Assembly (NCBI GenBank): GCA_022841825.1
Contig: JALHQT010000005.1
Coordinates: 62,001 to 126,000 of the forward strand
DNA: 64,000 nucleotides
Direction: 5' to 3'
From: Anaerolineae bacterium
GTDB taxonomy: Bacteria; Chloroflexota; Anaerolineae; Aggregatilineales; Phototrophicaceae
A model generated the notes under the pieces. The model made no database searches. It was not told the DNA's origin and was given only the letters and a program-made list of their open reading frames with translations. Made by a program: the position numbers and the translations under genes. Within the stretch, counting starts at the first letter, position 1, and each line of letters opens with the position of its first letter. Shown piece by piece: positions 1-64,000 of this stretch.

Positions 1-230
1 CCGACCTTGCCGTCGAAGTGATGTCGCCGACCGATGATGCGGCGGATGTGCGCGATAAGGTGATCAACTACATGCTCGCGGGAACGGTGGTATGGGTGGT
101 TGATCCACAGAAGAAGACCGTTGCCGTGTATGTGAGCGGACAAAAGCCGCAAACGATTGGCATCGATGGCGAGATCGACGGCGGGCAAGTGCTGACCGGT
201 TTTCGCCTTAAAGTCGCAGAGATCTTCTAA
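1..230 (+). CDS. Uma2-family (DUF820) restriction-endonuclease-like protein, C-terminal part
   Basis: The reading frame is open from base 3 and ends with TAA at 228-230, so this is the 3' end of a gene that begins before the window. The visible 76 residues run from PDLAVEVMSP through YMLAGTVVWVVDPQ to the end at VAEIF. That pattern (LAVEV-SP near a PD-(D/E)XK core, then a WVVDP strand and a closing GF-L-VAE-F) is typical of the Uma2/DUF820 family, which is abundant in Chloroflexota and Cyanobacteria and has an endonuclease-like fold but mostly unknown targets. The active-site Asp would lie near the truncated start and the Glu in LAVEV is visible. An ATG at 18 exists but would cut the conserved core, so it is not the start. 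Confidence 0.85.
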   Translation, partial: DLAVEVMSPTDDAADVRDKVINYMLAGTVVWVVDPQKKTVAVYVSGQKPQTIGIDGEIDGGQVLTGFRLKVAEIF

Positions 231-246
231 TCCGGGCAGTCCACGC

Positions 247-1185
247 ATGGCGTTCTTCATTCTTCGTCTTTTCGCAGTATTCGCCGCCTCATGTTTTTCC
301 ATCATGGCTGCCGGGGCGTCCGCGCGCATCCTGCCTGACGAGGGACAGATTCTCTTCCAGCGGGGTCATCCGCAGACAGGCTCGGCGATCTATCGCCTGG
401 ATGTGCGCACCGCCCTGTCGATGAGCCTTTCGCGCACAGTGCGCCGTGCAGAAGGGGCTGCATCCTGGTCGCCAGACGGGCAGTCCATCGTCTTCGGCTT
501 CAACAACCGCGCGATTGCGGTCGGCTACAGCGCGGGCAGCGTAGGCATTATGGACGCGCGCGGGCGCGGGCGTCAAACACTCAGTCGAGACGGCGGCGAT
601 TTCCCGGTCTGGTCGCCAGACGGACGCGAGATCATCTTCGCGGTCGTGGATCGATTCTTCGTCCGTGTCGATCTCGAAGGCGCGATGCAGCCCGTGCGTG
701 ATCTGCCGATCTGGCATCCGCTGGCGCAGCGCGGGCGGCTGCTGGCGTCGCGCGTCTCGCCCCCCAATACGATCACGGCAAATGCGCCTGTCGCGGTAGC
801 GACGCAGACTTCATCGCCGCTGATCCCAGCTCCGGAAGCCGCTGCGCAGGACGATGTGCAGCAGGGCGCAATCCTCGATCTGTCATGGTCACGTTCGGGC
901 GACCTGGTCATCGTCGCCTACCTGAACGGGAGCGAAGCGGGTTTGTACCGTCTGGACAGCCGCTGCATTCCCAACTGCGCCGGTCAGCTCATCGCCATCC
1001 CCAATACACGCGGCGCGCTCTATCCTTCGCTCGCGCCGGATGGATCGCGCATTGTCTTCATCTGCCCGACGCAGCCACGCCAGCCCAACGAAGTGTGCGT
1101 CATCAATCTTGATGGCAGCGAGCTGCGCCAGATCACCCAATCGCGGCGCAGCAGTTCGAATGTCAACCCAGAGTGGCGACCATGA
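247..1185 (+). CDS. Exported TolB-like beta-propeller protein
   Basis: A 312-residue protein with an N-terminal signal peptide (hydrophobic residues about 4-22, small residues AGASA just after). The mature part contains TolB/WD40-like propeller blades with the motif SPDG followed by a hydrophobic strand: SWSPDGQSIVF near 73-83, VWSPDGREIIF near 121-131, a weaker LSWSRSGDLVIV, and SLAPDGSRIVFI near the end. Such proteins are usually secreted or membrane-anchored and act as binding or scaffold propellers; no catalytic site is visible. It starts 17 bp after the Uma2 gene and ends 16 bp before the MaoC-like gene, so the three could be cotranscribed, though the products share no obvious pathway. 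The specific ligand is unknown. Confidence 0.8.
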   Translation: MAFFILRLFAVFAASCFSIMAAGASARILPDEGQILFQRGHPQTGSAIYRLDVRTALSMSLSRTVRRAEGAASWSPDGQSIVFGFNNRAIAVGYSAGSVGIMDARGRGRQTLSRDGGDFPVWSPDGREIIFAVVDRFFVRVDLEGAMQPVRDLPIWHPLAQRGRLLASRVSPPNTITANAPVAVATQTSSPLIPAPEAAAQDDVQQGAILDLSWSRSGDLVIVAYLNGSEAGLYRLDSRCIPNCAGQLIAIPNTRGALYPSLAPDGSRIVFICPTQPRQPNEVCVINLDGSELRQITQSRRSSSNVNPEWRP

Positions 1186-1201
1186 GACAGCAGGAGGCGT
1201 G

Positions 1202-1660
1202 ATGGCGGGCAAGTATTACGACGAAATCGAGGCGGGGATGATCTTCCGGCATGAGCTAGGGCGAACGCTGACGGAGGCGGACAACGTCCTCTTTTGCAGC
1301 CTGACGATGAACACCCAGCCGCTCCACATCGATGAGCATTTCGCCAGCAAAACGACATTCGGAACGCGCATCATGAACGGAATATTCACGCTTGGCGTCG
1401 TCGTGGGCATTAGCGTGGGCGATCTGACGCAGGGGACGATCATTGCCAACCTGGGCTACGAGAACGTACGCCATCCGAAGCCGATGTTCGCGGGCGATAC
1501 GCTCTACGCCGAAACGACCATCGTCAGCAAGCGCGACAGCAGTTCGCGCCCCGACGCGGGTATCGTGACGATGAAGCACAGCGGGCGCAACCAGCACGGC
1601 GATCTGTGTATCGAAGTCACCCGCAGCGCCCTCTTCCTCAAGCGCAAAGAAGATCTTTAG
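1202..1660 (+). CDS. MaoC-like (R)-hydratase / dehydratase
   Basis: A 152-residue single hot-dog domain protein of the MaoC family, which adds or removes water on CoA thioesters. The start at 1202 is preceded by AGGAGG (about 1191-1196); longer readings upstream overlap the propeller gene in another frame. The hydratase-2 motif is recognisable as MNTQPLHID, where the usual GDxNPxHxD has Asn in place of the catalytic Asp; His and the following Asp are kept. A TMNTQPLH form is, as I recall, common in one MaoC subgroup, so activity on a different substrate is more likely than loss of function. Substrate is not known from context; the acyl-CoA carboxylase operon is 18 kb away. Confidence 0.85.
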   Translation: MAGKYYDEIEAGMIFRHELGRTLTEADNVLFCSLTMNTQPLHIDEHFASKTTFGTRIMNGIFTLGVVVGISVGDLTQGTIIANLGYENVRHPKPMFAGDTLYAETTIVSKRDSSSRPDAGIVTMKHSGRNQHGDLCIEVTRSALFLKRKEDL

Positions 1661-1852
1661 CACGACGACACGGAGAAGAGAGGAAGTCGCGGAGGAATGA
1701 TGAAAAACAGTATCCTCCGTCTAGCTTCGATCCCTCCGCTCCGGGGTGTTTGAGTCTTTTCTTCGCGCCCTCCGCGTCTTGGCGGTTCAATCCATCTTCT
1801 TTTGAACTGTTTTCCCGATCACTGCGTATTGCTCATTAGAGAGGAGCAGCGC
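1661..1852 (+). other. Intergenic stretch with a degenerate dispersed repeat
   Basis: About 190 bp without a gene. It holds CCTCCGCGTCTTGGCGGTTC (1769-1788), a version of a word (TTTGCGTCTTGGCGGTTC and its complement) that also occurs at 12944-13050 and near 33008-33035. No promoter with a good -35/-10 pair could be assigned. The ECF sigma gene follows directly. Confidence 0.5.
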
Positions 1853-2500
1853 GTGGACGACACCATCACCATCCTGCTGGCGCAGGCGCAGGCAGGCGAT
1901 CATGCCGCTTTTGAGGCGCTCCATGAGACGTTTCTGCTGCCGCTGCTCCGCTTCACACGGCGGCTCGTCCCGTCCGACGAAGAGGCGGAAGACATCGTCC
2001 AGGAGACGTTCATGACGCTCTACCTACAGCTTGGCAAGATTCACCCGCCGGAGAAGCTGCGCCCGTTCCTCTATCGTGTTGCGCGGAACCGCTGCTACGA
2101 CCGCCTCAGGCGCTCCGGACGCTTTGAGCAGATCGAGTGGGATGAAGACGATGCAGCGCCGCGCGTGCGCGTCTCGTTCGCAGGGGAAATCGCTTCGGCG
2201 GACGAGGACGACGCAGCACACTGGTTGATGCTGCACCTGGAGGTGAAAGCGGCGATAGACAGCCTGCCGGAATTGCAGCGACAGGCGCTGCTGCTGTATG
2301 CCGAAGACGAACTCAGCTATCAGGAGATCGCCGACATCATGGAGGTGAGCATCGGCACTGTGAAGAGCCGCATTTTTCATGCCAAGCGTGGGCTGCGTCG
2401 GCTGCTTCCGCGCGAAACCCTGGCGGCGATTGAAGACGAGGCAACGCCAGAACCATCGGACGAGGCGCGCCTCGTCTCTACATCAGGCCTTTTGTCATGA
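1853..2500 (+). CDS. ECF-type RNA polymerase sigma factor
   Basis: A 215-residue sigma-70 family factor. The chosen start is GTG at 1853, preceded by GAGAGGAG at a good distance; an ATG at 1802 in frame lacks a ribosome site. Region 2 is seen as RLVPSDEEAEDIVQETFMTL with the downstream RPFLYRVARNRCYDRLRR (DNA melting/-10 contact), and region 4 as LPELQRQALLLYAEDELSYQEI followed by the helix-turn-helix IADIMEVSIGTVKSRIFHAK. No anti-sigma factor is recognisable next door; the downstream gene is a pentapeptide-repeat protein. The C-terminal tail DEARLVST is encoded by a palindromic repeat element (2458-2482) that also occurs in other genes of the window, so the natural C terminus may have been extended by it. 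Confidence 0.9.
   Translation: MDDTITILLAQAQAGDHAAFEALHETFLLPLLRFTRRLVPSDEEAEDIVQETFMTLYLQLGKIHPPEKLRPFLYRVARNRCYDRLRRSGRFEQIEWDEDDAAPRVRVSFAGEIASADEDDAAHWLMLHLEVKAAIDSLPELQRQALLLYAEDELSYQEIADIMEVSIGTVKSRIFHAKRGLRRLLPRETLAAIEDEATPEPSDEARLVSTSGLLS
2458..2482. repeat. Palindromic element copy inside the sigma factor gene
   Basis: GGACGAGGCGCGCCTCGTC followed by TCTACA. It is self-complementary apart from its TCTAC tail and matches the GTAG-core-CTAC family seen elsewhere. It is translated as D-E-A-R-L-V-S-T. Confidence 0.75.
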
Positions 2501-2550
2501 TTGCCAGGGCGGACAGGGCATTCCACAGGGAGGCTTCGCACTGCCCAGTC

Positions 2551-2578
2551 GCTTCTCATCACTCGTTACTCGTTACTG
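2551..2578. repeat. Short tandem ACTCGTT repeat
   Basis: TCACTCGTTACTCGTTACTG in the gap between the sigma factor and pentapeptide genes. Similar ACTCGTTACTCGT strings lie near 33097-33134 and 63360-63380, so this is one member of a dispersed low-complexity intergenic family. Confidence 0.6.
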
Positions 2579-2592
2579 TATGGAGACCTATC

Positions 2593-3789
2593 ATGCCTGA
2601 ACATCCAAATCCACAGATCGCACAGATCGTGCAGGCGCTGCGCGCGCTCTACCGCACTCTCGAACGCACCCAAAGCGAAGGGATGCACCAGGGCGCGGGC
2701 AAGCTGGCGGTCAAAAGCTACCAGGGACTGCACAGCCGCATCGCCGCCTTGCTGCCCGACGACTTCTATATCACCGACTCGCTCAAGCTGGAGATTGAAG
2801 ATGGTGCGGACGACGAGAGTATGCTCAATCAGGTGAGCTTCGCGGCAGGGCAGCTCCTGATCTACCTGGAGAACAGCGCGCGTGAGGAGCTGCAGCGCCC
2901 ACCAATGTCCGGTATGCGTATACCCCCTATGCCACCGATGCCCGGGATACCGCCGATGCCCGGTGTGCCGCCAACGCCGCCGATGCCCCCCAACCCACCG
3001 GATTGGAAAGGATTTGGGCGCGAGCTGAGCGAGCAGATCATGAGTTTGACGCGCGGCACGCTCCAGCGCGCACTCTCGCGCATTGATGTCGATTTCGACT
3101 TCGACATCGACACAGGCAAGCGCGGCAGTATGCGCGGGGCAAGTATGGAAGGCGCGAACCTGGCAGGGCGCGATCTCTCCGGGATGGACGTGCGCGATGC
3201 CGAGATGGATGGTGCGAACCTGAGCGGCGCGAACCTGACGGGCGCGAACCTGCGCCACACATCACTCGAAGGCGCGAACCTGAGCGGTGCCAACCTGACG
3301 AGCGCGAATTTGCAGAATGCCAATCTGGAAGGCGCGAACCTGAACGGCATCAGCGCCGAGGGAGCGAACTTCCATGATGCAAACCTGGAAGGCGCGGTGC
3401 TGGATGGGGCGGGCTTACAGGGCGCGAACCTGAGCGATACCAATCTGGAAGGGGCACACTTGAACGGCGCGAACCTGGAAGGCGCGAACCTGACGGAGAC
3501 GAGTCTGGAGAATGCGCATCTCGACAACGCGCGGCTGATTGGCGCGAATTTGCAGCAGGCGAACCTGAGCGACGCCACCCTGGTCAACGCCGACCTGACG
3601 GGCGCGAACCTCCATGATGCCATGCTTGAGAATGCCGACCTGCGCGGGGCGACGCTCGTGGGCGTGGTCATTTCGGGCGCGGTCTTCGAGGATGCCATCA
3701 TGCCCGACGGGCGGCGCTACGACGAGCGGATGGACATGACCGTCTACACGCAGGGCGAGCCGAAGCGCAAGAATGACGATGTGGTGTAG
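2593..3789 (+). CDS. Pentapeptide-repeat protein with helical N-terminal domain
   Basis: A 398-residue protein starting at ATG 2593 (MPEHPNPQ). An earlier in-frame ATG at 2497 would overlap the sigma gene stop and include the ACTCGTT repeat, so it is disfavoured. Residues 1-100 look helical, about 105-140 are Pro/Met-rich (PPMPGIPPMPG), and about 176-370 are an almost unbroken series of A(N/D)LxG/x pentapeptides (GANLSGANLTGANL type), which fold into a right-handed quadrilateral beta helix. Some members mimic DNA and protect gyrase, but most are of unknown role; nothing here identifies a target. It lies just downstream of the ECF sigma gene and may be in its operon. Dispersed GGCGCGAACCTG units at the DNA level reflect the protein repeats. 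Confidence 0.9.
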   Translation: MPEHPNPQIAQIVQALRALYRTLERTQSEGMHQGAGKLAVKSYQGLHSRIAALLPDDFYITDSLKLEIEDGADDESMLNQVSFAAGQLLIYLENSAREELQRPPMSGMRIPPMPPMPGIPPMPGVPPTPPMPPNPPDWKGFGRELSEQIMSLTRGTLQRALSRIDVDFDFDIDTGKRGSMRGASMEGANLAGRDLSGMDVRDAEMDGANLSGANLTGANLRHTSLEGANLSGANLTSANLQNANLEGANLNGISAEGANFHDANLEGAVLDGAGLQGANLSDTNLEGAHLNGANLEGANLTETSLENAHLDNARLIGANLQQANLSDATLVNADLTGANLHDAMLENADLRGATLVGVVISGAVFEDAIMPDGRRYDERMDMTVYTQGEPKRKNDDVV

Positions 3790-3792
3790 AAG

Positions 3793-3833
3793 TGTGGTGA
3801 CATGGGGGGCGCATGCCCTCTATGTCTCTTTCG
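3793..3833. repeat. Imperfect palindrome between convergent genes
   Basis: The sequence GACATGGGGGGCGCATGCCC then TCTATGTC can fold with arms GACAT/ATGTC and GGGG/CCCT around a GCATGC centre. It sits between the convergent pentapeptide and SpoU genes. It could act as a two-way transcription stop, but there is no U run. Confidence 0.4.
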
Positions 3834-3865
3834 GAGGAGCTGCCGTCAAGAAGGCAAAACGGGGA

Positions 3866-4642
3866 TTACCCCTTCACCCGTCGCTGGCGTGCTGCTTCAA
3901 ACAAAATCACGCCCGCCGCGACACCTGCGTTGATCGACTCGGTGTCCGCCGCCATCGGAATGCTGACCGGAGCCGTCGCCAGCGCCCGCGCCTCCGTGCT
4001 TGCGCCGTGCGCTTCGCTGCCGATGATCAGCGCCCAGGGCTGCGTCCAATCGACGCTCGTGTAGTCCGTCTCCGCCTCAGCCGCCGCCAGATAGCGCGCG
4101 AGCGTCTCGCAATACGTCGCGATCTCCGCCCACGACGCCTCGACAATCGGCAGACGAAAGTGGGCGCCCATGCCGCCGCGCAGCACCTTGGGGTTGTACG
4201 GATCGACGCAGTCGGGCGAGAGCAGCGCGACTTGCACACCCGCCGCCGCCGCCGTGCGCAGCGCCGTCCCCATATTGCCGGGGTCGCGGACGCCATCGAG
4301 GATCAGCGCGCGGCGGGGCTGGCGGGGCAGGTCGGGCATCGGTATGGGCAGCACAGCGACGATGCCCTGCGGCTGATCGGTCGTGCTCACGTGCTTGAGG
4401 ACTTCCGGCGCGACCGGCAGTACCTTCACCTCGCCGATGGCGCGTTGGAGCGCAGCGATCAGCTTCATATCGGCGGCAGCGGGATCGAACAAGACGAACT
4501 CCGGCTTACGCCCGCGCTCGTGAGCATCGCGCACCAGGCGTGTGCCTTCCAGCGCCAGTTTACGCTGGCTGCGTCGCACCTTCGGCTGATTCTGCAGCGC
4601 GTAGGCGAGCTTGACCTTTTCGTTCTGTGAGGAGGTGATCAT
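3866..4642 (-). CDS. SpoU/TrmH-family RNA 2'-O-methyltransferase
   Basis: A 258-residue SAM-dependent methyltransferase with the trefoil-knot (SPOUT) fold, methylating a ribose 2'-OH in rRNA or tRNA. The N-terminal third (MITSSQNEKVKLAYALQ, LALEGTRLVRDA) is the substrate-binding SpoU_sub_bind region. Motif 1 is DPGNMGTALRTAAAAG (near residue 118), motif 2 is ALIIGSEAHG, and motif 3 is ESINAGVAAGVILFE at the C terminus. It lies 144 bp downstream of rplT on the same strand, behind a large hairpin region, and is the last gene of the infC-rpmI-rplT direction. An RlmB/TsnR-like 23S rRNA role is likely but the exact nucleotide cannot be told from sequence. Confidence 0.9.
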   Translation of the reverse strand: MITSSQNEKVKLAYALQNQPKVRRSQRKLALEGTRLVRDAHERGRKPEFVLFDPAAADMKLIAALQRAIGEVKVLPVAPEVLKHVSTTDQPQGIVAVLPIPMPDLPRQPRRALILDGVRDPGNMGTALRTAAAAGVQVALLSPDCVDPYNPKVLRGGMGAHFRLPIVEASWAEIATYCETLARYLAAAEAETDYTSVDWTQPWALIIGSEAHGASTEARALATAPVSIPMAADTESINAGVAAGVILFEAARQRRVKG

Positions 4643-4650
4643 AGGGGGAA

Positions 4651-4770
4651 AGCAGATTAGCGACTTAGCAAATTAGCCGACTAGCTTTTTAGCTTGATAG
4701 CCGATTGTTATCTTTTCGGGATAACAAACGCTATTCAGCTATCTGGCTAAAGAGCTAATTTGCTAATTCG
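4651..4770. repeat. Large nested inverted repeat, AT-rich, between rplT and the SpoU gene
   Basis: An AT-rich island in GC-rich surroundings. The outer arms TTAGCAAATTAGC (4665-4677) and GCTAATTTGCTAA (4754-4766) are perfect complements. The inner arms TTGTTATC (4705-4712) and GATAACAA (4720-4727) are perfect with a 7-nt loop. Between them AGCTTGATAGC and GCTATTCAGCT pair imperfectly. The whole stretch can fold into one long interrupted hairpin. The repeated TTAGC words suggest a repeat origin; it may also attenuate read-through from rplT. Confidence 0.7.
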
Positions 4771-4786
4771 CTTCTTTGCTGACTTG

Positions 4787-5140
4787 CTACTGGCTCTGCT
4801 GCGAGAGCGCGGCGAGCTTGCGGAACGTGTCGGCATCACGGATGGCGATGTCGGACAGGATCTTGCGGTCAAGCACGACGCCCGCCTTCTTCAAGCCATA
4901 CATAAAGCGGCTGTAGTTCAGCCCGTGCAGATGCGCACCCGCGTTGATGCGGGTGATCCACAGGCGGCGCAGAGCGCGGCGGCGGTTGCGGCGGTCGCGG
5001 TACGAATACCACAGGCTCTTCAGCATCGCTTCGTTAGAGCGGCGGAAGAGGCGCCCGCGCGTCCCCCACTGCCCCTTGGTCATCGCCAGCACCTTCTTAT
5101 GCGAACGGCGGCGTACAAACCCTGTCTTTACACGAGTCAT
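4787..5140 (-). CDS. rplT: 50S ribosomal protein L20
   Basis: A 117-residue protein matching L20 over its full usual length: it starts MTRVKTGFVRRRSHKK, continues with GQWGTRGRLFRRSNEA and YRDRRNRRRALRRLWITRIN, and contains GLNYSRFMYGLKKAG and ILSDIAIRD. L20 binds 23S rRNA early in large-subunit assembly and in many bacteria represses its own operon by binding the infC-rpmI-rplT leader. It is the third gene of that operon here, 72 bp after rpmI. The start is the only sensible ATG. Confidence 0.98.
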   Translation of the reverse strand: MTRVKTGFVRRRSHKKVLAMTKGQWGTRGRLFRRSNEAMLKSLWYSYRDRRNRRRALRRLWITRINAGAHLHGLNYSRFMYGLKKAGVVLDRKILSDIAIRDADTFRKLAALSQQSQ

Positions 5141-5212
5141 GTCCGATTACTCCTGACAAAAAACATCCTGGAGCGCCGCCCCAGGCAAAGTGCTAACGAA
5201 AAGTCCCGCCGT

Positions 5213-5452
5213 TTAGCCGCGCGGATTGCTCTTGTATAAGCCCAGGTACGGCGCGAGCGTACGAATACGCTTCAGGTCACGCTTGTCAACAGGCTGGAGC
5301 TTGCTCAACGCATTGAGCGAACGCTGTGAACGACGGCGGCGGAAGTGCGTCTTACCGCCCTTCGAGCGCATGAGCTTGCCGCCAGCGCTCACCTTGAAGC
5401 GCTTGACCGTCGCCTTGTGTGTCTTGAGTTTGTACTTCTTCAGTTTGCCCAC
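5213..5452 (-). CDS. rpmI: 50S ribosomal protein L35
   Basis: L35 is recognised by KLKTHKATVKRFKVSAGGKLMRSKGGKTHFRRRRS and a KRIRTLAPYL tail. The start is set at GTG 5452 (product M-G-K-L-K-K-Y-K-L-K-T-H), which is preceded by GGGAG seven bases upstream; a start further out would add nine residues with no counterpart in the family. Length is then 79 residues, slightly long for L35. It is the middle gene of the infC-rpmI-rplT operon, 36 bp after infC. Confidence 0.95.
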   Translation of the reverse strand: MGKLKKYKLKTHKATVKRFKVSAGGKLMRSKGGKTHFRRRRSQRSLNALSKLQPVDKRDLKRIRTLAPYLGLYKSNPRG

Positions 5453-5488
5453 GATACTGCTCCCGATTGGCACACACACTGTGCGCTG

Positions 5489-6016
5489 CTATTTTTTCTT
5501 ATCGGCAGACGACGACAGCACCATGATGATGGATTTGCCCTCAAACATGGGCGGCTGCTCGACGGTTGCCACGTCCTTCAACTGTTCGATGATGTTATCC
5601 AGCCGCGCGCGCCCGATTTCGGGATGCGCAATTTCGCGCCCACGAAACTTGACACGCACTCGCACCTTCATCCCGTCGGCGAGCCATTTACGCGCATCGC
5701 GCACTTTGAACGACAGATGGTGGTCATCAGTCTTGACCTGGAGCTGAATCTCCTTGATCTCGATCACCTTCTGCTGCTTGCGTGCTTTGCGTTCACGGCG
5801 CTGCTTGTCGTACTGGTACTTGCCGAAATCCATGATGCGACAGACGGGAGGGCTGGCATTCGGCGAGACCTCGACCAGATCCATGCCTTTTTCTTCCGCC
5901 ATCTGAAGCGCCACGTTGAGCGGCAGAACCGCGTTCTCTCCACTTTCGGAGATGACACGCACTTCGCGCACACCGCGAATCTGATGGTTGATGCGAATCT
6001 CGTCTGAACTGTTGAT
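5489..6016 (-). CDS. infC: Translation initiation factor IF-3, probable AUC start codon
   Basis: IF-3 prevents premature subunit joining and checks start codons. The N domain contains REVRVISESGENAVLPLNVAL and DLVEVSPNASPPVCRIMDFG, the linker is KQRRERKARKQQ, and the C domain contains EIQLQVKTDDHHLSFKVRDA. A GTG at 5971 gives 160 residues but loses the conserved start NHQIRGV (family: N-x-x-I-R). The frame upstream is closed by TGA at 6023-6025 and has no ATG, GTG or TTG. The best start is ATC at 6014-6016, nine bases after AGAGGA, giving 175 residues. Rare AUU/AUC-type starts are a known autoregulatory feature of infC in other bacteria, since IF-3 itself rejects them. Confidence 0.93.
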   Translation of the reverse strand: MNSSDEIRINHQIRGVREVRVISESGENAVLPLNVALQMAEEKGMDLVEVSPNASPPVCRIMDFGKYQYDKQRRERKARKQQKVIEIKEIQLQVKTDDHHLSFKVRDARKWLADGMKVRVRVKFRGREIAHPEIGRARLDNIIEQLKDVATVEQPPMFEGKSIIMVLSSSADKKK

Positions 6017-6025
6017 GTTACATCA

Positions 6026-6033
6026 TCCTCTCT
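6026..6033 (-). promoter_or_regulatory. Ribosome binding site that decides the infC start
   Basis: On the minus strand the sequence reads GAGAGGA, then nine bases, then ATC. It is the only strong Shine-Dalgarno near the N-terminal coding sequence of IF-3, and supports AUC at 6016 rather than GTG at 5971. Confidence 0.7.
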
Positions 6034-6135
6034 AACCAGAGTACAAGACCGCGCTGCCCACAAACAAAACGAACTCCCTGATGAGAAGGGAGACGCACAT
6101 CATCAATGATGAGTTGTGGAGACTGCGCGTTTCTT
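6034..6135 (-). promoter_or_regulatory. Leader of the infC operon with small hairpins
   Basis: About 110 bases between the promoter and infC. On the minus strand CTCCCT and AGGGAG (6 bp, about 7-nt loop, near 6073-6092) and CATCA/TGATG (near 6100-6113) can pair. In other bacteria this leader is bound by L20 or subject to attenuation; whether this one is cannot be decided by eye. Confidence 0.4.
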
Positions 6136-6141
6136 TAAGGC

Positions 6142-6169
6142 ATTATAGCAGAACGACTCCCCATTTCAA
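6142..6169 (-). promoter_or_regulatory. Sigma-70-type promoter of infC-rpmI-rplT
   Basis: On the minus strand TTGAAA (6164-6169), a 16-bp spacer and a perfect TATAAT (6142-6147). It lies at the very end of the upstream gene, about 125 bp before the infC start. Confidence 0.85.
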
Positions 6170-6540
6170 GGCGCGTTCAGGCTCATTTGCCCAGTTCCAG
6201 TGGGGAAAATCAGGCTGACGCGGGCATCGAGAAGGCTGAACTGCCGAACATCAGCGAGCGAGCGGTCATACAATGCCAGAAGTTCGGCGTCATCGCCCTT
6301 GTAACGGCGCAGCATCTGCACCGCGCACGCGCTGCATCCGCGCATCGCCCGGTAGCTGTCGGTCTCGCAGCCCAGGCATCCATTCAGGCGGATCATGGTG
6401 AGCATCAGCGCCAGCGTCTCTTCATGCGTCGGCGGGAGCGCCAGAATGCGATCCACAAGCGCGCGCCAATCGCCGCCACGCACGTCACGCAAGGCAGGGA
6501 TCGACTCGAGCGAAAAAAACAAAGCATTCTCTGCGTACAT
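6166..6540 (-). CDS. Conserved hypothetical protein with a Cys cluster
   Basis: A protein of 124 residues if started at ATG 6540 (MYAENALFFSLESIPALRD) or 148 residues if started at ATG 6612, ten bases after the glycosyltransferase stop; neither start has a strong ribosome site. The visible feature is a Cys-rich helical stretch, CLGCETDSYRAMRGCSAC, followed by AVQMLRRYKGDDAELLALYDRSL. The arrangement C-x2-C...C-x2-C suggests metal or Fe-S binding, though I do not recognise a named family with certainty. Its 3' end overlaps the -35 region of the infC promoter. Confidence 0.7.
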   Translation of the reverse strand: MYAENALFFSLESIPALRDVRGGDWRALVDRILALPPTHEETLALMLTMIRLNGCLGCETDSYRAMRGCSACAVQMLRRYKGDDAELLALYDRSLADVRQFSLLDARVSLIFPTGTGQMSLNAP

Positions 6541-6622
6541 ACCATCCCATTTCTGAACTTCATGACTGCAACGAAAGGACTTTCGTAACAGTATATGCAG
6601 AAATGGGTTCATCTATACGCTT

Positions 6623-8071
6623 CTAACCCTGGTGATGAGACAAAAGTCCCAACCGCGCCTCGCGCCACATGCGCCACACACGCCGCATCCCGAACGGCGC
6701 GTAGACCGCCAGCAGGAGCATAGGGGGATAAATCGGCAGATAGTAGCGCTGCCAAGCCAGTGGCGAAACGAAGGTGATGATGATCGACAGGGCGATCCAA
6801 ACCAGCAGCACGAGCCGTTCCCCCAGCTTAAGCTGTGGATCACGTAGCAGGGCAAAGAAGCCGAAGCTGCTGAAGACAATGAGCAGCCCCGCGCCAAGTG
6901 GCGAACTGCCCAACCCCCAACCCGCCCAGGGCGAGCCTTCGTAGGCGGCGACCTGTTGGACGATCTCCGGAATATCACCCCAGCTCAGGACTTCGTAGTA
7001 CTGCGGCTCCACGCCATAACTCATCTGCGCGAAGCCGAGGATCTGCGTGTTCAGCCCGGTATACCCCTGGTGATCCGCCGTCTGCCCGGCGAGAAGATCG
7101 CTCCGCCATTCAAGGATCGTCCGTCCAATCCGCAGCGGGTCGCCACCCCACCACGCCGGGTTGAGCGCGAAGAAGACGAGAAGGACAAGGACAGCGGCTG
7201 CGAAGAGGTGGAACAGGTCTTGAAGGGCGGACGAGGCGTGCTTCGTCCCTACAGGCAACGGCGCGCCTGTCGCGGCTGGACGCGCCTCGCCAGATCGCGG
7301 CAGCCGACGCTTATCGATCCACACGAGAATTCGTTCCACTACCCACCACAACACGACCGCGGCAAACACGCCCGCCACCAGCGCCGCGCCGGTATGCTTG
7401 CTGGCGATGCTCAGTCCACCCGCCGCGCCCAGCAGGAGCGCCGCCGACCATGACCGCCGTCGCGTGAACCAAATCGCCGCAGCGACCAGCAGCAGGCTGA
7501 AGAAGATCAGGCTGCCTTCCATCATCGCGCGCCGCCCGTTGAGCAGCAGGATAGGATGCAGCGCGAACAGGATCGCCGTCAGCCACGCGCCCGGACGCCC
7601 GGCGACGAGCCAGCCGAGCATGAACATCAGCGGGACCGCCGCCGCTAGAAAGAGCGCCGAAGGCAGTCGCGCCGCCGTGAGCAGTTCCGCCGAGGGGTAG
7701 CGCCCGGTCGTGACGTTATAGTTCCAGTCGGCGCTCCAGTCCCAATCGCTGTTCAGCGTATCCGCCGTGCCGCCGCGCAGCCACCAGGCAAAACCGATCA
7801 GCGTCTTGTTGATCGTGCCGTTGATCAGGCGAAGCTGCATGTCGGCGGTCAGGGTGGCAGCGGGGTCGTAGCGCAGGCGGTCATAGTCGCCTTCGACGAA
7901 CTGGATGAAGAAGTCGCGCCCCATCGAGATCTGCGTCGCCTCGTCGGCGTGGAAGGGCGTCAGCGGCACGCCGAGCAGCACATAAGTAGCAAGCGCGAGG
8001 ATGAGCAGGATATCTAGCAGGCGGGCGAGCGATGGGCGGGGCATAGGCAGCTTTCGGTTGGCACGACGCAT
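6623..8071 (-). CDS. GT-C type membrane glycosyltransferase (GT39/ArnT-like)
   Basis: A polytopic protein of about 482 residues (504 if started at ATG 8137). It belongs to the dolichyl/undecaprenyl-phosphate-sugar glycosyltransferases: the first transmembrane helix (LLDILLILALATYVLLGV) is followed by the periplasmic motif TPFHADEA, containing the catalytic-type Asp-Glu pair, and then some ten more hydrophobic segments, including WYFTRR-like and AWLTAILFALHPILLLNGRRAMME. Starting at 8071 puts one helix before the DE motif as is usual; the longer form would add a weak extra helix. The loop VGTKHASSA (about residues 274-281) is encoded by a palindromic repeat element. Acceptor (lipid A-like, protein or glycolipid) is unknown. 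Confidence 0.8.
   Translation of the reverse strand: MRRANRKLPMPRPSLARLLDILLILALATYVLLGVPLTPFHADEATQISMGRDFFIQFVEGDYDRLRYDPAATLTADMQLRLINGTINKTLIGFAWWLRGGTADTLNSDWDWSADWNYNVTTGRYPSAELLTAARLPSALFLAAAVPLMFMLGWLVAGRPGAWLTAILFALHPILLLNGRRAMMEGSLIFFSLLLVAAAIWFTRRRSWSAALLLGAAGGLSIASKHTGAALVAGVFAAVVLWWVVERILVWIDKRRLPRSGEARPAATGAPLPVGTKHASSALQDLFHLFAAAVLVLLVFFALNPAWWGGDPLRIGRTILEWRSDLLAGQTADHQGYTGLNTQILGFAQMSYGVEPQYYEVLSWGDIPEIVQQVAAYEGSPWAGWGLGSSPLGAGLLIVFSSFGFFALLRDPQLKLGERLVLLVWIALSIIITFVSPLAWQRYYLPIYPPMLLLAVYAPFGMRRVWRMWREARLGLLSHHQG
7229..7252. repeat. Palindromic element copy inside the GT39-like gene
   Basis: GGACGAGGCGTGCTTCGTCC followed by CTAC, nearly self-complementary. On the coding (minus) strand it reads GTA GGG ACG AAG CAC GCC TCG TCC, translated V-G-T-K-H-A-S-S, in a loop between hydrophobic segments. 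Confidence 0.8.
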
Positions 8072-8239
8072 CAGTAGATTAACGTACCACGAAAGGAGGA
8101 CGAATGATGCTAAAATCTGAGCGTGCTCTTTAAACATCCATGTTCGTTTACTCTCTACCTGCTTCGCTCACCCTAGCGGTGTGAGGCAAGCGCATAGGCA
8201 AAGTTCTAGAAGCGATTTGGTCGAGAAAGAAATCGAGGC

Positions 8240-8773
8240 ATGTTACAGCCGCTTGAGATCATCTTTGGAGAGCGTATTGAGGAGCTGTTGAGAAATCACC
8301 AGGTTGCTCGCATTCATGTGATGCAAGCATTGGAATTACAACCCACCATGAGACACGTTAAGCCAGTGTTTTTCTTGCGGATGAAGAATCCTGGTGCCAC
8401 CGAGTTCGTCGATAGCCTGTTGGAAACCCATCTAAACGCGCTGGATTCAAAACTATTCGATGAACTTCTCAGAGCGACTGCGCTTGAAATCCGCGAGTCA
8501 TGGTACCCATCAAACCGTTACGAAGTGTTTGAACAGCCGTCTGCGCCTTTTTCTTCTGATAACGAGATGTTCTACAATCACTTGATCCCCATGATCGGCT
8601 TCCGAGCAAATGAGCAAGATGAGGTTTACCGAGGTGTGCGAGCGATAACCTATGTGCGTTTCCTGAACGAGTTCTTCATCGAATTTTGCTACCCAAGAGG
8701 GCACATCGATTGGGAGAAACTGATGGCATTCTACACGGACAAATTGAAGCAAACTTCCTACTCGCGAGCATAG
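8240..8773 (+). CDS. Hypothetical protein of atypical base composition
   Basis: A 177-residue protein with no recognised family. It is soluble (no signal peptide or transmembrane segment) and has mixed alpha/beta character: PTMRHVKPVFFLRMKNP, HLNALDSKLFDELLRATALEIRESW, YNHLIPMIGF, then ITYVRFLNEFFIEFCYP. Its DNA is clearly more AT-rich and its codon use less GC-biased than flanking genes, which points to recent acquisition. It ends 13 bp before the phosphoesterase gene. The start ATG 8240 has no strong ribosome site. Confidence 0.7.
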   Translation: MLQPLEIIFGERIEELLRNHQVARIHVMQALELQPTMRHVKPVFFLRMKNPGATEFVDSLLETHLNALDSKLFDELLRATALEIRESWYPSNRYEVFEQPSAPFSSDNEMFYNHLIPMIGFRANEQDEVYRGVRAITYVRFLNEFFIEFCYPRGHIDWEKLMAFYTDKLKQTSYSRA

Positions 8774-8786
8774 GTGTTTTTCACAA

Positions 8787-9701
8787 GTGACCCGCATCGC
8801 CGCCCTCGCCGACATTCACGGCAACCTGCCCGCCCTCGATGCTATCATCGCTGACCTGGCGCATCTCGATCTTGATGCTGTCGTCGTCGCGGGCGACCTC
8901 ATCAATCTCGCCCCCTTCTCAGCCGAAGTCCTGGAGCGCGTCTTCAGCCTCGGCTATGCTGCCATTCGCGGCAACCATGAGTTCTACCTGCTCGACTACA
9001 ATACGCCGCGCGCCCTCGCGCAGTGGGTGGATTACACCACCCCGCGCTGGCTCAACGAAACGATCCCACTCCCCCTCAAGCGCCGCGTCGCCGCGATGCC
9101 CGACAGCCTCACGCTCGTCTTCCCCGATTCGCCGCCGCTGCGTGTCCATCACGGCTTTCCGCATACCCACTGGGACGGCATGTACCCCGCCAACAGCGAT
9201 GAAGAGCTGATCCCGCACTTCGCCAGCACGCCCGAAGAGACGATCGTGGTGGGACATGTGCATCTCCCGCAGGAACGCTGGCTGCGCGACGGCGAGCGGA
9301 CATGGCACATCATCAATCCAGGTTCTGCGGGTTTGACGCTGGATCGGCAGGTCAAGACTGCCCCCTATGCGCTCCTCGAAGGCGATGCGTCCGGCTGGCG
9401 AACGGATTTTCGCCGCGTCGAGTACGATCCGACGCCGTTGCAAGACGCCTTCGCCAGCGAGGACTACCAGCGCGCGCATGGACCGTATGCCCGGCTGTTC
9501 GCCGCCGAGTTCCAGCACGCGCGGGTCTATGCCTGGCCCTTCCAGCGCTGGCGCGCCGCCACCCACCCCGACACGCCCGTCACCGATGCGCTGGTGGATG
9601 CATTCCTGGCGCTCGGCGAGGCAGGCAGGCGCGCCTGGGTTCCCGCCAGCTTCCCCGAACCGCCAAACGTAGGTTTGCCTACTCCAACAGACGCCCCTTG
9701 A
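8787..9701 (+). CDS. Calcineurin-like metallophosphoesterase
   Basis: A 304-residue phosphoesterase of the YfcE/MJ0936-like group, starting at GTG 8787. The metal-binding signatures are all visible: ALADIHGNLPAL (D-x-H), VVAGDLI (GD), IRGNHEFYL (GNH), VVGHVHLP (GHxH) and NPGSAG. These coordinate two metal ions that hydrolyse phosphoester bonds; the natural substrate is unknown. The C-terminal 90 residues are outside the core domain. Its last 23 bases overlap the convergent SdhA-like gene, and GTAGG/CCTAC arms at 9668-9681 give a small hairpin at the junction. Confidence 0.9.
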   Translation: MTRIAALADIHGNLPALDAIIADLAHLDLDAVVVAGDLINLAPFSAEVLERVFSLGYAAIRGNHEFYLLDYNTPRALAQWVDYTTPRWLNETIPLPLKRRVAAMPDSLTLVFPDSPPLRVHHGFPHTHWDGMYPANSDEELIPHFASTPEETIVVGHVHLPQERWLRDGERTWHIINPGSAGLTLDRQVKTAPYALLEGDASGWRTDFRRVEYDPTPLQDAFASEDYQRAHGPYARLFAAEFQHARVYAWPFQRWRAATHPDTPVTDALVDAFLALGEAGRRAWVPASFPEPPNVGLPTPTDAP

Positions 9702-11424
9702 ACAGAAGCTGCGGGTCGTCTTCGACATACACCCGCAAGTCGTCCGGGATTTGCGTCACGAGGGCGCTGCTGACTTCCATCTCTCCCCCGGCGACGATAC
9801 GTACCCGGTAGTTCACTTCCTGCGCCGGGTCAAGATCGGGGTAGTCGTAACGCTGGTGCGCGCCCCGGCTTTCGCGCCGCTCGATGGCGCTGCGCAGGGT
9901 GGCTTCCGCTGCATCCAGTGCGCCGCGCAGATCGTAGGCGACGGCGAGATCCTGCCAGCCTTCGCTGCTGGGGCGGACGTCCACCTGCGCCGATGCCTCG
10001 CGCAGCTCGCCCAAGCGAACCAACCCCATCTCCATGCGCTCCTGACTGCGCACCACGCCGCAGCATTCCCACATGATGTTGCGCACTGCGCGCTGGAGTG
10101 GGCGTGCCATCTCGCCCCCATCGCGGATCATGCTGCTCAGGTCATCGTTCGCTGCACGGATGACCTCCTTATCGCGCATCTGCACATTCAGCCGGCTGGA
10201 ATATGCGGCTGCCTGCTCACCCGCGCGCCGCCCAAAGACAACGGTTTCGACCAACGAATTGCCGCCGAGTCTGTTCGCGCCATGCAGTCCCGATGTTACT
10301 TCGCCTGCCGCATATAGCCCGGCGATCTCGGTCTCGGTCGTCTCGGGATGCACCACCACGCCACCCATACTATAGTGCGCAGTCGGGGAGACCTCCATCG
10401 GCTTCCGGCTGATGTCCAGCATCTGTGTTTCCATAAACTGGCGGTACATGCGCGGTAGCTTCTTGAGGATGAAGTCTTTATCACGGTGGCTGATGTCGAG
10501 GAAGACACCGCCATTCGGTCCCTGCCGCCCCTCGATGATCTCGGTGTAATTTGCCAGCGCAACACGATCGCGAGTCGAGAGTTCAAGGCGTTCGGCGTCG
10601 TACTTCTCCATGAAGCGTTCTCCCGCCGCGTTATACAGCCGACCGCCCTCGCCGCGTACCGCTTCGGTGACCAGTGTCCCCGCCATCTCTTCAGGATGCG
10701 TCATCCCGGTGGGGTGAAACTGCACAAGCTCCATATCCGCCAGGGTGCAGCCCGCGCGCAACGCCAGGTACATGCCGTCGCCTGTGTTCTCGTCGCGGCG
10801 CGACGAACTGCGCCGCCACAGGCGGGTATGCCCGCCCGCCGCTAAGATGACCGTATCGGCGAGATAAACGGTGCGCTCGCCGCTCTGGATGTCGAACGCC
10901 AGCGCGCCAAAGCACACGCTGTCCTTGACCAGCAGTGACGTGACATACTGGTAATCGTGGATTTCGATCCCCAGCTCGGCGACCTTGTCCGCCAACGTAT
11001 AGAGGATAGCGCGTCCAGTGTAGTCGCCTGCATAACAGGTGCGACGATAACGATGTGCGCCAAAGAAGCGCTGGTCAAGCCTGCCATCTGGCGTACGGGC
11101 GAAGTTGCAGCCACACTCTGCAAGCTCCCGTACGGCGGCAGGGGCTTCCTGCGCCATCACCTCGACCATACGTGGGTTGTTGAGATAGTAGCCATCGCGG
11201 ATTGTGTCCGCATAATGCCACTGCCAGGTATCATCCGGGTCTACACTGCCCAGAGCTGCGTTAATGCCACCCGCTGCCAGCACGGTGTGCGCATCCTTGC
11301 GCAGTCGCTTGCCAATCAGCGTGACCTCGCAGCCCGCCCTGTGCGCGGCGATTGCGGCGCGCAGCCCTGCCCCTCCAGTGCCGATCACGAGGACATTCGA
11401 AACGCTGGTACGATACGATGTCAT
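9679..11424 (-). CDS. Succinate dehydrogenase / fumarate reductase flavoprotein-type oxidoreductase
   Basis: A 581-residue FAD protein. The start at ATG 11424 has TGAGG eight bases upstream; an ORF start at 11451 is less likely. The Rossmann motif is GTGGAGLRAAIAA (15-27). KDAHTVLAAGGINAALG carries the His (about 46) that binds FAD covalently in SdhA/FrdA and is absent in L-aspartate oxidase. QFHPTGM, HYSMGG, NRLGGNSLVE and RESRGAHQRYDYPD follow the SdhA/FrdA pattern. No iron-sulfur or membrane-anchor subunit gene is adjacent, so the partner must be elsewhere or the protein acts alone. A CRP-type operator lies 53 bp upstream of the start. Confidence 0.88.
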   Translation of the reverse strand: MTSYRTSVSNVLVIGTGGAGLRAAIAAHRAGCEVTLIGKRLRKDAHTVLAAGGINAALGSVDPDDTWQWHYADTIRDGYYLNNPRMVEVMAQEAPAAVRELAECGCNFARTPDGRLDQRFFGAHRYRRTCYAGDYTGRAILYTLADKVAELGIEIHDYQYVTSLLVKDSVCFGALAFDIQSGERTVYLADTVILAAGGHTRLWRRSSSRRDENTGDGMYLALRAGCTLADMELVQFHPTGMTHPEEMAGTLVTEAVRGEGGRLYNAAGERFMEKYDAERLELSTRDRVALANYTEIIEGRQGPNGGVFLDISHRDKDFILKKLPRMYRQFMETQMLDISRKPMEVSPTAHYSMGGVVVHPETTETEIAGLYAAGEVTSGLHGANRLGGNSLVETVVFGRRAGEQAAAYSSRLNVQMRDKEVIRAANDDLSSMIRDGGEMARPLQRAVRNIMWECCGVVRSQERMEMGLVRLGELREASAQVDVRPSSEGWQDLAVAYDLRGALDAAEATLRSAIERRESRGAHQRYDYPDLDPAQEVNYRVRIVAGGEMEVSSALVTQIPDDLRVYVEDDPQLLFKGRLLE

Positions 11425-11476
11425 TATCTTTGCCTCAAAACAATACGCCACTACCTGTGAATATTTTCACGAAGTT

Positions 11477-11494
11477 TTGTGAAGAAGCGCACAA
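11477..11494. promoter_or_regulatory. CRP/FNR-type operator upstream of the SdhA-like gene
   Basis: TTGTGA-AGAAGC-GCACAA matches the CRP consensus TGTGA-N6-TCACA at nine of ten core positions, with outer T/A also symmetric. It is centred about 60 bp upstream of the minus-strand start at 11424 and about 57 bp upstream of the plus-strand gene at 11542. Confidence 0.65.
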
Positions 11495-11541
11495 GTATCA
11501 ATGAGTCTATGATGAAGAGACTCAGACACTAGGAGTGCCGG

Positions 11542-12279
11542 ATGATTATTCTGTTTTTCGCCCTGTGTATACCGATTTTCTACTGGGCGCTTGCGCAGCC
11601 GGAACGCGCCTTCGTCCCCGGCTGGCGGCGGCGCAGCCTGTGGATCATCACCTTCGCCATCTGCGCGCTCGTCCTCTTCGCCGCGACAACCGAACAACCC
11701 GGCTATTCGCTGCTTTTCGTCGCCTATCCAATCCTCTATAGCGTCTTACTGCGCAGGCGGGTGCGCGCTCTGTTCGCGCGCTGGATCGGCTCGCGCGTTG
11801 GGAAGTTCGCGTTCGTCTTCCTCCTACTGTGGTTCAGCGAGCTGTTCGCCGCCTTCGACATCGCCGACCGCGACCCAGTAGGGCGGCATATGGTCGCGTA
11901 CATCGGCTTCTATGTCGGGCTGGCACTGATCATTACGTTCGCTATCCCACGCTGGCGGTATGGTTTTTCGGCGCTTTACACCATCGGCGGCTTATGGGGC
12001 ATCACCGTCGAGCGGCAGTTTGCGGGCATTCAGATGCTGGCTGCGGGCGATCTGATCAGCTTCTTCATGTTCGCCAGCCTGATCTTCAGCGTCTACGGAT
12101 TGTACGCGGCGGGTCCATATTTGCTGCTCAATGAGGAGTGGAGCGGTGAGCGACCGGCTCCCCGCTGGCGACATGTGCTGCTGTTCATCCTGCTGGCGCT
12201 GGTGCCGCTCGTCGCCTGGGGCATCTTCAATCTCATCCTGGCTGGGCTGGGGTTCGACGTGAGCGTGCTGGTCGTGTGA
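11542..12279 (+). CDS. Polytopic membrane protein of unknown function
   Basis: A 245-residue protein with about seven hydrophobic segments, including MIILFFALCIPIFYWALA, LWIITFAICALVLFAA, FAFVFLLLWFSELFAAF, MVAYIGFYVGLALIITFAIP and HVLLFILLALVPLVAWGIF. No family motif was recognised. ATG 11542 follows AGGAGTGCCGG, a usable ribosome site. It is divergent from the SdhA-like gene and shares the intergenic region containing a CRP-type operator. It ends 3 bp from the convergent gene at 12283. Confidence 0.75.
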   Translation: MIILFFALCIPIFYWALAQPERAFVPGWRRRSLWIITFAICALVLFAATTEQPGYSLLFVAYPILYSVLLRRRVRALFARWIGSRVGKFAFVFLLLWFSELFAAFDIADRDPVGRHMVAYIGFYVGLALIITFAIPRWRYGFSALYTIGGLWGITVERQFAGIQMLAAGDLISFFMFASLIFSVYGLYAAGPYLLLNEEWSGERPAPRWRHVLLFILLALVPLVAWGIFNLILAGLGFDVSVLVV

Positions 12280-12282
12280 CGC

Positions 12283-12909
12283 TCACGAGCACATGCCCGG
12301 TCGTTCGCGCTCCAGGTAATGCGCCCCGGACATAAAACCCTGCCAGCGATCCAGCCGCCCCAGGTCGGCGACCTGCGTGATCGTGTTGATCGGGTAGCTG
12401 GCGGGCATGATGAAGATGTTCTCGACCAGCGTGCGCGGCGAAAACGGCGTATCGCACGAGCGCCTGCCGACGATCTCCACGAAGACTGTCGCGCCGCGAA
12501 AGCTGAGGATGTGCGGCGCGACGAAACCATCCGGCTCGCCCAACACTGCCATCACATCGCCCATCCGCACGCCAGGGCAGTCATGCAGCACGACATCCGC
12601 GACAATGCCGAAGCCATAAGCGATGCGCACGAGGCATTCATCGCTCCCCGCCCGTTCAAACGTGATCGGATTGGTGAAGAAGCGACTGACGGGCTGCTGC
12701 TGGTAGCCGCGCTCGATCAGCAGCGCGCGCGCCGCCTCCAGCGTTGTCTCGCCGGAGGTGATGCCACGCCAGCACGGCAGCGGGCAGCGATCCAGGTCGG
12801 CAACCGAAGCAGGCGCGCGACTCCACGCCGCCCCTGCCCGCATCCCCGTCACAAGCAGCACGCCGATAACGAAAGAAATAGACAAAGATGTCCACAGCAA
12901 CCGGATCAC
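12283..12909 (-). CDS. Exported or membrane-anchored hypothetical protein with CPLPCW motif
   Basis: About 208 residues from GTG 12909, which has AGGGA nine bases upstream; a TTG at 12915 is also possible. Residues 3-24 form a signal anchor or signal peptide. The mature part begins with DRCPLPCWRGITSGETTLEAARALLIERGY; a C-x-x-P-C-W-x-G-I-x-x-G-x-T motif with a following helix is, in my recollection, recurrent in exported Chloroflexota proteins of unknown function, often repeated. A later stretch (DCPGVRMGDVMAVLGEPDG) resembles the same pattern in part. No enzyme signature is visible. Confidence 0.7.
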   Translation of the reverse strand: MIRLLWTSLSISFVIGVLLVTGMRAGAAWSRAPASVADLDRCPLPCWRGITSGETTLEAARALLIERGYQQQPVSRFFTNPITFERAGSDECLVRIAYGFGIVADVVLHDCPGVRMGDVMAVLGEPDGFVAPHILSFRGATVFVEIVGRRSCDTPFSPRTLVENIFIMPASYPINTITQVADLGRLDRWQGFMSGAHYLERERPGMCS

Positions 12910-12943
12910 GACCAAGCGTCCCTAAGAGTCGATGATGGATAAT

Positions 12944-13052
12944 TGAACCGCAAAGACGCGAAGCGCGCGAAGAATTCTTCCCACGATTTCCGTGCCCTCA
13001 GTGCGTGCTCTGTATGTCTCCTCTTGGCGTCCTTTGCGTCTTGGCGGTTCCA
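12944..13052. repeat. Dispersed CCGCAAAGACGC / GCGTCTTGGCGGTTC inverted repeat
   Basis: Left end GAACCGCAAAGACGCGAAG (12944-12962) and right end CTTTGCGTCTTGGCGGTTC (about 13032-13050) are imperfect reverse complements about 70 bp apart. The same words recur at 1769-1788 and 33008-33035. This is a degenerate intergenic repeat family rather than a gene. Confidence 0.65.
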
Positions 13053-13185
13053 TCAAATCAACCGCCACGACGCCATGAACGCCAAGCATACATTGTGCGG
13101 TGTGGTTGTGTTTCATAGAAACCTTGCGGTTCAATTCACGATGAGTATTCACCTATAATCATCGATAATGATGATGGAGGACGAC

Positions 13186-14013
13186 ATGGCGGACGAGGCG
13201 AAATTCGATCTCTTTATCGAGCGGGTGTGCGGGCGCGCGCTGCCGCAAAACCCGATGGCGAAGGTTCGCACGCTCGCCAAAGAGCTGGCGGAAGGCGCAG
13301 CCGAAGGGCATTGGGACACGACCATCTCCCATTTTCGCGGCATGATCAACAAGCGCAGCGTGCTCGTCTACCTGCTCGCGCGCTGGAGCCAGGATGCCCG
13401 CCCCGACCCCGACGTGCCCGCGCTGCGCCAGCGGGTCGAGACGGACGAGATCGAAGCGATGGCGCGCGCCGTCTTCGACACGGGCAATGCGCCGCTGCTG
13501 ACGCTGCTCATCAACAATGGCTACATGGCTGCCGACAACGGCTACAACATCCTCAAGCCCGCCTTCGACCTGCTCGAAGAGACCGAACCCGCCAACATCT
13601 TCATCTCCTATCGACGCAAAGACAGCAGCGCCTTTGCCCTGCTCGTGCTGGCGCGTCTGAAGATGGCGGGCTTGGAGCCGTTTCTCGATCTCGCGCTGGT
13701 ACCCGGCGAGGACTGGCGGGCAGGCTTGCGCGAACGCATCCGGCGCTATGACTACTTCATCGTGCTGATCGGGCAGGAGACGCTGGCGTCCGAGGTTGTG
13801 ATCGAAGAGATCGCCTGGGCGCTGGAGGCGAAGCTAACATTCATCCCGATCTGGCACAACGGCTTCAGCTACAAGTCTGACGACTGGACGCTGCCGCAGC
13901 CCATCGACGAGGCGCTGCGCCTGCGACACACCATCCGCGTGCTGGAGGAGAACCCACTGGCATACAACAACGCCATCATCGAACTGCTGAACAGGTTTGG
14001 CGGGACGGTATAG
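13186..14013 (+). CDS. TIR-domain protein with an N-terminal helical domain
   Basis: A 275-residue protein. ATG 13186 is preceded by GGAGG five bases upstream, which favours it over the ATGs at 13168-13174. Residues 5-130 are helical and may be an effector-associated or death-like adaptor domain. Residues 137-270 are a TIR domain: NIFISYRRKDSSAF, AGLEPFLDLALVPGEDW, RYDYFIVLIGQETLASEVVIEEIAWAL. The Glu pair at about 207-208 is where the NAD-cleaving Glu of bacterial TIR enzymes sits, so NADase activity is possible. Bacterial TIR proteins often act in antiphage defence, but no partner gene (argonaute, Thoeris ThsA, STING, NLR) is adjacent. The gene stands alone between repeat-rich gaps. Confidence 0.85.
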   Translation: MADEAKFDLFIERVCGRALPQNPMAKVRTLAKELAEGAAEGHWDTTISHFRGMINKRSVLVYLLARWSQDARPDPDVPALRQRVETDEIEAMARAVFDTGNAPLLTLLINNGYMAADNGYNILKPAFDLLEETEPANIFISYRRKDSSAFALLVLARLKMAGLEPFLDLALVPGEDWRAGLRERIRRYDYFIVLIGQETLASEVVIEEIAWALEAKLTFIPIWHNGFSYKSDDWTLPQPIDEALRLRHTIRVLEENPLAYNNAIIELLNRFGGTV

Positions 14014-14349
14014 AGATCGAATTATTGCGGTGAACGCCATCAATGGCGCCCCATATTCGGCAAGTTCAATGATGTTTGTCGCATTTCGTCCGCCCACCCA
14101 TGGAATGGGCGGGCTACAAAACGAACGCCTGCTCCGCAGGCTGTTTCGATAATTCCCGCAGTCAGCCCCCGAAGGGGGCGGCGTTAGCGTAGCCGGGGCA
14201 TTTCATGCCCTGGCGGCGCAAGTTGAACTGCTTTGTGCGCCAGCTCAAAATCCGCGCCCGCGAAAAGCTGGTAGAGCCTGCATGACTCATGTTGTTTGTG
14301 ATCTTTTGTCACCGGACGAGGCATGCCTCGTCCGCCGCAATCCCCGGCA
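14014..14349. repeat. Intergenic cluster of at least six short hairpin repeats
   Basis: No gene. Successive hairpins are: CGCCAT/ATGGCG (14035-14048), CGCCCA/TGGGCG (14091-14111), GCCTG/CAGGC (14127-14141), GCCCCC/GGGGGC with a GAA loop (14165-14179), GGGCAT/ATGCCC with a TTC loop (14196-14210) and the perfect palindrome at 14313-14334. Several carry partial GGCTAC or GTAG flanks like the other palindromic elements of the window. Confidence 0.75.
14313..14334. repeat. Perfect 22-bp palindromic element
   Basis: C, then GGACGAGGCATGCCTCGTCC, then G: fully self-complementary. It is the cleanest copy of the GGACGAG core and lies 16 bp beyond the 3' end of the GMC oxidoreductase gene, where it could also slow transcription. 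Confidence 0.85.
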
Positions 14350-16005
14350 TTACAACGCCACCGTCTCCCGTGTCACGCCTATCGGCAGCCGAACCTCCAT
14401 CCCTTCCTTCGCCGGGATGTGGCTCATCGCGTATTCCGCCAGCGCCGTGATCGTCAGGCTGGGGTTCACGCCGGGGTTCGCCGGGATGATCGACCCATCG
14501 ACAATGTACATGCCAGGATAGTTGAACACCTCGCATTGGATATCCACCACGCCGTCCTCGGCGCTCTCGCCCATCGGGCAGCCGCCGATGCAGTGCGCGG
14601 TCGCCGGGATGCCGAGCAGCGTCTCCGGGATGGTGTCCTGGGCGATACCGCGCGTCTTCTGGGCGAAGCGCCGCGTCACGCCATGCGAGATCGCCTCCTG
14701 CGGCGAGAGCGATGCGCCCTTGGGCAGTTCGGACACCAGGTTCTGACGGAACAGCGTGAACAGATTGCGCCCCAGCCGCACCCGCAGCGTGCTGTCCACC
14801 GTCTGCATGATCAGGATGATGGTCGAACGCTTCGCCCACTGAGAGAAGAACTTCGCGTACAGGAATTCCAGCGGATGACGCACGCCATGCGCCAGCGTCC
14901 CAAGCAGGCGCTTGATCGGACTGCCCGCCCCATCGATCATCGGGATGGCGAGCAGGCGCATGAACGACGACTTGTCGGGGTAGCGCACCGGCTCGACCTG
15001 CGTCACGTCGTCATACTGGAAGATCGATGTGATGGCGATCCCGGTCGAGTAGTCGGTCTTGCCGTCCCAACTGGTCGAGCCGACCAGCGCCTCGCTGTTG
15101 GTGCGCACGCCTTCTCCCAGTCGCTGCGAAAGCTTCGGCAGCGTGCGCTGCACATCGCGGCAGCGGAAGAGCAACCGCATCGTGCCGAGCGCGTGCGCGG
15201 CGATCACGACATTGCGCGCCCGCACATGATAGCGTCGCAGATCCCAGGGCGGTGCGGTCGGATTGCGATAGATCAGAACATAGCGCGCGCCGTCCGGCTG
15301 GTTCGGCGGCAGCGGACGAATATCGACCACCTGCGCCTCCGGGCGGATCTCCGCACCCCACTTCTCAGCGAAATAGAGATAGTTCTTGGACAGTGTATTC
15401 TTGGCGTTATGGCGGCAGCCGACCATACAGCCGCCGCAGCCGATGCAGCCCGTGCGGTCGGGTCCCTCGCCGCCGAAATACGGGTCGGGCGCAGTGACGC
15501 CCGCCTCGCCAAAGTACACCGCGACGTTTGCCTGCCGAAAGGTGTGCTCACGTCCCTGCTCACGGGCGATCTCGCGCAGCGCGTCGTCGGCGGGTGTCAC
15601 AAATGGATTGGGCGCGACACCCAGCATCCGCTTTGCCGTTGCGTAGTGCGGCTCCAACACGCGCTTCCAATCGGCGAGCCTGCTCCAGGCGGGAGCCTCG
15701 AACAGCGTATCGCTCGGCTCCTCCGCCACATTCGCCCACACCAGCGAGCCACCGCCGACACCGCTGCCATGCAGCACCATCAGATCGTTGGTGAAGCTCA
15801 TCTCCTGGATGCCGAAGCAGCGCAGGGCAGGCAACCAGAGGTATTTGACGACATTCCAGTTACTTTTGGGATGATCCTCGTCGCGCCAGCGTTTGCCACG
15901 TTCGAGGACAAGCACGCTGTAACCCTTTTCCGTCAGCCGCATAGCCGAAACGCTGCCGCCAAAACCTGACCCAACCACCACATAATCAAAGACTTTTTCG
16001 CTCAT
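14350..16005 (-). CDS. GMC-type FAD oxidoreductase with a CxxCxxCxxxC motif (cholesterol-oxidase-like)
   Basis: A 551-residue flavoprotein. ATG 16005 is chosen because GGCGGAG lies eight bases upstream and the product begins MSEKVFDYVVVGSGFGGSVS, the FAD-binding GxGxxG. LHGSGVGGGSLVWAN is the second FAD contact. Residues 187-197 contain C-IG-C-GG-C-MVG-C, spaced exactly like a [4Fe-4S] ferredoxin motif. The C-terminal GMC region holds IGGCPMGESAEDGVVD and NPGVNPSLTITALAEYAM. The family oxidises alcohols or sterols; the substrate here is unknown and whether a cluster is bound is inference. A perfect CRP-type site lies about 70 bp upstream. Confidence 0.88.
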   Translation of the reverse strand: MSEKVFDYVVVGSGFGGSVSAMRLTEKGYSVLVLERGKRWRDEDHPKSNWNVVKYLWLPALRCFGIQEMSFTNDLMVLHGSGVGGGSLVWANVAEEPSDTLFEAPAWSRLADWKRVLEPHYATAKRMLGVAPNPFVTPADDALREIAREQGREHTFRQANVAVYFGEAGVTAPDPYFGGEGPDRTGCIGCGGCMVGCRHNAKNTLSKNYLYFAEKWGAEIRPEAQVVDIRPLPPNQPDGARYVLIYRNPTAPPWDLRRYHVRARNVVIAAHALGTMRLLFRCRDVQRTLPKLSQRLGEGVRTNSEALVGSTSWDGKTDYSTGIAITSIFQYDDVTQVEPVRYPDKSSFMRLLAIPMIDGAGSPIKRLLGTLAHGVRHPLEFLYAKFFSQWAKRSTIILIMQTVDSTLRVRLGRNLFTLFRQNLVSELPKGASLSPQEAISHGVTRRFAQKTRGIAQDTIPETLLGIPATAHCIGGCPMGESAEDGVVDIQCEVFNYPGMYIVDGSIIPANPGVNPSLTITALAEYAMSHIPAKEGMEVRLPIGVTRETVAL

Positions 16006-16073
16006 GAAAAGTACTCCGCCGACTCGCGTCATTAACTCATTGTAACGCCATCGCCGCTGCACCGAATGGGAAT

Positions 16074-16089
16074 TGTGAGGAATGTCACA
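16074..16089. promoter_or_regulatory. Perfect CRP-type operator
   Basis: TGTGA-GGAATG-TCACA, an exact match to TGTGA-N6-TCACA. It lies 69 bp upstream of the GMC gene start (16005, minus strand) and about 250 bp upstream of aceB (16339, plus strand). Confidence 0.75.
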
Positions 16090-16338
16090 GATAACGATCA
16101 TGCTGCCTGTCGTTCATAAAATCAAATCGTCGTTAGATTAGTACAGGGTGGTGAAAGAATTCGTCACAAATTCCTGCACTGTGCAGCTTGTTTTGTTTGG
16201 ACAATGTGTACTACACTGAGACCACTGTCGGAAACATCGTTCGGTTGAGCATCCTTTCTTTCTTCGCCGTATCCTCGCTCAAAAGACGAGACATATAGGC
16301 AGATACGTGTCGAGCATAGTCAACGCGAGGTTTTGCGC
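16090..16338 (+). promoter_or_regulatory. Divergent control region of the GMC gene and aceB
   Basis: No gene here. A small dyad GAATT-N7-AATTC contains TTCGTCACAA (about 16158-16174), and CTGCAC/GTGCAG follows at about 16175-16187. A plausible aceB promoter is TTGTTT, 18 bp, TACACT in the stretch about 16189-16217. These are weak by-eye calls except for the CRP-type site at the left edge. Confidence 0.4.
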
Positions 16339-17937
16339 ATGGCTTCACAATTCATGCATGATGTAGCAATTATCGGTTCCATCACACCAGAATATGCAGA
16401 GATTCTGACGCCGGAAGCGGTCGTGTTTGTCGCGCAGCTCGCCCGCAGCTTCCGCGAGCGTCGGGGCGATCTGCTGCGCAGGCGCGGCGAACGGCAGGGC
16501 GCCATCGAGCGCGGCGAGATGCCCGACTTTCTGCCGGAGACCGAACATATTCGCGAGAGCGACTGGACAGTCGCACCCATCCCGCCGGACTTACAGGATC
16601 GTCGGGTCGAGATCACGGGTCCGACCGACCGCAAGATGGTCATCAACGCGCTCAATTCCGGCGCGTCGGTCTTCATGGCGGATTTCGAGGACGCCAACTC
16701 CCCCTCGTGGACGAACCTGATCCAGGGGCAGATCAACCTGCGCGACGCGATCCGCCGCACGATCACCTTCAGCAGTCCCGAAGGCAAACACTATAAGCTC
16801 AACGACAAGGTCGCGGTGCTGATGGTGCGCCCGCGCGGCTGGCACCTGGATGAAAAGCACATGCTGGTCGATGGGAAGCCTGTTCCCGGCGGCATCTTCG
16901 ACTTTGGGCTGTACTGCTTCCACAACGCCAAAGAACTGATGGCGCGCGGCACGGGTCCGTATTTTTATCTGCCCAAGCTGGAAAGTCATCACGAGGCACG
17001 CCTGTGGAATGATGTCTTCGTCATGGCGCAGTCGCTGCTCGGCATCCCACGCGGGACGATCCGCGCCACCGTACTGATCGAGACGATCCTGGCGTCGTTC
17101 GAGATGGACGAAATCCTCTACGAGCTGCGCGAGCACAGCGCAGGGCTGAACTGCGGGCGCTGGGATTACATCTTCTCGTTCATCAAGAAGTTCCGCCACG
17201 ACCCCGCATTTGTGCTGCCCGACCGCTCGCAGGTGACGATGACGGTGCACTTCATGCGCTCGTACTCACAGCTCCTCATCCGCACCTGCCACCGCCGCGG
17301 CATCCACGCCATGGGCGGCATGGCGGCGCAAATCCCGATCAAGAACGACCCAGCCGCGAACGAAGCAGCGCTGGAAAAAGTACGGCAGGACAAGCTGCGC
17401 GAAGTTCGCGATGGACACGATGGGACATGGGTCGCGCACCCTGGTCTCGTGCCGATTGCCAAAGACATCTTCGACGAACTGATGCCGACGCCCAACCAGA
17501 TCGACCGCAAGCGCGACGATGTGCATGTGACCGACGACGACCTGCTGCGCGTCCCCGATGGCACGATCACCGAGCATGGCGTGCGCTGGAACATCCGCGT
17601 CGGGCTGCAATATCTCGAAGCATGGCTGGGCGGCAACGGCTGCGTGCCGCTCTATAACCTGATGGAAGACGCAGCGACCTCCGAGATTTCGCGCACGCAG
17701 CTCTGGCAGTGGGTGCATCATGGTGCGCGCCTGGAGAGCGGCGACCCGGTGACTCCCACGCTCTATGACCGCTATCTACAAGAGGAGATGGCTTCGATCC
17801 GCGCGGAGATCGGCGCGGAACGCTACGACAGCGGGCACTTTGGGCTGGCGAGCGAGCTGTTCTCGAAGATGGTCAAAGACGACCATTTCAGCGATTTTCT
17901 CACCTTGCCCGCTTATCAGTATCTCAATGGGGAATAG
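16339..17937 (+). CDS. aceB: Malate synthase A
   Basis: A 532-residue malate synthase, condensing glyoxylate with acetyl-CoA to malate in the glyoxylate shunt. ATG 16339 is preceded by CGAGG; a TTG at 16333 in frame is less likely. Family features: [13 protein letters not shown] (metal/glyoxylate site), [71 protein letters not shown], and the C-terminal [16 protein letters not shown] motif of the A isoform. Length matches the A type. It is followed after 5 bp by aceA, forming the complete shunt as one operon. Confidence 0.97.
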
Positions 17938-17942
17938 TAATC

Positions 17943-19254
<1,312 letters not shown>

Positions 19255-19256
<2 letters not shown>

Positions 19257-19281
19257 GGTAGCTTCAGAAATAGCCTACCCT
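19255..19281 (+). terminator. Hairpin at the end of aceA, possible weak terminator
   Basis: AGGGTAG (19255-19261) pairs with CTACCCT (19275-19281), starting in the stop codon. There is no U run, so termination is uncertain; it may instead be another member of the hairpin repeat families. Confidence 0.35.
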
Positions 19282-19313
19282 GCAAGTTAAGCGTAAATTC
19301 TCCCATCTCGCCC

Positions 19314-19438
19314 GCCCGACGTTTTCAACGTCGGGCTACACCTCTCTGCAAAAGCCCGTAAACGGGCTACGGAATACCCGCACAGCCCGTTTACGGGCTT
19401 ACCAATCTGATCTCAGCCTCAGGTTTTGAACCTGAGGC
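19314..19438. repeat. Array of four short hairpin repeats
   Basis: Within the 580-bp gap after aceA: GCCCGACGTT-TTC-AACGTCGGGC (19314-19336), AGCCCG-TAAA-CGGGCT (19353-19368), the inverted partner AGCCCG-TTTA-CGGGCT (19384-19399), and GCCTCAGGTT-TTG-AACCTGAGGC (19416-19438). The first and last share a design of 10-bp arms with a TT-TTS-AA centre but different arm sequence. The first two are followed by TAC, as in the other palindromic families. Confidence 0.8.
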
Positions 19439-19836
19439 GGCGCAAAAAGGCAAGCGGGCTATCTCTTTGAAGGCACCCGCTGGGATACTGGCACTGCTGG
19501 AACGCGACTCTTCAGCTCCAACAAAACACTGACAGCAGTCCCGTTCCGAACGTTTGTCACCCATCATTTGTGCTTTTCGTCACAAGTCCTCCTCCGCGAT
19601 GATCCGCGCCTCGCCGAAAGCGCTAGACTAGTAACATTCGCAAAAAGCGCACCCTTTGGTTAAGTTATAGTTCGGATTGTTTTAGGGATTCACGCGCGCC
19701 CTACCCTCTCGTTAAGCTGTCTCTATGAGGGTCCCGATTACTGCTGATGGGAGAGGCAAGGGGCGCGCGTTGATTGTCGTTCTCCTGGTGCGGCATGGTA
19801 GCGCTCGCGCACCCATCATCGAACGGAGTAGAAGGC
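19439..19836 (+). promoter_or_regulatory. Upstream region of the acyl-CoA carboxylase operon
   Basis: About 400 bp without a gene. Apart from the CRP-type site at 19568-19585 it has an AT-rich patch near 19655-19685 (TTTGGTTAAGTTATAGTTCG) that may hold the promoter, but no pair close to consensus could be fixed. A reading frame opening at 19774 is in frame with the carboxyltransferase but has no family match before 19837. Confidence 0.4.
19568..19585. promoter_or_regulatory. CRP-type operator upstream of the acyl-CoA carboxylase operon
   Basis: TTGTGC-TTTTCG-TCACAA matches TGTGA-N6-TCACA at nine of ten core positions and keeps the outer T/A pair. It lies about 250 bp before the carboxyltransferase start. 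Confidence 0.6.
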
Positions 19837-21384
19837 ATGACAGACCGAAAGATCGAACTTCTGCGCAGCATGCGTGAACAGAGTCGCCAGGGCGGTGGCG
19901 AGGAACGCATCAAGCGACAGCACGAAACCGGACGCGCCACTGCGCGCGAACGCCTGGATATCCTGCTGGACCCCGGCAGCTTCCGTGAGCTGGACGCGTT
20001 CGTCAAGCATCGCGTGGATGATTTCGGCATGGACAAGCAGCGGCTGCTGGGCGACAGCGTCGTGACCGGCTGGGGTACCATCAACGGACGGCTCGTCTAC
20101 GTCTATTCTCAGGACTTCACCGTCGTCGGCGGTACGTTGAGCGAAGTTCATGCACAAAAGATCATCAAGGTGATGGAAGCGGCGATGAAGGTCGGTGCCC
20201 CCGTCATCGGTCTCAACGACAGCGGCGGCGCGCGTATTCAGGAAGGCGTGCTCTCGCTCGGTGGTTATGCCGATATCTTCCTGCGCAATACGCTTGCCAG
20301 CGGCGTCATCCCGCAGATTAGCGTCATCATGGGTCCGTGTGCGGGCGGCGCGGTCTACAGCCCTGCACTGACTGACTTCACGCTGATGGTCAAGGACACC
20401 AGTTACATGTTCATCACGGGTCCCGATGTGGTCAAAGCCGTGACCCATGAAGACGTGTCGTTTGAAGACCTGGGCGGCGCATCTGTCCATTCAACCAAGA
20501 GCGGTGTCTGCCACCTTGTCGGCGACAACGAAACGCAGACACTGCTGCTCGCCCGCGAACTCCTGGGCTATATGCCGCAGAATAACATGGAAGACCCCCC
20601 TTACCTGCCCAGCAAGGACGACCCGCTGCGCGCCGAAGCGGACCTCGACACGATCATCCCCGATAATCCCAACAAGCCCTACGACATGAAGGAAGTCATC
20701 CGCCGAGTGGTGGACGAGGGCATCTTCTACGAAATTCAGCCGGAATTCGCGGCGAACATCGTCGTCGGCTTCGCACGTCTGGGTGGTCACAGCGTCGGCA
20801 TCGTCGGTAACCAGCCGGCAGTGCTGGCAGGCGTGCTCGACATCAAGGCGAGCGAGAAAGCCGCCCGTTTCGTCCGTACCTGCGACTGCTTTAACATTCC
20901 GATCATCACATTCGTCGATGTCCCCGGCTACATGCCCGGCACCGACCAGGAACACAATGGCATTATCACCAGTGGTGCCAAGCTGCTCTTCGCCTACTGC
21001 GAAGCGACCGTGCCAAAGCTGACCGTCACCACCCGTAAGAGTTACGGCGGTGCCTACTGCGTCATGAGCAGCAAACACCTGCGCGGCGATCTCAATCTGG
21101 CATGGCCCACAGCCGAAATCGCCGTCATGGGTCCCGAAGGCGCGGTCGAAATCATCTACCGCCGCGACCTGAAAGCATCGGATGACCCGCTGGCGCTCAA
21201 GACCAAGCTGGCGGCGGATTACCGCGAGCGCCTCGCCAACCCCTACATCGCGGCGGAACGCGGCTTCGTGGACGATGTGATCGAACCGCGTGAGACGCGC
21301 GCGCGCCTGATCAACGGGCTGGAAGTCTTCCAGAACAAGCGTGACACCAACCCGCCCAAGAAGCACGGGAATATCCCGCTCTAG
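19837..21384 (+). CDS. pccB: Acyl-CoA carboxylase, carboxyltransferase subunit (propionyl-CoA carboxylase beta type)
   Basis: A 515-residue carboxyltransferase, transferring CO2 from carboxybiotin to acyl-CoA. ATG 19837 ([14 protein letters not shown]) has GGAG upstream. Family features: [22 protein letters not shown] near the N terminus, [37 protein letters not shown] and [18 protein letters not shown] (two oxyanion-forming Gly-Gly sites), [26 protein letters not shown], and [15 protein letters not shown]. It is about the standard 515-520 residues of PccB/MmdA. It begins a tight three-gene unit with the biotin carboxylase and biotin carrier, so it is part of a propionyl- or related acyl-CoA carboxylase; the exact acyl group is inferred. 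Confidence 0.92.
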
Positions 21385-21402
21385 AGCGAGGAGGAGCAGC
21401 TC

Positions 21403-22938
21403 ATGGCAAACTACGAACCAACACCGACCAAGATCAACAAAGTGCTGATCGCCAATCGCGGCGAGATCGCCGTGCGCGTCATCCGTGCCTGCCGCGACCT
21501 GGGCATTGAGACGGTCGCCGTCTACTCCGATGCCGACCGCGCCGCCCTGCACGTCCGCTTTGCTGACGAAGCCGTCTATATCGGCGCGCCGCCGCCCCGC
21601 GAAAGCTACCTGAAGGCGGAGACCATCATTCAGGCAGCCAAGAAGACGGGCGCGGATGCCATCCACCCCGGCTACGGCTTCCTGAGCGAACGTGAATACT
21701 TCTCGCAGATGTGCCAGGACGAAGGCATCATCTTCATCGGTCCGCCGCCGCACGCCATCGCCACGATGGGCGATAAGCAGTCGGCGCGCGAAGCCGTCAA
21801 GAAGAACGGCGTCCCGGTCGTCCCCGGCACCGAGCCAGGCTTGGGCGACGAAGAACTGACACACGCCGCCGTCAACGAAGTCGGCTTCCCGCTTCTGATC
21901 AAGGCGACGGCGGGCGGCGGCGGCAAGGGCATGCGCGTCGTCCGGCGTGCCGAAGACTTCGGCGAGGCGCTCGCCAGCGCCCGCCGTGAGGCGGAAAATG
22001 CCTTCGGCGATGGCACCGTCTATGTGGAAAAGCTGATCGAAGGCGCGCGCCACATCGAATTCCAGATCCTCGCCGATATGCACGGCAACACCATCCACTG
22101 CGGCGAGCGCGAATGCAGCATCCAGCGCCGCCATCAGAAGCTGGTGGAAGAAGCGCCCAGCCCGTTCATGGACCCCGAACTGCGGCGGCGCATGGGCGAG
22201 ATGGCGGTCAAAGCCGCCGAATCCGTCGGCTACGTCAACGCGGGCACGATTGAATGCCTGGTCGATAAGGACAAGAACTTCTACTTCCTGGAGATGAACA
22301 CCCGCCTCCAGGTCGAACACCCGGTCACCGAGCTGGTACACGGACTTGACCTCGTCAAAGAGCAGATCCGTATCGCGCGTGGACGCCGCATGGGTCCGAC
22401 GGGCAGCTTCCTCGAACCCAAGGGCTGGGCAATCGAATGCCGCATCAATGCCGAAGATCCGTACAACAACTTCATGCCGTCCATCGGGCAGATCCACACC
22501 ATCCTCGTGCCAACCGGTCCCGGCGTGCGCGTCGATAGCGGCGTCTATCGCGGTTACGAGATTACGCCCTACTATGACAGCATGATCGCCAAGCTGATCT
22601 GCTTTGGCGAAGACCGCGCCGAGGCGATGCTGCGGATGCGCCGCGCTCTCTCCGAATACACCATCATGGGGGTCAAGCACAACATCCCCTTCCATCAGAA
22701 CCTGCTCAACAGCTTCAGCTTCATGGCGGGCAAGTTCGATACCAAGTGGGTGGAAGAACACTTCAAGATGGGCACCTACGAGGACGACCCGAACGAAGCG
22801 GAACTGGAGACGGCAGCCATCGCCGCCACCCTCCACGCGCATCGCAGCCGTCAGCTTGCCAGCCAGGTCGTCACCCGCAACGAGCGCGATACAAGCAACT
22901 GGAAGTGGATGAGCCGTTGGGAGCGGATGCAGCGATGA
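21403..22938 (+). CDS. accC: Biotin carboxylase subunit of acyl-CoA carboxylase
   Basis: A 511-residue ATP-grasp enzyme carboxylating biotin with bicarbonate and ATP. The N-terminal domain begins KVLIANRGEIAVRVIRACRDLGIETVAVYSDADR; HPGYGFLSE follows; the ATP-grasp loop is KATAGGGGKGMRVV; EFQILADMHGN and HCGERECSIQRRHQK are the next family strings; the catalytic FLEMNTRLQVEHPVTE ends the core. GAGGAGGAG lies just before ATG 21403. It overlaps the carrier gene by ATGA at 22935-22938, indicating translational coupling. A C-terminal extension of about 60 residues follows the usual 450-residue subunit. Confidence 0.96.
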   Translation: MANYEPTPTKINKVLIANRGEIAVRVIRACRDLGIETVAVYSDADRAALHVRFADEAVYIGAPPPRESYLKAETIIQAAKKTGADAIHPGYGFLSEREYFSQMCQDEGIIFIGPPPHAIATMGDKQSAREAVKKNGVPVVPGTEPGLGDEELTHAAVNEVGFPLLIKATAGGGGKGMRVVRRAEDFGEALASARREAENAFGDGTVYVEKLIEGARHIEFQILADMHGNTIHCGERECSIQRRHQKLVEEAPSPFMDPELRRRMGEMAVKAAESVGYVNAGTIECLVDKDKNFYFLEMNTRLQVEHPVTELVHGLDLVKEQIRIARGRRMGPTGSFLEPKGWAIECRINAEDPYNNFMPSIGQIHTILVPTGPGVRVDSGVYRGYEITPYYDSMIAKLICFGEDRAEAMLRMRRALSEYTIMGVKHNIPFHQNLLNSFSFMAGKFDTKWVEEHFKMGTYEDDPNEAELETAAIAATLHAHRSRQLASQVVTRNERDTSNWKWMSRWERMQR

Positions 22939-23432
22939 CCAAGTACATCACCACCATCAACAATAAGAAGTTCGAGATCGACATCGACAAAGAGGGCGCG
23001 ATCACGATCAACGGCGACAAGCGCGAGATCGACTTCCTGCCGCTCAGTCCGTCGCTCTACAACCTGCTCACAGAGAACAAATCACACGATCTCGTGGTCG
23101 ATGAGAAAGACGGCGAGTACCAGGTGCTACTGGGTGGGCGGCTGTACACAGGCGAAGTGCTGGACGAGCGCGCGCAGCTCCTGGCGTCCACGCGCACTGG
23201 CGCAGGTGCCAGCAGCGGCGAAATCTCGATCAAGTCGCCGATGCCGGGGCTGGTCGTCGCCATCCCGGTCGCCGAAGGTCAGGAGGTCAAGGGCGGGCAG
23301 ACCGTCATCATCCTCGAAAGCATGAAGATGCAGAACGAGCTGAAGGCACCGCGTGATGGTATCGTCTCGCGCATCAACGCGCAGGCGGGGCAAAGCGTGG
23401 AACAGGGCAAGCTGCTCGTCACGATTGTGTAA
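22935..23432 (+). CDS. Biotin carboxyl carrier protein of acyl-CoA carboxylase
   Basis: A 165-residue carrier beginning at ATG 22935 and overlapping the accC stop by four bases. The N-terminal half (KYITTINNKKFEIDIDKEGA, VDEKDGEYQVLLGGRLYTGEVLD) resembles the pre-carrier domain of propionyl-CoA carboxylase/oxaloacetate decarboxylase-type subunits. The C-terminal half is a biotinyl domain: IKSPMPGLVVAIPVAEGQEV, then ESMKMQNELKAP with the biotinylated Lys at about 132, ending GQSVEQGKLLVTIV. It completes the operon pccB-accC-carrier. A strong terminator lies about 80 bp downstream. Confidence 0.94.
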   Translation: MTKYITTINNKKFEIDIDKEGAITINGDKREIDFLPLSPSLYNLLTENKSHDLVVDEKDGEYQVLLGGRLYTGEVLDERAQLLASTRTGAGASSGEISIKSPMPGLVVAIPVAEGQEVKGGQTVIILESMKMQNELKAPRDGIVSRINAQAGQSVEQGKLLVTIV

Positions 23433-23442
23433 CCACAACGTC

Positions 23443-23508
23443 GTAGGGGCAGACCCATGTGTCTGCCCGCATTCTCGATCACGTTGGCGCAGACCTGTGT
23501 GTCTGCCC
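23443..23508. repeat. Two palindromic elements with a GGGCAGAC core
   Basis: GTAGG then GGCAGACCCATGTGTCTGCC (23443-23468) and GGCGCAGACCTGTGTGTCTG then CCC (23486-23508). Both are built like the GGACGAG family, with a GTAG-like edge and a self-complementary core, but the core sequence is different. They lie between the biotin carrier stop and its terminator. Confidence 0.75.
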
Positions 23509-23513
23509 GATGA

Positions 23514-23546
23514 GGGGCGCGTCGGAAATTCCGGCGCGCCCCTTTT
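23514..23546 (+). terminator. Rho-independent terminator of the acyl-CoA carboxylase operon
   Basis: GGGGCGCG (23514-23521) and CGCGCCCC (23535-23542), extended inward by TCGG/CCGG pairing around an AAATT loop, followed by TTTT. A strong GC-rich stem of about 12 bp. Confidence 0.85.
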
Positions 23547-23653
23547 CTATTTCCGCTCGGATTGGAAGATCGATCACAACGCAATATTGAGCGTCGCACG
23601 AATATCGCGCAGTGACGTATACTGGAAATATCCATTCAAAATTGGAGCACAGT

Positions 23654-25018
23654 ATGAGCAGTATTTCCACCGTCACGGTACCGCCGGGACCTAAGGGAAT
23701 CCCGATATTGGGCAGCCTGAACACCATGCGCAATAAGGGGATCTTCGACTTTCACATCGACCTTTGGCGTGAGTACGGCGACACCGTACAAGTCAAATTG
23801 GGACCGATCACCTCGATCATCTTCACGCGCGCGGAGCATATTCAGTACATCATGGTTCAGAACGCGGACAAGTTCGTCAAAGGCATCAGCCATGAGAAGC
23901 TGCGCACCGCCATCGGGGACGGCATCCTGACGCTGGAAGGCGAGCGATGGTACACGCAGCACAAGCTGATGCAGCCGACTTACACACGCAAGAATGTCGC
24001 CAAGTTCGCGGAAATCATGCAAGAGGAGTCCCAGAAGATGCTGGAGCGCTGGGACGCGCTGCAACCGCGAAGCGTCGTAGACATCAATCAGGAAATGACC
24101 CGCGTGACGATGAGCGTGATTATGCGTTCAATCTTCAACATTGACGTCAGCGAGAATGTCAAAGAGGCGATCAAAGCGCTGCATAACCTGCTCGAATACA
24201 CATCCCGCAGTACGGACTCGATTATCGATGTGCCGCTGTTTGTGCCGACACCAGCAAACCGACTGCTGAAACGTTCCCGCGCCATCGTCACCGAATTTAT
24301 CCAGAGCATTATTGCCCAGCGTCGCCGCGAAGGGCTGGGAGACGACCTGCTGTCGCTGCTCATGAGCGCGCGCGATGCCGACACTGGCGAACCGATGAGC
24401 AATGAGCAGATCGAGAATGAGATCCTGATCACCATTTTCGCCGGACACGAGACGACCGCCAGCCTGCTGACCTGGGGTCTGTACGCGCTCTCACTGAATC
24501 CGGAAGCAGAGGCGCGCCTACACAACGAAGTGGACAGCATTATGGGAGGACGCCCTACAACCACGGACGATATGCCAAAGCTAACGTACACACGCATGAT
24601 CCTGGATGAAACCCTGCGCTTATACTCCCCGGTGCCCATTATGGCGCGCGATGCCATGGTTGCCGACGAAATCGGCGGTTACGCCGTGCCGAAGGGAACA
24701 CTCATAATACTGATGCCTTACGGCACGCATCGCAGCCCAGACTACTGGGAAAAGCCACTGGAGTTCTATCCGGAGCACTTCCTGCCCGCAGCCGTCGAAT
24801 CCAGACCGCGCTACGCTTACCTACCGTTCGGCGCGGGGCAGCGCATCTGTTTGGGCATGCACTTTGCCCTGCTCGAAGCGACGCTCATCCTGGGGGATAT
24901 CGCACAGCGCTACCAGCCGCGCCTGGCAGTACCCTTCGATGGCAAGGTGAAATACATTGGTGTAGTCCGCCCCGTAGCCCCTATCATGCTGCGGCTTGAC
25001 AAGCGTGACGCGGGCTGA
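23654..25018 (+). CDS. Cytochrome P450
   Basis: A 454-residue soluble P450 monooxygenase. ATG 23654 has GGAG six bases upstream; the ATG at 23612 does not. The Pro-rich start PPGPKGIPILGSL, I-helix FAGHETTASLLTW (about 262-274), the ExxR helix DETLRLYSPVPIMARDA, and the haem loop FGAGQRICLGMHFALLEA with the axial Cys near 399 are all intact. The sequence resembles the CYP102/CYP4-like fatty-acid or terpene-type bacterial P450s, but substrate is not determined. No ferredoxin or reductase gene is adjacent. A degenerate CRP-like sequence TTGGAA-GATCGA-TCACAA lies about 75 bp upstream. Confidence 0.95.
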   Translation: MSSISTVTVPPGPKGIPILGSLNTMRNKGIFDFHIDLWREYGDTVQVKLGPITSIIFTRAEHIQYIMVQNADKFVKGISHEKLRTAIGDGILTLEGERWYTQHKLMQPTYTRKNVAKFAEIMQEESQKMLERWDALQPRSVVDINQEMTRVTMSVIMRSIFNIDVSENVKEAIKALHNLLEYTSRSTDSIIDVPLFVPTPANRLLKRSRAIVTEFIQSIIAQRRREGLGDDLLSLLMSARDADTGEPMSNEQIENEILITIFAGHETTASLLTWGLYALSLNPEAEARLHNEVDSIMGGRPTTTDDMPKLTYTRMILDETLRLYSPVPIMARDAMVADEIGGYAVPKGTLIILMPYGTHRSPDYWEKPLEFYPEHFLPAAVESRPRYAYLPFGAGQRICLGMHFALLEATLILGDIAQRYQPRLAVPFDGKVKYIGVVRPVAPIMLRLDKRDAG

Positions 25019-25042
25019 AGCCGTATTTGCATCACTTTTGTA

Positions 25043-25095
25043 GACGAGGCATGCACCTTCACACGCGACTCCGCAGGTGTGTCATGCCTTGCGTC
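25043..25095. repeat. Long imperfect palindromic element
   Basis: Arms GACGAGGCATGCACCT and AGGTGTGTCATGCC-TTGCGTC flank a 15-nt centre. The outer GACGAGGCATG matches the palindromic family core, so this looks like a copy split by a second hairpin. Confidence 0.6.
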
Positions 25096-25113
25096 GGCGA
25101 GAACATGCTCGAT

Positions 25114-25140
25114 AAAAAAGGGGGCGCACGCTGCGCCCCC
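25114..25140 (-). terminator. Rho-independent terminator of lpdA
   Basis: GGGGGCGCA (25120-25128) and TGCGCCCCC (25132-25140) form a 9-bp stem with a 3-nt loop. On the minus strand it is followed by six U residues (A run at 25114-25119). It lies 56 bp beyond the lpdA stop. Confidence 0.9.
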
Positions 25141-25171
25141 ACTCATCACCTTTGGCCTCATCACCTTTGGC

Positions 25172-25191
25172 GGACGACACATGGGTCGTCC
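25172..25191. repeat. Palindromic element copy, GGACGAC core
   Basis: GGACGACACATGGGTCGTCC, arms GGACGAC/GTCGTCC with a 6-nt centre. It lies 4 bp beyond the lpdA stop, before the terminator. A direct repeat TCATCACCTTTGGC occurs just before it (25143-25171). Confidence 0.7.
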
Positions 25192-25195
25192 ACTA

Positions 25196-26602
<1,407 letters not shown>

Positions 26603-26637
26603 GATGATCTCCAGATGTGATTGAGCGGAACGTACGC

Positions 26638-26646
26638 ATTATACCA
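26638..26646 (-). promoter_or_regulatory. Extended -10 promoter of lpdA
   Basis: Minus strand TGGTATAAT, i.e. TG-N-TATAAT, about 36 bp before the lpdA start. No good -35 is visible at the usual distance, which fits an extended -10 type. Confidence 0.6.
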
Positions 26647-26687
26647 AACGCACTGAGGATGAGGGTATCACCAGCAGAATACCGCGC

Positions 26688-27782
26688 TTAAGGCTGGTCC
26701 TGCGTTCGCCGCCGGAGCCGCATCTGGCGCACCACACTATAGGTGACCAGGAAGACGATGACGACCAGCAAAATGACCAGCAGCGACACCAGCACGGCAA
26801 GCGAGAACACGAGGAGCGCCGCGCGTGGGTCTTGGGGGTTTGTCTGCGCTTCGCCGCCTTCTGCCACCTGGGCAGTGGCAGCCGCATCCGTAGGCTGGAT
26901 AGACGAAGTGGCATTAAGAGACACAGCAGCGGATGGGGTCACGGCAGGCGAAGCAGTGGGCGCTCCGGCATGGAGGACAGCTTGCGATGCATCAAGCACG
27001 GGGGCATTCACCGAGCGTGGCAGCAGTCCTATCGGCAAGCCCACTACCGTCGAAAGCTGGACGGCGACGGGATCGCTCATCTCACCACTGGGAGTAAGCC
27101 GGGCGTCCAACGGGATTTCCACCTGCGTCCCAACCGCCAACACCTGCCGGTGCCCGCCCAGCGAGACGGTGATCGTGCCATCCAGCGCGCTGACGGTCAT
27201 CGCTTTGTCCGGCTGCGCCTGAATGAATGCCGTGCCTGCTGCCTCGATGGTGACCCCGTTGACCGTCAATTTGACCCGCTGCATGTCCTGTGGGGTCTGT
27301 ACCAGCAGCCCATCGGCAGGACCTTCGGCACAGCGGATGCCTGTAACCCCCGTCTCAAGGCGAAAAATCTGCATCGGTTGGGCATCTGGCGAGAGCGGGT
27401 TTGCTTCGATACGAGTGTCGCCCAGGAGCAGGAACGTAGCGTTCAGCCCGGGCAGGGTATCCGGCAGGTTCGCTTGCAGGCGCAGCAGCGCAACGCCCCA
27501 CTCACCCTCGTCGAGGTTCATCGGTGCCGTCGTCAGTGCACTCACATCCAGCACGGAGATGATCTCGCCAACATTGAACGGCAGCGACGAGTCGCCCTCA
27601 CGGGCTTTCGCTTCTACGCGGAAGTAGCCGTGACAAGCCTGGTTACGTCCCGTTGCGGAACATGCCTCGCTGACCAAATCGATTGCGCGCTGCATGATAG
27701 CGCTGCACTGTTCCTGCGCATAAGCGCTCGTCGTCCATGCCAGAAGGATGAAGAGCACGACCGTGCGGATCGCTTGTTTCAA
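26688..27782 (-). CDS. FecR-like exported protein with C-terminal membrane anchor
   Basis: A 364-residue protein starting at TTG 27782. A signal peptide (residues 1-22, cleavage after SAYA) precedes EQCSAIMQRAIDLVSEACSATGRNQACHGYFRVEA. Residues about 180-230 (GTAFIQAQPDKAMTVSALDGTITVSLGGHRQVLAVGTQVEI) follow the FecR-domain pattern of a beta-rich signalling or sensor fold. Residues 285-320 are Ala/Thr-rich, and a single C-terminal helix (AALLVFSLAVLVSLLVILLVVIVFLVTYSVV) is followed by a basic tail. It is paralogous to the next minus-strand gene over its first 250 residues but has a membrane anchor where the other has a Gly/Asn tail. Confidence 0.8.
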   Translation of the reverse strand: MKQAIRTVVLFILLAWTTSAYAQEQCSAIMQRAIDLVSEACSATGRNQACHGYFRVEAKAREGDSSLPFNVGEIISVLDVSALTTAPMNLDEGEWGVALLRLQANLPDTLPGLNATFLLLGDTRIEANPLSPDAQPMQIFRLETGVTGIRCAEGPADGLLVQTPQDMQRVKLTVNGVTIEAAGTAFIQAQPDKAMTVSALDGTITVSLGGHRQVLAVGTQVEIPLDARLTPSGEMSDPVAVQLSTVVGLPIGLLPRSVNAPVLDASQAVLHAGAPTASPAVTPSAAVSLNATSSIQPTDAAATAQVAEGGEAQTNPQDPRAALLVFSLAVLVSLLVILLVVIVFLVTYSVVRQMRLRRRTQDQP

Positions 27783-27939
27783 GATCCCGTCCGTTCATAA
27801 TCCCATCATACGCCAATCATACCTCACACACGATGCAGGTTAAGATCAGTGTTTACTTCTATTGTAACAGCATCAGGGCATGGAAAGGATTAACTAGACG
27901 AAGTTGGTACGAAGCGAGGAGGGGGTGAGAGACTAAACG

Positions 27940-29085
27940 TCAACCATTATTACCGCGACCATTGCCGTTGCCAGGATTCTCGCCGCTGTTGCCACCTCCT
28001 CCGCCATTTCCATTGCCGCCCCCGTTACCACCATTCCCACCGCTGTTGCCGCCGCCACCTCCTCCCCCATTCCCGTTACCGCCGCCCCCATTGCCGGGAT
28101 TTCCGCTGCTGTTCCCGTTCCCCGTACCGGGGCTTTGCGAGCAGTTCGCTGCTTCCCAGGCAGATCGCCCACCGGGTTGTCCACTCCAGGGAGGATTCCC
28201 GGTCCCCGGGTTTCCAGGGCTGCACCAATCGACGGCGGCAGGTGCCTGCCCGTCGCTTTGAGAAGAGGGTGAGTCTACAGAAACGCCATCTTCATCAGAA
28301 CCGGGACTCACGACAGGGGTGTCGAGCACTGACAGCGGAAGCTGGCTCAAACGCTCTTCATCGAAAGGCTGAGGCTGTACGACCAAAGACGACGTGGAAG
28401 ACAGACGCAGGCTTTCGCCAGGCATGACCAACAGATCGATCCCATTCGCCTGCAAAGCTGCCGAGCCTTCAAGCGTCGTCACGGTCAATGAATTCGGTTC
28501 ATCCGCCTGAAACAGCACGGTAGAACCGAGGCTGACATCGACATTGTTGATGTTGAGAGTTACGCGCTCAGCGGCATCATGCGGTGTCTGGATCAGCAGT
28601 CCATCCAGGGCAGCGGCGTCACAGCGCACGCCCGTGATACCGGTCTGCAACCGGATCGCCTGCATTGGGCGGGTGCTCGTGCCGTCACCTACATCAGCGA
28701 TTTCCGCATCGCCAAACAGGAGGAAGGTGGCGTTACTCCCCGGCAGCATGTCCGGCAGATTTGCCTGAACGCGCATGAACGCGACGCCCCAGTGCCCGGT
28801 CACGACATCCAGCGGCTGCGTGCGCAGCGTCCGGATTGCCTCCAGGTCAACGATATCTCCGACGTCAAACTGGAAGGATTCGCCGGGTGTACGGGGTTCA
28901 GCCTCAACCTGTAGATAGCCATGACAAGCCTGATTACGCCCGGTATCAGCGCAGGTCGCTTCGACAGCCGCAAGCGCTTGCTGGACGGTGGCGCTGCATT
29001 GTTGAGCAACTGCGAGAATTGGAAATCCAAGGGAACAAAGGAGGACCCATGACACCAGCACGGTTACACGAGAAAAGCGCTTCAT
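27940..29085 (-). CDS. FecR-like exported protein with a long Gly/Asn-rich tail
   Basis: A 381-residue paralogue of the protein at 26688-27782. ATG 29085 is chosen because it puts a signal peptide first (MKRFSRVTVLVSWVLLCSLG, cut after LAVA). The body keeps QQCSATVQQALAAVEATCADTGRNQACHGYLQVEAEP and a FecR-like GSTVLFQADEPNSLTVTTLEGSAALQANGIDLLVMPGESL. After VDWCSPGNPGTGNPPW comes a tail of about 75 residues made almost only of Gly and Asn (NGGGGNGNGGGGG type), which is disordered and may bind surfaces or assemble. No anchor is visible, so the protein is probably released or attached through the tail. Confidence 0.8.
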   Translation of the reverse strand: MKRFSRVTVLVSWVLLCSLGFPILAVAQQCSATVQQALAAVEATCADTGRNQACHGYLQVEAEPRTPGESFQFDVGDIVDLEAIRTLRTQPLDVVTGHWGVAFMRVQANLPDMLPGSNATFLLFGDAEIADVGDGTSTRPMQAIRLQTGITGVRCDAAALDGLLIQTPHDAAERVTLNINNVDVSLGSTVLFQADEPNSLTVTTLEGSAALQANGIDLLVMPGESLRLSSTSSLVVQPQPFDEERLSQLPLSVLDTPVVSPGSDEDGVSVDSPSSQSDGQAPAAVDWCSPGNPGTGNPPWSGQPGGRSAWEAANCSQSPGTGNGNSSGNPGNGGGGNGNGGGGGGGNSGGNGGNGGGNGNGGGGGNSGENPGNGNGRGNNG

Positions 29086-29440
29086 ACAGCACACAATCCG
29101 GGACAAAAGCCCAGCCTGCTCCATAACATCCACACAAAGTATAGATCGCTTCGAGAGCACATGCGCACGAATTCCCCAATGCTCATGAACATGCGCTGAC
29201 ACAGCGGCAGACAAATCTGTGGAAGCGTGATTTCGCAGATTGCAGCGCGTGGTTCTTCATCAAAGACAACCAAGCCTTGCAAAAGAAAAACCGCAGTCCT
29301 GCGTTTACTTGGGTGGGTGGGGGAGGTGCAGGGCTGCGGTTTGACTTACTTATGATAGTAATGGCAAACCATCGTCGCAAAACCTTGACGTTTTGCCCAA
29401 AATCGTCCAGGTTTGCTTGACGAATTCTCAAAAACGCAAA
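29086..29440. other. Intergenic stretch upstream of the second FecR-like gene
   Basis: About 355 bp without a convincing gene. It contains the Sua5 terminator hairpin at 29288-29342 and nothing else that could be supported; minus-strand frames in front of 29085 lack family features. Confidence 0.5.
29284..29342 (-). terminator. Long hairpin terminator of the Sua5 gene, with a G-rich loop
   Basis: AAACCGCAGTCCTG (29288-29301) pairs with CAGGGCTGCGGTTT (29329-29342), one mismatch in 14. On the minus strand the stem is followed by a T-rich run (TTTTTCTTTT). The 27-nt loop holds GGGTGGGTGGGGGAGG on the plus strand. Confidence 0.7.
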
Positions 29441-30493
29441 TCAATCCTCGACAGCAATGATCTGCCCCTCGGCTGCCCGCAGCAGCCGATCATAAATCGC
29501 GTCGCCCAGCCCGGCGCGTGGCAGCGCCCGCACCAGAATCACGTCAACACCTTGCGCATCCAGCGCCCGCAGCGATGAAAACAGCTTCGCGCCGACGCCT
29601 TCCAGGTCTCGCTCATCACCCATGACTTCAGTCACCGCGCCCAGTGGGGCAAAGTGCGCGACATCGTCGCCTATCGCCAGGACACCCACACGCTTGCCTT
29701 CATGCGTGTAACGCTGCGTGTCGTTTTGCATCCGCTCCAGCACAGCACCAGCGCTGCCCGTGTACAGCAGGACGCGGGCGCGCGGCGAGTAATGCTTGAT
29801 CAGCATCCCAGGTGCGGGAGTCGCGTCCTCGGTGTCTATCATGCGCTGCTTCTGCGTGACGTTCGGGATGACCACACGCAGTGCTTCCAGCGTGACCGCG
29901 CCAGGACGCAGGATGGCGGGGACTTCCCCGGTCAAGTCCAGCACGGTCGACTCCAAGCCCATCTTTGCCGCGCCGCCGTCCAGAAGAAACTCAATCTTTC
30001 CGTCTAGATCTTCCAGGACATGCGCCGCAGTCGTCGCGCTGGGTCGGCTGAACGTATTGGCGCTCGGCGCGGCAATCGGGATCTGTGCTGCCTTGAGCAG
30101 TGCGCGGATCACGCTTCCGCTCGGCATACGCACAGCGACTGTATCCAGCCCTGCGGAGACGGTTGCCGGAATAATTGGGCGGCGCTTGACGACGAGCGTC
30201 AGCGCGCCGGGCCAGAAGTGTTCCGCCAACCGAAGCGCCAGCATGGGCGGGTGCTCGGCAACCAGATAAAGCTGCGCCAGATCCTGGATGTGGACGATGA
30301 TCGGATCGTTGGCGGGGCGTCCCTTCGCCTGGAAGATGCGCGCAACCGCCGCCGCGTCAAGGGCATTCGCGCCTAAGCCGTACACCGTCTCCGTCGGGAA
30401 AGCGACCAGCTCCCCGCGCCGAAGTGCGTCCGCTGCGATGCGTAAACCGACGCTTTCCGGCTGTGCGGGGTCAATCGTGAAGATGCGTGTCAT
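29441..30493 (-). CDS. L-threonylcarbamoyladenylate synthase (Sua5/YwlC type)
   Basis: A 350-residue enzyme making threonylcarbamoyl-AMP for the t6A37 modification of ANN-decoding tRNAs. The YrdC domain occupies about 1-205: GELVAFPTETVYGLGANALD, IFQAKGRPANDPIIVHI, FWPGALTLVV, VAVRMPSG, PIAAPSANTFSRPSATTA. The C-terminal Sua5 domain follows after a linker (PAPGMLIKHYSPRARVLLY, VGVLAIGDD, DAQGVDVILVRALP). ATG 30493 starts the conserved part; a TTG 51 bp upstream overlaps the previous gene. It is 19 bp after the DUF1385 gene on the same strand. Confidence 0.95.
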   Translation of the reverse strand: MTRIFTIDPAQPESVGLRIAADALRRGELVAFPTETVYGLGANALDAAAVARIFQAKGRPANDPIIVHIQDLAQLYLVAEHPPMLALRLAEHFWPGALTLVVKRRPIIPATVSAGLDTVAVRMPSGSVIRALLKAAQIPIAAPSANTFSRPSATTAAHVLEDLDGKIEFLLDGGAAKMGLESTVLDLTGEVPAILRPGAVTLEALRVVIPNVTQKQRMIDTEDATPAPGMLIKHYSPRARVLLYTGSAGAVLERMQNDTQRYTHEGKRVGVLAIGDDVAHFAPLGAVTEVMGDERDLEGVGAKLFSSLRALDAQGVDVILVRALPRAGLGDAIYDRLLRAAEGQIIAVED

Positions 30494-30512
30494 CGCAGGA
30501 AGCGCTTGCTCA

Positions 30513-31526
30513 TCAGTCTCCGGCAGGGACGGGCTGCGCAGCAACCGCAGCGTCGTTCGACTTCGCCTGTTCCTCGGTCATGATGCTTTCAGACACGAGC
30601 ACGCGCTTGAACGCCGCAATCGCCACCTCGATCATGTCGAGATCCGGCTGGCGAGTCGTCAGGTGTTGCAGCGCGAGGTTCGGCTTAATCAGAATGCGGA
30701 TGATCGGGTTATCGATGTTGCGCGCCGTGTAGCGGATGATTTCGTAGGCAATCCCCGCGACAATGGGGATGCCGATCACACGTGAAAGGACGAGAAGCGG
30801 AAAATCGGGACGCCCGATCAGCGAGAAGAGCAGCACGCTCACCAGCATCACCGTCAGCAGGAAGGCAGTGCCGCAGCGCGGATGCTCAATCGGATACTTC
30901 GCTACGATCTCCGGCGTCAGTTCCGCACCCGCTTCATAGGCGTTAATCGTCTTGTGTTCCGCACCGTGATAGCCAAACAGCCGCTTGACATCCGGGATGA
31001 ACGAGATCGCCCAGATGTAAGCGACGAGCAGCACGATCTGGATCACGCCTTCGATCAGGTTGATGATGATCGGACCCGCGCTCCACACCTGCTGCACCGT
31101 GCCGTCGGCTGCCGTGACATCGACCGCGTAAGTCGTCGGGATGCTGAGGAGGTTGCCGATGCCGCTCGACGCCAGCAGCGGCACGAAGAAGAATAAGCCA
31201 ATGCCGAACAGCAGCGACACGCCAATCGTGGCAATGCCAACCGGACCGGTAAAGCTGATCTTCTCTTCCTCTTCGCTTACGGCGACATCTGCCGCCCACA
31301 TCAGTGCCCGCGTACCCAAGCCGAGCGCATCCCACAAGCCAACCAACCCGCGCAGGAACGGCGTGCGCGCCATCCGTCCGCGATAGACCGTCGCGTTGAG
31401 CGGCTCTTCGTGGATGACAATCTCTTTCGACTTTTCCTTGCGCACGGCAATGGCAGCTTTGTGCGCTCCGCGCATCATCACGCCTTCGATGACTGCCTGC
31501 CCGCCGTAGAAGAATTCTTTCGCCAT
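30513..31526 (-). CDS. DUF1385 membrane protein (YqhQ-like)
   Basis: A 337-residue polytopic protein of the DUF1385 family. It has the family's signature start FFYGGQAVIEGVMMRGAHK, then four to five hydrophobic segments (GIATIGVSLLFGIGLFFFVPLLA, IIINLIEGVIQIVLLVAYIWAISF, FLLTVMLVSVLLFSLIG, VIGIPIVAGIAYEIIRY) and the conserved RLFGYHGAEHKTINAYEAG and HPRCGTAFLL. The role is unknown; the conserved His and Glu residues suggest metal binding or catalysis at the membrane. It is directly upstream of the Sua5 gene. The C-terminal 20 residues are variable. Confidence 0.92.
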   Translation of the reverse strand: MAKEFFYGGQAVIEGVMMRGAHKAAIAVRKEKSKEIVIHEEPLNATVYRGRMARTPFLRGLVGLWDALGLGTRALMWAADVAVSEEEEKISFTGPVGIATIGVSLLFGIGLFFFVPLLASSGIGNLLSIPTTYAVDVTAADGTVQQVWSAGPIIINLIEGVIQIVLLVAYIWAISFIPDVKRLFGYHGAEHKTINAYEAGAELTPEIVAKYPIEHPRCGTAFLLTVMLVSVLLFSLIGRPDFPLLVLSRVIGIPIVAGIAYEIIRYTARNIDNPIIRILIKPNLALQHLTTRQPDLDMIEVAIAAFKRVLVSESIMTEEQAKSNDAAVAAQPVPAGD

Positions 31527-31557
31527 GTCTCATCCTCAAGTACTGCGTAAACAGTGC

Positions 31558-31671
31558 CGAGTGCGGAGTGCGGAGTACTGAGTTATCGATGCGCCACGAG
31601 GTGCGAAATGCCGTCCAGGGCTTTTCGTGCCTCGCACTCAGTACCCAGTACTCAGTACTCAGTACTCACGA
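31558..31671. repeat. Tandem low-complexity repeats GAGTGCG and AGTACTC
   Basis: GAGTGCGGAGTGCGGAGTAC on the left (31559-31578) and CAGTACTCAGTACTCAGTAC on the right (about 31646-31668), partly complementary to each other. The gap between the glycosidase-like gene and the DUF1385 gene consists almost entirely of this. Related strings occur at 57807-57865 and 63211-63380. Confidence 0.75.
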
Positions 31672-33049
31672 GATCAAGTTCAACCACGCCAGACGGGGCG
31701 ATCTCCATGACCTGGAAATCGCCTGCCGACTGAATCACTATCGCCGGATTGCCGCCGACAGCGCAGGCATCGACCGCGTTGCAGAGCGCGCCCGGCAGCG
31801 TGATCGTGTATTGCCCGTCCATCGGTCGGATGGGCATGATCATACCATATTGATCGAGAAGCTGCGCCTCTTCATCTGTCGCAGCAATCTGTACCTGCGT
31901 GGGCAGCCCGCTGCGCGCCCAGGCGACGATGATCGCACGTTCGCCCGCGTCGAGACGAACCACGTCGAGCGTCTCGCTGCGCGCAAGTGCCCCGTCCGTC
32001 ACGTCCGCGAATTCACGGACGATCATGCCCCAGGTGGCGTAGGCGGGGCGCAGCGTGCCGTCAGGACGCAGGATGCCAAACGACTCGCCGCCGGGGGGCA
32101 GCGCGAAATCGTTCAGCTTGTAGACGGCGATGGCATCCGCCCCGCCAGCCAGCCCCAGCGCCGCCGCCTGCAGCAGGAAAGCCGCCTGCTGGTCAAGTGT
32201 GATCTGCCAGGTCGGGCGTTCAACGCGCCAGTCGGGATCGAGGTTGGGCGAAGCGTTCGTCTCATTGATCCAAATCGCCTTGTCGCCCAATCCATAGCGT
32301 TCGAGCAGCGCGCGCGTCTCCGTCACGATCTGCCACACGGTCTCGGTGCGGTAGTAGATGTGCAGCGTCACAACATCGAAGTAGAAACCGTGCGCGGGCG
32401 CGGCGGGGTCGGCGGTCAGAATTTCGAGCAGGCGGTCGAGGTAGAGCCGCCGCCCGGCGTTCACATCGTGCCAGTACGTCGTCCCGGCGAGGTGGATACG
32501 CGCATCGGGATCGCTTTCGCGTGCGGCAAGCGCGGCGACGCGCACCATCTGCGCGTAGTCTTCGACGGTGCCCTCGAAGATGAAGCCATAGGTCTCGCGC
32601 GTGATGTCCGGCTCGTTCCAGATAATCCAGCGGTGGATGCCGAGCGGGGCGTAGTATTCGGCGGCGCGGCGCATGAAGTTCGCCCACAGGTTGCCGGGAT
32701 CGTCGAGCGGCAGCGATAAGCCGCGCGGCACCCCGGCGTTGAGCAAGCCGTCGGTCGCCCACCCCGGCGTGTGCTTGACGATAGCGACGACTTCGCGGTC
32801 GCACGCCTGGGCATCGCGCAGCCACTGCGCATCGACATTGAGCGTGTTCCAGTCGCCGGGACCTGTCGGCTGAATCTGCGCCCAATCGAAGATGATGCGT
32901 TCCCAGCCGACGCCGAGCGCGCAGGCTTCATCCGGCATCCAGAAGCCTTCGACCACCCCGAACGGGTTGGGTGGGTCGGGCGGCTGGGCGGCGCTAGGAG
33001 CAGTCTGAACCGCCAAGACGCACAGGACGCAGACAAGCAGGTAGCGCAC
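31652..33049 (-). CDS. Exported glycoside-hydrolase-like protein (clan A TIM barrel)
   Basis: A 465-residue secreted protein. GTG 33049 is chosen: AGGA lies eight bases upstream and the product opens with a signal peptide (VRYLLVCVLCVLAVQTAPSA). A longer reading from 33115 would translate a palindromic repeat in a phase not used elsewhere. The mature protein is a (beta/alpha)8 hydrolase: HRWIIWNEPDI carries the likely acid/base Glu (N-E-P), and AIWINETNASP the likely nucleophile Glu. Other strands include VVAIVKHTPGWA and FDVVTLHIYY. This resembles GH39/GH5-like enzymes; substrate is unknown. The signal-peptide codons coincide with a dispersed CCGCCAAGACGC repeat. The stop codon lies in the AGTACTC repeat. 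Confidence 0.8.
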   Translation of the reverse strand: MRYLLVCVLCVLAVQTAPSAAQPPDPPNPFGVVEGFWMPDEACALGVGWERIIFDWAQIQPTGPGDWNTLNVDAQWLRDAQACDREVVAIVKHTPGWATDGLLNAGVPRGLSLPLDDPGNLWANFMRRAAEYYAPLGIHRWIIWNEPDITRETYGFIFEGTVEDYAQMVRVAALAARESDPDARIHLAGTTYWHDVNAGRRLYLDRLLEILTADPAAPAHGFYFDVVTLHIYYRTETVWQIVTETRALLERYGLGDKAIWINETNASPNLDPDWRVERPTWQITLDQQAAFLLQAAALGLAGGADAIAVYKLNDFALPPGGESFGILRPDGTLRPAYATWGMIVREFADVTDGALARSETLDVVRLDAGERAIIVAWARSGLPTQVQIAATDEEAQLLDQYGMIMPIRPMDGQYTITLPGALCNAVDACAVGGNPAIVIQSAGDFQVMEIAPSGVVELDLVSTEY

Positions 33050-33061
33050 CTGCGCGATCCT

Positions 33062-33085
33062 GTAGGGATGAGGTGTGCCTCGTCC
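33062..33085. repeat. Palindromic element copy upstream of the glycosidase-like gene
   Basis: GTAG then GGATGAGGTGTGCCTCGTCC, a slightly decayed copy. It lies 13 bp upstream of the GTG start chosen for the gene, in the mRNA leader. Confidence 0.7.
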
Positions 33086-33131
33086 GTCATTTCGGTGAGT
33101 CTCGTCACTCTTCACTCGTCACCTATCACTT

Positions 33132-33308
33132 TCACGTCGTGATTAACCGCACCAGCCCGACCATCGCCATGTAGATCCCTGTCAGCACGAGCATCATCTC
33201 CAGCCACCGCAGTCGCCTGATGCGCGCCGGGGGATACACCGCGCCGATCAGCCACTGCGGCTTAATCACGCACAGCATCCCGAAGAGAAAGAGCAGGAGG
33301 TCAGCCAT
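33132..33308 (-). CDS. Small membrane protein, two transmembrane helices
   Basis: A 58-residue protein from ATG 33308 (MADLLLFLFGMLCVIKPQWLIG), or 74 residues from ATG 33356. It has two hydrophobic helices, the second WLEMMLVLTGIYMAMVGLVRL, separated by a short basic loop with PPARIRRLR. No family is recognised. It is upstream of the glycosidase-like gene on the same strand, separated by 82 bp of repeats. Confidence 0.55.
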   Translation of the reverse strand: MADLLLFLFGMLCVIKPQWLIGAVYPPARIRRLRWLEMMLVLTGIYMAMVGLVRLITT

Positions 33309-33427
33309 CGGACGATTTTCGCGGCGCGGCTTCACACTGCGCTGCCTTCTCTGCATAGGATGACGTGGCGTTCCCTTGACACATACTCTATCCTCAAGTC
33401 AGAAGATCATAGAGGCAGGAAGAGATC

Positions 33428-33781
33428 ATGACAAAACATCGGATTTATACAATGGCTTTCGCCAGGGTCTATCCTGAGTATGTCGCCAAGGCGGAGCGCA
33501 AAGGACGAACGAAAGCTGAAGTGGATGAGATCATTCACTGGCTGACAGGCTATGATCAGTCAGCGTTAGAAGCGCAACTGGTAAAGGGAACGGACTGCGA
33601 GACGTTTCTTGCCGAAGCGCCGCAGCTCAATCCTTCGCGCGCGCTGATCAAGGGCGTGGTGTGCGGCGTGCGCGTCGAAGACATTGAAGAACCGACGATG
33701 CGGGAAATTCGCTACCTGGACAAGCTCATCGACGAGCTGGCGAAGGGAAAAGCGATGGAGAAGATCTTGCGAAAGGCATAA
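33428..33781 (+). CDS. DUF2200 family protein
   Basis: A 117-residue soluble protein covering the whole DUF2200 family: [42 protein letters not shown], then [15 protein letters not shown]-like [18 protein letters not shown] and [25 protein letters not shown] lies just before ATG 33428. The family is widespread and of unknown function. It is a single gene between minus-strand genes, convergent with recJ. Confidence 0.92.
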
Positions 33782-33803
33782 TCTCTTCGAGAGAAACGCG
33801 CCT

Positions 33804-35528
33804 TTAGACTTCACTCGCCCGCACGTCCTGCACGGTAAGCTGCGCTGTCCGCTTGCCGTTCCATTCGTTGATCGTCAGCTCGTAGGCAACATCGACGCGC
33901 CCGCGCAGCTCGCGCGCCAGCCCGCCCAGCCCAAAGCCAATGCCATCGACCGTCGTACGTCCCGGACGCGCCAGCCGCAGCTTGAGATGTCCCTCATCCT
34001 TGCCCACTGGGCGCGCCTCGATCACCTCCAGACCGCGCGTCATGAACACGGGCGGCGGGTTGTGATACCCGGTCGGTTGGAGAGCGCGCAGTTCCTCCGC
34101 CAGCGGCAGATCGAGCATATCGAACGGCAGCTCGGCGTCGATGTCGAGCATCGGCGACAACTCCGCGCCGGCAAGCTGTGCCTCGGCGATCCGCGTCAGC
34201 TCTGCACGCAGGCGGTCGATGTTGCTGTTCATGACCGTCAAACCCGCTGCCTGCGCATGACCGCCATGCCGCACAAGCAGGTCGGCACATTCGTCGAGCG
34301 CCCGCGTGATGTCGAACTGCGGGATGCTGCGGCAGGAGGCGCGGCTTTCCTGTTCGCCATGATGCAGCACGACCGCCGGACGGTAGAATTCCTCGGTCAG
34401 CCGCCCGGCGACCAGACCGACAATGCCTTCCTGAAAACTCTCGTCCATTTCGAAGATCAGGTATGGGTCGGTCTCGCCACGTTCGACCATCCGCAGGCGC
34501 ACCACATCCTGCGCCTGCCGTGTCAGTTCCTGGCGTTGGCGGTTGAGGTCGTGCAGCTCGCTCGCCAGCTTCCCCGCGTCAAGCGGGTTCGCCGCCATCA
34601 GCAGTTCATAGGCGGTCATCGCGCTGCCCAGCCGCCCCGCCGCGTTGATGCGTGGACCGAGCGCGAAGCCGATGCGCTCGCTGTCGATCACGCCGTCCTT
34701 GACGCCCGCCACATCCACCAGCGCCCGCACGCCGGGGCGCGACCCGTTGTTGATCACGTCCAGCCCGCGCTTGACGAGGATGCGGTTCTCCAGCTTGTCC
34801 ATCGGCGCGAGGTCGGCGATGGTGCCAATGGCGACCAGATCGAGCAGGTGTTCCAGCGGGATGTCCGGCTGGCGTTTGTCCTTCATACTCTTGGCACTAC
34901 GGAACAGCGCATCCGCCAGCTTATAGGCGATGCCGACGCCCGCCAGCATCTTCTCCGGGTATTTGCAATCGACCTGCTTAGGGTTAATCACCGCGTCCGC
35001 GCGCGGGATGATTGCCCCGACGCTGTGGTGATCCGTGACGATGATGTCCAGCCCGGCGCGCTTGCCCTGCTCGACCTCCTCGACTGAGCGGATGCCACAA
35101 TCGACCGTGATGACAAGCTGCACGCCCTGGTTATGGCGCAGGTTCAGCAGCGCCTCGGTATTCAGCCCATAGCCCTCATCAATGCGATGCGGGATGTACG
35201 GCTTGACGACCGCCCCGAGCGAGCGCAGCGCCTGGATTAGCAGCGCGGTCGCCGTCACGCCATCGGCGTCAAAGTCGCCGTAAACGACGATGCGCTCCTG
35301 CATTTTGATGGCGCGGCGGATGCGCGAGACAGCCTCATTCATGCCTTTGAGGGTAAATGGGTTATGCAGGTCTGTCTCGCCGATCAGGAAGCGCAGCGCG
35401 GCGGTCGGCTCTTCGAGTCCGCGATTGTAGAGTACCTGCGCGAGGATCGGCGACATGCCGCGATAACGGGCAAGATGGTCAGGCGGGACTGGCGTAGCGA
35501 GCAGCCAGCGTTTTTGAGCATTGGGCAT
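33804..35528 (-). CDS. recJ: Single-stranded-DNA-specific exonuclease RecJ
   Basis: A 574-residue DHH-family 5'-3' exonuclease acting in recombination and mismatch repair. The metal-binding motifs are VVYGDFDADGVTATAL (85-89), VITVDCGIR (Asp 143), VTDHHSVG (166-168) and INPKQVDCKYPEKMLAGVGIAYKLADAL. The DHHA1 region contains GPRINAAGRLGSAMTAYELL and SCRSIPQFDITRALDEC with GGHAQAAGLTV, the usual RecJ end of the core. The C-terminal OB-like domain follows, ending near residue 574. The start ATG 35528 faces fmt across a 74-bp divergent promoter region. Confidence 0.97.
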   Translation of the reverse strand: MPNAQKRWLLATPVPPDHLARYRGMSPILAQVLYNRGLEEPTAALRFLIGETDLHNPFTLKGMNEAVSRIRRAIKMQERIVVYGDFDADGVTATALLIQALRSLGAVVKPYIPHRIDEGYGLNTEALLNLRHNQGVQLVITVDCGIRSVEEVEQGKRAGLDIIVTDHHSVGAIIPRADAVINPKQVDCKYPEKMLAGVGIAYKLADALFRSAKSMKDKRQPDIPLEHLLDLVAIGTIADLAPMDKLENRILVKRGLDVINNGSRPGVRALVDVAGVKDGVIDSERIGFALGPRINAAGRLGSAMTAYELLMAANPLDAGKLASELHDLNRQRQELTRQAQDVVRLRMVERGETDPYLIFEMDESFQEGIVGLVAGRLTEEFYRPAVVLHHGEQESRASCRSIPQFDITRALDECADLLVRHGGHAQAAGLTVMNSNIDRLRAELTRIAEAQLAGAELSPMLDIDAELPFDMLDLPLAEELRALQPTGYHNPPPVFMTRGLEVIEARPVGKDEGHLKLRLARPGRTTVDGIGFGLGGLARELRGRVDVAYELTINEWNGKRTAQLTVQDVRASEV

Positions 35529-35559
35529 TTTTAGAACTAGCGTTTCATCCGAAAGACGA

Positions 35560-35589
35560 ATTATACTGGGAATGAGGCAAGGGATTCAA
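35560..35589 (-). promoter_or_regulatory. Promoter of recJ
   Basis: Minus strand TTGAAT (35584-35589), 18 bp, TATAAT (35560-35565), about 32 bp before recJ. The gap is shared with fmt, whose own promoter is not clear. Confidence 0.65.
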
Positions 35590-35602
35590 CCGGAGTAAAG
35601 GA

Positions 35603-36643
35603 TTGGCAAACGTCGTCTTCATGGGCACGCCGGACTTCGCGGTGCCCGCCCTACAGCAGCTTATCGCCCACCACACGGTCGTCGGCGTCGTCACACAGCC
35701 CGACCGCCCCGCTGGACGCGGCAAGCAGGTGCAGATGTCGCCCGTCAAGCAAACGGCGCTGGCGGCGAGCATCCCCGTCTTTCAGCCAGAAAAGCTGCGC
35801 CGCACGGAGGCAGTCGAAACGCTGAAGCAGTGGCAGGCAGATGTCTATATCGTCGCCGCCTTCGGGCAGATCCTGCCGCAGTCCGTCCTCGACATCCCCG
35901 CGCATGGCTGCATTAACATTCACGCCTCCCTGCTGCCACGCTGGCGCGGCGCAGCACCGATCCAGGCGGCGATCCGCGCGGGCGACGCCGAAAGCGGCAT
36001 CACGATCATGAAGATGGACGCCGGACTGGACACGGGACCGATGCTCGCCAAACACGCCATCGCGCTCGCGCCCGACGAGACCGGGCAGTCGCTGCATGAT
36101 AAGCTGTGCATCATCGGCGGCGAGCTGCTGATCGAGACGCTGCCGCGCTACCTGCGCAGCGAAATTAAACCACAGGCGCAGGACGACGCACTGGCGACCT
36201 TCGCGCCGCGCATCGAGAAAAACGAGGGGCGAATCGACTGGTCACAGCCCGCCACGCAGATCGAGCGGCTGGTACGCGCCTTCACGCCCTGGCCCGGCAC
36301 TTTCACGACCTGGGAGGGCAGGCTGCTCAAGGTTTTGGAGGGCACGGCAGACGTGACAACGACGGACGCAGCAGAACCGGACGCCATGAATGGCGTCCCT
36401 ACAGCATCGCGCGTAGGGACGCCATTCATGGCGTCCGCTCAATCCGATCCGAACGTGGACATAGGGACACGCAACGCCGACACCTCCCACGGCGAGGTCA
36501 TCCGCCGCCACGACCGCATCGGCATCACGACCGGCGACGGCATCTTCCATCCAACGCGCGTGCAGCTAGAAGGCAAAAGCGCCGTCTCCGTCGACGATTT
36601 CGTGCGCGGGTATGTGGGGTTTGTGGGAGCGAGGGTCATTTAA
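35603..36643 (+). CDS. fmt: Methionyl-tRNA formyltransferase with an in-frame palindromic insertion
   Basis: A 346-residue enzyme formylating Met-tRNA for initiation. It starts at TTG 35603, after GGAGTAAAGGA, giving MANVVFMGTPDFAVPAL at the family N terminus. INIHASLLPRWRGAAPIQ and AGLDTGP hold the catalytic Asn 105, His 107 and Asp 143; MSPVKQTAL is the THF-binding side. The C-terminal tRNA-binding domain (RAFTPWPGTFTTWEGRLLKVLEG ... GITTGDGIF) is interrupted by about 45 extra residues that include DAMNGVPT and VGTPFMAS, encoded by two palindromic elements in opposite orientation. Typical Fmt has 310-320 residues. The insertion sits in a surface loop and the frame is kept. It overlaps the convergent GT2 gene by 8 bp. 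Confidence 0.95.
   Translation: MANVVFMGTPDFAVPALQQLIAHHTVVGVVTQPDRPAGRGKQVQMSPVKQTALAASIPVFQPEKLRRTEAVETLKQWQADVYIVAAFGQILPQSVLDIPAHGCINIHASLLPRWRGAAPIQAAIRAGDAESGITIMKMDAGLDTGPMLAKHAIALAPDETGQSLHDKLCIIGGELLIETLPRYLRSEIKPQAQDDALATFAPRIEKNEGRIDWSQPATQIERLVRAFTPWPGTFTTWEGRLLKVLEGTADVTTTDAAEPDAMNGVPTASRVGTPFMASAQSDPNVDIGTRNADTSHGEVIRRHDRIGITTGDGIFHPTRVQLEGKSAVSVDDFVRGYVGFVGARVI
36379..36436. repeat. Two inverted palindromic elements inside fmt
   Basis: GGACGCCATGAATGGCGTCC followed by CTAC (36379-36402) and its exact reverse complement, GTAG then GGACGCCATTCATGGCGTCC (36413-36436), separated by ten bases. Each is itself nearly palindromic. Both are translated in the fmt frame, as D-A-M-N-G-V-P-T and V-G-T-P-F-M-A-S. 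Confidence 0.95.
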
Positions 36644-37925
36644 TCGTCCGCCCTTTCCAGCGCACCCCGCCGTAGCGCGCCTGCCAGTAGACCGCCTGCG
36701 CCGCGATGCGCGTCATCAGCAGCACCGAAAGCGGCAGCGCCAGCGCGTCGCCAACCCGCTGGCGTGTCGTCGCCGCCGTCAACGCCCGTACGCCCACGCC
36801 CAATGCGCACAACCCCGCCACCCCCAGAATGTGTTGTACGGACGACGCATGCGTCGTCCGCTCGCCCCATCTATTGGCGACATCCCCGATTAACCACACC
36901 CACGGCAGCAGAAACACCGCCCAATGGAAGATCGCCCCCATCAGCAGTCCGAACACGCTGCCGTACCCCGCGATGATGTTCTTGGCGTAGCCATCGCGTA
37001 CGTCCGCCCACGACGTGTACATGCGGCAGCCGATCAACCCCGCGCCGTCCGCCGTGCGCAGCCGCAGACCCGCCCGCTTGATCAGCCGTGCGAACGTGAT
37101 GTCCTCGACGATGCGCTTGCGCACCGCCGCGTGCCCGCCGATATGCGTATATGCCGCGCGCCGGAAGCACAGGCACTGCCCATTTGCTGCTGCCAGCGAG
37201 GCGAACGGCAGGTGATGTACCGCCAGGGCGGGCAGATAGCCGAGGATGACCAGCGCCATCAGCGGCACGACCAACCGCTCACCCCAGGTGATGGTCGTCT
37301 GCGTGGGCCAGACCGTCAGCAGATCTGCGCGTGTGCGTTCCGCCGCCGCGATCAGCGCCGCCACCGCGTCCGGTTGCCAGCGCACATCGGCATCCGTGAA
37401 AACCAGCCACTCCCCACGCGCCGCCTCGCCCAACTGCTGGCACGCCCAGCTCTTGCCCATCCAATCGTCCGGCAGCGACTGCCCCGTCAGCACGGTCAGA
37501 CGTGCATCGCCCGCCGCGCGCGCGATGTCCGCCGTGCCATCAGTCGAGCCGTCGTCGAGAATCAGGACTTCGAGATTTGGATAGGTCTGCGCCAGCAGCG
37601 CGCGAACAGTCTCGCCGATCACGCGCGCCTCGTTGCGCGCGGGAATGCAGATCGAGACCAGGGGAGAATTAACCGCCATGACGCCAGGGATAACAGCAGC
37701 GGCGGATGCCATGAATGGCGTCTCTACCGACGAAGAGTCCTGTAGGGACGAGGCATGCCTCGTCTGTCCTTGTTCCGCAACCCTCTCCGTGAGCCTCCGT
37801 CCCTCCGCGCCTTCGTGTTGAAAGTCCTTCTGCAAGCGCCGGAATGTCAGCGCGTTGAGGATGGCGATCCCAGTGATGGCGACCAGTGCGCTCCCGACGA
37901 CAATTACGATCAGGTCGTGCGCCAT
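36636..37925 (-). CDS. Family 2 glycosyltransferase, CruG-like
   Basis: A 429-residue membrane-bound GT2 enzyme. An N-terminal helix (LIVIVVGSALVAITGIAIL) is followed after about 90 residues by the GT-A domain: LVSICIPARNEARVIGETVRAL, VLILDDGSTDGTADIA, FTDADVRWQPDAVAAL (DxD), then C-terminal helices and IVEDITFARLIKRAGLRL (ED base motif). The order CruF-like, PlsY-like, GT2 in one operon suggests the carotenoid 2-O-glycosyltransferase role of CruG; this is inference from context. Three palindromic elements are translated within it: QTRHASSLQ (about 54-62), VETPFMAS (about 67-74) and RTTHASSVQ (about 357-365), all outside the catalytic core. It overlaps plsY by 16 bp. Confidence 0.85.
   Translation of the reverse strand: MAHDLIVIVVGSALVAITGIAILNALTFRRLQKDFQHEGAEGRRLTERVAEQGQTRHASSLQDSSSVETPFMASAAAVIPGVMAVNSPLVSICIPARNEARVIGETVRALLAQTYPNLEVLILDDGSTDGTADIARAAGDARLTVLTGQSLPDDWMGKSWACQQLGEAARGEWLVFTDADVRWQPDAVAALIAAAERTRADLLTVWPTQTTITWGERLVVPLMALVILGYLPALAVHHLPFASLAAANGQCLCFRRAAYTHIGGHAAVRKRIVEDITFARLIKRAGLRLRTADGAGLIGCRMYTSWADVRDGYAKNIIAGYGSVFGLLMGAIFHWAVFLLPWVWLIGDVANRWGERTTHASSVQHILGVAGLCALGVGVRALTAATTRQRVGDALALPLSVLLMTRIAAQAVYWQARYGGVRWKGRTIK
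36839..36860. repeat. Perfect 22-bp palindromic element inside the GT2 gene (3' part)
   Basis: C, then GGACGACGCATGCGTCGTCC, then G. It is translated on the minus strand as R-T-T-H-A-S-S between hydrophobic segments. Confidence 0.9.
37704..37769. repeat. Two palindromic elements inside the GT2 gene (5' part)
   Basis: GGATGCCATGAATGGCGTCT followed by CTAC (37704-37727) and GTAG followed by GGACGAGGCATGCCTCGTCT and GTCC (37742-37769), 14 bp apart. Two different cores, GGACGCCAT and GGACGAGGC, lie next to each other, in the linker between the N-terminal helix and the GT-A domain. Confidence 0.9.
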
Positions 37926-38518
37926 ATCCGCCGCTTAAACGACTCGCGCAGATCCAGCGGCTGACGCAGATCATCCCGGTACTTGTACGCCAGCAGCGCC
38001 CAATGCGCGAGGAGCGTGAACAGGAAGATCGGGTTGGGATAGGTGATCAGGTAGTACACCATGATCACCGCCATCGTCAGCATGACTGCCCACCCCGACC
38101 CCTTGACGATCTTGAACCACAGCAACAGCACCAGCGCCATGAAGATCGACGCTTCCCACACCGTCAGCCCTATCCACACGCCGTAGGTCACCGCAATCGC
38201 CTTGCCGCCGCGAAAGCGCAGCCAGGGTGAAAATGCATGACCGAGCGCGGGCGCGAGCGCGATGAAGAACAACGGCGCGCCGTCGATGCCCAGCAGCCAG
38301 CGGGCGATGAACGGCGTGATGCTGCCTTTGATGATGTCGAGCAGTACGCCTACGATGCCCCACGCCTTGTTGACGGCGATCAGGTTGAACGCGCCGGGAT
38401 TACCATCGCCCACTTCGCGGATGTCGCGTTTGAGTGCCAGCTCACCGATCCAGAAAGAGAACATCAGCGAACCAAGGAAGAAACCCGCGATGACCAGCAG
38501 CAGCTCGGTCGTATTCAT
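37910..38518 (-). CDS. plsY: Glycerol-3-phosphate acyltransferase PlsY-like
   Basis: A 202-residue polytopic acyltransferase of the PlsY family, which normally transfers acyl groups from acyl-phosphate to glycerol-3-phosphate. The three conserved loops are present: GSLMFSFWIGELALKRDIREVGDGNPGAFN, PALGHAFSPWLRFRGGKAIAVTYG and the C-terminal RESFKRR. Five hydrophobic segments fit the fold. It overlaps the CruF-like gene by ATGA (38515-38518) and GT2 by 16 bp, so it is translationally coupled between two carotenoid-type genes. It might therefore acylate a carotenoid glycoside or supply lipid; the first is speculation. Confidence 0.88.
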   Translation of the reverse strand: MNTTELLLVIAGFFLGSLMFSFWIGELALKRDIREVGDGNPGAFNLIAVNKAWGIVGVLLDIIKGSITPFIARWLLGIDGAPLFFIALAPALGHAFSPWLRFRGGKAIAVTYGVWIGLTVWEASIFMALVLLLWFKIVKGSGWAVMLTMAVIMVYYLITYPNPIFLFTLLAHWALLAYKYRDDLRQPLDLRESFKRRIWRTT

Positions 38519-39330
38519 GGCGCACGCTCCGGCAGGCGGACGATTCCCATCACCATCACCGCTCCCATGATAACACCGCCGACGACTGCCGAGGTTGGCA
38601 GCCCCCAGAAGAACAACTGCCCGATCAGGTGCAGCGCCCAGGTGATGATATAGATGATCAGCATCGGAAGCAGCGGCAGCCTGCGCGGGCGGGCAATCAT
38701 GGTGATCAGCGCCGATGCCAGCAGCCAGCCGAGAAAGTTCGTCCAGGGGATCAGCCCGACATAGGCGCCCGCGCCAGGGTTTTCAAACACCCAGGCATTC
38801 CACGTCACCATCTGCGGGTCAAGGAAAAAGTCCCACGCCGTCATGGCGACCGCGCTGGCGACGATGAACTGCCAGCCGCTCCATTTGCCAGTCAGCAGGT
38901 GCGCCAGCGCCCACGACGGCGGCATCATCATCATCCACGCCAGCGGGATGAGCAGCGGTACAGCACCAATCTGTGGTTGAAAGCGCGGCGTGTAATCGTA
39001 GGAGCCGAACGGGAAGCCCGTCGTATGCCCGACGAACTCGACCGCCCAGCCGCAGAAAATCACCAGCGCCGACGTCGTGAGCGCAGCACGCCAGCCCCAC
39101 GCCCGACTGAGCACGAACAACACGACCCCAACCTGCGCGATGACGCCGAGCATAATGCCAATCGTCAGCCCAGGCTCGCCCCACGTCCAGCGCAGGATCG
39201 GCACGCAGATGAAGACCAGCGCCCACAGCGCCAGGACAATCCAGGTCGTGCGGTCGGGCAGCGCAGACGCACGATTCGTCCGTACTGCCGTCACCCAACG
39301 GGAGCCGCGCAGTTGTCGCCAGGCGTTCAT
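38515..39330 (-). CDS. CruF-like carotenoid hydratase (DUF422 membrane protein)
   Basis: A 271-residue protein starting at ATG 39330, overlapping the tocopherol-cyclase-like gene by ATGA. Seven or eight hydrophobic segments are present, with the family strings VEFVGHTTGFPFGSYDYT, LIPLAWMMMMPPSWALA, ASAVAMTAWDFFLDPQMV, WVFENPGAGAYVGLIPWTNFLGWLL. These are typical of the DUF422/CruF carotenoid 1',2'-hydratase family, which adds water to the psi end of gamma-carotene-like pigments. No other carotenoid synthesis genes are in the window. The N terminus includes VRTNRAS, encoded by a decayed palindromic element (39265-39285). Confidence 0.85.
   Translation of the reverse strand: MNAWRQLRGSRWVTAVRTNRASALPDRTTWIVLALWALVFICVPILRWTWGEPGLTIGIMLGVIAQVGVVLFVLSRAWGWRAALTTSALVIFCGWAVEFVGHTTGFPFGSYDYTPRFQPQIGAVPLLIPLAWMMMMPPSWALAHLLTGKWSGWQFIVASAVAMTAWDFFLDPQMVTWNAWVFENPGAGAYVGLIPWTNFLGWLLASALITMIARPRRLPLLPMLIIYIITWALHLIGQLFFWGLPTSAVVGGVIMGAVMVMGIVRLPERAP
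39265..39285. repeat. Decayed palindromic element inside the CruF-like gene
   Basis: AGACGCACGATTCGTCCGTA then C. On the coding strand GTA CGG ACG AAT CGT GCG TCT, the same phase and nearly the same translation (V-R-T-N-R-A-S) as the element in the GT39 gene (V-G-T-K-H-A-S). Confidence 0.5.
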
Positions 39331-40322
39331 CGGACGATCAGCCGTTCCCAATCGCCCGCCACTTCGAGCGCGGCGCATTCCCCAATTCCAGCGAACTCCG
39401 GCTCGCTGCCGCGTCGCAGCGGCACCAGCGTAACCTCGATCTGCGAACGCAGCGTTTCCGGCACGCGCTTGCCCATCTCGATTTTGTCGGGACCCGGCAG
39501 CGGCGTGGTATCGGCGCGCTGCGCCCGGATGTGCAGCCGGTGCGTGCGATTGCGCAGTACCCACTCGACATGCGTCACATCGATGTCGAGCTTCTCCGTC
39601 GGCGAGCGCAGATACGTCGTGAAGCGGTGCAGGGTTCCCTGGTGCCAGAAGCCGACGATATGCCCGATGAAGCTTGTTCCGGCGAAGGGGATGTTGGCGA
39701 TGGAGGCGGTCAGGCTGATGCCCGGCTGCGCAAAATGATTGGACTGCATCCACACCCACCCCGAGGGGAATGACTGCCCCCAGTCTTTCTCGATATACCC
39801 ACGCCCATGCGTGAAGTCGTGCGGCACATCGTCAATCATCAGGCAGCCTTCGACCTCATGATCAAGACCGAGAACGCCGTGATAGCACTCCATAAACTGA
39901 AGGTATCCGAACGGTCCCATGATCCCCGGCGACGCCAGCGTCACGGGCCATGGAGTCACACCCTGAAAGCGCAGGGTGCCGCTCACCCGCAGGTCGTCGT
40001 CCGCAATCGCCAGATCAATGCGATCGTGCGTGAAGTGGTTGTCACCGATTCGCACGGAGAAACGATCCTTGTCCGCCTCGAATGCCTCGGCAGGGAATCG
40101 ATGATAGGTCGCGCGCCCGCTGATGCCGTCGAAGACCTGGATGAAGGCGTGATGGCGCGCGGGGTCGTCGCTCAGGAAGATACCTGGAATGATGGCGCAG
40201 CGGGTTTTTCGATCAGCACTGACCATCTTGTAATACCACCCTTCAAAGAAAGGGGGTGTTTTTTCGTAGCCGTGATAGCGTTCTGGATGAAAGGTAAGCT
40301 GCACGTAGCGTGCGAGGTTCAT
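39327..40322 (-). CDS. Tocopherol-cyclase-like protein
   Basis: A 331-residue protein of the tocopherol cyclase (VTE1)-like family, recognised by HGYEKTPPFFEGWYYKMVSAD, IIPGIFLSDDPARHHAFIQVFDG, GPFGYLQFMECYHGVLGLDHEVEG and YIEKDWGQSFPSGWVWMQSNHF. ATG 40322 begins the conserved part (MNLARYVQLTFHPERYHG). Plant and cyanobacterial members close the chromanol ring; bacterial non-photosynthetic members are of unknown activity and are often linked to carotenoid hydratases, hydrolases or lipocalin-like folds. It heads a four-gene overlapping operon with CruF-like, PlsY-like and GT2 genes. It is beta-strand rich and has no signal peptide. Confidence 0.88.
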   Translation of the reverse strand: MNLARYVQLTFHPERYHGYEKTPPFFEGWYYKMVSADRKTRCAIIPGIFLSDDPARHHAFIQVFDGISGRATYHRFPAEAFEADKDRFSVRIGDNHFTHDRIDLAIADDDLRVSGTLRFQGVTPWPVTLASPGIMGPFGYLQFMECYHGVLGLDHEVEGCLMIDDVPHDFTHGRGYIEKDWGQSFPSGWVWMQSNHFAQPGISLTASIANIPFAGTSFIGHIVGFWHQGTLHRFTTYLRSPTEKLDIDVTHVEWVLRNRTHRLHIRAQRADTTPLPGPDKIEMGKRVPETLRSQIEVTLVPLRRGSEPEFAGIGECAALEVAGDWERLIVR

Positions 40323-40360
40323 TAGCGCTGCTTTTCGCTTGTCGGGTAATATGCTACCGA

Positions 40361-40370
40361 TTGTGCACAA
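40361..40370. promoter_or_regulatory. Short palindrome upstream of the tocopherol-cyclase-like operon
   Basis: TTGTGCACAA, perfectly self-complementary, 39 bp before ATG 40322. It has CRP half-site character without the six-base gap; a TATTAC box lies between it and the gene. Function is uncertain. Confidence 0.35.
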
Positions 40371-40414
40371 GTGCCGCCCATAAGCAAGCGATCAGCGCTG
40401 AGAGTGTCGTGAGT

Positions 40415-41050
40415 TCAGCCCTTCAGCGCGCGAAAGCTGCTGTCCAGCCATTCCTGCTGCTGTCCGAGCAGTCGAATACCCACCTTCAGGGGCACCCAGT
40501 ATAGGGTGTACGGTTGGACAGGTTCCGCCTTCACTTCCCATCGTTCAGCAGTGCTGATGGTTGATGTCAGATGAAACAGGTGGCGCTCAATCGTGGACGT
40601 TACATTAGGCAGGGGCAGCCAGCCGCTGCGTCGCGCAGTCACGATCGTTTCCCCGGCAGTGTCCGAATGAGTCTCTTCGTAGAGGACACGAGCAAAGTCG
40701 CCATCCGATTCCAGCAGCCTGACCGATGCCCCGCGCCGCAGTGCTGTCCCCCGAACGACGGTGGATGAGGTATCTGGCATAAGCTGAAGCAAAGCATCCG
40801 CGAGCAGCACACGATCATCGCCTGTGAGGCTCATTCGACGACTGCCCAGTTCTGCAATCAGCGTCAGATCCGGCAGCCCACTCTGTTCACGGGCGACTCG
40901 CAGTGCCGCATGAAGCGCGGCTTCACCATCCAGCACCGTGCCCGCCGGAATTTGTGTGCCACCCGCATGATCAAAGACAAGCAGTTGCCTTAAGCCAGGC
41001 TTTCCCCGCGTGATGAACATTGCGACTTTTTTAAGAGGGGTTTCAATCAT
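40415..41050 (-). CDS. Nudix-fold protein with a degenerate Nudix box
   Basis: A 211-residue protein beginning at ATG 41050 (MIETPLKKVAMFITRG). Residues about 8-75 follow the Nudix pattern VAMFITRGKPGLRQLLVFDHAGG-QIPAGTVLDGEAALHAAL-RVAREQSGL. The Nudix box GX5EX7REUXEEXGU is partly kept: G-TVLDG-E and R..R-E-Q-S-G-L, but the first Glu of RExxEE is Val and the second of the EE pair is Gln. Metal binding and hydrolysis are therefore doubtful. The C-terminal half (LPNVTSTIERHLFHL, WVPLKVGIRLLGQQQEWLDSSF) is unassigned. Confidence 0.65.
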   Translation of the reverse strand: MIETPLKKVAMFITRGKPGLRQLLVFDHAGGTQIPAGTVLDGEAALHAALRVAREQSGLPDLTLIAELGSRRMSLTGDDRVLLADALLQLMPDTSSTVVRGTALRRGASVRLLESDGDFARVLYEETHSDTAGETIVTARRSGWLPLPNVTSTIERHLFHLTSTISTAERWEVKAEPVQPYTLYWVPLKVGIRLLGQQQEWLDSSFRALKG

Positions 41051-41142
41051 ACACTGTGCCAACCAGATGCATCAATACATTCATCCTATATCGATTATTC
41101 TCAATTCCATCACAATCCTTGCTCGCAGAACGTGCGGGTTTC

Positions 41143-41604
41143 TCACCCACGCGGGTCACTCCCACGCCAGGGCCAGGTTGGGACCTTCAGCGCATGAAAG
41201 ATGTCAAAAATGAGGAGAAACAAGCCCTGAAGCACAATCCCCAAACCCATCCCTCGTCGGGCGGGTTTCTCGCTGCGCATCGCCCACGCGCCGCCGAGCA
41301 TGTAAAGAACATCCAAGCCCGCGTTGATCCACAGCACTCGCTGCAACTGATTGGCTTCTCGCATCATCTCTTTCGGTGAATCAGGGAGCGCCAGTTGCAG
41401 CTTGCGCTGATCCGTGAAGAACTTGCCGCCTATGGCAATTGCGGCGTTCACGACCGCCCACCCCACGAACTGACCAGCCATGCCGCGCCCAAATCTGCCG
41501 AACGCGCTCATGACAATGCCGAGTGCCGTGCTGACGCCGCTCCAGACCAACAGTCGTTGGCTGACTTTGCTTTGAAACTGCCAGATCGTCTCTTTTTGCT
41601 GCAT
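41143..41604 (-). CDS. Membrane protein of unknown function (three to four helices)
   Basis: A 153-residue protein from ATG 41604 (MQQKETIWQFQSKVSQRLL), with CAGGG seven bases upstream. Longer readings run through the antisense of cdaA and are rejected. Hydrophobic segments: LVWSGVSTALGIVMSAFG, GQFVGWAVVNAAIAIGG, LWINAGLDVLYMLGGAWAM and MGLGIVLQGLFLLIFDIFHAL. The pattern looks like a small conserved membrane family found in Chloroflexota and Firmicutes but I cannot name it with confidence. It is divergent from cdaA. Confidence 0.7.
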   Translation of the reverse strand: MQQKETIWQFQSKVSQRLLVWSGVSTALGIVMSAFGRFGRGMAGQFVGWAVVNAAIAIGGKFFTDQRKLQLALPDSPKEMMREANQLQRVLWINAGLDVLYMLGGAWAMRSEKPARRGMGLGIVLQGLFLLIFDIFHALKVPTWPWRGSDPRG

Positions 41605-41793
41605 GATAAGCCCTGGGAAAGAAACCACCGGATGATGTCCAGAATTATAGCGTAAAGTGGCTCCTAACGTAGCGCCGCAGGTCAGCCGTCGGTAGCAGCA
41701 CCGCTCAATTACGATTACAATAAAGTGATACTGTGCGCACCACACATGAGCGCTTCCTGACCCCTCTTGCGCGCAACCTGGAATCACTGAACG

Positions 41794-42651
41794 ATGGAAC
41801 TGATCTGGGCGCTGCAAAACCTGACACCAACGGCGATCCTCGACATCCTGATCGTGGCGCTGTTCTTCTTCGCCCTCAGCTTCTTCATTCGCGGCACCCA
41901 GGCGGTCGCCTTGCTGCGCGGCGTGCTGCTGCTGATCGCCGCCGTCGCGCTCGTCTCCAACAGCTTGCAGCTTCTCGCGCTGCGCTGGCTGCTGGAAAAC
42001 CTTTTGACCGTCCTCGCCGTTGCCGTGCCAATCATCTTTCAGCCAGAAATCCGCCGCTTCCTTGAACGGCTCGGACAAGGCACACTCTTTTCGCGCGCAC
42101 AGGCACCGGAAGCCGTTCGACTGCGCATCATCGAGGATGTTTGCCAGGCAGCGGAACGCCTGGCGGAGCGCCGTCATGGGGCGCTGATCGTCCTGGAGCG
42201 CAACAGCAGTCTGGGGGAGTACATCCGCACCGGTGTGCCGATGAACGCCCAGGTCAGCGCGCAGCTTCTGCTGACGATTTTCCTGCCCAAGACCGAGCTG
42301 CATGACGGAGCGGTGATCATTGACCGCTCCGGACGCATTGCCTCCGCCGCCTCGGTGCTGCCCCTCTCATCCGTGCGCACCATGCAGTCACCCAAGCTCG
42401 GTACGCGCCATCGCGCCGGGCTGGGCGTCAGTGAAATCAGCGATGCCATTGTCGTCGTCATCTCCGAAGAAACCGGGCGCATCTCGATCTGCCAGAATGG
42501 TCGGCTGATCACGAAGCTGGACGGTATGCGTCTACGGACCATCCTGAATGCCTTTTATGGGCTGGATCGCCAGGAGGAAGTACGTTTGAGGACGCGCTTG
42601 CGCGGGCTGTTTGCCAATGGCGTACTGCGTCGCCGTCAGGGGCGGCTATGA
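41794..42651 (+). CDS. cdaA: Diadenylate cyclase CdaA
   Basis: A 285-residue enzyme making c-di-AMP from two ATP. Three N-terminal helices (about 11-33, 36-57, 66-83) are followed by a DAC domain with the catalytic motifs DGAVIID (171-177) and TRHRAGLGVSE (RHR at 205-207). AALIVLERN-like GALIVLERNSSLGEYIRTG and TIFLPKTELHDGA are also typical. ATG 41794 is the natural start. It overlaps the following YbbR gene by ATGA, so the pair is cdaA-cdaR. c-di-AMP controls potassium transport and cell wall balance in other bacteria. Confidence 0.96.
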   Translation: MELIWALQNLTPTAILDILIVALFFFALSFFIRGTQAVALLRGVLLLIAAVALVSNSLQLLALRWLLENLLTVLAVAVPIIFQPEIRRFLERLGQGTLFSRAQAPEAVRLRIIEDVCQAAERLAERRHGALIVLERNSSLGEYIRTGVPMNAQVSAQLLLTIFLPKTELHDGAVIIDRSGRIASAASVLPLSSVRTMQSPKLGTRHRAGLGVSEISDAIVVVISEETGRISICQNGRLITKLDGMRLRTILNAFYGLDRQEEVRLRTRLRGLFANGVLRRRQGRL

Positions 42652-43928
42652 GTCAGCAGCGCGCCCTGAACTTCCGCCAGATGTTCATCAGCAATATTCT
42701 CTGGCTTGCTGGGTCACTGGCGCTGGCTTTCCTAGTCTGGATGACCGCTGTCGCGCAGCGCGACCCCATCGAAGAGCTGCGCCTGCCCGGTCGTGTACCG
42801 ATCCAGTTTCAGGTCGATGAAGCCATGCTGATGACCAACGCATCCATCGAATCCGCCGCAATCCAGGCACGCGGGCAGCGCAGCGCACTCAGCCTGCTGA
42901 CAAGCGATGACATCACCCTGAGCGCAGATCTGCGCGGGCTAGGACCCGGCACACACGCCATCACGCTGAATTCAGACATCCGCCGTGAGCGTATCATCGT
43001 CGATACTGTGCCGCGCCAGGTGATGATAACGCTTGAACTGCTCGAATCGAGGCTTGTCCCCGTCGCCATCGAAACGCGCGGCGTGCTGCCTGGTGCCTAT
43101 GAGCAGGGCGACCCACAAGTCGAAACGTTCGAAGTCCAGGTCAGCGGTGCAGCCAGCCAGGTCGAACGGATTACGGCGGCGACGCTCATTATCGACCTGG
43201 ACGAAGCGCGAACGACCATCGACACCGTCGCCGCGCTGACGCCTGTCGATGCCGAAGGAGGAGTGGTGGCAGACGTGACACTGGAGCCTTCCACCATCGC
43301 CGTCATCCTGCCAATCCGCCCACGTCCGGATGTGCGGGAGGTGTCGGTACAACCGAACCTTGTCGGCGTCGATGAAATGGTGGAAGGGTATCTGCTCACC
43401 CAGTTGGATTATGAGCCGCGCTCAGTGCTGGTGAGCGGTTCAGCCACGCTGCTGGAACGTCTGCCCCAGACGTTCTTCACCGAGCCGATTGACCTGCGCG
43501 ACCGCACTGCCGACTTCGAAGCGACCATTCCTATCGAGCTTCCATCGCCCGACCTGATTGTGCTGGCAGGCGGCTTGATCACCGTCAGGATCGGCATCAG
43601 CACACAGACGGCAAGTCAGCAGTTTGACAACATCCCGGTCGAGGTCATTGGCTTGGGCGACGAACTGACCGCACAGCTCTCCCCTTCAACGGTTTCGCTG
43701 CTCATCACCGGTCCGCAACCGGTGGTGGCGGGGCTGCGGACGGATGAGATTCGCGTGATCCTGGATGTAAACCGTTTGCTCCCTGGGACATACCCGCTTC
43801 TCCCGCAGCCCGCGCTGGCGCAGGGGGTGCCCAGCGGGATTACGATTTCCGTGCTGCCCGCCTCTATCGACGTGCAGATTGTCGCTGCAGAGACAACCCC
43901 GGTGCCAAGCGCGACGCCGGGTCGATAA
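42648..43928 (+). CDS. cdaR: CdaR-like YbbR-domain protein
   Basis: A 426-residue protein overlapping cdaA by four bases. One N-terminal helix ([20 protein letters not shown]) anchors an extracytoplasmic part built of about four YbbR repeats, seen as recurring segments such as [42 protein letters not shown] and [26 protein letters not shown]. In Firmicutes CdaR binds and tunes CdaA. The short C-terminal tail is Thr/Pro-rich. Gene order and domain type make the assignment firm, although the regulatory effect is inferred. Confidence 0.92.
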
Positions 43929-43951
43929 AGCATCTGTTCAGGAGAAAAATC

Positions 43952-44914
43952 ATGAAACAAATACGCATTTACGAGCAGGGTGAAGCGAACGTCATGCGCT
44001 ACGAAGACGCCGCGCTGCCGGATGTCCCGCCGGGCAGCGTGCGCGTCCGCGTCGAAGCCATCGGCGTCAACATGATCGACCTCTACCAGCGGTCGGGGCA
44101 GTACAAAATGGGGCTACCCTTTACGCCGGGGCAGGAGGCGGCGGGCATCGTGGACGCGGTCGGCGAAGGGGTGACGGAATTTCATTCGGGAGATCGGGTC
44201 GCCTATGCCTTCGTACTCGGCGCGTATGCGGAATTCGTCATCGCACCCGTAGAGAAACTGGTGCGTTTGCCGCTCGACGTACCCGCCAGGATCGCTGCCG
44301 CGCTGATGCTGCAAGGAATGACCGCGCACTACCTGATCACGGACACCTTCCCGGTGAGCAGCGGCGATGTCGTGCTGGTCCATGCGGCAGCAGGCGGCAC
44401 CGGTCAGCTCCTGGTGCAGATCGCAAAACTCAAAGGTGCGCGCGTGCTGGCGGCGGTATCGACCGAGCAGAAAGCAGCGCTTGCACGCGCGGCGGGTGCG
44501 GACACCGTCGCGCTTTATGACGATTTCGAAGCGATGGTCAAAGCAGAGACGGGCGGACGCGGCGTCGATGTGGTCTACGACTCCGTCGGCAAAGACACCT
44601 TTGAGCGCAGCCTGAACTGCCTCCGCCCGCGCGGGATGCTGGTGCTGTTCGGTCAGTCGAGCGGCGCGGTTGCCCCGTTCGACCCACAAATCCTGAATGC
44701 CAAAGGCTCGCTGTTCCTGACGCGCCCATCGCTGGGGCACTATCTCTTGACGCGCGAAGAGCTGCTGCACCGCGCGCGCGATCTCTTCGAGTGGGTGGAA
44801 GATGGGCAGCTCCAGGTACGCATCGACCGCGAGTACCGCCTGGCTCAAGTGGCGGAAGCGCATCGCGCGCTCGCCAGTCGCGCCACGACGGGCAAGATCG
44901 TGCTGATACCATGA
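43952..44914 (+). CDS. Quinone oxidoreductase-type zinc-independent dehydrogenase
   Basis: A 320-residue medium-chain dehydrogenase/reductase of the QOR (zeta-crystallin) group. It has [43 protein letters not shown] at the catalytic domain and [34 protein letters not shown] as the NADPH-binding fold (AxxGGxG). No zinc-ligand Cys or His is present. GGAG precedes ATG 43952. It reduces quinones or enones in one-electron or two-electron steps in related proteins. It is followed by an SDR and a zinc-type MDR on the same strand, which may be one operon. Confidence 0.93.
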
Positions 44915-44949
44915 GACAGCACTGCTTTGAGCGACAAAGGTGAGTAGGC

Positions 44950-45720
44950 ATGAGTGCATTATTTGATTTGACGGATCGCATCGCGATCGTGACAGGCGGC
45001 GGGCAGGGCATTGGTCGCGAGATCGTGCGTACGCTCGCCAGCGCAGGGGCACACATCGCGATTGCCGAGTTCAATCCACAGACGGCGCAGGACGCAGCAG
45101 ACGAGGTTCGAAACCTGGGGCGGCGGTCACTTGCTATCCCAACGGACGTGCGCAACCACGAGAGCGTTGAAGCGATGGTTGCCGCCGTTCTGGCGGAATT
45201 CGGCAAAATTGACATTCTGGTGAACAACGCCGGGATCGCGCTCAACGTCCCGTCTGAGACATGCACAATCAAGGAATGGAATCGCATTCTTGGCGTCAAC
45301 CTTTACGGCGTCATCTGGTGCTGCACGGCGGTCGGTCGGCATATGTTGGAGCGGCAATCCGGCGTCATTGTGAATATCGCGTCAATGTCCGGTTCAATCG
45401 TCAACAAGCCACAGCCCCAGGCAGGCTACAACGTCTCGAAGGCGGGCGTCATCATGCTCACGAAGTCGCTGGCGGCTGAATGGGCGACACGCGGTGTGCG
45501 CGTGAACAGTGTCTCCCCCGGCTACATCGGAACGGAGCTGCTCAACAAGGGAATGAAAGAGTTTCCTGATTGGGGCAAGGTCTGGTTAGAAATGACCCCG
45601 CAAAAGCGCCTGGGTAAGCCGAGTGATGTCGCCAACGCGGTCTTGTATCTGGCATCCGACGCAGCGGAATATGCGACCGGGACCGACCTGATCATCGATG
45701 GCGGCTACACCCTATGGTGA
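44950..45720 (+). CDS. Short-chain dehydrogenase/reductase
   Basis: A 256-residue classical SDR. The NAD(P)-binding motif is VTGGGQGIGREIVRTLA (about 14-30), NNAGIAL follows, the catalytic triad is Ser in NIASMSGSIV, Tyr and Lys in GYNVSKAGV, and RVNSVSPGYIGTELL closes the core. The C terminus ATGTDLIIDGGYTLW is typical of sugar-alcohol or ketoreductase members. AGGTGAG precedes ATG 44950. The next gene starts 42 bp later and is a sorbitol/alditol-type MDR, so a polyol or sugar oxidation pathway is possible. Confidence 0.94.
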   Translation: MSALFDLTDRIAIVTGGGQGIGREIVRTLASAGAHIAIAEFNPQTAQDAADEVRNLGRRSLAIPTDVRNHESVEAMVAAVLAEFGKIDILVNNAGIALNVPSETCTIKEWNRILGVNLYGVIWCCTAVGRHMLERQSGVIVNIASMSGSIVNKPQPQAGYNVSKAGVIMLTKSLAAEWATRGVRVNSVSPGYIGTELLNKGMKEFPDWGKVWLEMTPQKRLGKPSDVANAVLYLASDAAEYATGTDLIIDGGYTLW

Positions 45721-45762
45721 GCGCATCACCTGCCTGATCCGTAAGCAGAAGGAGAAACCCGC

Positions 45763-46800
45763 GTGTTTGCTGTCGCAGTGACCGAGCAACAAAAACTCGA
45801 GCTGGTGCAGGTTCCCAAACCAACGCCGGGACCGTATCAGGCATTGGTGAAAACCGAGGCGGCATGTCTCTGCAACATGACTGACCGCAAGCTGATCGAG
45901 GGACAATTCCCCGGAGTTGAGCAGTACCCGCTGCTGCTTGGACATGAGACCGTCGGCATTGTCGAAGCAGTCGGCGCACAAGTCCGCAGCTTCAAAGTAG
46001 GTGACCGCGTGGTCGGCGGGCTGCTGCTCTCGCCAACCGATCCGGCTTATGGGAGCGGATGGGGTGGTTTTTGCGAGTACACGCTGGCGGGCGACCATCC
46101 GGCGATGGTCGCCGATGGACGCGCGACCGCCGAACAGGGGTGGTTTGAGGTGTACGAGATCATGCGCGTCGTGCCGCCGCATATCAGCGTCGAAGACGCC
46201 GTGCTGCTCTGCACCTGGCGCGAAGTCTACGGCGCGTTTGGCGATTTTCACCTGAAGGCGGGCGACGACATCCTGATCTACGGCGGCGGTCCGGTGGGTC
46301 TCAGCTTCGTCAAGTTCGCGCGCCTGCTGGGATTGAATGAAATCTACCTGGTGGATCGGTGGGCGCACAAACGCGAACGAGCGCTGAGTATGGGCGCGAC
46401 GGCAGCGTTTGCGCCCGACGACCCCGCGCTGGAGCACCTGCGGCGGGCGAAGCGCGGCGCGCTGGATGGCGTGATCGACGCAGTGGGCAAGGAAGAGATC
46501 ATCAACAACGCGCTGCCGCTGGTCAAGCTCGGCGGCTCGATCTGCGTGTACGGCGTGATCGACACGCCCACGATTCGCCTGGACAAATCGCGCGCGCCAT
46601 ACAACTTTAACCTCTTCGTACATCAGTGGCCCACCCGCCGGCGCGAACACGACGCCCAGGAACCGCTGGTCGCCTGGATTGAAGCGGGAAAACTCAGCTA
46701 TCGCGAGTTCGTCGCCGCCGAGTACCCCATCGCGCAGATCGCAGAAGCCTATGAGGCAGCGCAGCGAACAAGAGCCATCAAGACTCTGCTGCGCTACTAG
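45763..46800 (+). CDS. Zinc-type medium-chain alcohol dehydrogenase
   Basis: A 345-residue MDR starting at GTG 45763 with AGAAGGAG upstream. VKTEAACLCNMTDRKLIEGQFPG and LLLGHETVGIVEAVGAQVRSFKVGDRVVGG contain the catalytic Cys and the GHE zinc-site motif. ILIYGGGPVGLSFVKFARLLGLNEIYLVD is the NAD-binding fold. The structural-zinc lobe with four Cys is missing, so only the catalytic site is likely occupied. Together with the SDR upstream it may act on a sugar or polyol. The end is 6 bp from the next ORF. Confidence 0.88.
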   Translation: MFAVAVTEQQKLELVQVPKPTPGPYQALVKTEAACLCNMTDRKLIEGQFPGVEQYPLLLGHETVGIVEAVGAQVRSFKVGDRVVGGLLLSPTDPAYGSGWGGFCEYTLAGDHPAMVADGRATAEQGWFEVYEIMRVVPPHISVEDAVLLCTWREVYGAFGDFHLKAGDDILIYGGGPVGLSFVKFARLLGLNEIYLVDRWAHKRERALSMGATAAFAPDDPALEHLRRAKRGALDGVIDAVGKEEIINNALPLVKLGGSICVYGVIDTPTIRLDKSRAPYNFNLFVHQWPTRRREHDAQEPLVAWIEAGKLSYREFVAAEYPIAQIAEAYEAAQRTRAIKTLLRY

Positions 46801-46821
46801 GGTTTGATGGCGAGGACTATC

Positions 46822-47826
46822 ATGAACGACAAGATTGCCGGATGTTTGTTCGGAATGGCGCTTGGCGATGCGCTGGGTGCTGAGACTGAGTTTCTTTCCT
46901 ATGATGGAATTTTGCGCCAGTTTCCGCCCAACGGACCGCTGGAGCCGCCTGGCAATCCCGCCCGCGTGACCGACGACACGCAAATGGCGCTTGCCGTCGG
47001 ATATGCGCTACTCAAGGCACCACGACCCTACAGACCTGCTACGCTTCTGCCGTTTCTGACAGAGGCATTTGTCGCCTGGTATGACGACCCGGAAAACAAC
47101 CGCGCTCCCGGCGTTACCTGCCTGGAGAGCATCGAGAACCTGATGGAAGGGCAGTTCTGGCGCGAAGCGACCAATATCAGCTCGAAAGGTTGCGGCGCGA
47201 ACATGCGCGTGCAAACGGTGGGTCTCCTACCTTTCGATCGAAAGACACGCGCGGCATTGGCACAGTTCCAGTCGGCGATCACGCATGGACATCCGACCGG
47301 GCTTGCTGCCGCCGACCTCACCTCGTGGGTCATCGCCGATTTGCTGCACGAAGGCGATCCTACAACTTTACTCGCCCGCACACGCGATTACGCTGAGTCG
47401 CAAAGGCAGGTTTATCATCGATATTGGCTTGGAAGCCTGCACCGCCGTGCGCTTGTCTTTTTGAATGGGGAGAATTACATCGCCTTCGGCTGGGACGAAT
47501 GCCTGAAAATGATCGGGAGAGTTGAGGAGTCGCTGGCATCCGGCGACCGCGACGCCGACCCATGCGTCCTGGTCGGCAAAGGCTGGATCGCAGAGGAAGC
47601 ATTCGCCACCGCGCTCTACTGCTTCCTGCTTTATCCCGACGATCCCGTCGCGGTGATGCGGCGCGCCGCCCTCAGCAGCGGCGACTCCGACTCAATTGCC
47701 TGCATCGCGGGCGCTTTCGCGGGGGTTCACTGTGGACTGACTGCGCTGCCGCGTTCGTGGGTCGAACGCATCGAGTACCACGATACGCTGGCTAAGATGG
47801 CGGCGGATTTGAGCGTGCTGTGGTAA
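46822..47826 (+). CDS. ADP-ribosylglycohydrolase family protein
   Basis: A 334-residue DraG/ARH-type hydrolase removing ADP-ribose from proteins or small molecules. ATG 46822 has GAGG seven bases upstream; TTG/ATG codons at 46804-46807 are less likely. The Mg-binding signature TDDTQMALA and the distal RRAALSSGDSDSIACIAGAFAG are intact, with IAGCLFGMALGDALG at the start. It lies downstream of the dehydrogenase cluster. The substrate is not known; no ADP-ribosyltransferase gene is visible in the window. Confidence 0.93.
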   Translation: MNDKIAGCLFGMALGDALGAETEFLSYDGILRQFPPNGPLEPPGNPARVTDDTQMALAVGYALLKAPRPYRPATLLPFLTEAFVAWYDDPENNRAPGVTCLESIENLMEGQFWREATNISSKGCGANMRVQTVGLLPFDRKTRAALAQFQSAITHGHPTGLAAADLTSWVIADLLHEGDPTTLLARTRDYAESQRQVYHRYWLGSLHRRALVFLNGENYIAFGWDECLKMIGRVEESLASGDRDADPCVLVGKGWIAEEAFATALYCFLLYPDDPVAVMRRAALSSGDSDSIACIAGAFAGVHCGLTALPRSWVERIEYHDTLAKMAADLSVLW

Positions 47827-47920
47827 CAGATAAACCCCGCCCCTAGAGTGATCACCCTCAAGCGCGCCGAAATCAGCGTATAATTTACAGTAGACGACAA
47901 GGGATTGAGACTCTAAGCCG

Positions 47921-48190
47921 ATGGTGACAATACGATTGGATCTCCCACAGGAGATTGAGGAAGAAGCGCGGTCACTTGGGCTTCTGACGAGCGAAAAAAT
48001 CACTGAGATGATCGAGGCGGAAGTGCAGCGTCAGCGTAATGGTGCCTGGACACGCCTGCAAGCTACACTCGCACCTGTGCAGGCAGCTTTTCGCAGCGAG
48101 TATGGGCATCTTAGCGACGATGAAGCGCAGGCGATGATTGATGCGTGGATTCAGGAAGATGACACACCCTCAAATGAGAAGACCACATGA
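47921..48190 (+). CDS. Putative antitoxin of a PIN-toxin pair
   Basis: An 89-residue protein whose stop overlaps the PIN gene by ATGA. It is helical (VTIRLDLPQEIEEEARSLGLLTSEKITEMIEAEVQRQ) with a C-terminal SDDEAQAMIDAWIQEDD, the arrangement of ribbon-helix-helix or helix-type VapB antitoxins with a toxin-binding tail. A TATAAT lies at 47879-47884. The family is inferred from context and length. Confidence 0.75.
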   Translation: MVTIRLDLPQEIEEEARSLGLLTSEKITEMIEAEVQRQRNGAWTRLQATLAPVQAAFRSEYGHLSDDEAQAMIDAWIQEDDTPSNEKTT

Positions 48191-48627
48191 TTTTTCGTGT
48201 GGTGATGGATACCAACCTCATCATTTCTGCATTTCTCTGGGGTGGGATTCCCAAAAACCTGTTCAATTCGGTTATTGAGCATAGTATTCCGCTCCTCATG
48301 TCTGTGGAAATGATGGCGGAACTCGAAAGAACACTCCGAAAACCAAAGCTTGCGCCGCGCTTTACCGACCAGAGTACCAGCATCGAGAAGGTTGTGGATG
48401 AATTCATGCCTTTAGTGACTATTGTGCAGAGCTCTCCCATCCCTGATGGTGTAGTTCGTGATCCCAAAGATCACATGATCATCGCGGCTGCCGTTGGTGG
48501 AAAAGCAACTCACTTGATTAGCGGTGACAAGGATTTGACCTCCCTCGGCCGCTATGAGATAACAGATATTGTGACTGCCACACAATTTCTCGCGCTCCTC
48601 CATAAGCCACCTTCACCGTCCGAGTAA
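48187..48627 (+). CDS. PIN-domain toxin (COG1569/VapC-like)
   Basis: A 146-residue PIN-domain ribonuclease-type protein, overlapping the antitoxin gene. The first acidic residue is in VVMDTNLIISAFLWGG (Asp 8), then EMMAELERTL, RDPKDHMIIAAAV and THLISGDKDL supply the remaining metal-binding acidic residues. Such toxins cleave RNA, often tRNA or rRNA, unless neutralised. The DNA is less GC-rich than the surrounding genes, which fits a mobile toxin-antitoxin pair. Confidence 0.88.
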   Translation: MIFRVVMDTNLIISAFLWGGIPKNLFNSVIEHSIPLLMSVEMMAELERTLRKPKLAPRFTDQSTSIEKVVDEFMPLVTIVQSSPIPDGVVRDPKDHMIIAAAVGGKATHLISGDKDLTSLGRYEITDIVTATQFLALLHKPPSPSE

Positions 48628-48634
48628 TTGTCCT

Positions 48635-49456
48635 TTACGATTTCTCATTCCGCGTCCGCTCCATCCACGCGACCGCGAAATCGACCAGCGGGCGCTGCCG
48701 CACGAAATGCGCTTCGCCCTTGCCAACACGGCACGGCGTAATCCCGTTCGCTGCTTCGTACGCTGCGCCGATCTCTGTAAAGTCGCCATCGTCCAGGTCG
48801 AACAGATCGTATGCTACCCAGCGTCGCTCGCCATCGATCAACATCGCCGTGCCCTCGCATATCGTTGAATGTGGGATGTCCGCGCGATACTCCGCCAGAT
48901 GCAGCGACGTACATTTGCTGTAGTCGATCCCCAGCATGAAGACATATCCATCCAGCGCGTACAGCTTACTGATCGGGGATGGATGGTCGAAGATGCGCGT
49001 CAGCGACGTGTGATCCGCCAGCAGGTGTTCAGCATTGGGTCCTATCGCCGCGAAGGACGCTTCGGGATGAGCGCTGCGCAGCACACCAGGGAAGGTGCGG
49101 AAGAGTTCCGGCACGCTGCCCACGCCCCAGGTCGGCGTCGTGCGCGGGTCATACGGCGGCGTGTGGTCGCGAATGATCTGCCACCAATGCACTGGCACGG
49201 GCGGGTTGCGCCAGTTGGCGGGGTCGGTGTTATCGGGCGAAAAGGCGGGCATCATCAGCGTGCCGTCGGGCGTCAGCACGCGCAGCAGGGCATGGATGAC
49301 CGCCGCCGCGCCGCCCGCGACCCAGCCGAGCGCGCTCATGCGTGTATGCACGATGACGGTCTGTCCGGCTGCCAAGCCGCAGGCAGCGAACTGCTCCGCC
49401 AGCGAGTCGATGGTCAGCGGCAGCGTGTTTGGGTCGATACGATCATGTTCAGACAT
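48635..49456 (-). CDS. AAC(3)-family N-acetyltransferase
   Basis: A 273-residue member of the aminoglycoside 3-N-acetyltransferase (Antibiotic_NAT) family, which uses acetyl-CoA. It shows VIVHTRMSALGWVAGGAAAVIHALLRVLTPDGTLMMPAFS near the N terminus, TPTWGVGSVPELFRTFPGVLRSAHPEASFAAIGPNAEHLLADH (the family's RSxHP core), and FMLGIDYSKCTSLHLAEYRA. Many chromosomal members, like YokD, have no proven link to resistance, so antibiotic modification is possible but not shown. It is divergent from der. Confidence 0.9.
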   Translation of the reverse strand: MSEHDRIDPNTLPLTIDSLAEQFAACGLAAGQTVIVHTRMSALGWVAGGAAAVIHALLRVLTPDGTLMMPAFSPDNTDPANWRNPPVPVHWWQIIRDHTPPYDPRTTPTWGVGSVPELFRTFPGVLRSAHPEASFAAIGPNAEHLLADHTSLTRIFDHPSPISKLYALDGYVFMLGIDYSKCTSLHLAEYRADIPHSTICEGTAMLIDGERRWVAYDLFDLDDGDFTEIGAAYEAANGITPCRVGKGEAHFVRQRPLVDFAVAWMERTRNEKS

Positions 49457-49569
49457 CGTTCGGCTCCCTTGACGTAACGGCTCAAGTGTACACCCTCACT
49501 ACCCGCGCGCATTTCTGCTATCATGGCGCGTATATTCGTCAGCAGACTCCCCAGACTTGAGTACATTGT

Positions 49570-50946
49570 ATGCCACGTAAACCCCTCGTCGCCCTGGTGG
49601 GCAGACCGAATGTGGGCAAAAGCTCGCTCTTTAATCGTCTCGTCGGCGAACGCCTCGCCGTCACCCACGAGATTCCCGGCACGACGCGCGACCGCCTGTA
49701 TGGCATGTTCGACTGGCGCGGCATCGACTTCCGTGTGGTCGATACCGGCGGTATCGAGGTCTACCAGGCAAAAGGCACGCGCGATAGCGCCCCACTCGCC
49801 GAAGGCAGCATCGACTTCGTGGCGCAAATCAAGGCGCAGGCGCTGCTGGCAGTCCAAGACGCCGACCTGATCATCATGGTCGTGGACATCCTGGCAGGCA
49901 TCACCGCCGCCGACGAGGAGATCGCCGAAGTGCTGCGCCGCACCAACAAGCCGGTGCTGATCGCCGCCAACAAAGCCGACTCGATGAAGCGCGCCGAAAA
50001 CTCGGTCGAGTTCTACGGCTTGGGTATCGAAAAGGTCTACGCCATCAGCGCGTTTCATGGCATCGGCGTCGGCGATCTGCTCGACGGCGTAGTCGATTCG
50101 CTCGCCGATCCGCAACTGGCAGCCGACCAGGAGGAGGAAGCGCCACACATGAAGGTCGCCATCGTCGGGCGTCCGAATGTCGGCAAGAGCAGCCTGCTAA
50201 ACATTCTGATCGGCGAAGAGCGCATGATCGTCAGCCCGATTGCCGGGACAACACGCGACGCCGTCGATACCGAGCTGACGTGGCACGGCGAGCGCGTCAC
50301 GCTGATCGACACCGCCGGGATACGGCGGCGTGGCAAGATCGAACCTGGCGTCGAGAAATTCAGCGTGCTGCGCGCCATGAACGCGCTCGAACGCGCGGAT
50401 GTGGCGCTGCTCCTGATCGACGCGACGCAGGGCATCACCGACCAGGATCAGCACATCGCGGGCTACATTCAGGAATCACATCGCAGCGTCGTCATCATCG
50501 TCAACAAATGGGACGCCGTTGAAAAAGACCCGATGACGCACACGAATTTCGAGCGGCGCATCCGGCACGAATTCAATTTCCTGCCCGACCCACCGATCAT
50601 CTTCATCAGTGCGCTGACCGGACAGCGCATCCACGAAGTGTTGGAAATGGCGCACAAAGTCTGGCAGAACCGCTACCTGCGCATCCCGACCGGCGAACTC
50701 AACCGCATCCTGCGTGAAGCGGTCGCCAATCACCAACCCGCAGGCAAGGCAGCGCGTCTCAAGATCAAGTACGGCACCCAGGTCGCCGTCGCGCCGCCGC
50801 TCTTCCTCTTCCACGTCAACGACCCGACGCTTGTGCATTTCACCTATCGCCGCTACCTGGAGAACCAGATACGCGAGACGTATCCTTACGAGGGCACGCC
50901 GCTCCGGCTGAGCTTCCGCGAGCCTAGCAAGAAGGACGACGATTAG
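49570..50946 (+). CDS. der: Ribosome-assembly GTPase Der (EngA)
   Basis: A 458-residue essential GTPase with two tandem G domains and a KH-like C-terminal domain. G domain 1 has GRPNVGKSSLFNRLVG, TRDRLYG, DTGGIE and NKAD; G domain 2 has GRPNVGKSSLLNILIG, TTRDAVDTE, DTAGIRRRGK and NKWD. The KH-like part includes RIPTGELNRILREAVANHQPAG and ending GTPLRLSFREPS. It assists 50S assembly. The gene stands alone, convergent with the DUF4287 gene. Confidence 0.97.
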   Translation: MPRKPLVALVGRPNVGKSSLFNRLVGERLAVTHEIPGTTRDRLYGMFDWRGIDFRVVDTGGIEVYQAKGTRDSAPLAEGSIDFVAQIKAQALLAVQDADLIIMVVDILAGITAADEEIAEVLRRTNKPVLIAANKADSMKRAENSVEFYGLGIEKVYAISAFHGIGVGDLLDGVVDSLADPQLAADQEEEAPHMKVAIVGRPNVGKSSLLNILIGEERMIVSPIAGTTRDAVDTELTWHGERVTLIDTAGIRRRGKIEPGVEKFSVLRAMNALERADVALLLIDATQGITDQDQHIAGYIQESHRSVVIIVNKWDAVEKDPMTHTNFERRIRHEFNFLPDPPIIFISALTGQRIHEVLEMAHKVWQNRYLRIPTGELNRILREAVANHQPAGKAARLKIKYGTQVAVAPPLFLFHVNDPTLVHFTYRRYLENQIRETYPYEGTPLRLSFREPSKKDDD

Positions 50947-50952
50947 CGCCGG

Positions 50953-51519
50953 TCAGCCAGCGCCGTCATATGCCTGCCTGATCCAGGCGAGCAGTTGCTC
51001 GTCGATGTCATCGAGCGTGTTCACGCGCACATGATGGCTGACCATACCGTTAAACCCGCCCTCCAGCAGCCGCTCTGTGGGCGCAGCACCCTTGAGCTTG
51101 ATGCCGACATCCACGCGGTCTTTCGTACTGGGCTGAATGCAGAGAAACTGCTTCTTACGCCGCAGACTGACATACGCTTTCATCGGCGCAATCTCGACAT
51201 CATCGCCAAAGGCGAGCACGATGCTGAGTACTTTGTCGTAGATGGGGCGCAGAGCCGCCTTCGCCCCCGCATACTGCTGTTCGATGAAGGCGTCGCGGTC
51301 GTAGCTCAGCACGGCGGCGCTGGCAAACAGCGTGTGGGCAACCAGGTTGGCATATCCATGTCCTAAGCCGTGATTGTCCTTGAGGTACTTCAGCACCTCA
51401 CCATGTTTGGCAAGCTTGCTTGCCCTGGCGATTTCGACCCACTCGTCAAACGGCTTCCCTGTTTTTGCCTGCAAACTCTCTTTCATCGCCCGTACTTCAG
51501 AAGGTTCATTTTGCGCCAT
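50953..51519 (-). CDS. DUF4287 + DUF5655 protein
   Basis: A 188-residue protein from ATG 51519 (AAAGGA eight bases upstream). The N-terminal DUF4287 part has MKESLQAKTGKPFDEWVEIARASKLAKHGEVLKYLKDNHGLGHGYANLVAH, and the C-terminal DUF5655 part has LSIVLAFGDDVEIAPMKAYVSLRRKKQFLCIQPSTKDRVDVGIKLKG. The pairing is frequent in actinobacteria and Chloroflexota; DUF5655 resembles a YdhG/iron-chaperone-like fold. Function is unknown. Confidence 0.92.
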   Translation of the reverse strand: MAQNEPSEVRAMKESLQAKTGKPFDEWVEIARASKLAKHGEVLKYLKDNHGLGHGYANLVAHTLFASAAVLSYDRDAFIEQQYAGAKAALRPIYDKVLSIVLAFGDDVEIAPMKAYVSLRRKKQFLCIQPSTKDRVDVGIKLKGAAPTERLLEGGFNGMVSHHVRVNTLDDIDEQLLAWIRQAYDGAG

Positions 51520-51663
51520 CACTCAAATCCTTTCGCACAAGGCGCGGACTGCGTTAAAGTTGCAGGCGCGCTCATGCACTGTATGCGTTCAGCGCGTCCA
51601 AATAGGAATATGCAGTCTGGCACACACGCACATGGATGACCGTCAGCGTTGGGAGAACGTCAA

Positions 51664-51692
51664 TTGCGATGGGAACGCGACAGGTCTATAAT
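51664..51692 (+). promoter_or_regulatory. Promoter of lepB
   Basis: TTGCGA (51664-51669), 17 bp, TATAAT (51687-51692), 36 bp before the GTG start. A small palindrome TGCAA-ACA-TTGCA (51692-51704) begins right at the -10 end, near the probable transcription start. Confidence 0.75.
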
Positions 51693-51727
51693 GCAAACAT
51701 TGCACGTCACCATCAGGGCTTTTCATA

Positions 51728-52324
51728 GTGACCGATCTTCCCATCCAGAACCAACCGATTGAACTTGCGCGCCCTCGACTGCAAACCCAGGGCTTCATGA
51801 ACTTCGTCCGTGAAATCGTCGAAACCGTAGTGCTCGTCGGTGCGATTTACGCACTCGTCAACCTGGCAACGGCGCGCTTCATCGTCGAAGGACCCAGTAT
51901 GCAGCCCAACTTCCATACCGGGCAGTTCATCCTCGTCAGCCGCCTCAACTATATGCTGACGCAGCCGGATCGCGGTGACATCGTCGTCTTTCATTACCCG
52001 CGCGACCCCGACGAAGATTACATCAAGCGCGTCATCGGCGTGCCGGGCGATACCGTCGAAATCCGCAACCAGCAGGTCTACGTCAATGGCGTCGCCCTGG
52101 ACGAGCCTTACATCAATGAGCCATGCAGCGCCAGTTCCTGCCGCGACGAAATCTTCCCAACACTCGGCGAAAACCAATACTTCGTCATGGGCGATAACCG
52201 CAATCACAGCCAGGACTCGCGCGCTTTCGGCGTAGTCGAGCGTCAATTCATCGTCGGCGAGGCGCTCGTTCGCTATTGGCCCCCCACCGACTGGGGCATC
52301 GTCAACCGCATCGCCGCACCCTAG
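51728..52324 (+). CDS. lepB: Signal peptidase I
   Basis: A 198-residue type I signal peptidase, removing signal peptides at the membrane. It starts at GTG 51728. One N-terminal helix (IVETVVLVGAIYALVNLA) leads into VEGPSMQPN with the nucleophilic Ser 57; DRGDIVVFHYPRD and DYIKRVIGVPGDTVEI carry the general-base Lys 100; the box E motif is GDNRNHSQDSRAFG. It has its own good promoter. The next two genes are a small zinc-ribbon protein and a kinase-like gene. Confidence 0.96.
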   Translation: MTDLPIQNQPIELARPRLQTQGFMNFVREIVETVVLVGAIYALVNLATARFIVEGPSMQPNFHTGQFILVSRLNYMLTQPDRGDIVVFHYPRDPDEDYIKRVIGVPGDTVEIRNQQVYVNGVALDEPYINEPCSASSCRDEIFPTLGENQYFVMGDNRNHSQDSRAFGVVERQFIVGEALVRYWPPTDWGIVNRIAAP

Positions 52325-52346
52325 GCGGCACCAGGAAAGAGGCTGA

Positions 52347-52625
52347 ATGCACGCCAAATCGCCTTACATGTGCCCACGCTGTCAAATCGGGCATTTACAG
52401 CGCGGGCAGGCGACCTTCGTCACCTGTGTCGACGATCAACTTCTCAGCATCGCGGATGTCGCGGCATGGACGTGCGACATCTGCCATTACCGCGAATTCG
52501 ACGCAGAAGCGATCCGCGAGCTTGAGTTGATTACTGGTGCTTATGTCTCCCCCATCGAAGCGATGCGCACGCCACCGCGCACCGCCAACGGGGATGTCCC
52601 CACAACCACCAAAGCCACCGCGTAA
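52347..52625 (+). CDS. Small zinc-ribbon protein (YgiT-like)
   Basis: A 92-residue protein with two Cys pairs, YMCPRCQIG and WTCDICHY, about 30 residues apart, forming a zinc ribbon as in YgiT-type proteins. The C-terminal 20 residues are Thr/Ala-rich. Such proteins are antitoxin-like or of unknown function. It is 22 bp after lepB on the same strand and may be cotranscribed. Confidence 0.75.
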   Translation: MHAKSPYMCPRCQIGHLQRGQATFVTCVDDQLLSIADVAAWTCDICHYREFDAEAIRELELITGAYVSPIEAMRTPPRTANGDVPTTTKATA

Positions 52626-52707
52626 TCCCCTGATGTGGAAGCACGCTGTGTGGTAGACTCACCACAATGCACCCGCAGGCGGACATCACAGGGATCAGGA
52701 CCACACT

Positions 52708-53742
52708 ATGCAGTCGGGCGAAATCATCGTCGCGATGGGAATTGCGCTGGCGCTGGCGCTGATCTACAACGCCTATCAGGCACTTCTGCGTCGCCGGCTT
52801 TCGTCTGAACTGGACGCACGGCAGAAGCTCCAGGCGCAGCTAGAAGCGGCACAGCACGAGCTGCGTCATGCCCGCAGCGACCTCGCCAACGAACGCACGA
52901 TTGTTGAGACTCTGACGCAGCGACTCAGCGAAGCGGGAAAGTCTCGCGGGACGTTTCTGGATCACATGGGGTATTTCATCCGCACGCCACTCAACGTGAT
53001 CATTGGCTACAGCGAAATGCTGATCAACGGTGCTTACGGCGACCTCCAGGACGTGCAGCGTGCACGGCTGACCGTCATCCAACGCAGCGGCAAAGACCTG
53101 CTCAAATATTTCAGCGACATGCTCGAACTGCATCGCCTCGAAATCGGCAGCGTTGAACTCCAGATGAAAGCCGTCGATGTCGCCCCGCTCGTCACGCGCG
53201 TGCTCTCCGAAATGGAAGACTCGCAGATCCGCCAGAATGTGAAGCTGACTCAGGAGATCGCCGAGGATGTCGGCAGGTTCATGGGCGATGAAAAGCGCAT
53301 CGAGCAAGTCCTGGCACATCTGCTCTCCAATGCGGCGCGCTTCACCCATCAGGGCGCTGTTTCCGTGCGCGCACGGCGCGTTAGCGTGCGCGATGGCGCG
53401 GCGGCGGACTTCACGTTTCCCGTCCGGGGCTGGCTTAAGGACGGCGATTGGGTCGTCATCAGCGTCAGCGATACGGGCATCGGCATCCCGTCAGAAGCCC
53501 AGGCAAGCATCTTCGAGACGTTCTATCAGGTCACCCGTGACCAGACCGACGAACAACGCGGGATCGGGCTGGGGCTGGCAATCGCCAAGCGAATGATCGA
53601 GTTACACGGCGGAGTGATCTGGGTGAAGAGCGCGGAGGGGACGGGGAGCACGTTTCATGTGGCGCTGCGTGCCTATCGCGATGTGCGCTCGACGGACACC
53701 CAGGAGCGCTTCGTCCCCACATCCGACCCGAAAAAAAGCTAG
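52708..53742 (+). CDS. Histidine-kinase-like protein lacking the phospho-acceptor His
   Basis: A 344-residue membrane-anchored protein. One helix (IIVAMGIALALALIYNAYQAL) is followed by a coiled coil (about 30-75), then a HisKA-like region GTFLDHMGYFIRTPLNVIIGYSEML. The usual S-H-E-x-R-T-P-L-N reads G-Y-F-I-R-T-P-L-N, so Tyr 89 stands where the phosphorylated His should be; a His three residues earlier is unlikely to substitute. The ATPase domain is complete: N box HLLSNAARFT, G1 VSDTGIGIPSE, F box FETFYQV, G2 GIGLGLAIAKRMIELHGG. AGGA precedes ATG 52708. Two receiver-domain genes follow, so it may regulate or dimerise with another kinase. Confidence 0.9.
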   Translation: MQSGEIIVAMGIALALALIYNAYQALLRRRLSSELDARQKLQAQLEAAQHELRHARSDLANERTIVETLTQRLSEAGKSRGTFLDHMGYFIRTPLNVIIGYSEMLINGAYGDLQDVQRARLTVIQRSGKDLLKYFSDMLELHRLEIGSVELQMKAVDVAPLVTRVLSEMEDSQIRQNVKLTQEIAEDVGRFMGDEKRIEQVLAHLLSNAARFTHQGAVSVRARRVSVRDGAAADFTFPVRGWLKDGDWVVISVSDTGIGIPSEAQASIFETFYQVTRDQTDEQRGIGLGLAIAKRMIELHGGVIWVKSAEGTGSTFHVALRAYRDVRSTDTQERFVPTSDPKKS

Positions 53743-53844
53743 CCCAGGCAGAGACCGCGACAAATTCCACAAACAATGGCACGAGAAGCGCGTATAGACT
53801 AAAGTTGATGCGTAAGTGTTATGGAAGGCATCAGGACTCCATCC

Positions 53845-54237
53845 ATGTCCGCGAATCTCATCCTGGTGGTGGAAGACAACAAAGATAATCTCAGGCTCAT
53901 CCTCGATCTCCTGGAGTCGATGAGCTATCCCACCCTGGTCGCCACCGATGGTGAACAGGCAGTCAAACTGGCTGGGGAAGCCAATCCTGCCCTCATTCTG
54001 CTCGACTTGTCGCTGCCCACAATGGATGGTTGGACAGCAGCACGCCTCATCAAGGAGCAGCATGCTCCCAAAACCATCCCCATCATCGCCCTCACCGCCC
54101 ATGCTATGTTCGGAGACAAAGAAAAGGCGCTGGCGGCGGGCTGCGACGATTATGTGTCAAAGCCGATCAATTTCCGCGAGCTGGCAGGGAAGCTGAAGCA
54201 GTACCTTGCCACGCCGCCAGAAAGCGAGACGCCATGA
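53845..54237 (+). CDS. Stand-alone response regulator (receiver domain)
   Basis: A 130-residue single REC domain with no output domain. ATG 53845 has AGGA eight bases upstream; the ATG at 53821 does not. Acidic pair in LVVEDNKDN, phosphorylated Asp 54 in ILLDLSLPTMDGW, Thr in ALTAHA and Lys 107 in DYVSKPINF are all present. It overlaps the receiver-cyclase gene by ATGA. It probably accepts phosphate in a relay with a hybrid or unlinked kinase, since the neighbouring kinase-like gene lacks its His. Confidence 0.94.
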   Translation: MSANLILVVEDNKDNLRLILDLLESMSYPTLVATDGEQAVKLAGEANPALILLDLSLPTMDGWTAARLIKEQHAPKTIPIIALTAHAMFGDKEKALAAGCDDYVSKPINFRELAGKLKQYLATPPESETP

Positions 54238-55271
54238 TCATCCTGGTGGTTGACGACAACGTCGATAATCGGCAGCTCCTCAAGGACATCGTGACCAGCA
54301 TGGGACACACCGCTGTCCCAGCAACCGATGGCGAAGAGACGCTCAAGCTGACCCACGAGCTGATGCCAGACCTGATCATCCTGGATGTCAACATGCCGGG
54401 CATGAACGGTTTCGAGGTGCTCAATCATCTCAAGAACGACCCGAAAACGCGCCACATCCCCGTCCTGATGCTGACCGCACTGAATGCTGCCGAACACCGC
54501 GTCCAGGGCTTGGAGATCGGCGCAGATGACTATCTGACCAAACCCTTTAACCCCCGCGAGCTGATGGAACGCATCAAAACCCGCTTGCGCCAGAAAGAGC
54601 AGACGGATTCGCTGCTGAATCAGCAGCAGGCAATCCGCGTGACCTTCGAGCGCTTCGTCGCCCCAGCGGTGGTCGAGCAGCTCCTGCGCGATCCAGGCAA
54701 GATTGCCCTCGGCGGCAAGCTGCAAGAGATCACGGTGCTCTTCGCCGACCTGGAAGGCTTCACGCAAATGGCGGAACACACGGAGCCAGAAAAACTGCTC
54801 GGTATCCTCAATCGCTATCACACGCTGATGGCGAATATCGTGCGCGACCAGGGCGGCACCATCGACAAGTTCGTGGGTGACGGCTTGATGGCAATCTATA
54901 ATACCCCGCTTGAACAACCCGATCATGCCACTCGCGCCGTACGCACCGCGCTGAACATCCGTGCTGGACTGGAAGCCTTCTACCTAGAACTGGAGCCGGA
55001 ATTTCGAGTGCAGGTCAACTTTGGCATTCATAGTGGCAGCGCGGTCGTGGGCAATGTTGGCTCGCCAGACCTGATGAACTTCACGGCAATCGGCGATACC
55101 GTCAACCTGGCGTCACGCCTCCAGGCAATGTGCAGCGGTGGGCGCATCCTGATCAGCGAAGCCACCTACACACGAATGAATGGCGCGATCATCAGTCAGA
55201 ATATGGGCTTAATGACCGTTAAGGGTCGCGGGACCCCCGTCCTGACCTACGAAGTCACCGATGTCTCCTAA
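54234..55271 (+). CDS. Response regulator fused to a class III adenylate cyclase
   Basis: A 345-residue protein beginning at ATG 54234 (four-base overlap with the receiver gene). Residues 1-120 are a receiver domain with Asp 51 in [11 protein letters not shown] and Lys 103 in [12 protein letters not shown] coiled linker leads to a class III nucleotidyl cyclase domain (about 160-330): [16 protein letters not shown] with metal-binding Asp 172, [13 protein letters not shown] with Asp 216, and [15 protein letters not shown] with the transition-state Asn/Arg residues. It should make cAMP (or less likely cGMP) when phosphorylated. Three CRP-type sites elsewhere in the window fit a cAMP circuit. Confidence 0.93.
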
Positions 55272-55351
55272 ATACAGATACACCTGCTTGCGTGAAACTT
55301 AAGTCTCCGTTAGACTGTTTTCACGCGCTGCATACACAACACAGGCACTCC

Positions 55352-57721
55352 GTGTCAGAATTAATCGGTCAGCTTCTGGGTAATCAATACCAGGTCGTTG
55401 AAGTCCTGGGAACAGGCGGAATGGCAACGGTGTACCGTGCGCGCCAGACCTCTGTTGACCGCGATGTCGCCATCAAGGTCATCCGCACGGAGATTGCCAA
55501 GCAGTCCGATTTCCAGCAGCGCTTTGAGCGAGAAGCCCGCACGATTGCTGCCTTCAGCCATCCGCACATCATCAAGCTGTTCGACTACGGTCGTCATGAA
55601 CAGTTCTCCTATCTTGTGATGGAATTGATGACGGGCGGCAGCCTGAATCAGTTGATCCGAGAAAAGAACGGGCTTTCGCCCGCGCAAAGCGGGAGGATGC
55701 TGCGTCAAATCGGCGAAGCGCTCGAATACGCGCACAAACGCGGCGTCATCCACCGCGACCTCAAACCGCAGAACATCCTGCTTGACGAAAACGGCAACGC
55801 GATGCTGACCGACTTCGGCATCGCCAAGCTACTGCAAAGCCAGACGACCACGCTCACCCAGACGGGCACATCGGTCGGCACGCCGTCGTACATGTCGCCA
55901 GAACAGTGGCGTGGCGAAGAGTTAGACAGCACCTCCGACATCTACGCCCTCGGCATCATCCTGTTTGAGATGCTCAGTGGACGCCTGCCCTTCGTCAGCG
56001 ATACACCTTACGGGATGATGCACAGTCATCTCTTTAAGGACCCGCCTGCGCTGACCGAAGTCAATATGAGACTCCCGCGCAGCGTCGATGCTGTCCTGCA
56101 TCGCGCGCTCGCCAAAGACAAGACCGCTCGCTTTCAGACGGCAAGCAGCTTGAGCGAGGCATACGAAAGCGCGCTCCAGAATTCGTCGCCGGCGAACCCG
56201 ACACCGCCGCCGGCGCCCACGCTCGACGATGTCACCGAAGTCTTCGACAGTAAGTCGGGCGTGCCGCTCCCGACAACCCCGGCACCAACGCCCGCCCAGT
56301 CGTCGGCGAAGACGCCAGCCGCCAAGACCCAACCTGCCGCACCCGCTGCGGAGACTGCCGCGCCTGCCCCGACAGCGCGGGCGGGCGGGCGCAGTTGGCT
56401 GCCGCTCGCCATCATTCCGCTGCTCCTCATCGTCGGCATCGCGGCGTTTCTGCTCGCCCCGCGCAGCGGCGGCGATACTGCCGCGACGCCGACCGTGCAG
56501 GCGCTGGTTGCACCAGACATCCAACAAGCGTCAGAGACACCAGTCCCGACGGAAACCGAGGAACCCACCGACATCGTCGCCAGCCCAACCCCGGACTCGT
56601 CAAACGATGCCCAGGGTTCTTCGACGCCCGTCATTGTCGCGCAGGCAGCAACCGCAACCGACGAACCTTCGGCAACCGCTGTGCCACCCACCGAAACACC
56701 GCTTCCTGCCACGAGACCAGTAAACAGCACGCCGGGCATTGTAGTGCGTCCGACCAACACACCGACGCAAACGCCGACCCAGACGCCATCCCCCACCAGC
56801 AGCGCGACGAACACGGCAACCCACACGCCCAGCGCCACGCGCACGCCCACCAACACGGCGACGCATACGCCGACGCGCACACCTACCGCCACCCACACTG
56901 CCACGCCGACCCGCACCCCGACGGCGACGAACACGGCGACCCATACTGCGACGGCGACGGCAACCCCGACGGCGACAGCGACCTTTACACGGACGCCGAC
57001 CAACACGGCGACGCACACGCCAACGCGCACACCCACTGCCACCCACACTGACACGCCTACACGCACCCCAACGCCGACAGTGACGCGGACCCCCACCGCG
57101 ACTGCAACGCGCACCCCATCGCCGACGCCTGCTGCGCTTGCGTCCGCCTTTATCACCGCCAACAGCGCCAATGTCCGCACGGGCGACAGCACCGCTTTTC
57201 CGGTGCTCGCTTCGCTCTCCAGCGGCACCACGGTGCCGATCATCGCGATCAGCGCTTCGGGGTCAGGCTGGTTCCTGGTCGAACTGCCTGATGGTCGTCG
57301 TGGCTGGATGTCGCCCGTCACACTCCAGGCACAGGGCAATATCGCCGCGCTGCCGGAAGTCGAACCGCCGCCCGCACCTGTTGCGCCAACTTCGCGTCCT
57401 GGCGCAACGACCGCGCCGGGTCAGCCGACGCCGACGCCAGTGCCAGCAGACGGCATCATACCGCTCACCGTTGCGACGAGCTGCGTCGCCAGTGCAGACA
57501 CCGAGCGCACGTTCACCAGCAGCAATCCCAACGGGCGAGAAATCCCCATCAGTTTCCGCGTGACGACGGGCGAAAGCGGCTTCTACTTCGCACGTCCGAA
57601 TGGGCAGAACGAAATCCGCGTCCGCATCCAAAGCCCTGGCGACCCCGCCAATGCCGAGATCACCTTTACGATCGATTGGGGCACGGGCACGGCATCCGCG
57701 ACATCGAGGGTATGCAGTTAG
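55352..57721 (+). CDS. Ser/Thr protein kinase with transmembrane segment, Thr/Pro linker and SH3-like domain
   Basis: A 789-residue membrane kinase from GTG 55352 (CAGG upstream; GTG 55292 is in frame but less likely). The PknB-like kinase domain (about 11-270) is intact: [11 protein letters not shown] glycine loop, catalytic Lys 42 in [14 protein letters not shown] with Asp 136, DFG with Asp 154, and SPEQWRG. A single helix (about 349-371) is followed outside the cell by about 200 residues of Thr-Pro-rich tandem repeats ([11 protein letters not shown] type), an SH3b-like domain ([12 protein letters not shown] ... [15 protein letters not shown]) and a beta-rich C-terminal domain. It follows the cyclase by 80 bp and precedes a terminator; it faces the FHA gene across that terminator, and may phosphorylate partners read by the FHA domain. 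Confidence 0.93.
56750..57130 (+). repeat. Degenerate tandem repeat coding for the Thr/Pro linker
   Basis: Repeats of units such as CACGCCGACGCGCAC and ACGGCGACGCA, encoding T-P-T-x-T-P/A-T. Two longer near-identical segments are seen near 56845-56920 and 56995-57075. Repeat number is expected to vary between strains. Confidence 0.85.
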
Positions 57722-57777
57722 AGTGCTGAGAAGGATTGTAAAGCGACGTAGATCGCGATCACGAGTAGAAAATACAA

Positions 57778-57806
57778 AGGGCGCAACGGATTGCGCCCTG
57801 TTTTTT
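57778..57806 (+). terminator. Rho-independent terminator of the kinase gene
   Basis: AGGGCGCAA (57778-57786), loop CGGA, TTGCGCCCT (57791-57799), then G and TTTTTT. It separates the kinase from the convergent FHA gene. Confidence 0.92.
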
Positions 57807-57865
57807 CGCACCACGCACTGCGCACCTCGCACCGAGTAAACTCAGCACTCAGTCCTCAGTCCTGA
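57807..57865. repeat. Low-complexity repeat in the convergent gap
   Basis: GCACCACGCACTGCGCACCT followed by ACTCAGCACTCAGTCCTCAG strings. It belongs to the same dispersed family as 31558-31671 and 63211-63380. Confidence 0.6.
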
Positions 57866-57868
57866 TCC

Positions 57869-58528
57869 TTAACCGCCTTCATAGGCGAGATTCATCCGCC
57901 CTATGCTGATGACATCGCCCGACTTGAGTGCGTGCTTCTTGTTGAATTCCACTTGCTGGCTGTTGACGTACACCGGACGATCTTCCTTGATGACCTCGAC
58001 AAAGTGCTGACCGTTCGCGGTGACGATCCGCGCATGGGAGCGTGAAACCGATTTACCATCGCGGAAGCTCTGCAAATCGACATCCACACCCTCGCCATCG
58101 CCCGTCGAACGCCCGATCACCGTGACCGTATTCCGCAGCGTGAAGGTGCGCCCCGTCTCGATCTCGCGCAGCAGCGCGGCTTTCGGAGCGCTTGGCACTT
58201 TGGCGGAACTGGGGCTTGGCTCTGCCGAGCGTGCGGAAGCGACTTCCTGAGTCGAGGTCATCGCGCGGACAGGCTCGTAATAGCCCAGGATCAGTTCCTG
58301 CGAGGTATCCAGCCCTGCCTCGCCGATCACCATCTCGGCGTCCAGCGTCCGCCCGCCCGCAATCAGGATGTACTTACGGTTGAGGTCGAGTTCGAGCGCG
58401 AACTCACGCAGGATGTCCGCGATCAGTCGCTCGACCGTCAGATGTCGGCGCACCAGCACCTGCTGCGACTGATCGAAGATATTGACGTGCAGCGCGATGT
58501 GAGTTTCTTCGAGTGGATTAGCGATCAT
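57869..58528 (-). CDS. Ubiquitin-like (EsaB/YukD-type) + FHA-domain protein
   Basis: A 219-residue protein. Residues about 10-85 have a ubiquitin-like fold pattern (HIALHVNIFDQSQQVLVRRHLTVERLIADIL ... GEAGLDTSQELILGY), as in the YukD/EsaB protein of type VII secretion. Residues about 125-215 form an FHA domain that binds phospho-Thr: FTLRNTVTVIGRSTGDGEGVDVDL, SVSRSHARI, VYVNSQQV and LKSGDVISIGRM. The stop of the EssC-like gene is 4 bp upstream, so the two are coupled. In Firmicutes the FHA domains are fused to EssC; here FHA and the ubiquitin-like domain are joined in a separate protein. Confidence 0.85.
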   Translation of the reverse strand: MIANPLEETHIALHVNIFDQSQQVLVRRHLTVERLIADILREFALELDLNRKYILIAGGRTLDAEMVIGEAGLDTSQELILGYYEPVRAMTSTQEVASARSAEPSPSSAKVPSAPKAALLREIETGRTFTLRNTVTVIGRSTGDGEGVDVDLQSFRDGKSVSRSHARIVTANGQHFVEVIKEDRPVYVNSQQVEFNKKHALKSGDVISIGRMNLAYEGG

Positions 58529-58532
58529 CGCG

Positions 58533-61500
58533 TTAGCCCTCCGGCTTTTCGACAGGCGCAGGTTTTTCGATCAAGCCGTTCGCCTGCGCCATCTCGATGA
58601 TCGCGGCAGGCGGCAGGTTCGTGACCATATCGGGAGACAGCCCCATTGCCACATATTGTGCCGCCAGCTTCTCGCGGAGATCTGCGATGACTTCTGGCGT
58701 GTACCCAGCAGGCGCGGATGACGGTGCGGCAGGCGGCGGGGATGCGGCGCTCGCCTTCGCCTTCTTACCATCGCCCTTGGCGGACGCAGCTTTCGCCTTC
58801 TCCGGCTCGTGCCCATTCCCGCTGCTGTGGTCGCCCTCCGGCAGTGGTTTCCATGCTGCCTGCTTGCCCTTGTGTTTCGCCATGATCCCTTCAACCCAGC
58901 GATCCATCACCACTTCCACAGGCTCATCCGGGTTATAGGGCGTGGCAAGCTGGAGCATTTGCGTCTTGCCCGCTTTGACGATGAAGCCTCGACCGAGCGG
59001 CAGTTCACCCTCGCGCAGGCTGCGCGGAATTGTGGCGTTCAGAGGCGCTGCCTGGACGCTGGCGCTCTCCAGCGCCAGGGCGTTGCGAGTGATCGCCACG
59101 CGCTTGAGGAAATCATCCGAATTGCGTAAGCCAAGCGGAGTCCCGCAGACGACGAAATGCAGCGTCGGGCGACCGGGGCGGATGCGCGTCAGCGCGGCAA
59201 GCGCATTGAGGTCGGGCTTCAGATCCTTCATGTCGTCGTAGTTATCGATGAAGACGAAGATTTCGTGCGGGCTCATCTTCTCAGCAGGCAGCACGCCATA
59301 TTCGTAGTTGAGATGTGCCAGCACCCGATCCATATCCGGTCGCTCCGCAACCACATCCAGCACATGCGGCAGCGCCGCCAGCGTATGCTCTCCACCCATG
59401 TAATTGGGCAGGATACCGAGCGGATCGATGAGAATGAACGCCACCTGATCCGGCGTGTAGCGCTGTGCCAGCGAAATGATCCAGGCGCGCAGCGTCGCCG
59501 TCTTCCCAGAAAGCTGCTGCCCGCTGATCAGGAAGTGCGGTTGCTGATTCAAATCCATCAGCGTAGGACCGAGGTCCGTATCGTTGATGCCAATCACCGC
59601 CACTGGGTGGTCTTCCGGTTGCAGCGCCGGGTCGAGCACGCTTTCGAGCGTGACAAAATTGCGCAAAGTCTTGATTTCGGCGGGACGCAGGTCGTCGGAA
59701 CTCCAACCGTCATTCCAGCTCGCGCGCATCCGGTCGATCAGCGCGCCAAGCGCCTTCGTCTCGTCGCGCCCAACCGCACGCTCCTCAGCCGACAGCGGCA
59801 CCGGGATGCAGGTCTGGAATTCCAGCGGTTGACGATCAATCGCCAGGAACCCGCGCCCAGGAATGTCTTCGATGCCCGGAATACCGCGCCCGACAATCGC
59901 GCCGTAGTCCGTCATGTCCGCCAGTTTGAGGGCGAAGCGCTCGGTGAAGAGGCTGAAGAGGCGGTTGGGAATGGCGTTCGACTGCTCGCCCGTGACGGCG
60001 AAGTGCACACCGTTTGACAAGCCCTCGCGCACCAGCGAGGTCAATACAGGAATGCGCGTGTCGAAATTCTCGCGGAACTCGGCGAAGTTGTCGATCAGCA
60101 CCAGGATCGATGGCAGTGCCTTTTCCGGATTTTGCGCGTTGTAGCTGAAGAGGCTGCTCGCCTGCGCCTGGCTGAGGAACTGCTTTCGATTTTCCAGTTC
60201 GTCGTCCAGATGGCGCAAGAGGCGATCCACCCGCTCCTCTTCATCAGGGGTGATGATCGCGCCAACATGCGGCAGTTCGCGCAAGACTTCAAGCGCGCGC
60301 CCGCCAAAGTCGAGGATGTAGACATGCAGCTCTTCCGGCGAATGGATCGCCGCCAGGCTCATCACCAGTGTGCGCAGGAAAGTCGTCTTGCCCCAACCGG
60401 ACGCGCCGAACAATGCCGCGTGCCCGCGCCGCAGGTTGAGCGTGAGCGCGCGCTGTTGGGCGCTGCCGGGGTCATCGACCAAGCCCATGACCGCGCGCAT
60501 GGCGCGGTTGCGCCAATCGACGGAGGACCATGAGCCGCGTGCGCCCGATAACCAGTTGTTCATCGCCGCGTTGATGCGAAGCGGCGCGCCTTCGTCCTGG
60601 ATCTGGTCGGGTGCGGTCGAAAGGTAGTCCATGTCTTCGGGGTGAAGATATTCAATCTCCGGGATCGGATCGCCCAAGCCGATGTACGCAGGCAGCGGGC
60701 TGGGCCATGGCTTCTTTTGCGGCGCTGAATGCAACTTGGACAGGCGATCCATCTCCGCGACCAGCACCTCGAACAACTTAGGCGGCTCCTTCGGCTCTTG
60801 CAGCCGATCCACCCAGATCACATCACGGTCAGCGTAACGACGCAAATCAATCGAGTCGTCTTTGCCAAGGTCGTAGCCGATATACTCAGCACCACTGTAA
60901 GCGACCTGAATCAGTTCGATGTTTTCGTTGCCAACCTGCAGGTAGCCGCGCCCAGGCACACCCGGCGGCAGATACGCTGCGTCGGGGCGACGCAGCATTT
61001 CGTTGCTTTCCTCGCGCGTTTCGACGCGCAGAGAGATGCGGAACTTGATATTCGCGCGCATCTGGTCAGTGACGCCCGTCGGACGCTGTGCGGCAAGGAT
61101 CAGCGTAACGCCGAGCGCGCGACCGAGGCGTGTGATACTGTTGAGCTGCGCTTTGTATTCCGCCTTGCCCGCCATCATTTCCGCGAATTCGTCGATGATG
61201 ACGAACAGGTGCGGATATGGCGCGCGTTCCGGGTCGAGATGATAGCCCTTCTGGCGGTAGTGAACGATGTGTTTGACGTTCTCGCGCGTGTTGATTTCCT
61301 GACGGCGGTTGAGTTCGGCGTTGATCGCCGCGAACATGCGATCCACCGCCGAGCCTTGCAGGTTGGTCACGATATCGACACAATGCGGCAGATTGGCGAA
61401 GGGCACAAATGCCGCACCACCCTTGTAGTCGATCAGCACGAAGTTGATGATGCTGGGGTCGTAGCGTATCGCCAGCCCCAGGATGAGCGTCATGAGGAGT

Positions 61501-63134
61501 TCGGATTTACCGGAACCCGTGCTCCCGGCGACCATGCCATGCACGCCGTCGCGGTCGGCGGAATAGACCAGGCGGCGAACCGCCCCGCCCGACATGATGC
61601 CGAGCGCGCCCTCCATCCACTCACTGTTCTCCGACTTGGTGCTGCGCTCCCAGTTATCTGTGATGCGCAAGCCGTCCAGGCTGTCGGTGCGGAAAAGCTC
61701 GAACAGTCCAACCGAGCTGGGGATGTCTTCGCCGTAGGAGCGCCGCACCTTCCAGTCGGTGATCTTCTGCGCAAACGCCTTGAGCACCTGCGGGTCATGG
61801 ATGGCATCCGCGCGCCCGACATAGCGCGTCGTATTCACGCCGACTTCGGCATAGCGGAAGTCGAGCGTGCCGGGGTCGGACTCATGCTTACTGACCTCGA
61901 TGACCGCGCCGCAGCCGCTCGGCACTTTGCGCCGTTCCGGGACAAGGAAAAGCACTGCCGCGCCCAACTGGGGACCCTTGTTGATGATCGTGGAAATCGC
62001 CGCCTCAGACTCCAGGTCTTTGAGCGATGAGTTCTCCAGCCAGTTGGCGCTCGGCGCGTCCATCATATCGACAATCACGAGCAGGAATGGCAGACGGACA
62101 TCGCCCGCATTCTTGTCCCCGCGCCGCATCTGGCGCTGATCCAATTCAAAGCGCAGCGTCTTCCAGAACAGCGAGACCTTGTCGCGTTCCTTATCCGGGT
62201 CTTTGCCCGTCTCCGCCTCAAAACAGATCGGGTAATACTGGCGCTGGTCTTTGCCCTTCGGCACCGGGCAGTGCGGCAGTTTATCCAGCCACGACCACTG
62301 GCTCGTCGCGCCGTGCCTGCCGACGACCAGCACATTGGCATCCGTCGGCGCGTGAAAGGCGACGTAGTGCCCACTCAGCGAACGAATGAAGGGATAGAGG
62401 TCGCTGGAGTCGCCGACGATGCCGACGGCGTGATGCTGTTCGGCGGGCGGTGCTTCCTCTTCTTCCTCTTCCTGCTCGCCCGCGTCATTCAGTCTTCCGA
62501 ACATCGAGAGCAGCACGGGGACGTCGAAGATCACCTTCGATTCTTCCGCCAGCTTACGAGCATCGCGGTGCAGTGGCTGCTCGTCGTCGGAGGCGTTGCC
62601 CGCGTTCTGCGTCTTGTAGACGATGGTCGATGGGCGCGAGCTGATGCCGATGCGCAGCGCGCAGAAGTCATCATCGCCGCTGCGCCGCTCCCACAAGCGG
62701 CTGCCAGAGCGGCTGTCGATGTTCGAGCCATCAATGCGCAGAACACGCTCTGGATCGGGGTAATTGTGATAATAAAAGTTTCGCTGCATGTCATGAGAAT
62801 TAATCATGTCTTTGCGGAGTTCCGCCAGCAGCAGTTCGTATTCTTTTTCCTCTTCTTCCTGCTTGCGCAGTTCAGCGCGATACTGCTGGAAGGCGAAAAT
62901 ACTGGTGATGACAACCGATAGACCCATCGGCACAATCATCAGCAGGTTACGCCCCTGCCCGAACACGCTCACCATCACATAACCGATGACAGTGATCAGC
63001 GGGAGCATCGCCTGGCGTACCGCCATATTGCTGCGCTCCCGCCGCTTGGGAGCCTGCGGAATTTCGACCTCGCCCATCGGCAATACCGGCTGTATGCGCG
63101 GCGGGCGATCTACATAACCTTTAGGTTCTGCCAC
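58533..63134 (-). CDS. Type VII secretion-like FtsK/SpoIIIE ATPase (EssC/EccC type)
   Basis: About 1533 residues from GTG 63134, which has AAGGGG six bases upstream; the TTG at 63155 is less likely. Two hydrophobic helices (about 40-82) are followed by a cytoplasmic part with three FtsK-type ATPase domains. D1: Walker A GSTGSGKSELL (about 535), Walker B FVIIDEFAEMM (about 640). D2: GASGWGKTTFL (about 908), LVLIDNFAEF (about 1009). D3: GQQLSGKTATL (about 1202), FVFIDNYDDM (about 1292). Only D1 has a DE Walker B; D2 and D3 have DN. The C terminus is a charged Pro/Ala-rich stretch. This is the architecture of the EssC/EccC motor of WXG100 secretion. No WXG100 substrate gene is visible in the window, so it may lie beyond 64000. 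Confidence 0.92.
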   Translation of the reverse strand: MAEPKGYVDRPPRIQPVLPMGEVEIPQAPKRRERSNMAVRQAMLPLITVIGYVMVSVFGQGRNLLMIVPMGLSVVITSIFAFQQYRAELRKQEEEEKEYELLLAELRKDMINSHDMQRNFYYHNYPDPERVLRIDGSNIDSRSGSRLWERRSGDDDFCALRIGISSRPSTIVYKTQNAGNASDDEQPLHRDARKLAEESKVIFDVPVLLSMFGRLNDAGEQEEEEEEAPPAEQHHAVGIVGDSSDLYPFIRSLSGHYVAFHAPTDANVLVVGRHGATSQWSWLDKLPHCPVPKGKDQRQYYPICFEAETGKDPDKERDKVSLFWKTLRFELDQRQMRRGDKNAGDVRLPFLLVIVDMMDAPSANWLENSSLKDLESEAAISTIINKGPQLGAAVLFLVPERRKVPSGCGAVIEVSKHESDPGTLDFRYAEVGVNTTRYVGRADAIHDPQVLKAFAQKITDWKVRRSYGEDIPSSVGLFELFRTDSLDGLRITDNWERSTKSENSEWMEGALGIMSGGAVRRLVYSADRDGVHGMVAGSTGSGKSELLMTLILGLAIRYDPSIINFVLIDYKGGAAFVPFANLPHCVDIVTNLQGSAVDRMFAAINAELNRRQEINTRENVKHIVHYRQKGYHLDPERAPYPHLFVIIDEFAEMMAGKAEYKAQLNSITRLGRALGVTLILAAQRPTGVTDQMRANIKFRISLRVETREESNEMLRRPDAAYLPPGVPGRGYLQVGNENIELIQVAYSGAEYIGYDLGKDDSIDLRRYADRDVIWVDRLQEPKEPPKLFEVLVAEMDRLSKLHSAPQKKPWPSPLPAYIGLGDPIPEIEYLHPEDMDYLSTAPDQIQDEGAPLRINAAMNNWLSGARGSWSSVDWRNRAMRAVMGLVDDPGSAQQRALTLNLRRGHAALFGASGWGKTTFLRTLVMSLAAIHSPEELHVYILDFGGRALEVLRELPHVGAIITPDEEERVDRLLRHLDDELENRKQFLSQAQASSLFSYNAQNPEKALPSILVLIDNFAEFRENFDTRIPVLTSLVREGLSNGVHFAVTGEQSNAIPNRLFSLFTERFALKLADMTDYGAIVGRGIPGIEDIPGRGFLAIDRQPLEFQTCIPVPLSAEERAVGRDETKALGALIDRMRASWNDGWSSDDLRPAEIKTLRNFVTLESVLDPALQPEDHPVAVIGINDTDLGPTLMDLNQQPHFLISGQQLSGKTATLRAWIISLAQRYTPDQVAFILIDPLGILPNYMGGEHTLAALPHVLDVVAERPDMDRVLAHLNYEYGVLPAEKMSPHEIFVFIDNYDDMKDLKPDLNALAALTRIRPGRPTLHFVVCGTPLGLRNSDDFLKRVAITRNALALESASVQAAPLNATIPRSLREGELPLGRGFIVKAGKTQMLQLATPYNPDEPVEVVMDRWVEGIMAKHKGKQAAWKPLPEGDHSSGNGHEPEKAKAASAKGDGKKAKASAASPPPAAPSSAPAGYTPEVIADLREKLAAQYVAMGLSPDMVTNLPPAAIIEMAQANGLIEKPAPVEKPEG

Positions 63135-63176
63135 GATGAACCCCTTCGGAGGCAATAAAAATGGCGCACAGAATCC

Positions 63177-63204
63177 ATTATAGGGGGAATATGCGATGGC
63201 ACAA
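63177..63204 (-). promoter_or_regulatory. Promoter of the EssC-like operon
   Basis: Minus strand TTGTGC (63199-63204), 16 bp, TATAAT (63177-63182), about 45 bp before the GTG start. Confidence 0.7.
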
Positions 63205-63210
63205 CCGATG

Positions 63211-63380
63211 AGAGTGCGAAGTGCGTGGTGCGAAGTGCGAAAATGCAGAAGGCGAAACTCCGATTATGAACTTCCTCAGTGCCCGCGCCGCGCGCACCAT
63301 CCTTGCACGACACTGCTTTGCTTGTTCGCACCGCGCACTTCGCACCACGCACTCTTCATCCTTCGTTACTCGTTGCTCTG
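63211..63380. repeat. Inverted low-complexity repeats in the divergent gap
   Basis: GAGTGCGAAGTGCGTGGTGC (63212-63231) and its approximate reverse complement CGCACTTCGCACCACGCACT (about 63333-63352) flank about 90 bp and could form a large hairpin. ACTCGTTGCTC follows. It is the same family as the repeats at 31558-31671 and 57807-57865. Confidence 0.7.
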
Positions 63381-63394
63381 TTCCGTGCTATAGT
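63366..63394 (+). promoter_or_regulatory. Promoter of the terminal plus-strand gene
   Basis: TTACTC (63366-63371), 17 bp, TATAGT (63389-63394), about 40 bp before the ATG. The -35 overlaps the dispersed ACTCGTT repeat. Confidence 0.55.
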
Positions 63395-63432
63395 GATAAC
63401 CAGCGCCGACGCGACAAGGAGCGTTTTTCCTC

Positions 63433-64000
63433 ATGAAGCTTATTTGTACCTTGTGCGGTCAGATGTCCACCGATGGCAACCTATGGTGCGAACAGACCGA
63501 CTGCCCGGCAGGCAATATTCCAGTCGTGCTCGATTACGGTGAATTTCTGGGCGACATCAAAGTATTGCGCCTGCTGCGGCTCTTTCGTACCGCCGCCGTA
63601 TACGAGGCGGAACGCGATGAGCAGTTGATCCTGCTCAAGGTCGCGCATGTCGGTCACGAAGAAGGGCTGAAGGCAGAAGCAGCGCTGCTGGCACGGCTGG
63701 CGAAGGCGAGTCAGACCAATCTGCCTGTCTTACTGCCCGCCTACCGCCAGGGCAATCTGCGCGATCACAGCTATGGCAAAGCCGTTTTCCGCAATGAGAC
63801 CAAATACTACGAAGTCTTCCAGCACATCACGGGCGAATTCCTGCGCGATACGCTCATGAAGAACCCGCAGCCCTGGTATCAGCACACCGCCTGGATCATG
63901 ACGGGCATCGCCCAGGGCTTGAGCTACCTCTACAAACACGAGGGTGGGTTGAGCCTCAACGTGTGCCCCGATGTGATCATGATTTACGAAGACGAAAACG
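63433..64000 (+). CDS. Zinc-ribbon protein with a catalytically degenerate kinase-like domain (runs off the window)
   Basis: The frame is open from ATG 63433 to the end, 189 residues seen. The start MKLICTLCGQMSTDGNLWCEQTDCP is a zinc ribbon (four Cys). From about 35 on it follows a protein-kinase N lobe: LRLLRLFRTAAVYEAERDEQLILLKVAH (beta-3 Lys in LLKVAH), a helix EEGLKAEAALLARL (helix C Glu), and FQHITGEFLRDTLM as hinge. The catalytic loop reads LSLNVCPDVIMIYED where H-R-D-x-K-P-x-N is expected, so Asp, Lys and Asn are all replaced. It is a probable pseudokinase. It is divergent from the EssC-like gene and could play the part of EssB, whose cytoplasmic domain is kinase-like. The C-terminal half is not in the window. 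Confidence 0.8.
   Translation, partial: MKLICTLCGQMSTDGNLWCEQTDCPAGNIPVVLDYGEFLGDIKVLRLLRLFRTAAVYEAERDEQLILLKVAHVGHEEGLKAEAALLARLAKASQTNLPVLLPAYRQGNLRDHSYGKAVFRNETKYYEVFQHITGEFLRDTLMKNPQPWYQHTAWIMTGIAQGLSYLYKHEGGLSLNVCPDVIMIYEDEN

Follow-up and report, generated by a model that had tools for sequence, protein, structure and literature searches.

A GTAG-tagged REP dimer translated in frame within the methionyl-tRNA formyltransferase gene of an Anaerolineae bacterium

The fmt gene of this Anaerolineae bacterium contains, in frame, a head-to-head dimer of two GTAG-tagged REPs of the BIME or REPIN type. The element is best explained as a non-autonomous mobile dimer, most likely copied by a RAYT (REP-associated tyrosine transposase) and tolerated in a loop within the enzyme's C-terminal domain, and we put the probability of this reading at roughly 0.86. 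It provides a clear case in which a mobile hairpin adds residues to a core enzyme, with the probable transposase in the same genome, and such cases allow the tolerance of essential proteins for peptides of mobile elements to be tested.

The gene occupies positions 35603-36643 (plus strand) of the window, the stretch of 64,000 nucleotides analysed here, and codes for a methionyl-tRNA formyltransferase of 346 aa with a TTG start as listed. In a profile search the protein scores 294.5 bits against TIGR00460 (cut-off 201.5); it also matches PF00551 and PF02911, and its best solved relative is the Fmt of E. coli (1fmt; E 9.4e-82). Six matches to fmt exist in the assembly, which is 95.67% complete, and this gene is the only full-length one. 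The first REP, GTAGGGACGCCATTCATGGCGTCC on the minus strand (36379-36402), is translated as DAMNGVPT and the second, GTAGGGACGCCATTCATGGCGTCC on the plus strand (36413-36436), as VGTPFMAS; the linker between them is the 10-nt sequence AGCATCGCGC (36403-36412). An earlier note on this DNA had described two exact inverted copies ten bases apart, each palindromic in itself and both translated without a break of the frame, and this description holds in all its parts. The arms (36378-36402 and 36413-36437) measure 25 nt each and are 100% complementary, each consists of GTAG plus a near-perfect palindrome (GGACGCCATGAATGGCGTCC / GGACGCCATTCATGGCGTCC), and the frame stays open across both.

Comparison with related enzymes delimits what was added. 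Counted from its residue 225 to the C terminus, this Fmt is 122 residues long, against 81-84 in 27 and 86 in two of the 29 relatives aligned (out of 60), and the insert is without a counterpart in all 29. The resulting excess of 36-41 residues, or 40 relative to the commonest length, is smaller than the 45 or so residues proposed earlier, and the extra stretch, then regarded as one element, turns out to be composite. The REP pair of 58-60 nt encodes 20 residues (259-278), fewer than the 40 that are extra, and further added sequence accompanies it, part of which is perhaps a decayed REP. The candidate for the latter, ATAGGGACACGCAACGCCGACACC (36461-36484, plus strand), agrees at 18 of 24 positions with GTAGGGACGCGCAACGGCGCGTCC, a comparison class picked after the sequence had been seen, and the likeness is only suggestive of a degenerate REP of another class. 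In an alignment with 1fmt, whose C-terminal second piece is weak alone, the extra stretch corresponds approximately to E. coli Fmt residues 250-271. A single-sequence structure model of Fmt was uninformative, with a mean pLDDT of 34.4, and Rfam, searched over the whole window at gathering thresholds, gave no matches. Judging by the relatives, the REP dimer was probably inserted into fmt; the enzyme most likely still works with its insert, and the added residues are presumably near-neutral.

The dimer belongs to a family that is dispersed throughout the genome. The 20-bp palindrome GGACGCCATNNATGGCGTCC occurs at 75 places in 5.9 Mb, and together with its GTAG head (GTAGGGACGCCATNNATGGCGTC) at 66 places, 32 in forward and 34 in reverse orientation; the reversed control sequences yielded 0 in both searches. 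Hairpin formation is tied to the head. In 857 kb around copies of the fmt class, 202 of 439 GTAGGG heads are followed by a hairpin, compared with 0.3-7% for 15 control heads, the highest rate being that of CTAGGG (2/29) and other values including GTAGAG 1/300, GTAGGC 1/298, GTAGCC 12/372, GGAGGG 9/294, and ATAGGG 7/142. A further 1.2 Mb of other stretches contains GTAGGG hairpins at 57 of 297 heads, which brings the total to 259 in the 2.06 Mb scanned; as the 857 kb were picked for holding the fmt class and the 1.2 Mb lack a listed copy, neither portion represents the class without bias. Several stem classes coexist, among them GACGCCAT, GACGGCAT, GACGAGGC, GGCGCAAT, and GGCGACCC, and the dimers found in the 857 kb are mostly head-to-head (38), with eight tail-to-tail and three tandem pairs. 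The distribution over the contigs inspected (C1, C4, and C6 of this genome, G000) is uneven, with four REPs in C1:1-400000 (GC 56.7%) and 36 in 380 kb of C6 (GC 60.3%). Several lone REPs directly follow tandem GTGCG-rich heptamers, for example GTGCGTGGTGCGAAGTGCG (loci L040 2944, L043 9430, L062 9463-9832, and others). Elsewhere in the genus the fmt class was detected in three of 14 genomes, with 12 copies in one and a single copy in each of two; it is absent from the remaining 11 and from all 46 genomes searched outside the genus.

Most REPs avoid coding sequences. With genes called by a purpose-made coding-potential caller (4th-order Markov), 21 of 173 REP clusters lie inside genes and four more at gene edges, whereas 4697 of 9839 random places fall inside genes and 161 at edges; a smaller count restricted to the 857 kb placed 14 of 133 clusters inside genes. 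The depletion is compatible with insertion and the loss of those copies that do harm. The configuration in which one coding frame continues on both sides of a stop was found for 24 random places and for none of the REP clusters. Besides Fmt, the hosts of in-frame REPs include PhnI, MurJ, large membrane proteins, and an E2 acyltransferase, where the REP sits between the E3-binding and catalytic domains. The same peptides recur in these proteins, those resembling VGTPFMAS mostly from forward copies (GTA|GGG) and those resembling DAMNGVPT mostly from reverse ones (CCT|AC). Ten of 12 forward copies in genes are read as GTA|GGG (p 0.04) and 13 of 18 reverse copies as CCT|AC (p 0.002), in counts that were regrouped by the GTAG foot, include one double-footed REP on both strands, and have p values that ignore the linkage between dimer halves. 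The linkers of the in-gene head-to-head pairs measure 10, 10, 10, 18, and 19 nt, whereas 12 nt is commonest outside genes; these five pairs fit a filter for open frames, and the agreement goes no further than a fit.

A second host directly adjoins fmt. The glycosyltransferase gene at 36636-37925 (minus strand) carries, in the linker before the catalytic domain, a REP of the GACGAGGC class (37742-37764, plus strand) and a degenerate partner, GTAGAGACGCCATTCATGGCATC (37705-37727, minus strand). The linker is missing from 17 of 19 relatives. Of the other two, L286 has sequence there that forms no GTAG hairpin, and the linker of L298 contains a REP from a different class; the linker was thus probably hit twice. 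In the C-terminal part of the gene lies a further palindrome resembling a REP, its head altered to GTAC (36836-36859, plus strand). Several REP-coded peptides (DAMNGVPT, DGMNAVPT, VGTPLMAS, and others) were noticed in a frame of 1535 aa (L069 5876-10483), which L062 8589-11072 resembles in this respect, and a protein with TIR, LysM, and FGE-sulfatase domains (L047 15362-17176) has a REP-coded stretch in a linker.

A candidate for the enzyme that moves these REPs is encoded about 150 kb from fmt. Among the RAYTs of this genome, which were found with NF047646, L116 (C5:247949-248398) is flanked on both sides by the fmt class, upstream by one exact copy and one GACACCAT variant and downstream by one exact copy, and the gene itself contains a translated exact REP of this class 68 nt after HUH. 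Its score against NF047646, 57.6 bits or 65.2 after trimming, is below the curated threshold (80 bits), to which the insert in L116 itself may have contributed, and this counts against a firm RAYT label. NF047646 is the sole NCBIfam match of L116 at E <= 0.001, and the HUH and Y..NP motifs are conserved in the alignment. The nearest named relatives of the RAYTs are from Anaerolineae. A second RAYT, L222, is associated with a similar class, GACGCCATTCTTGGCGTC, one base off the fmt class; thus, the role of L116 as the partner of the fmt REP is not beyond doubt. All five RAYTs found in the genome have an internal REP, 54-68 nt after HUH.

This feature extends far beyond the genome. An internal GTAG hairpin is present in 66 of 90 distinct RAYT genes, 16 from the genus and 74 from named genomes. 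These genes derive from 110 loci, 18 of which were unparsed and, by subtraction, two were dropped as duplicates; the unparsed loci comprise 13 of the genus (mostly IS200-like matches) and five from named genomes, at least three of which have an internal hairpin or need other rules. Control heads (14) gave 0-4 hits in the 90 genes, and 10 of 266 other frames of at least 150 aa in the same loci, which are stop-to-stop frames rather than proven genes, contain such a hairpin. In 63 of the 66 genes the hairpin lies 9-38 residues after HUH, the position being defined as that closest to 20 residues past HUH, a rule that leans towards that loop. Where internal and flanking REPs occur together (37 genes), 29 have an internal copy that matches the gene's own flanking REPs to 90% or more, compared with 36 of 1887 cross comparisons. 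The preference for a register is weaker than in other genes, with 39 forward copies read as GTA|G and 14 as (GT)AGG, and 22 reverse copies read as CCT|AC and 11 as CTA|C. The named genomes with internal REPs belong to Chloroflexota, Clostridia, Bacteroidota, Nitrospirota, Desulfobacterota, Cyanobacteria, a Nitrosomonas, and Patescibacteria. Selection might keep the internal REP beyond mere tolerance, either as a self-tag or because the protein binds and regulates its own gene or mRNA. We consider this rather unlikely; if true, copies of the fmt type would subject genes or mRNAs of the host to this hairpin-binding protein as well.

In the scenario that we favour, the RAYT L116 would most likely have copied the REP dimer, acting on single-stranded hairpins, and thus probably moved the element now found in fmt. 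Cleavage of REPs by other RAYTs has been published (Corneloup 2021, PMC8266576, on the biochemistry of REP recognition). The dimer would have entered the C-terminal domain of Fmt at a loop that bears added residues, and would have survived there because this tolerance was combined with a register and a 10-nt linker that kept the reading frame open. Alternatively, the hairpin could have been mobilised by a small IS200/IS605-like TnpA. The genome encodes four of these, and near one of them, L001, lie three GTAGGG hairpins whose stems are of other classes, at a distance of 0.8-1.3 kb. However, the hairpins that adjoin these genes are of the GTAGCC/GTAGCT kind (L001, L004) or absent (L002, L003), and it is a RAYT that the fmt class lies next to; such a mover is disfavoured because of this difference and appears highly unlikely. 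Hairpins of the GTAGCC/GTAGCT kind, apart from the GTAGGG REPs, were also seen near the IS200-like TnpA genes L088, L091, and L109, and a weak Y1_Tnp match occurs in a long frame (684-1279 aa) about once per genome in the genus (L005 at C2:344211-344540, and its relatives).

Another explanation is an assembly artefact or a dead fmt. The sequence is known from a single genome assembly, in which an exact inverted repeat of 25 bp is a plausible spot for errors. The frame of 346 aa is nevertheless open and scores far above the TIGR00460 cut-off, the assembly has no other full-length fmt, and similar in-frame pairs occur in other genes, so that we give this explanation very little weight. A similarly small chance is assigned to the view that the mRNA of fmt retains the hairpin as a regulatory element in its own right. 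As RNA the REP pair folds with -55.6 kcal/mol, compared with -20.0 (sd 2.7) in 200 shuffles (z -13.0), and so stable a structure would suit a regulatory element. However, the pair is missing from the 29 aligned relatives, and the same pair is found in many unrelated places and genes. Finally, the earlier note had likened the insert to the palindromic elements of Rickettsia, with the reservation that its sequence is different. The reservation was justified, and in being palindromic and in frame within a gene the insert does resemble the elements described by Di Nocera (2013, PMC3733652). That these elements are its nearest kin was not supported, the insert being a GTAG-tagged REP dimer with a probable RAYT. 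An element of the Rickettsia type would be CGTC-tagged and without a dedicated transposase, whereas the unpaired foot here is GTAG, CGTC belongs to the paired stem, and a RAYT with the same class is present in the genome. This candidate was rejected on its foot and the transposase link, and we regard it as extremely improbable.

The fmt class shares the defining features of GTAG-tagged REPs, namely a palindrome specific to its head, dispersal in high copy number, and a location mainly outside genes. Such REPs are known from Chloroflexi, and some lie in frame within genes, those of tRNA synthetases included (Di Nocera 2013, PMC3733652). The published elements have the same GTAG foot, palindrome, head-to-head dimers, and mostly extragenic location, and some in-frame intragenic copies encode 20-30 residues; they differ from the fmt class in their sequences and hosts. 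The main text of that paper makes no mention of formyltransferase or fmt, and no paper was found in a literature search for methionyl-tRNA formyltransferase together with extragenic palindromic repeats. Since the supplementary gene list of PMC3733652 is outside this scope, we do not assert that fmt as a REP host is new to the literature. In-frame GTAG REPs are thus already in print, and so are REPs inside RAYT genes, which have been described in frame within tnpA_REP genes of REPtrons of TnpA-Y1 subclass 2.4 (Quentin 2018, PMC6006769); the text of an older study (Nunvar 2010, PMC2817692) gave no match for intragenic, inside, or within-RAYT wording. The present analysis adds fmt as a host, the RAYT that is probably cognate, and counts such as the 66 RAYT genes in 90 with an internal GTAG hairpin. 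The latter makes a published remark testable, with the alternatives that the REP in this loop is tolerated where it landed or does work there. L116, flanked on both sides by the fmt class as in a REPtron, and the four other RAYTs show the picture described in PMC6006769, with a frame-kept REP between HuH and Y in all five. Compared by features, the stem base in REPs of subclass 2.4 consists of three consecutive G-C pairs, as it does in the GTAGGGGC classes of this genome, whereas the fmt class has G-C, G-C, and then A-T. The palindromic elements of Rickettsia, as portrayed in PMC3733652, likewise are palindromes that interrupt protein genes in frame; they are CGTC-tagged and have no transposase link, whereas the fmt pair is GTAG-tagged and accompanied by a RAYT. 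Like REPINs and BIMEs, the fmt pair consists of two inverted REPs at a short distance, able to form one long hairpin; unlike them, it sits in coding sequence.
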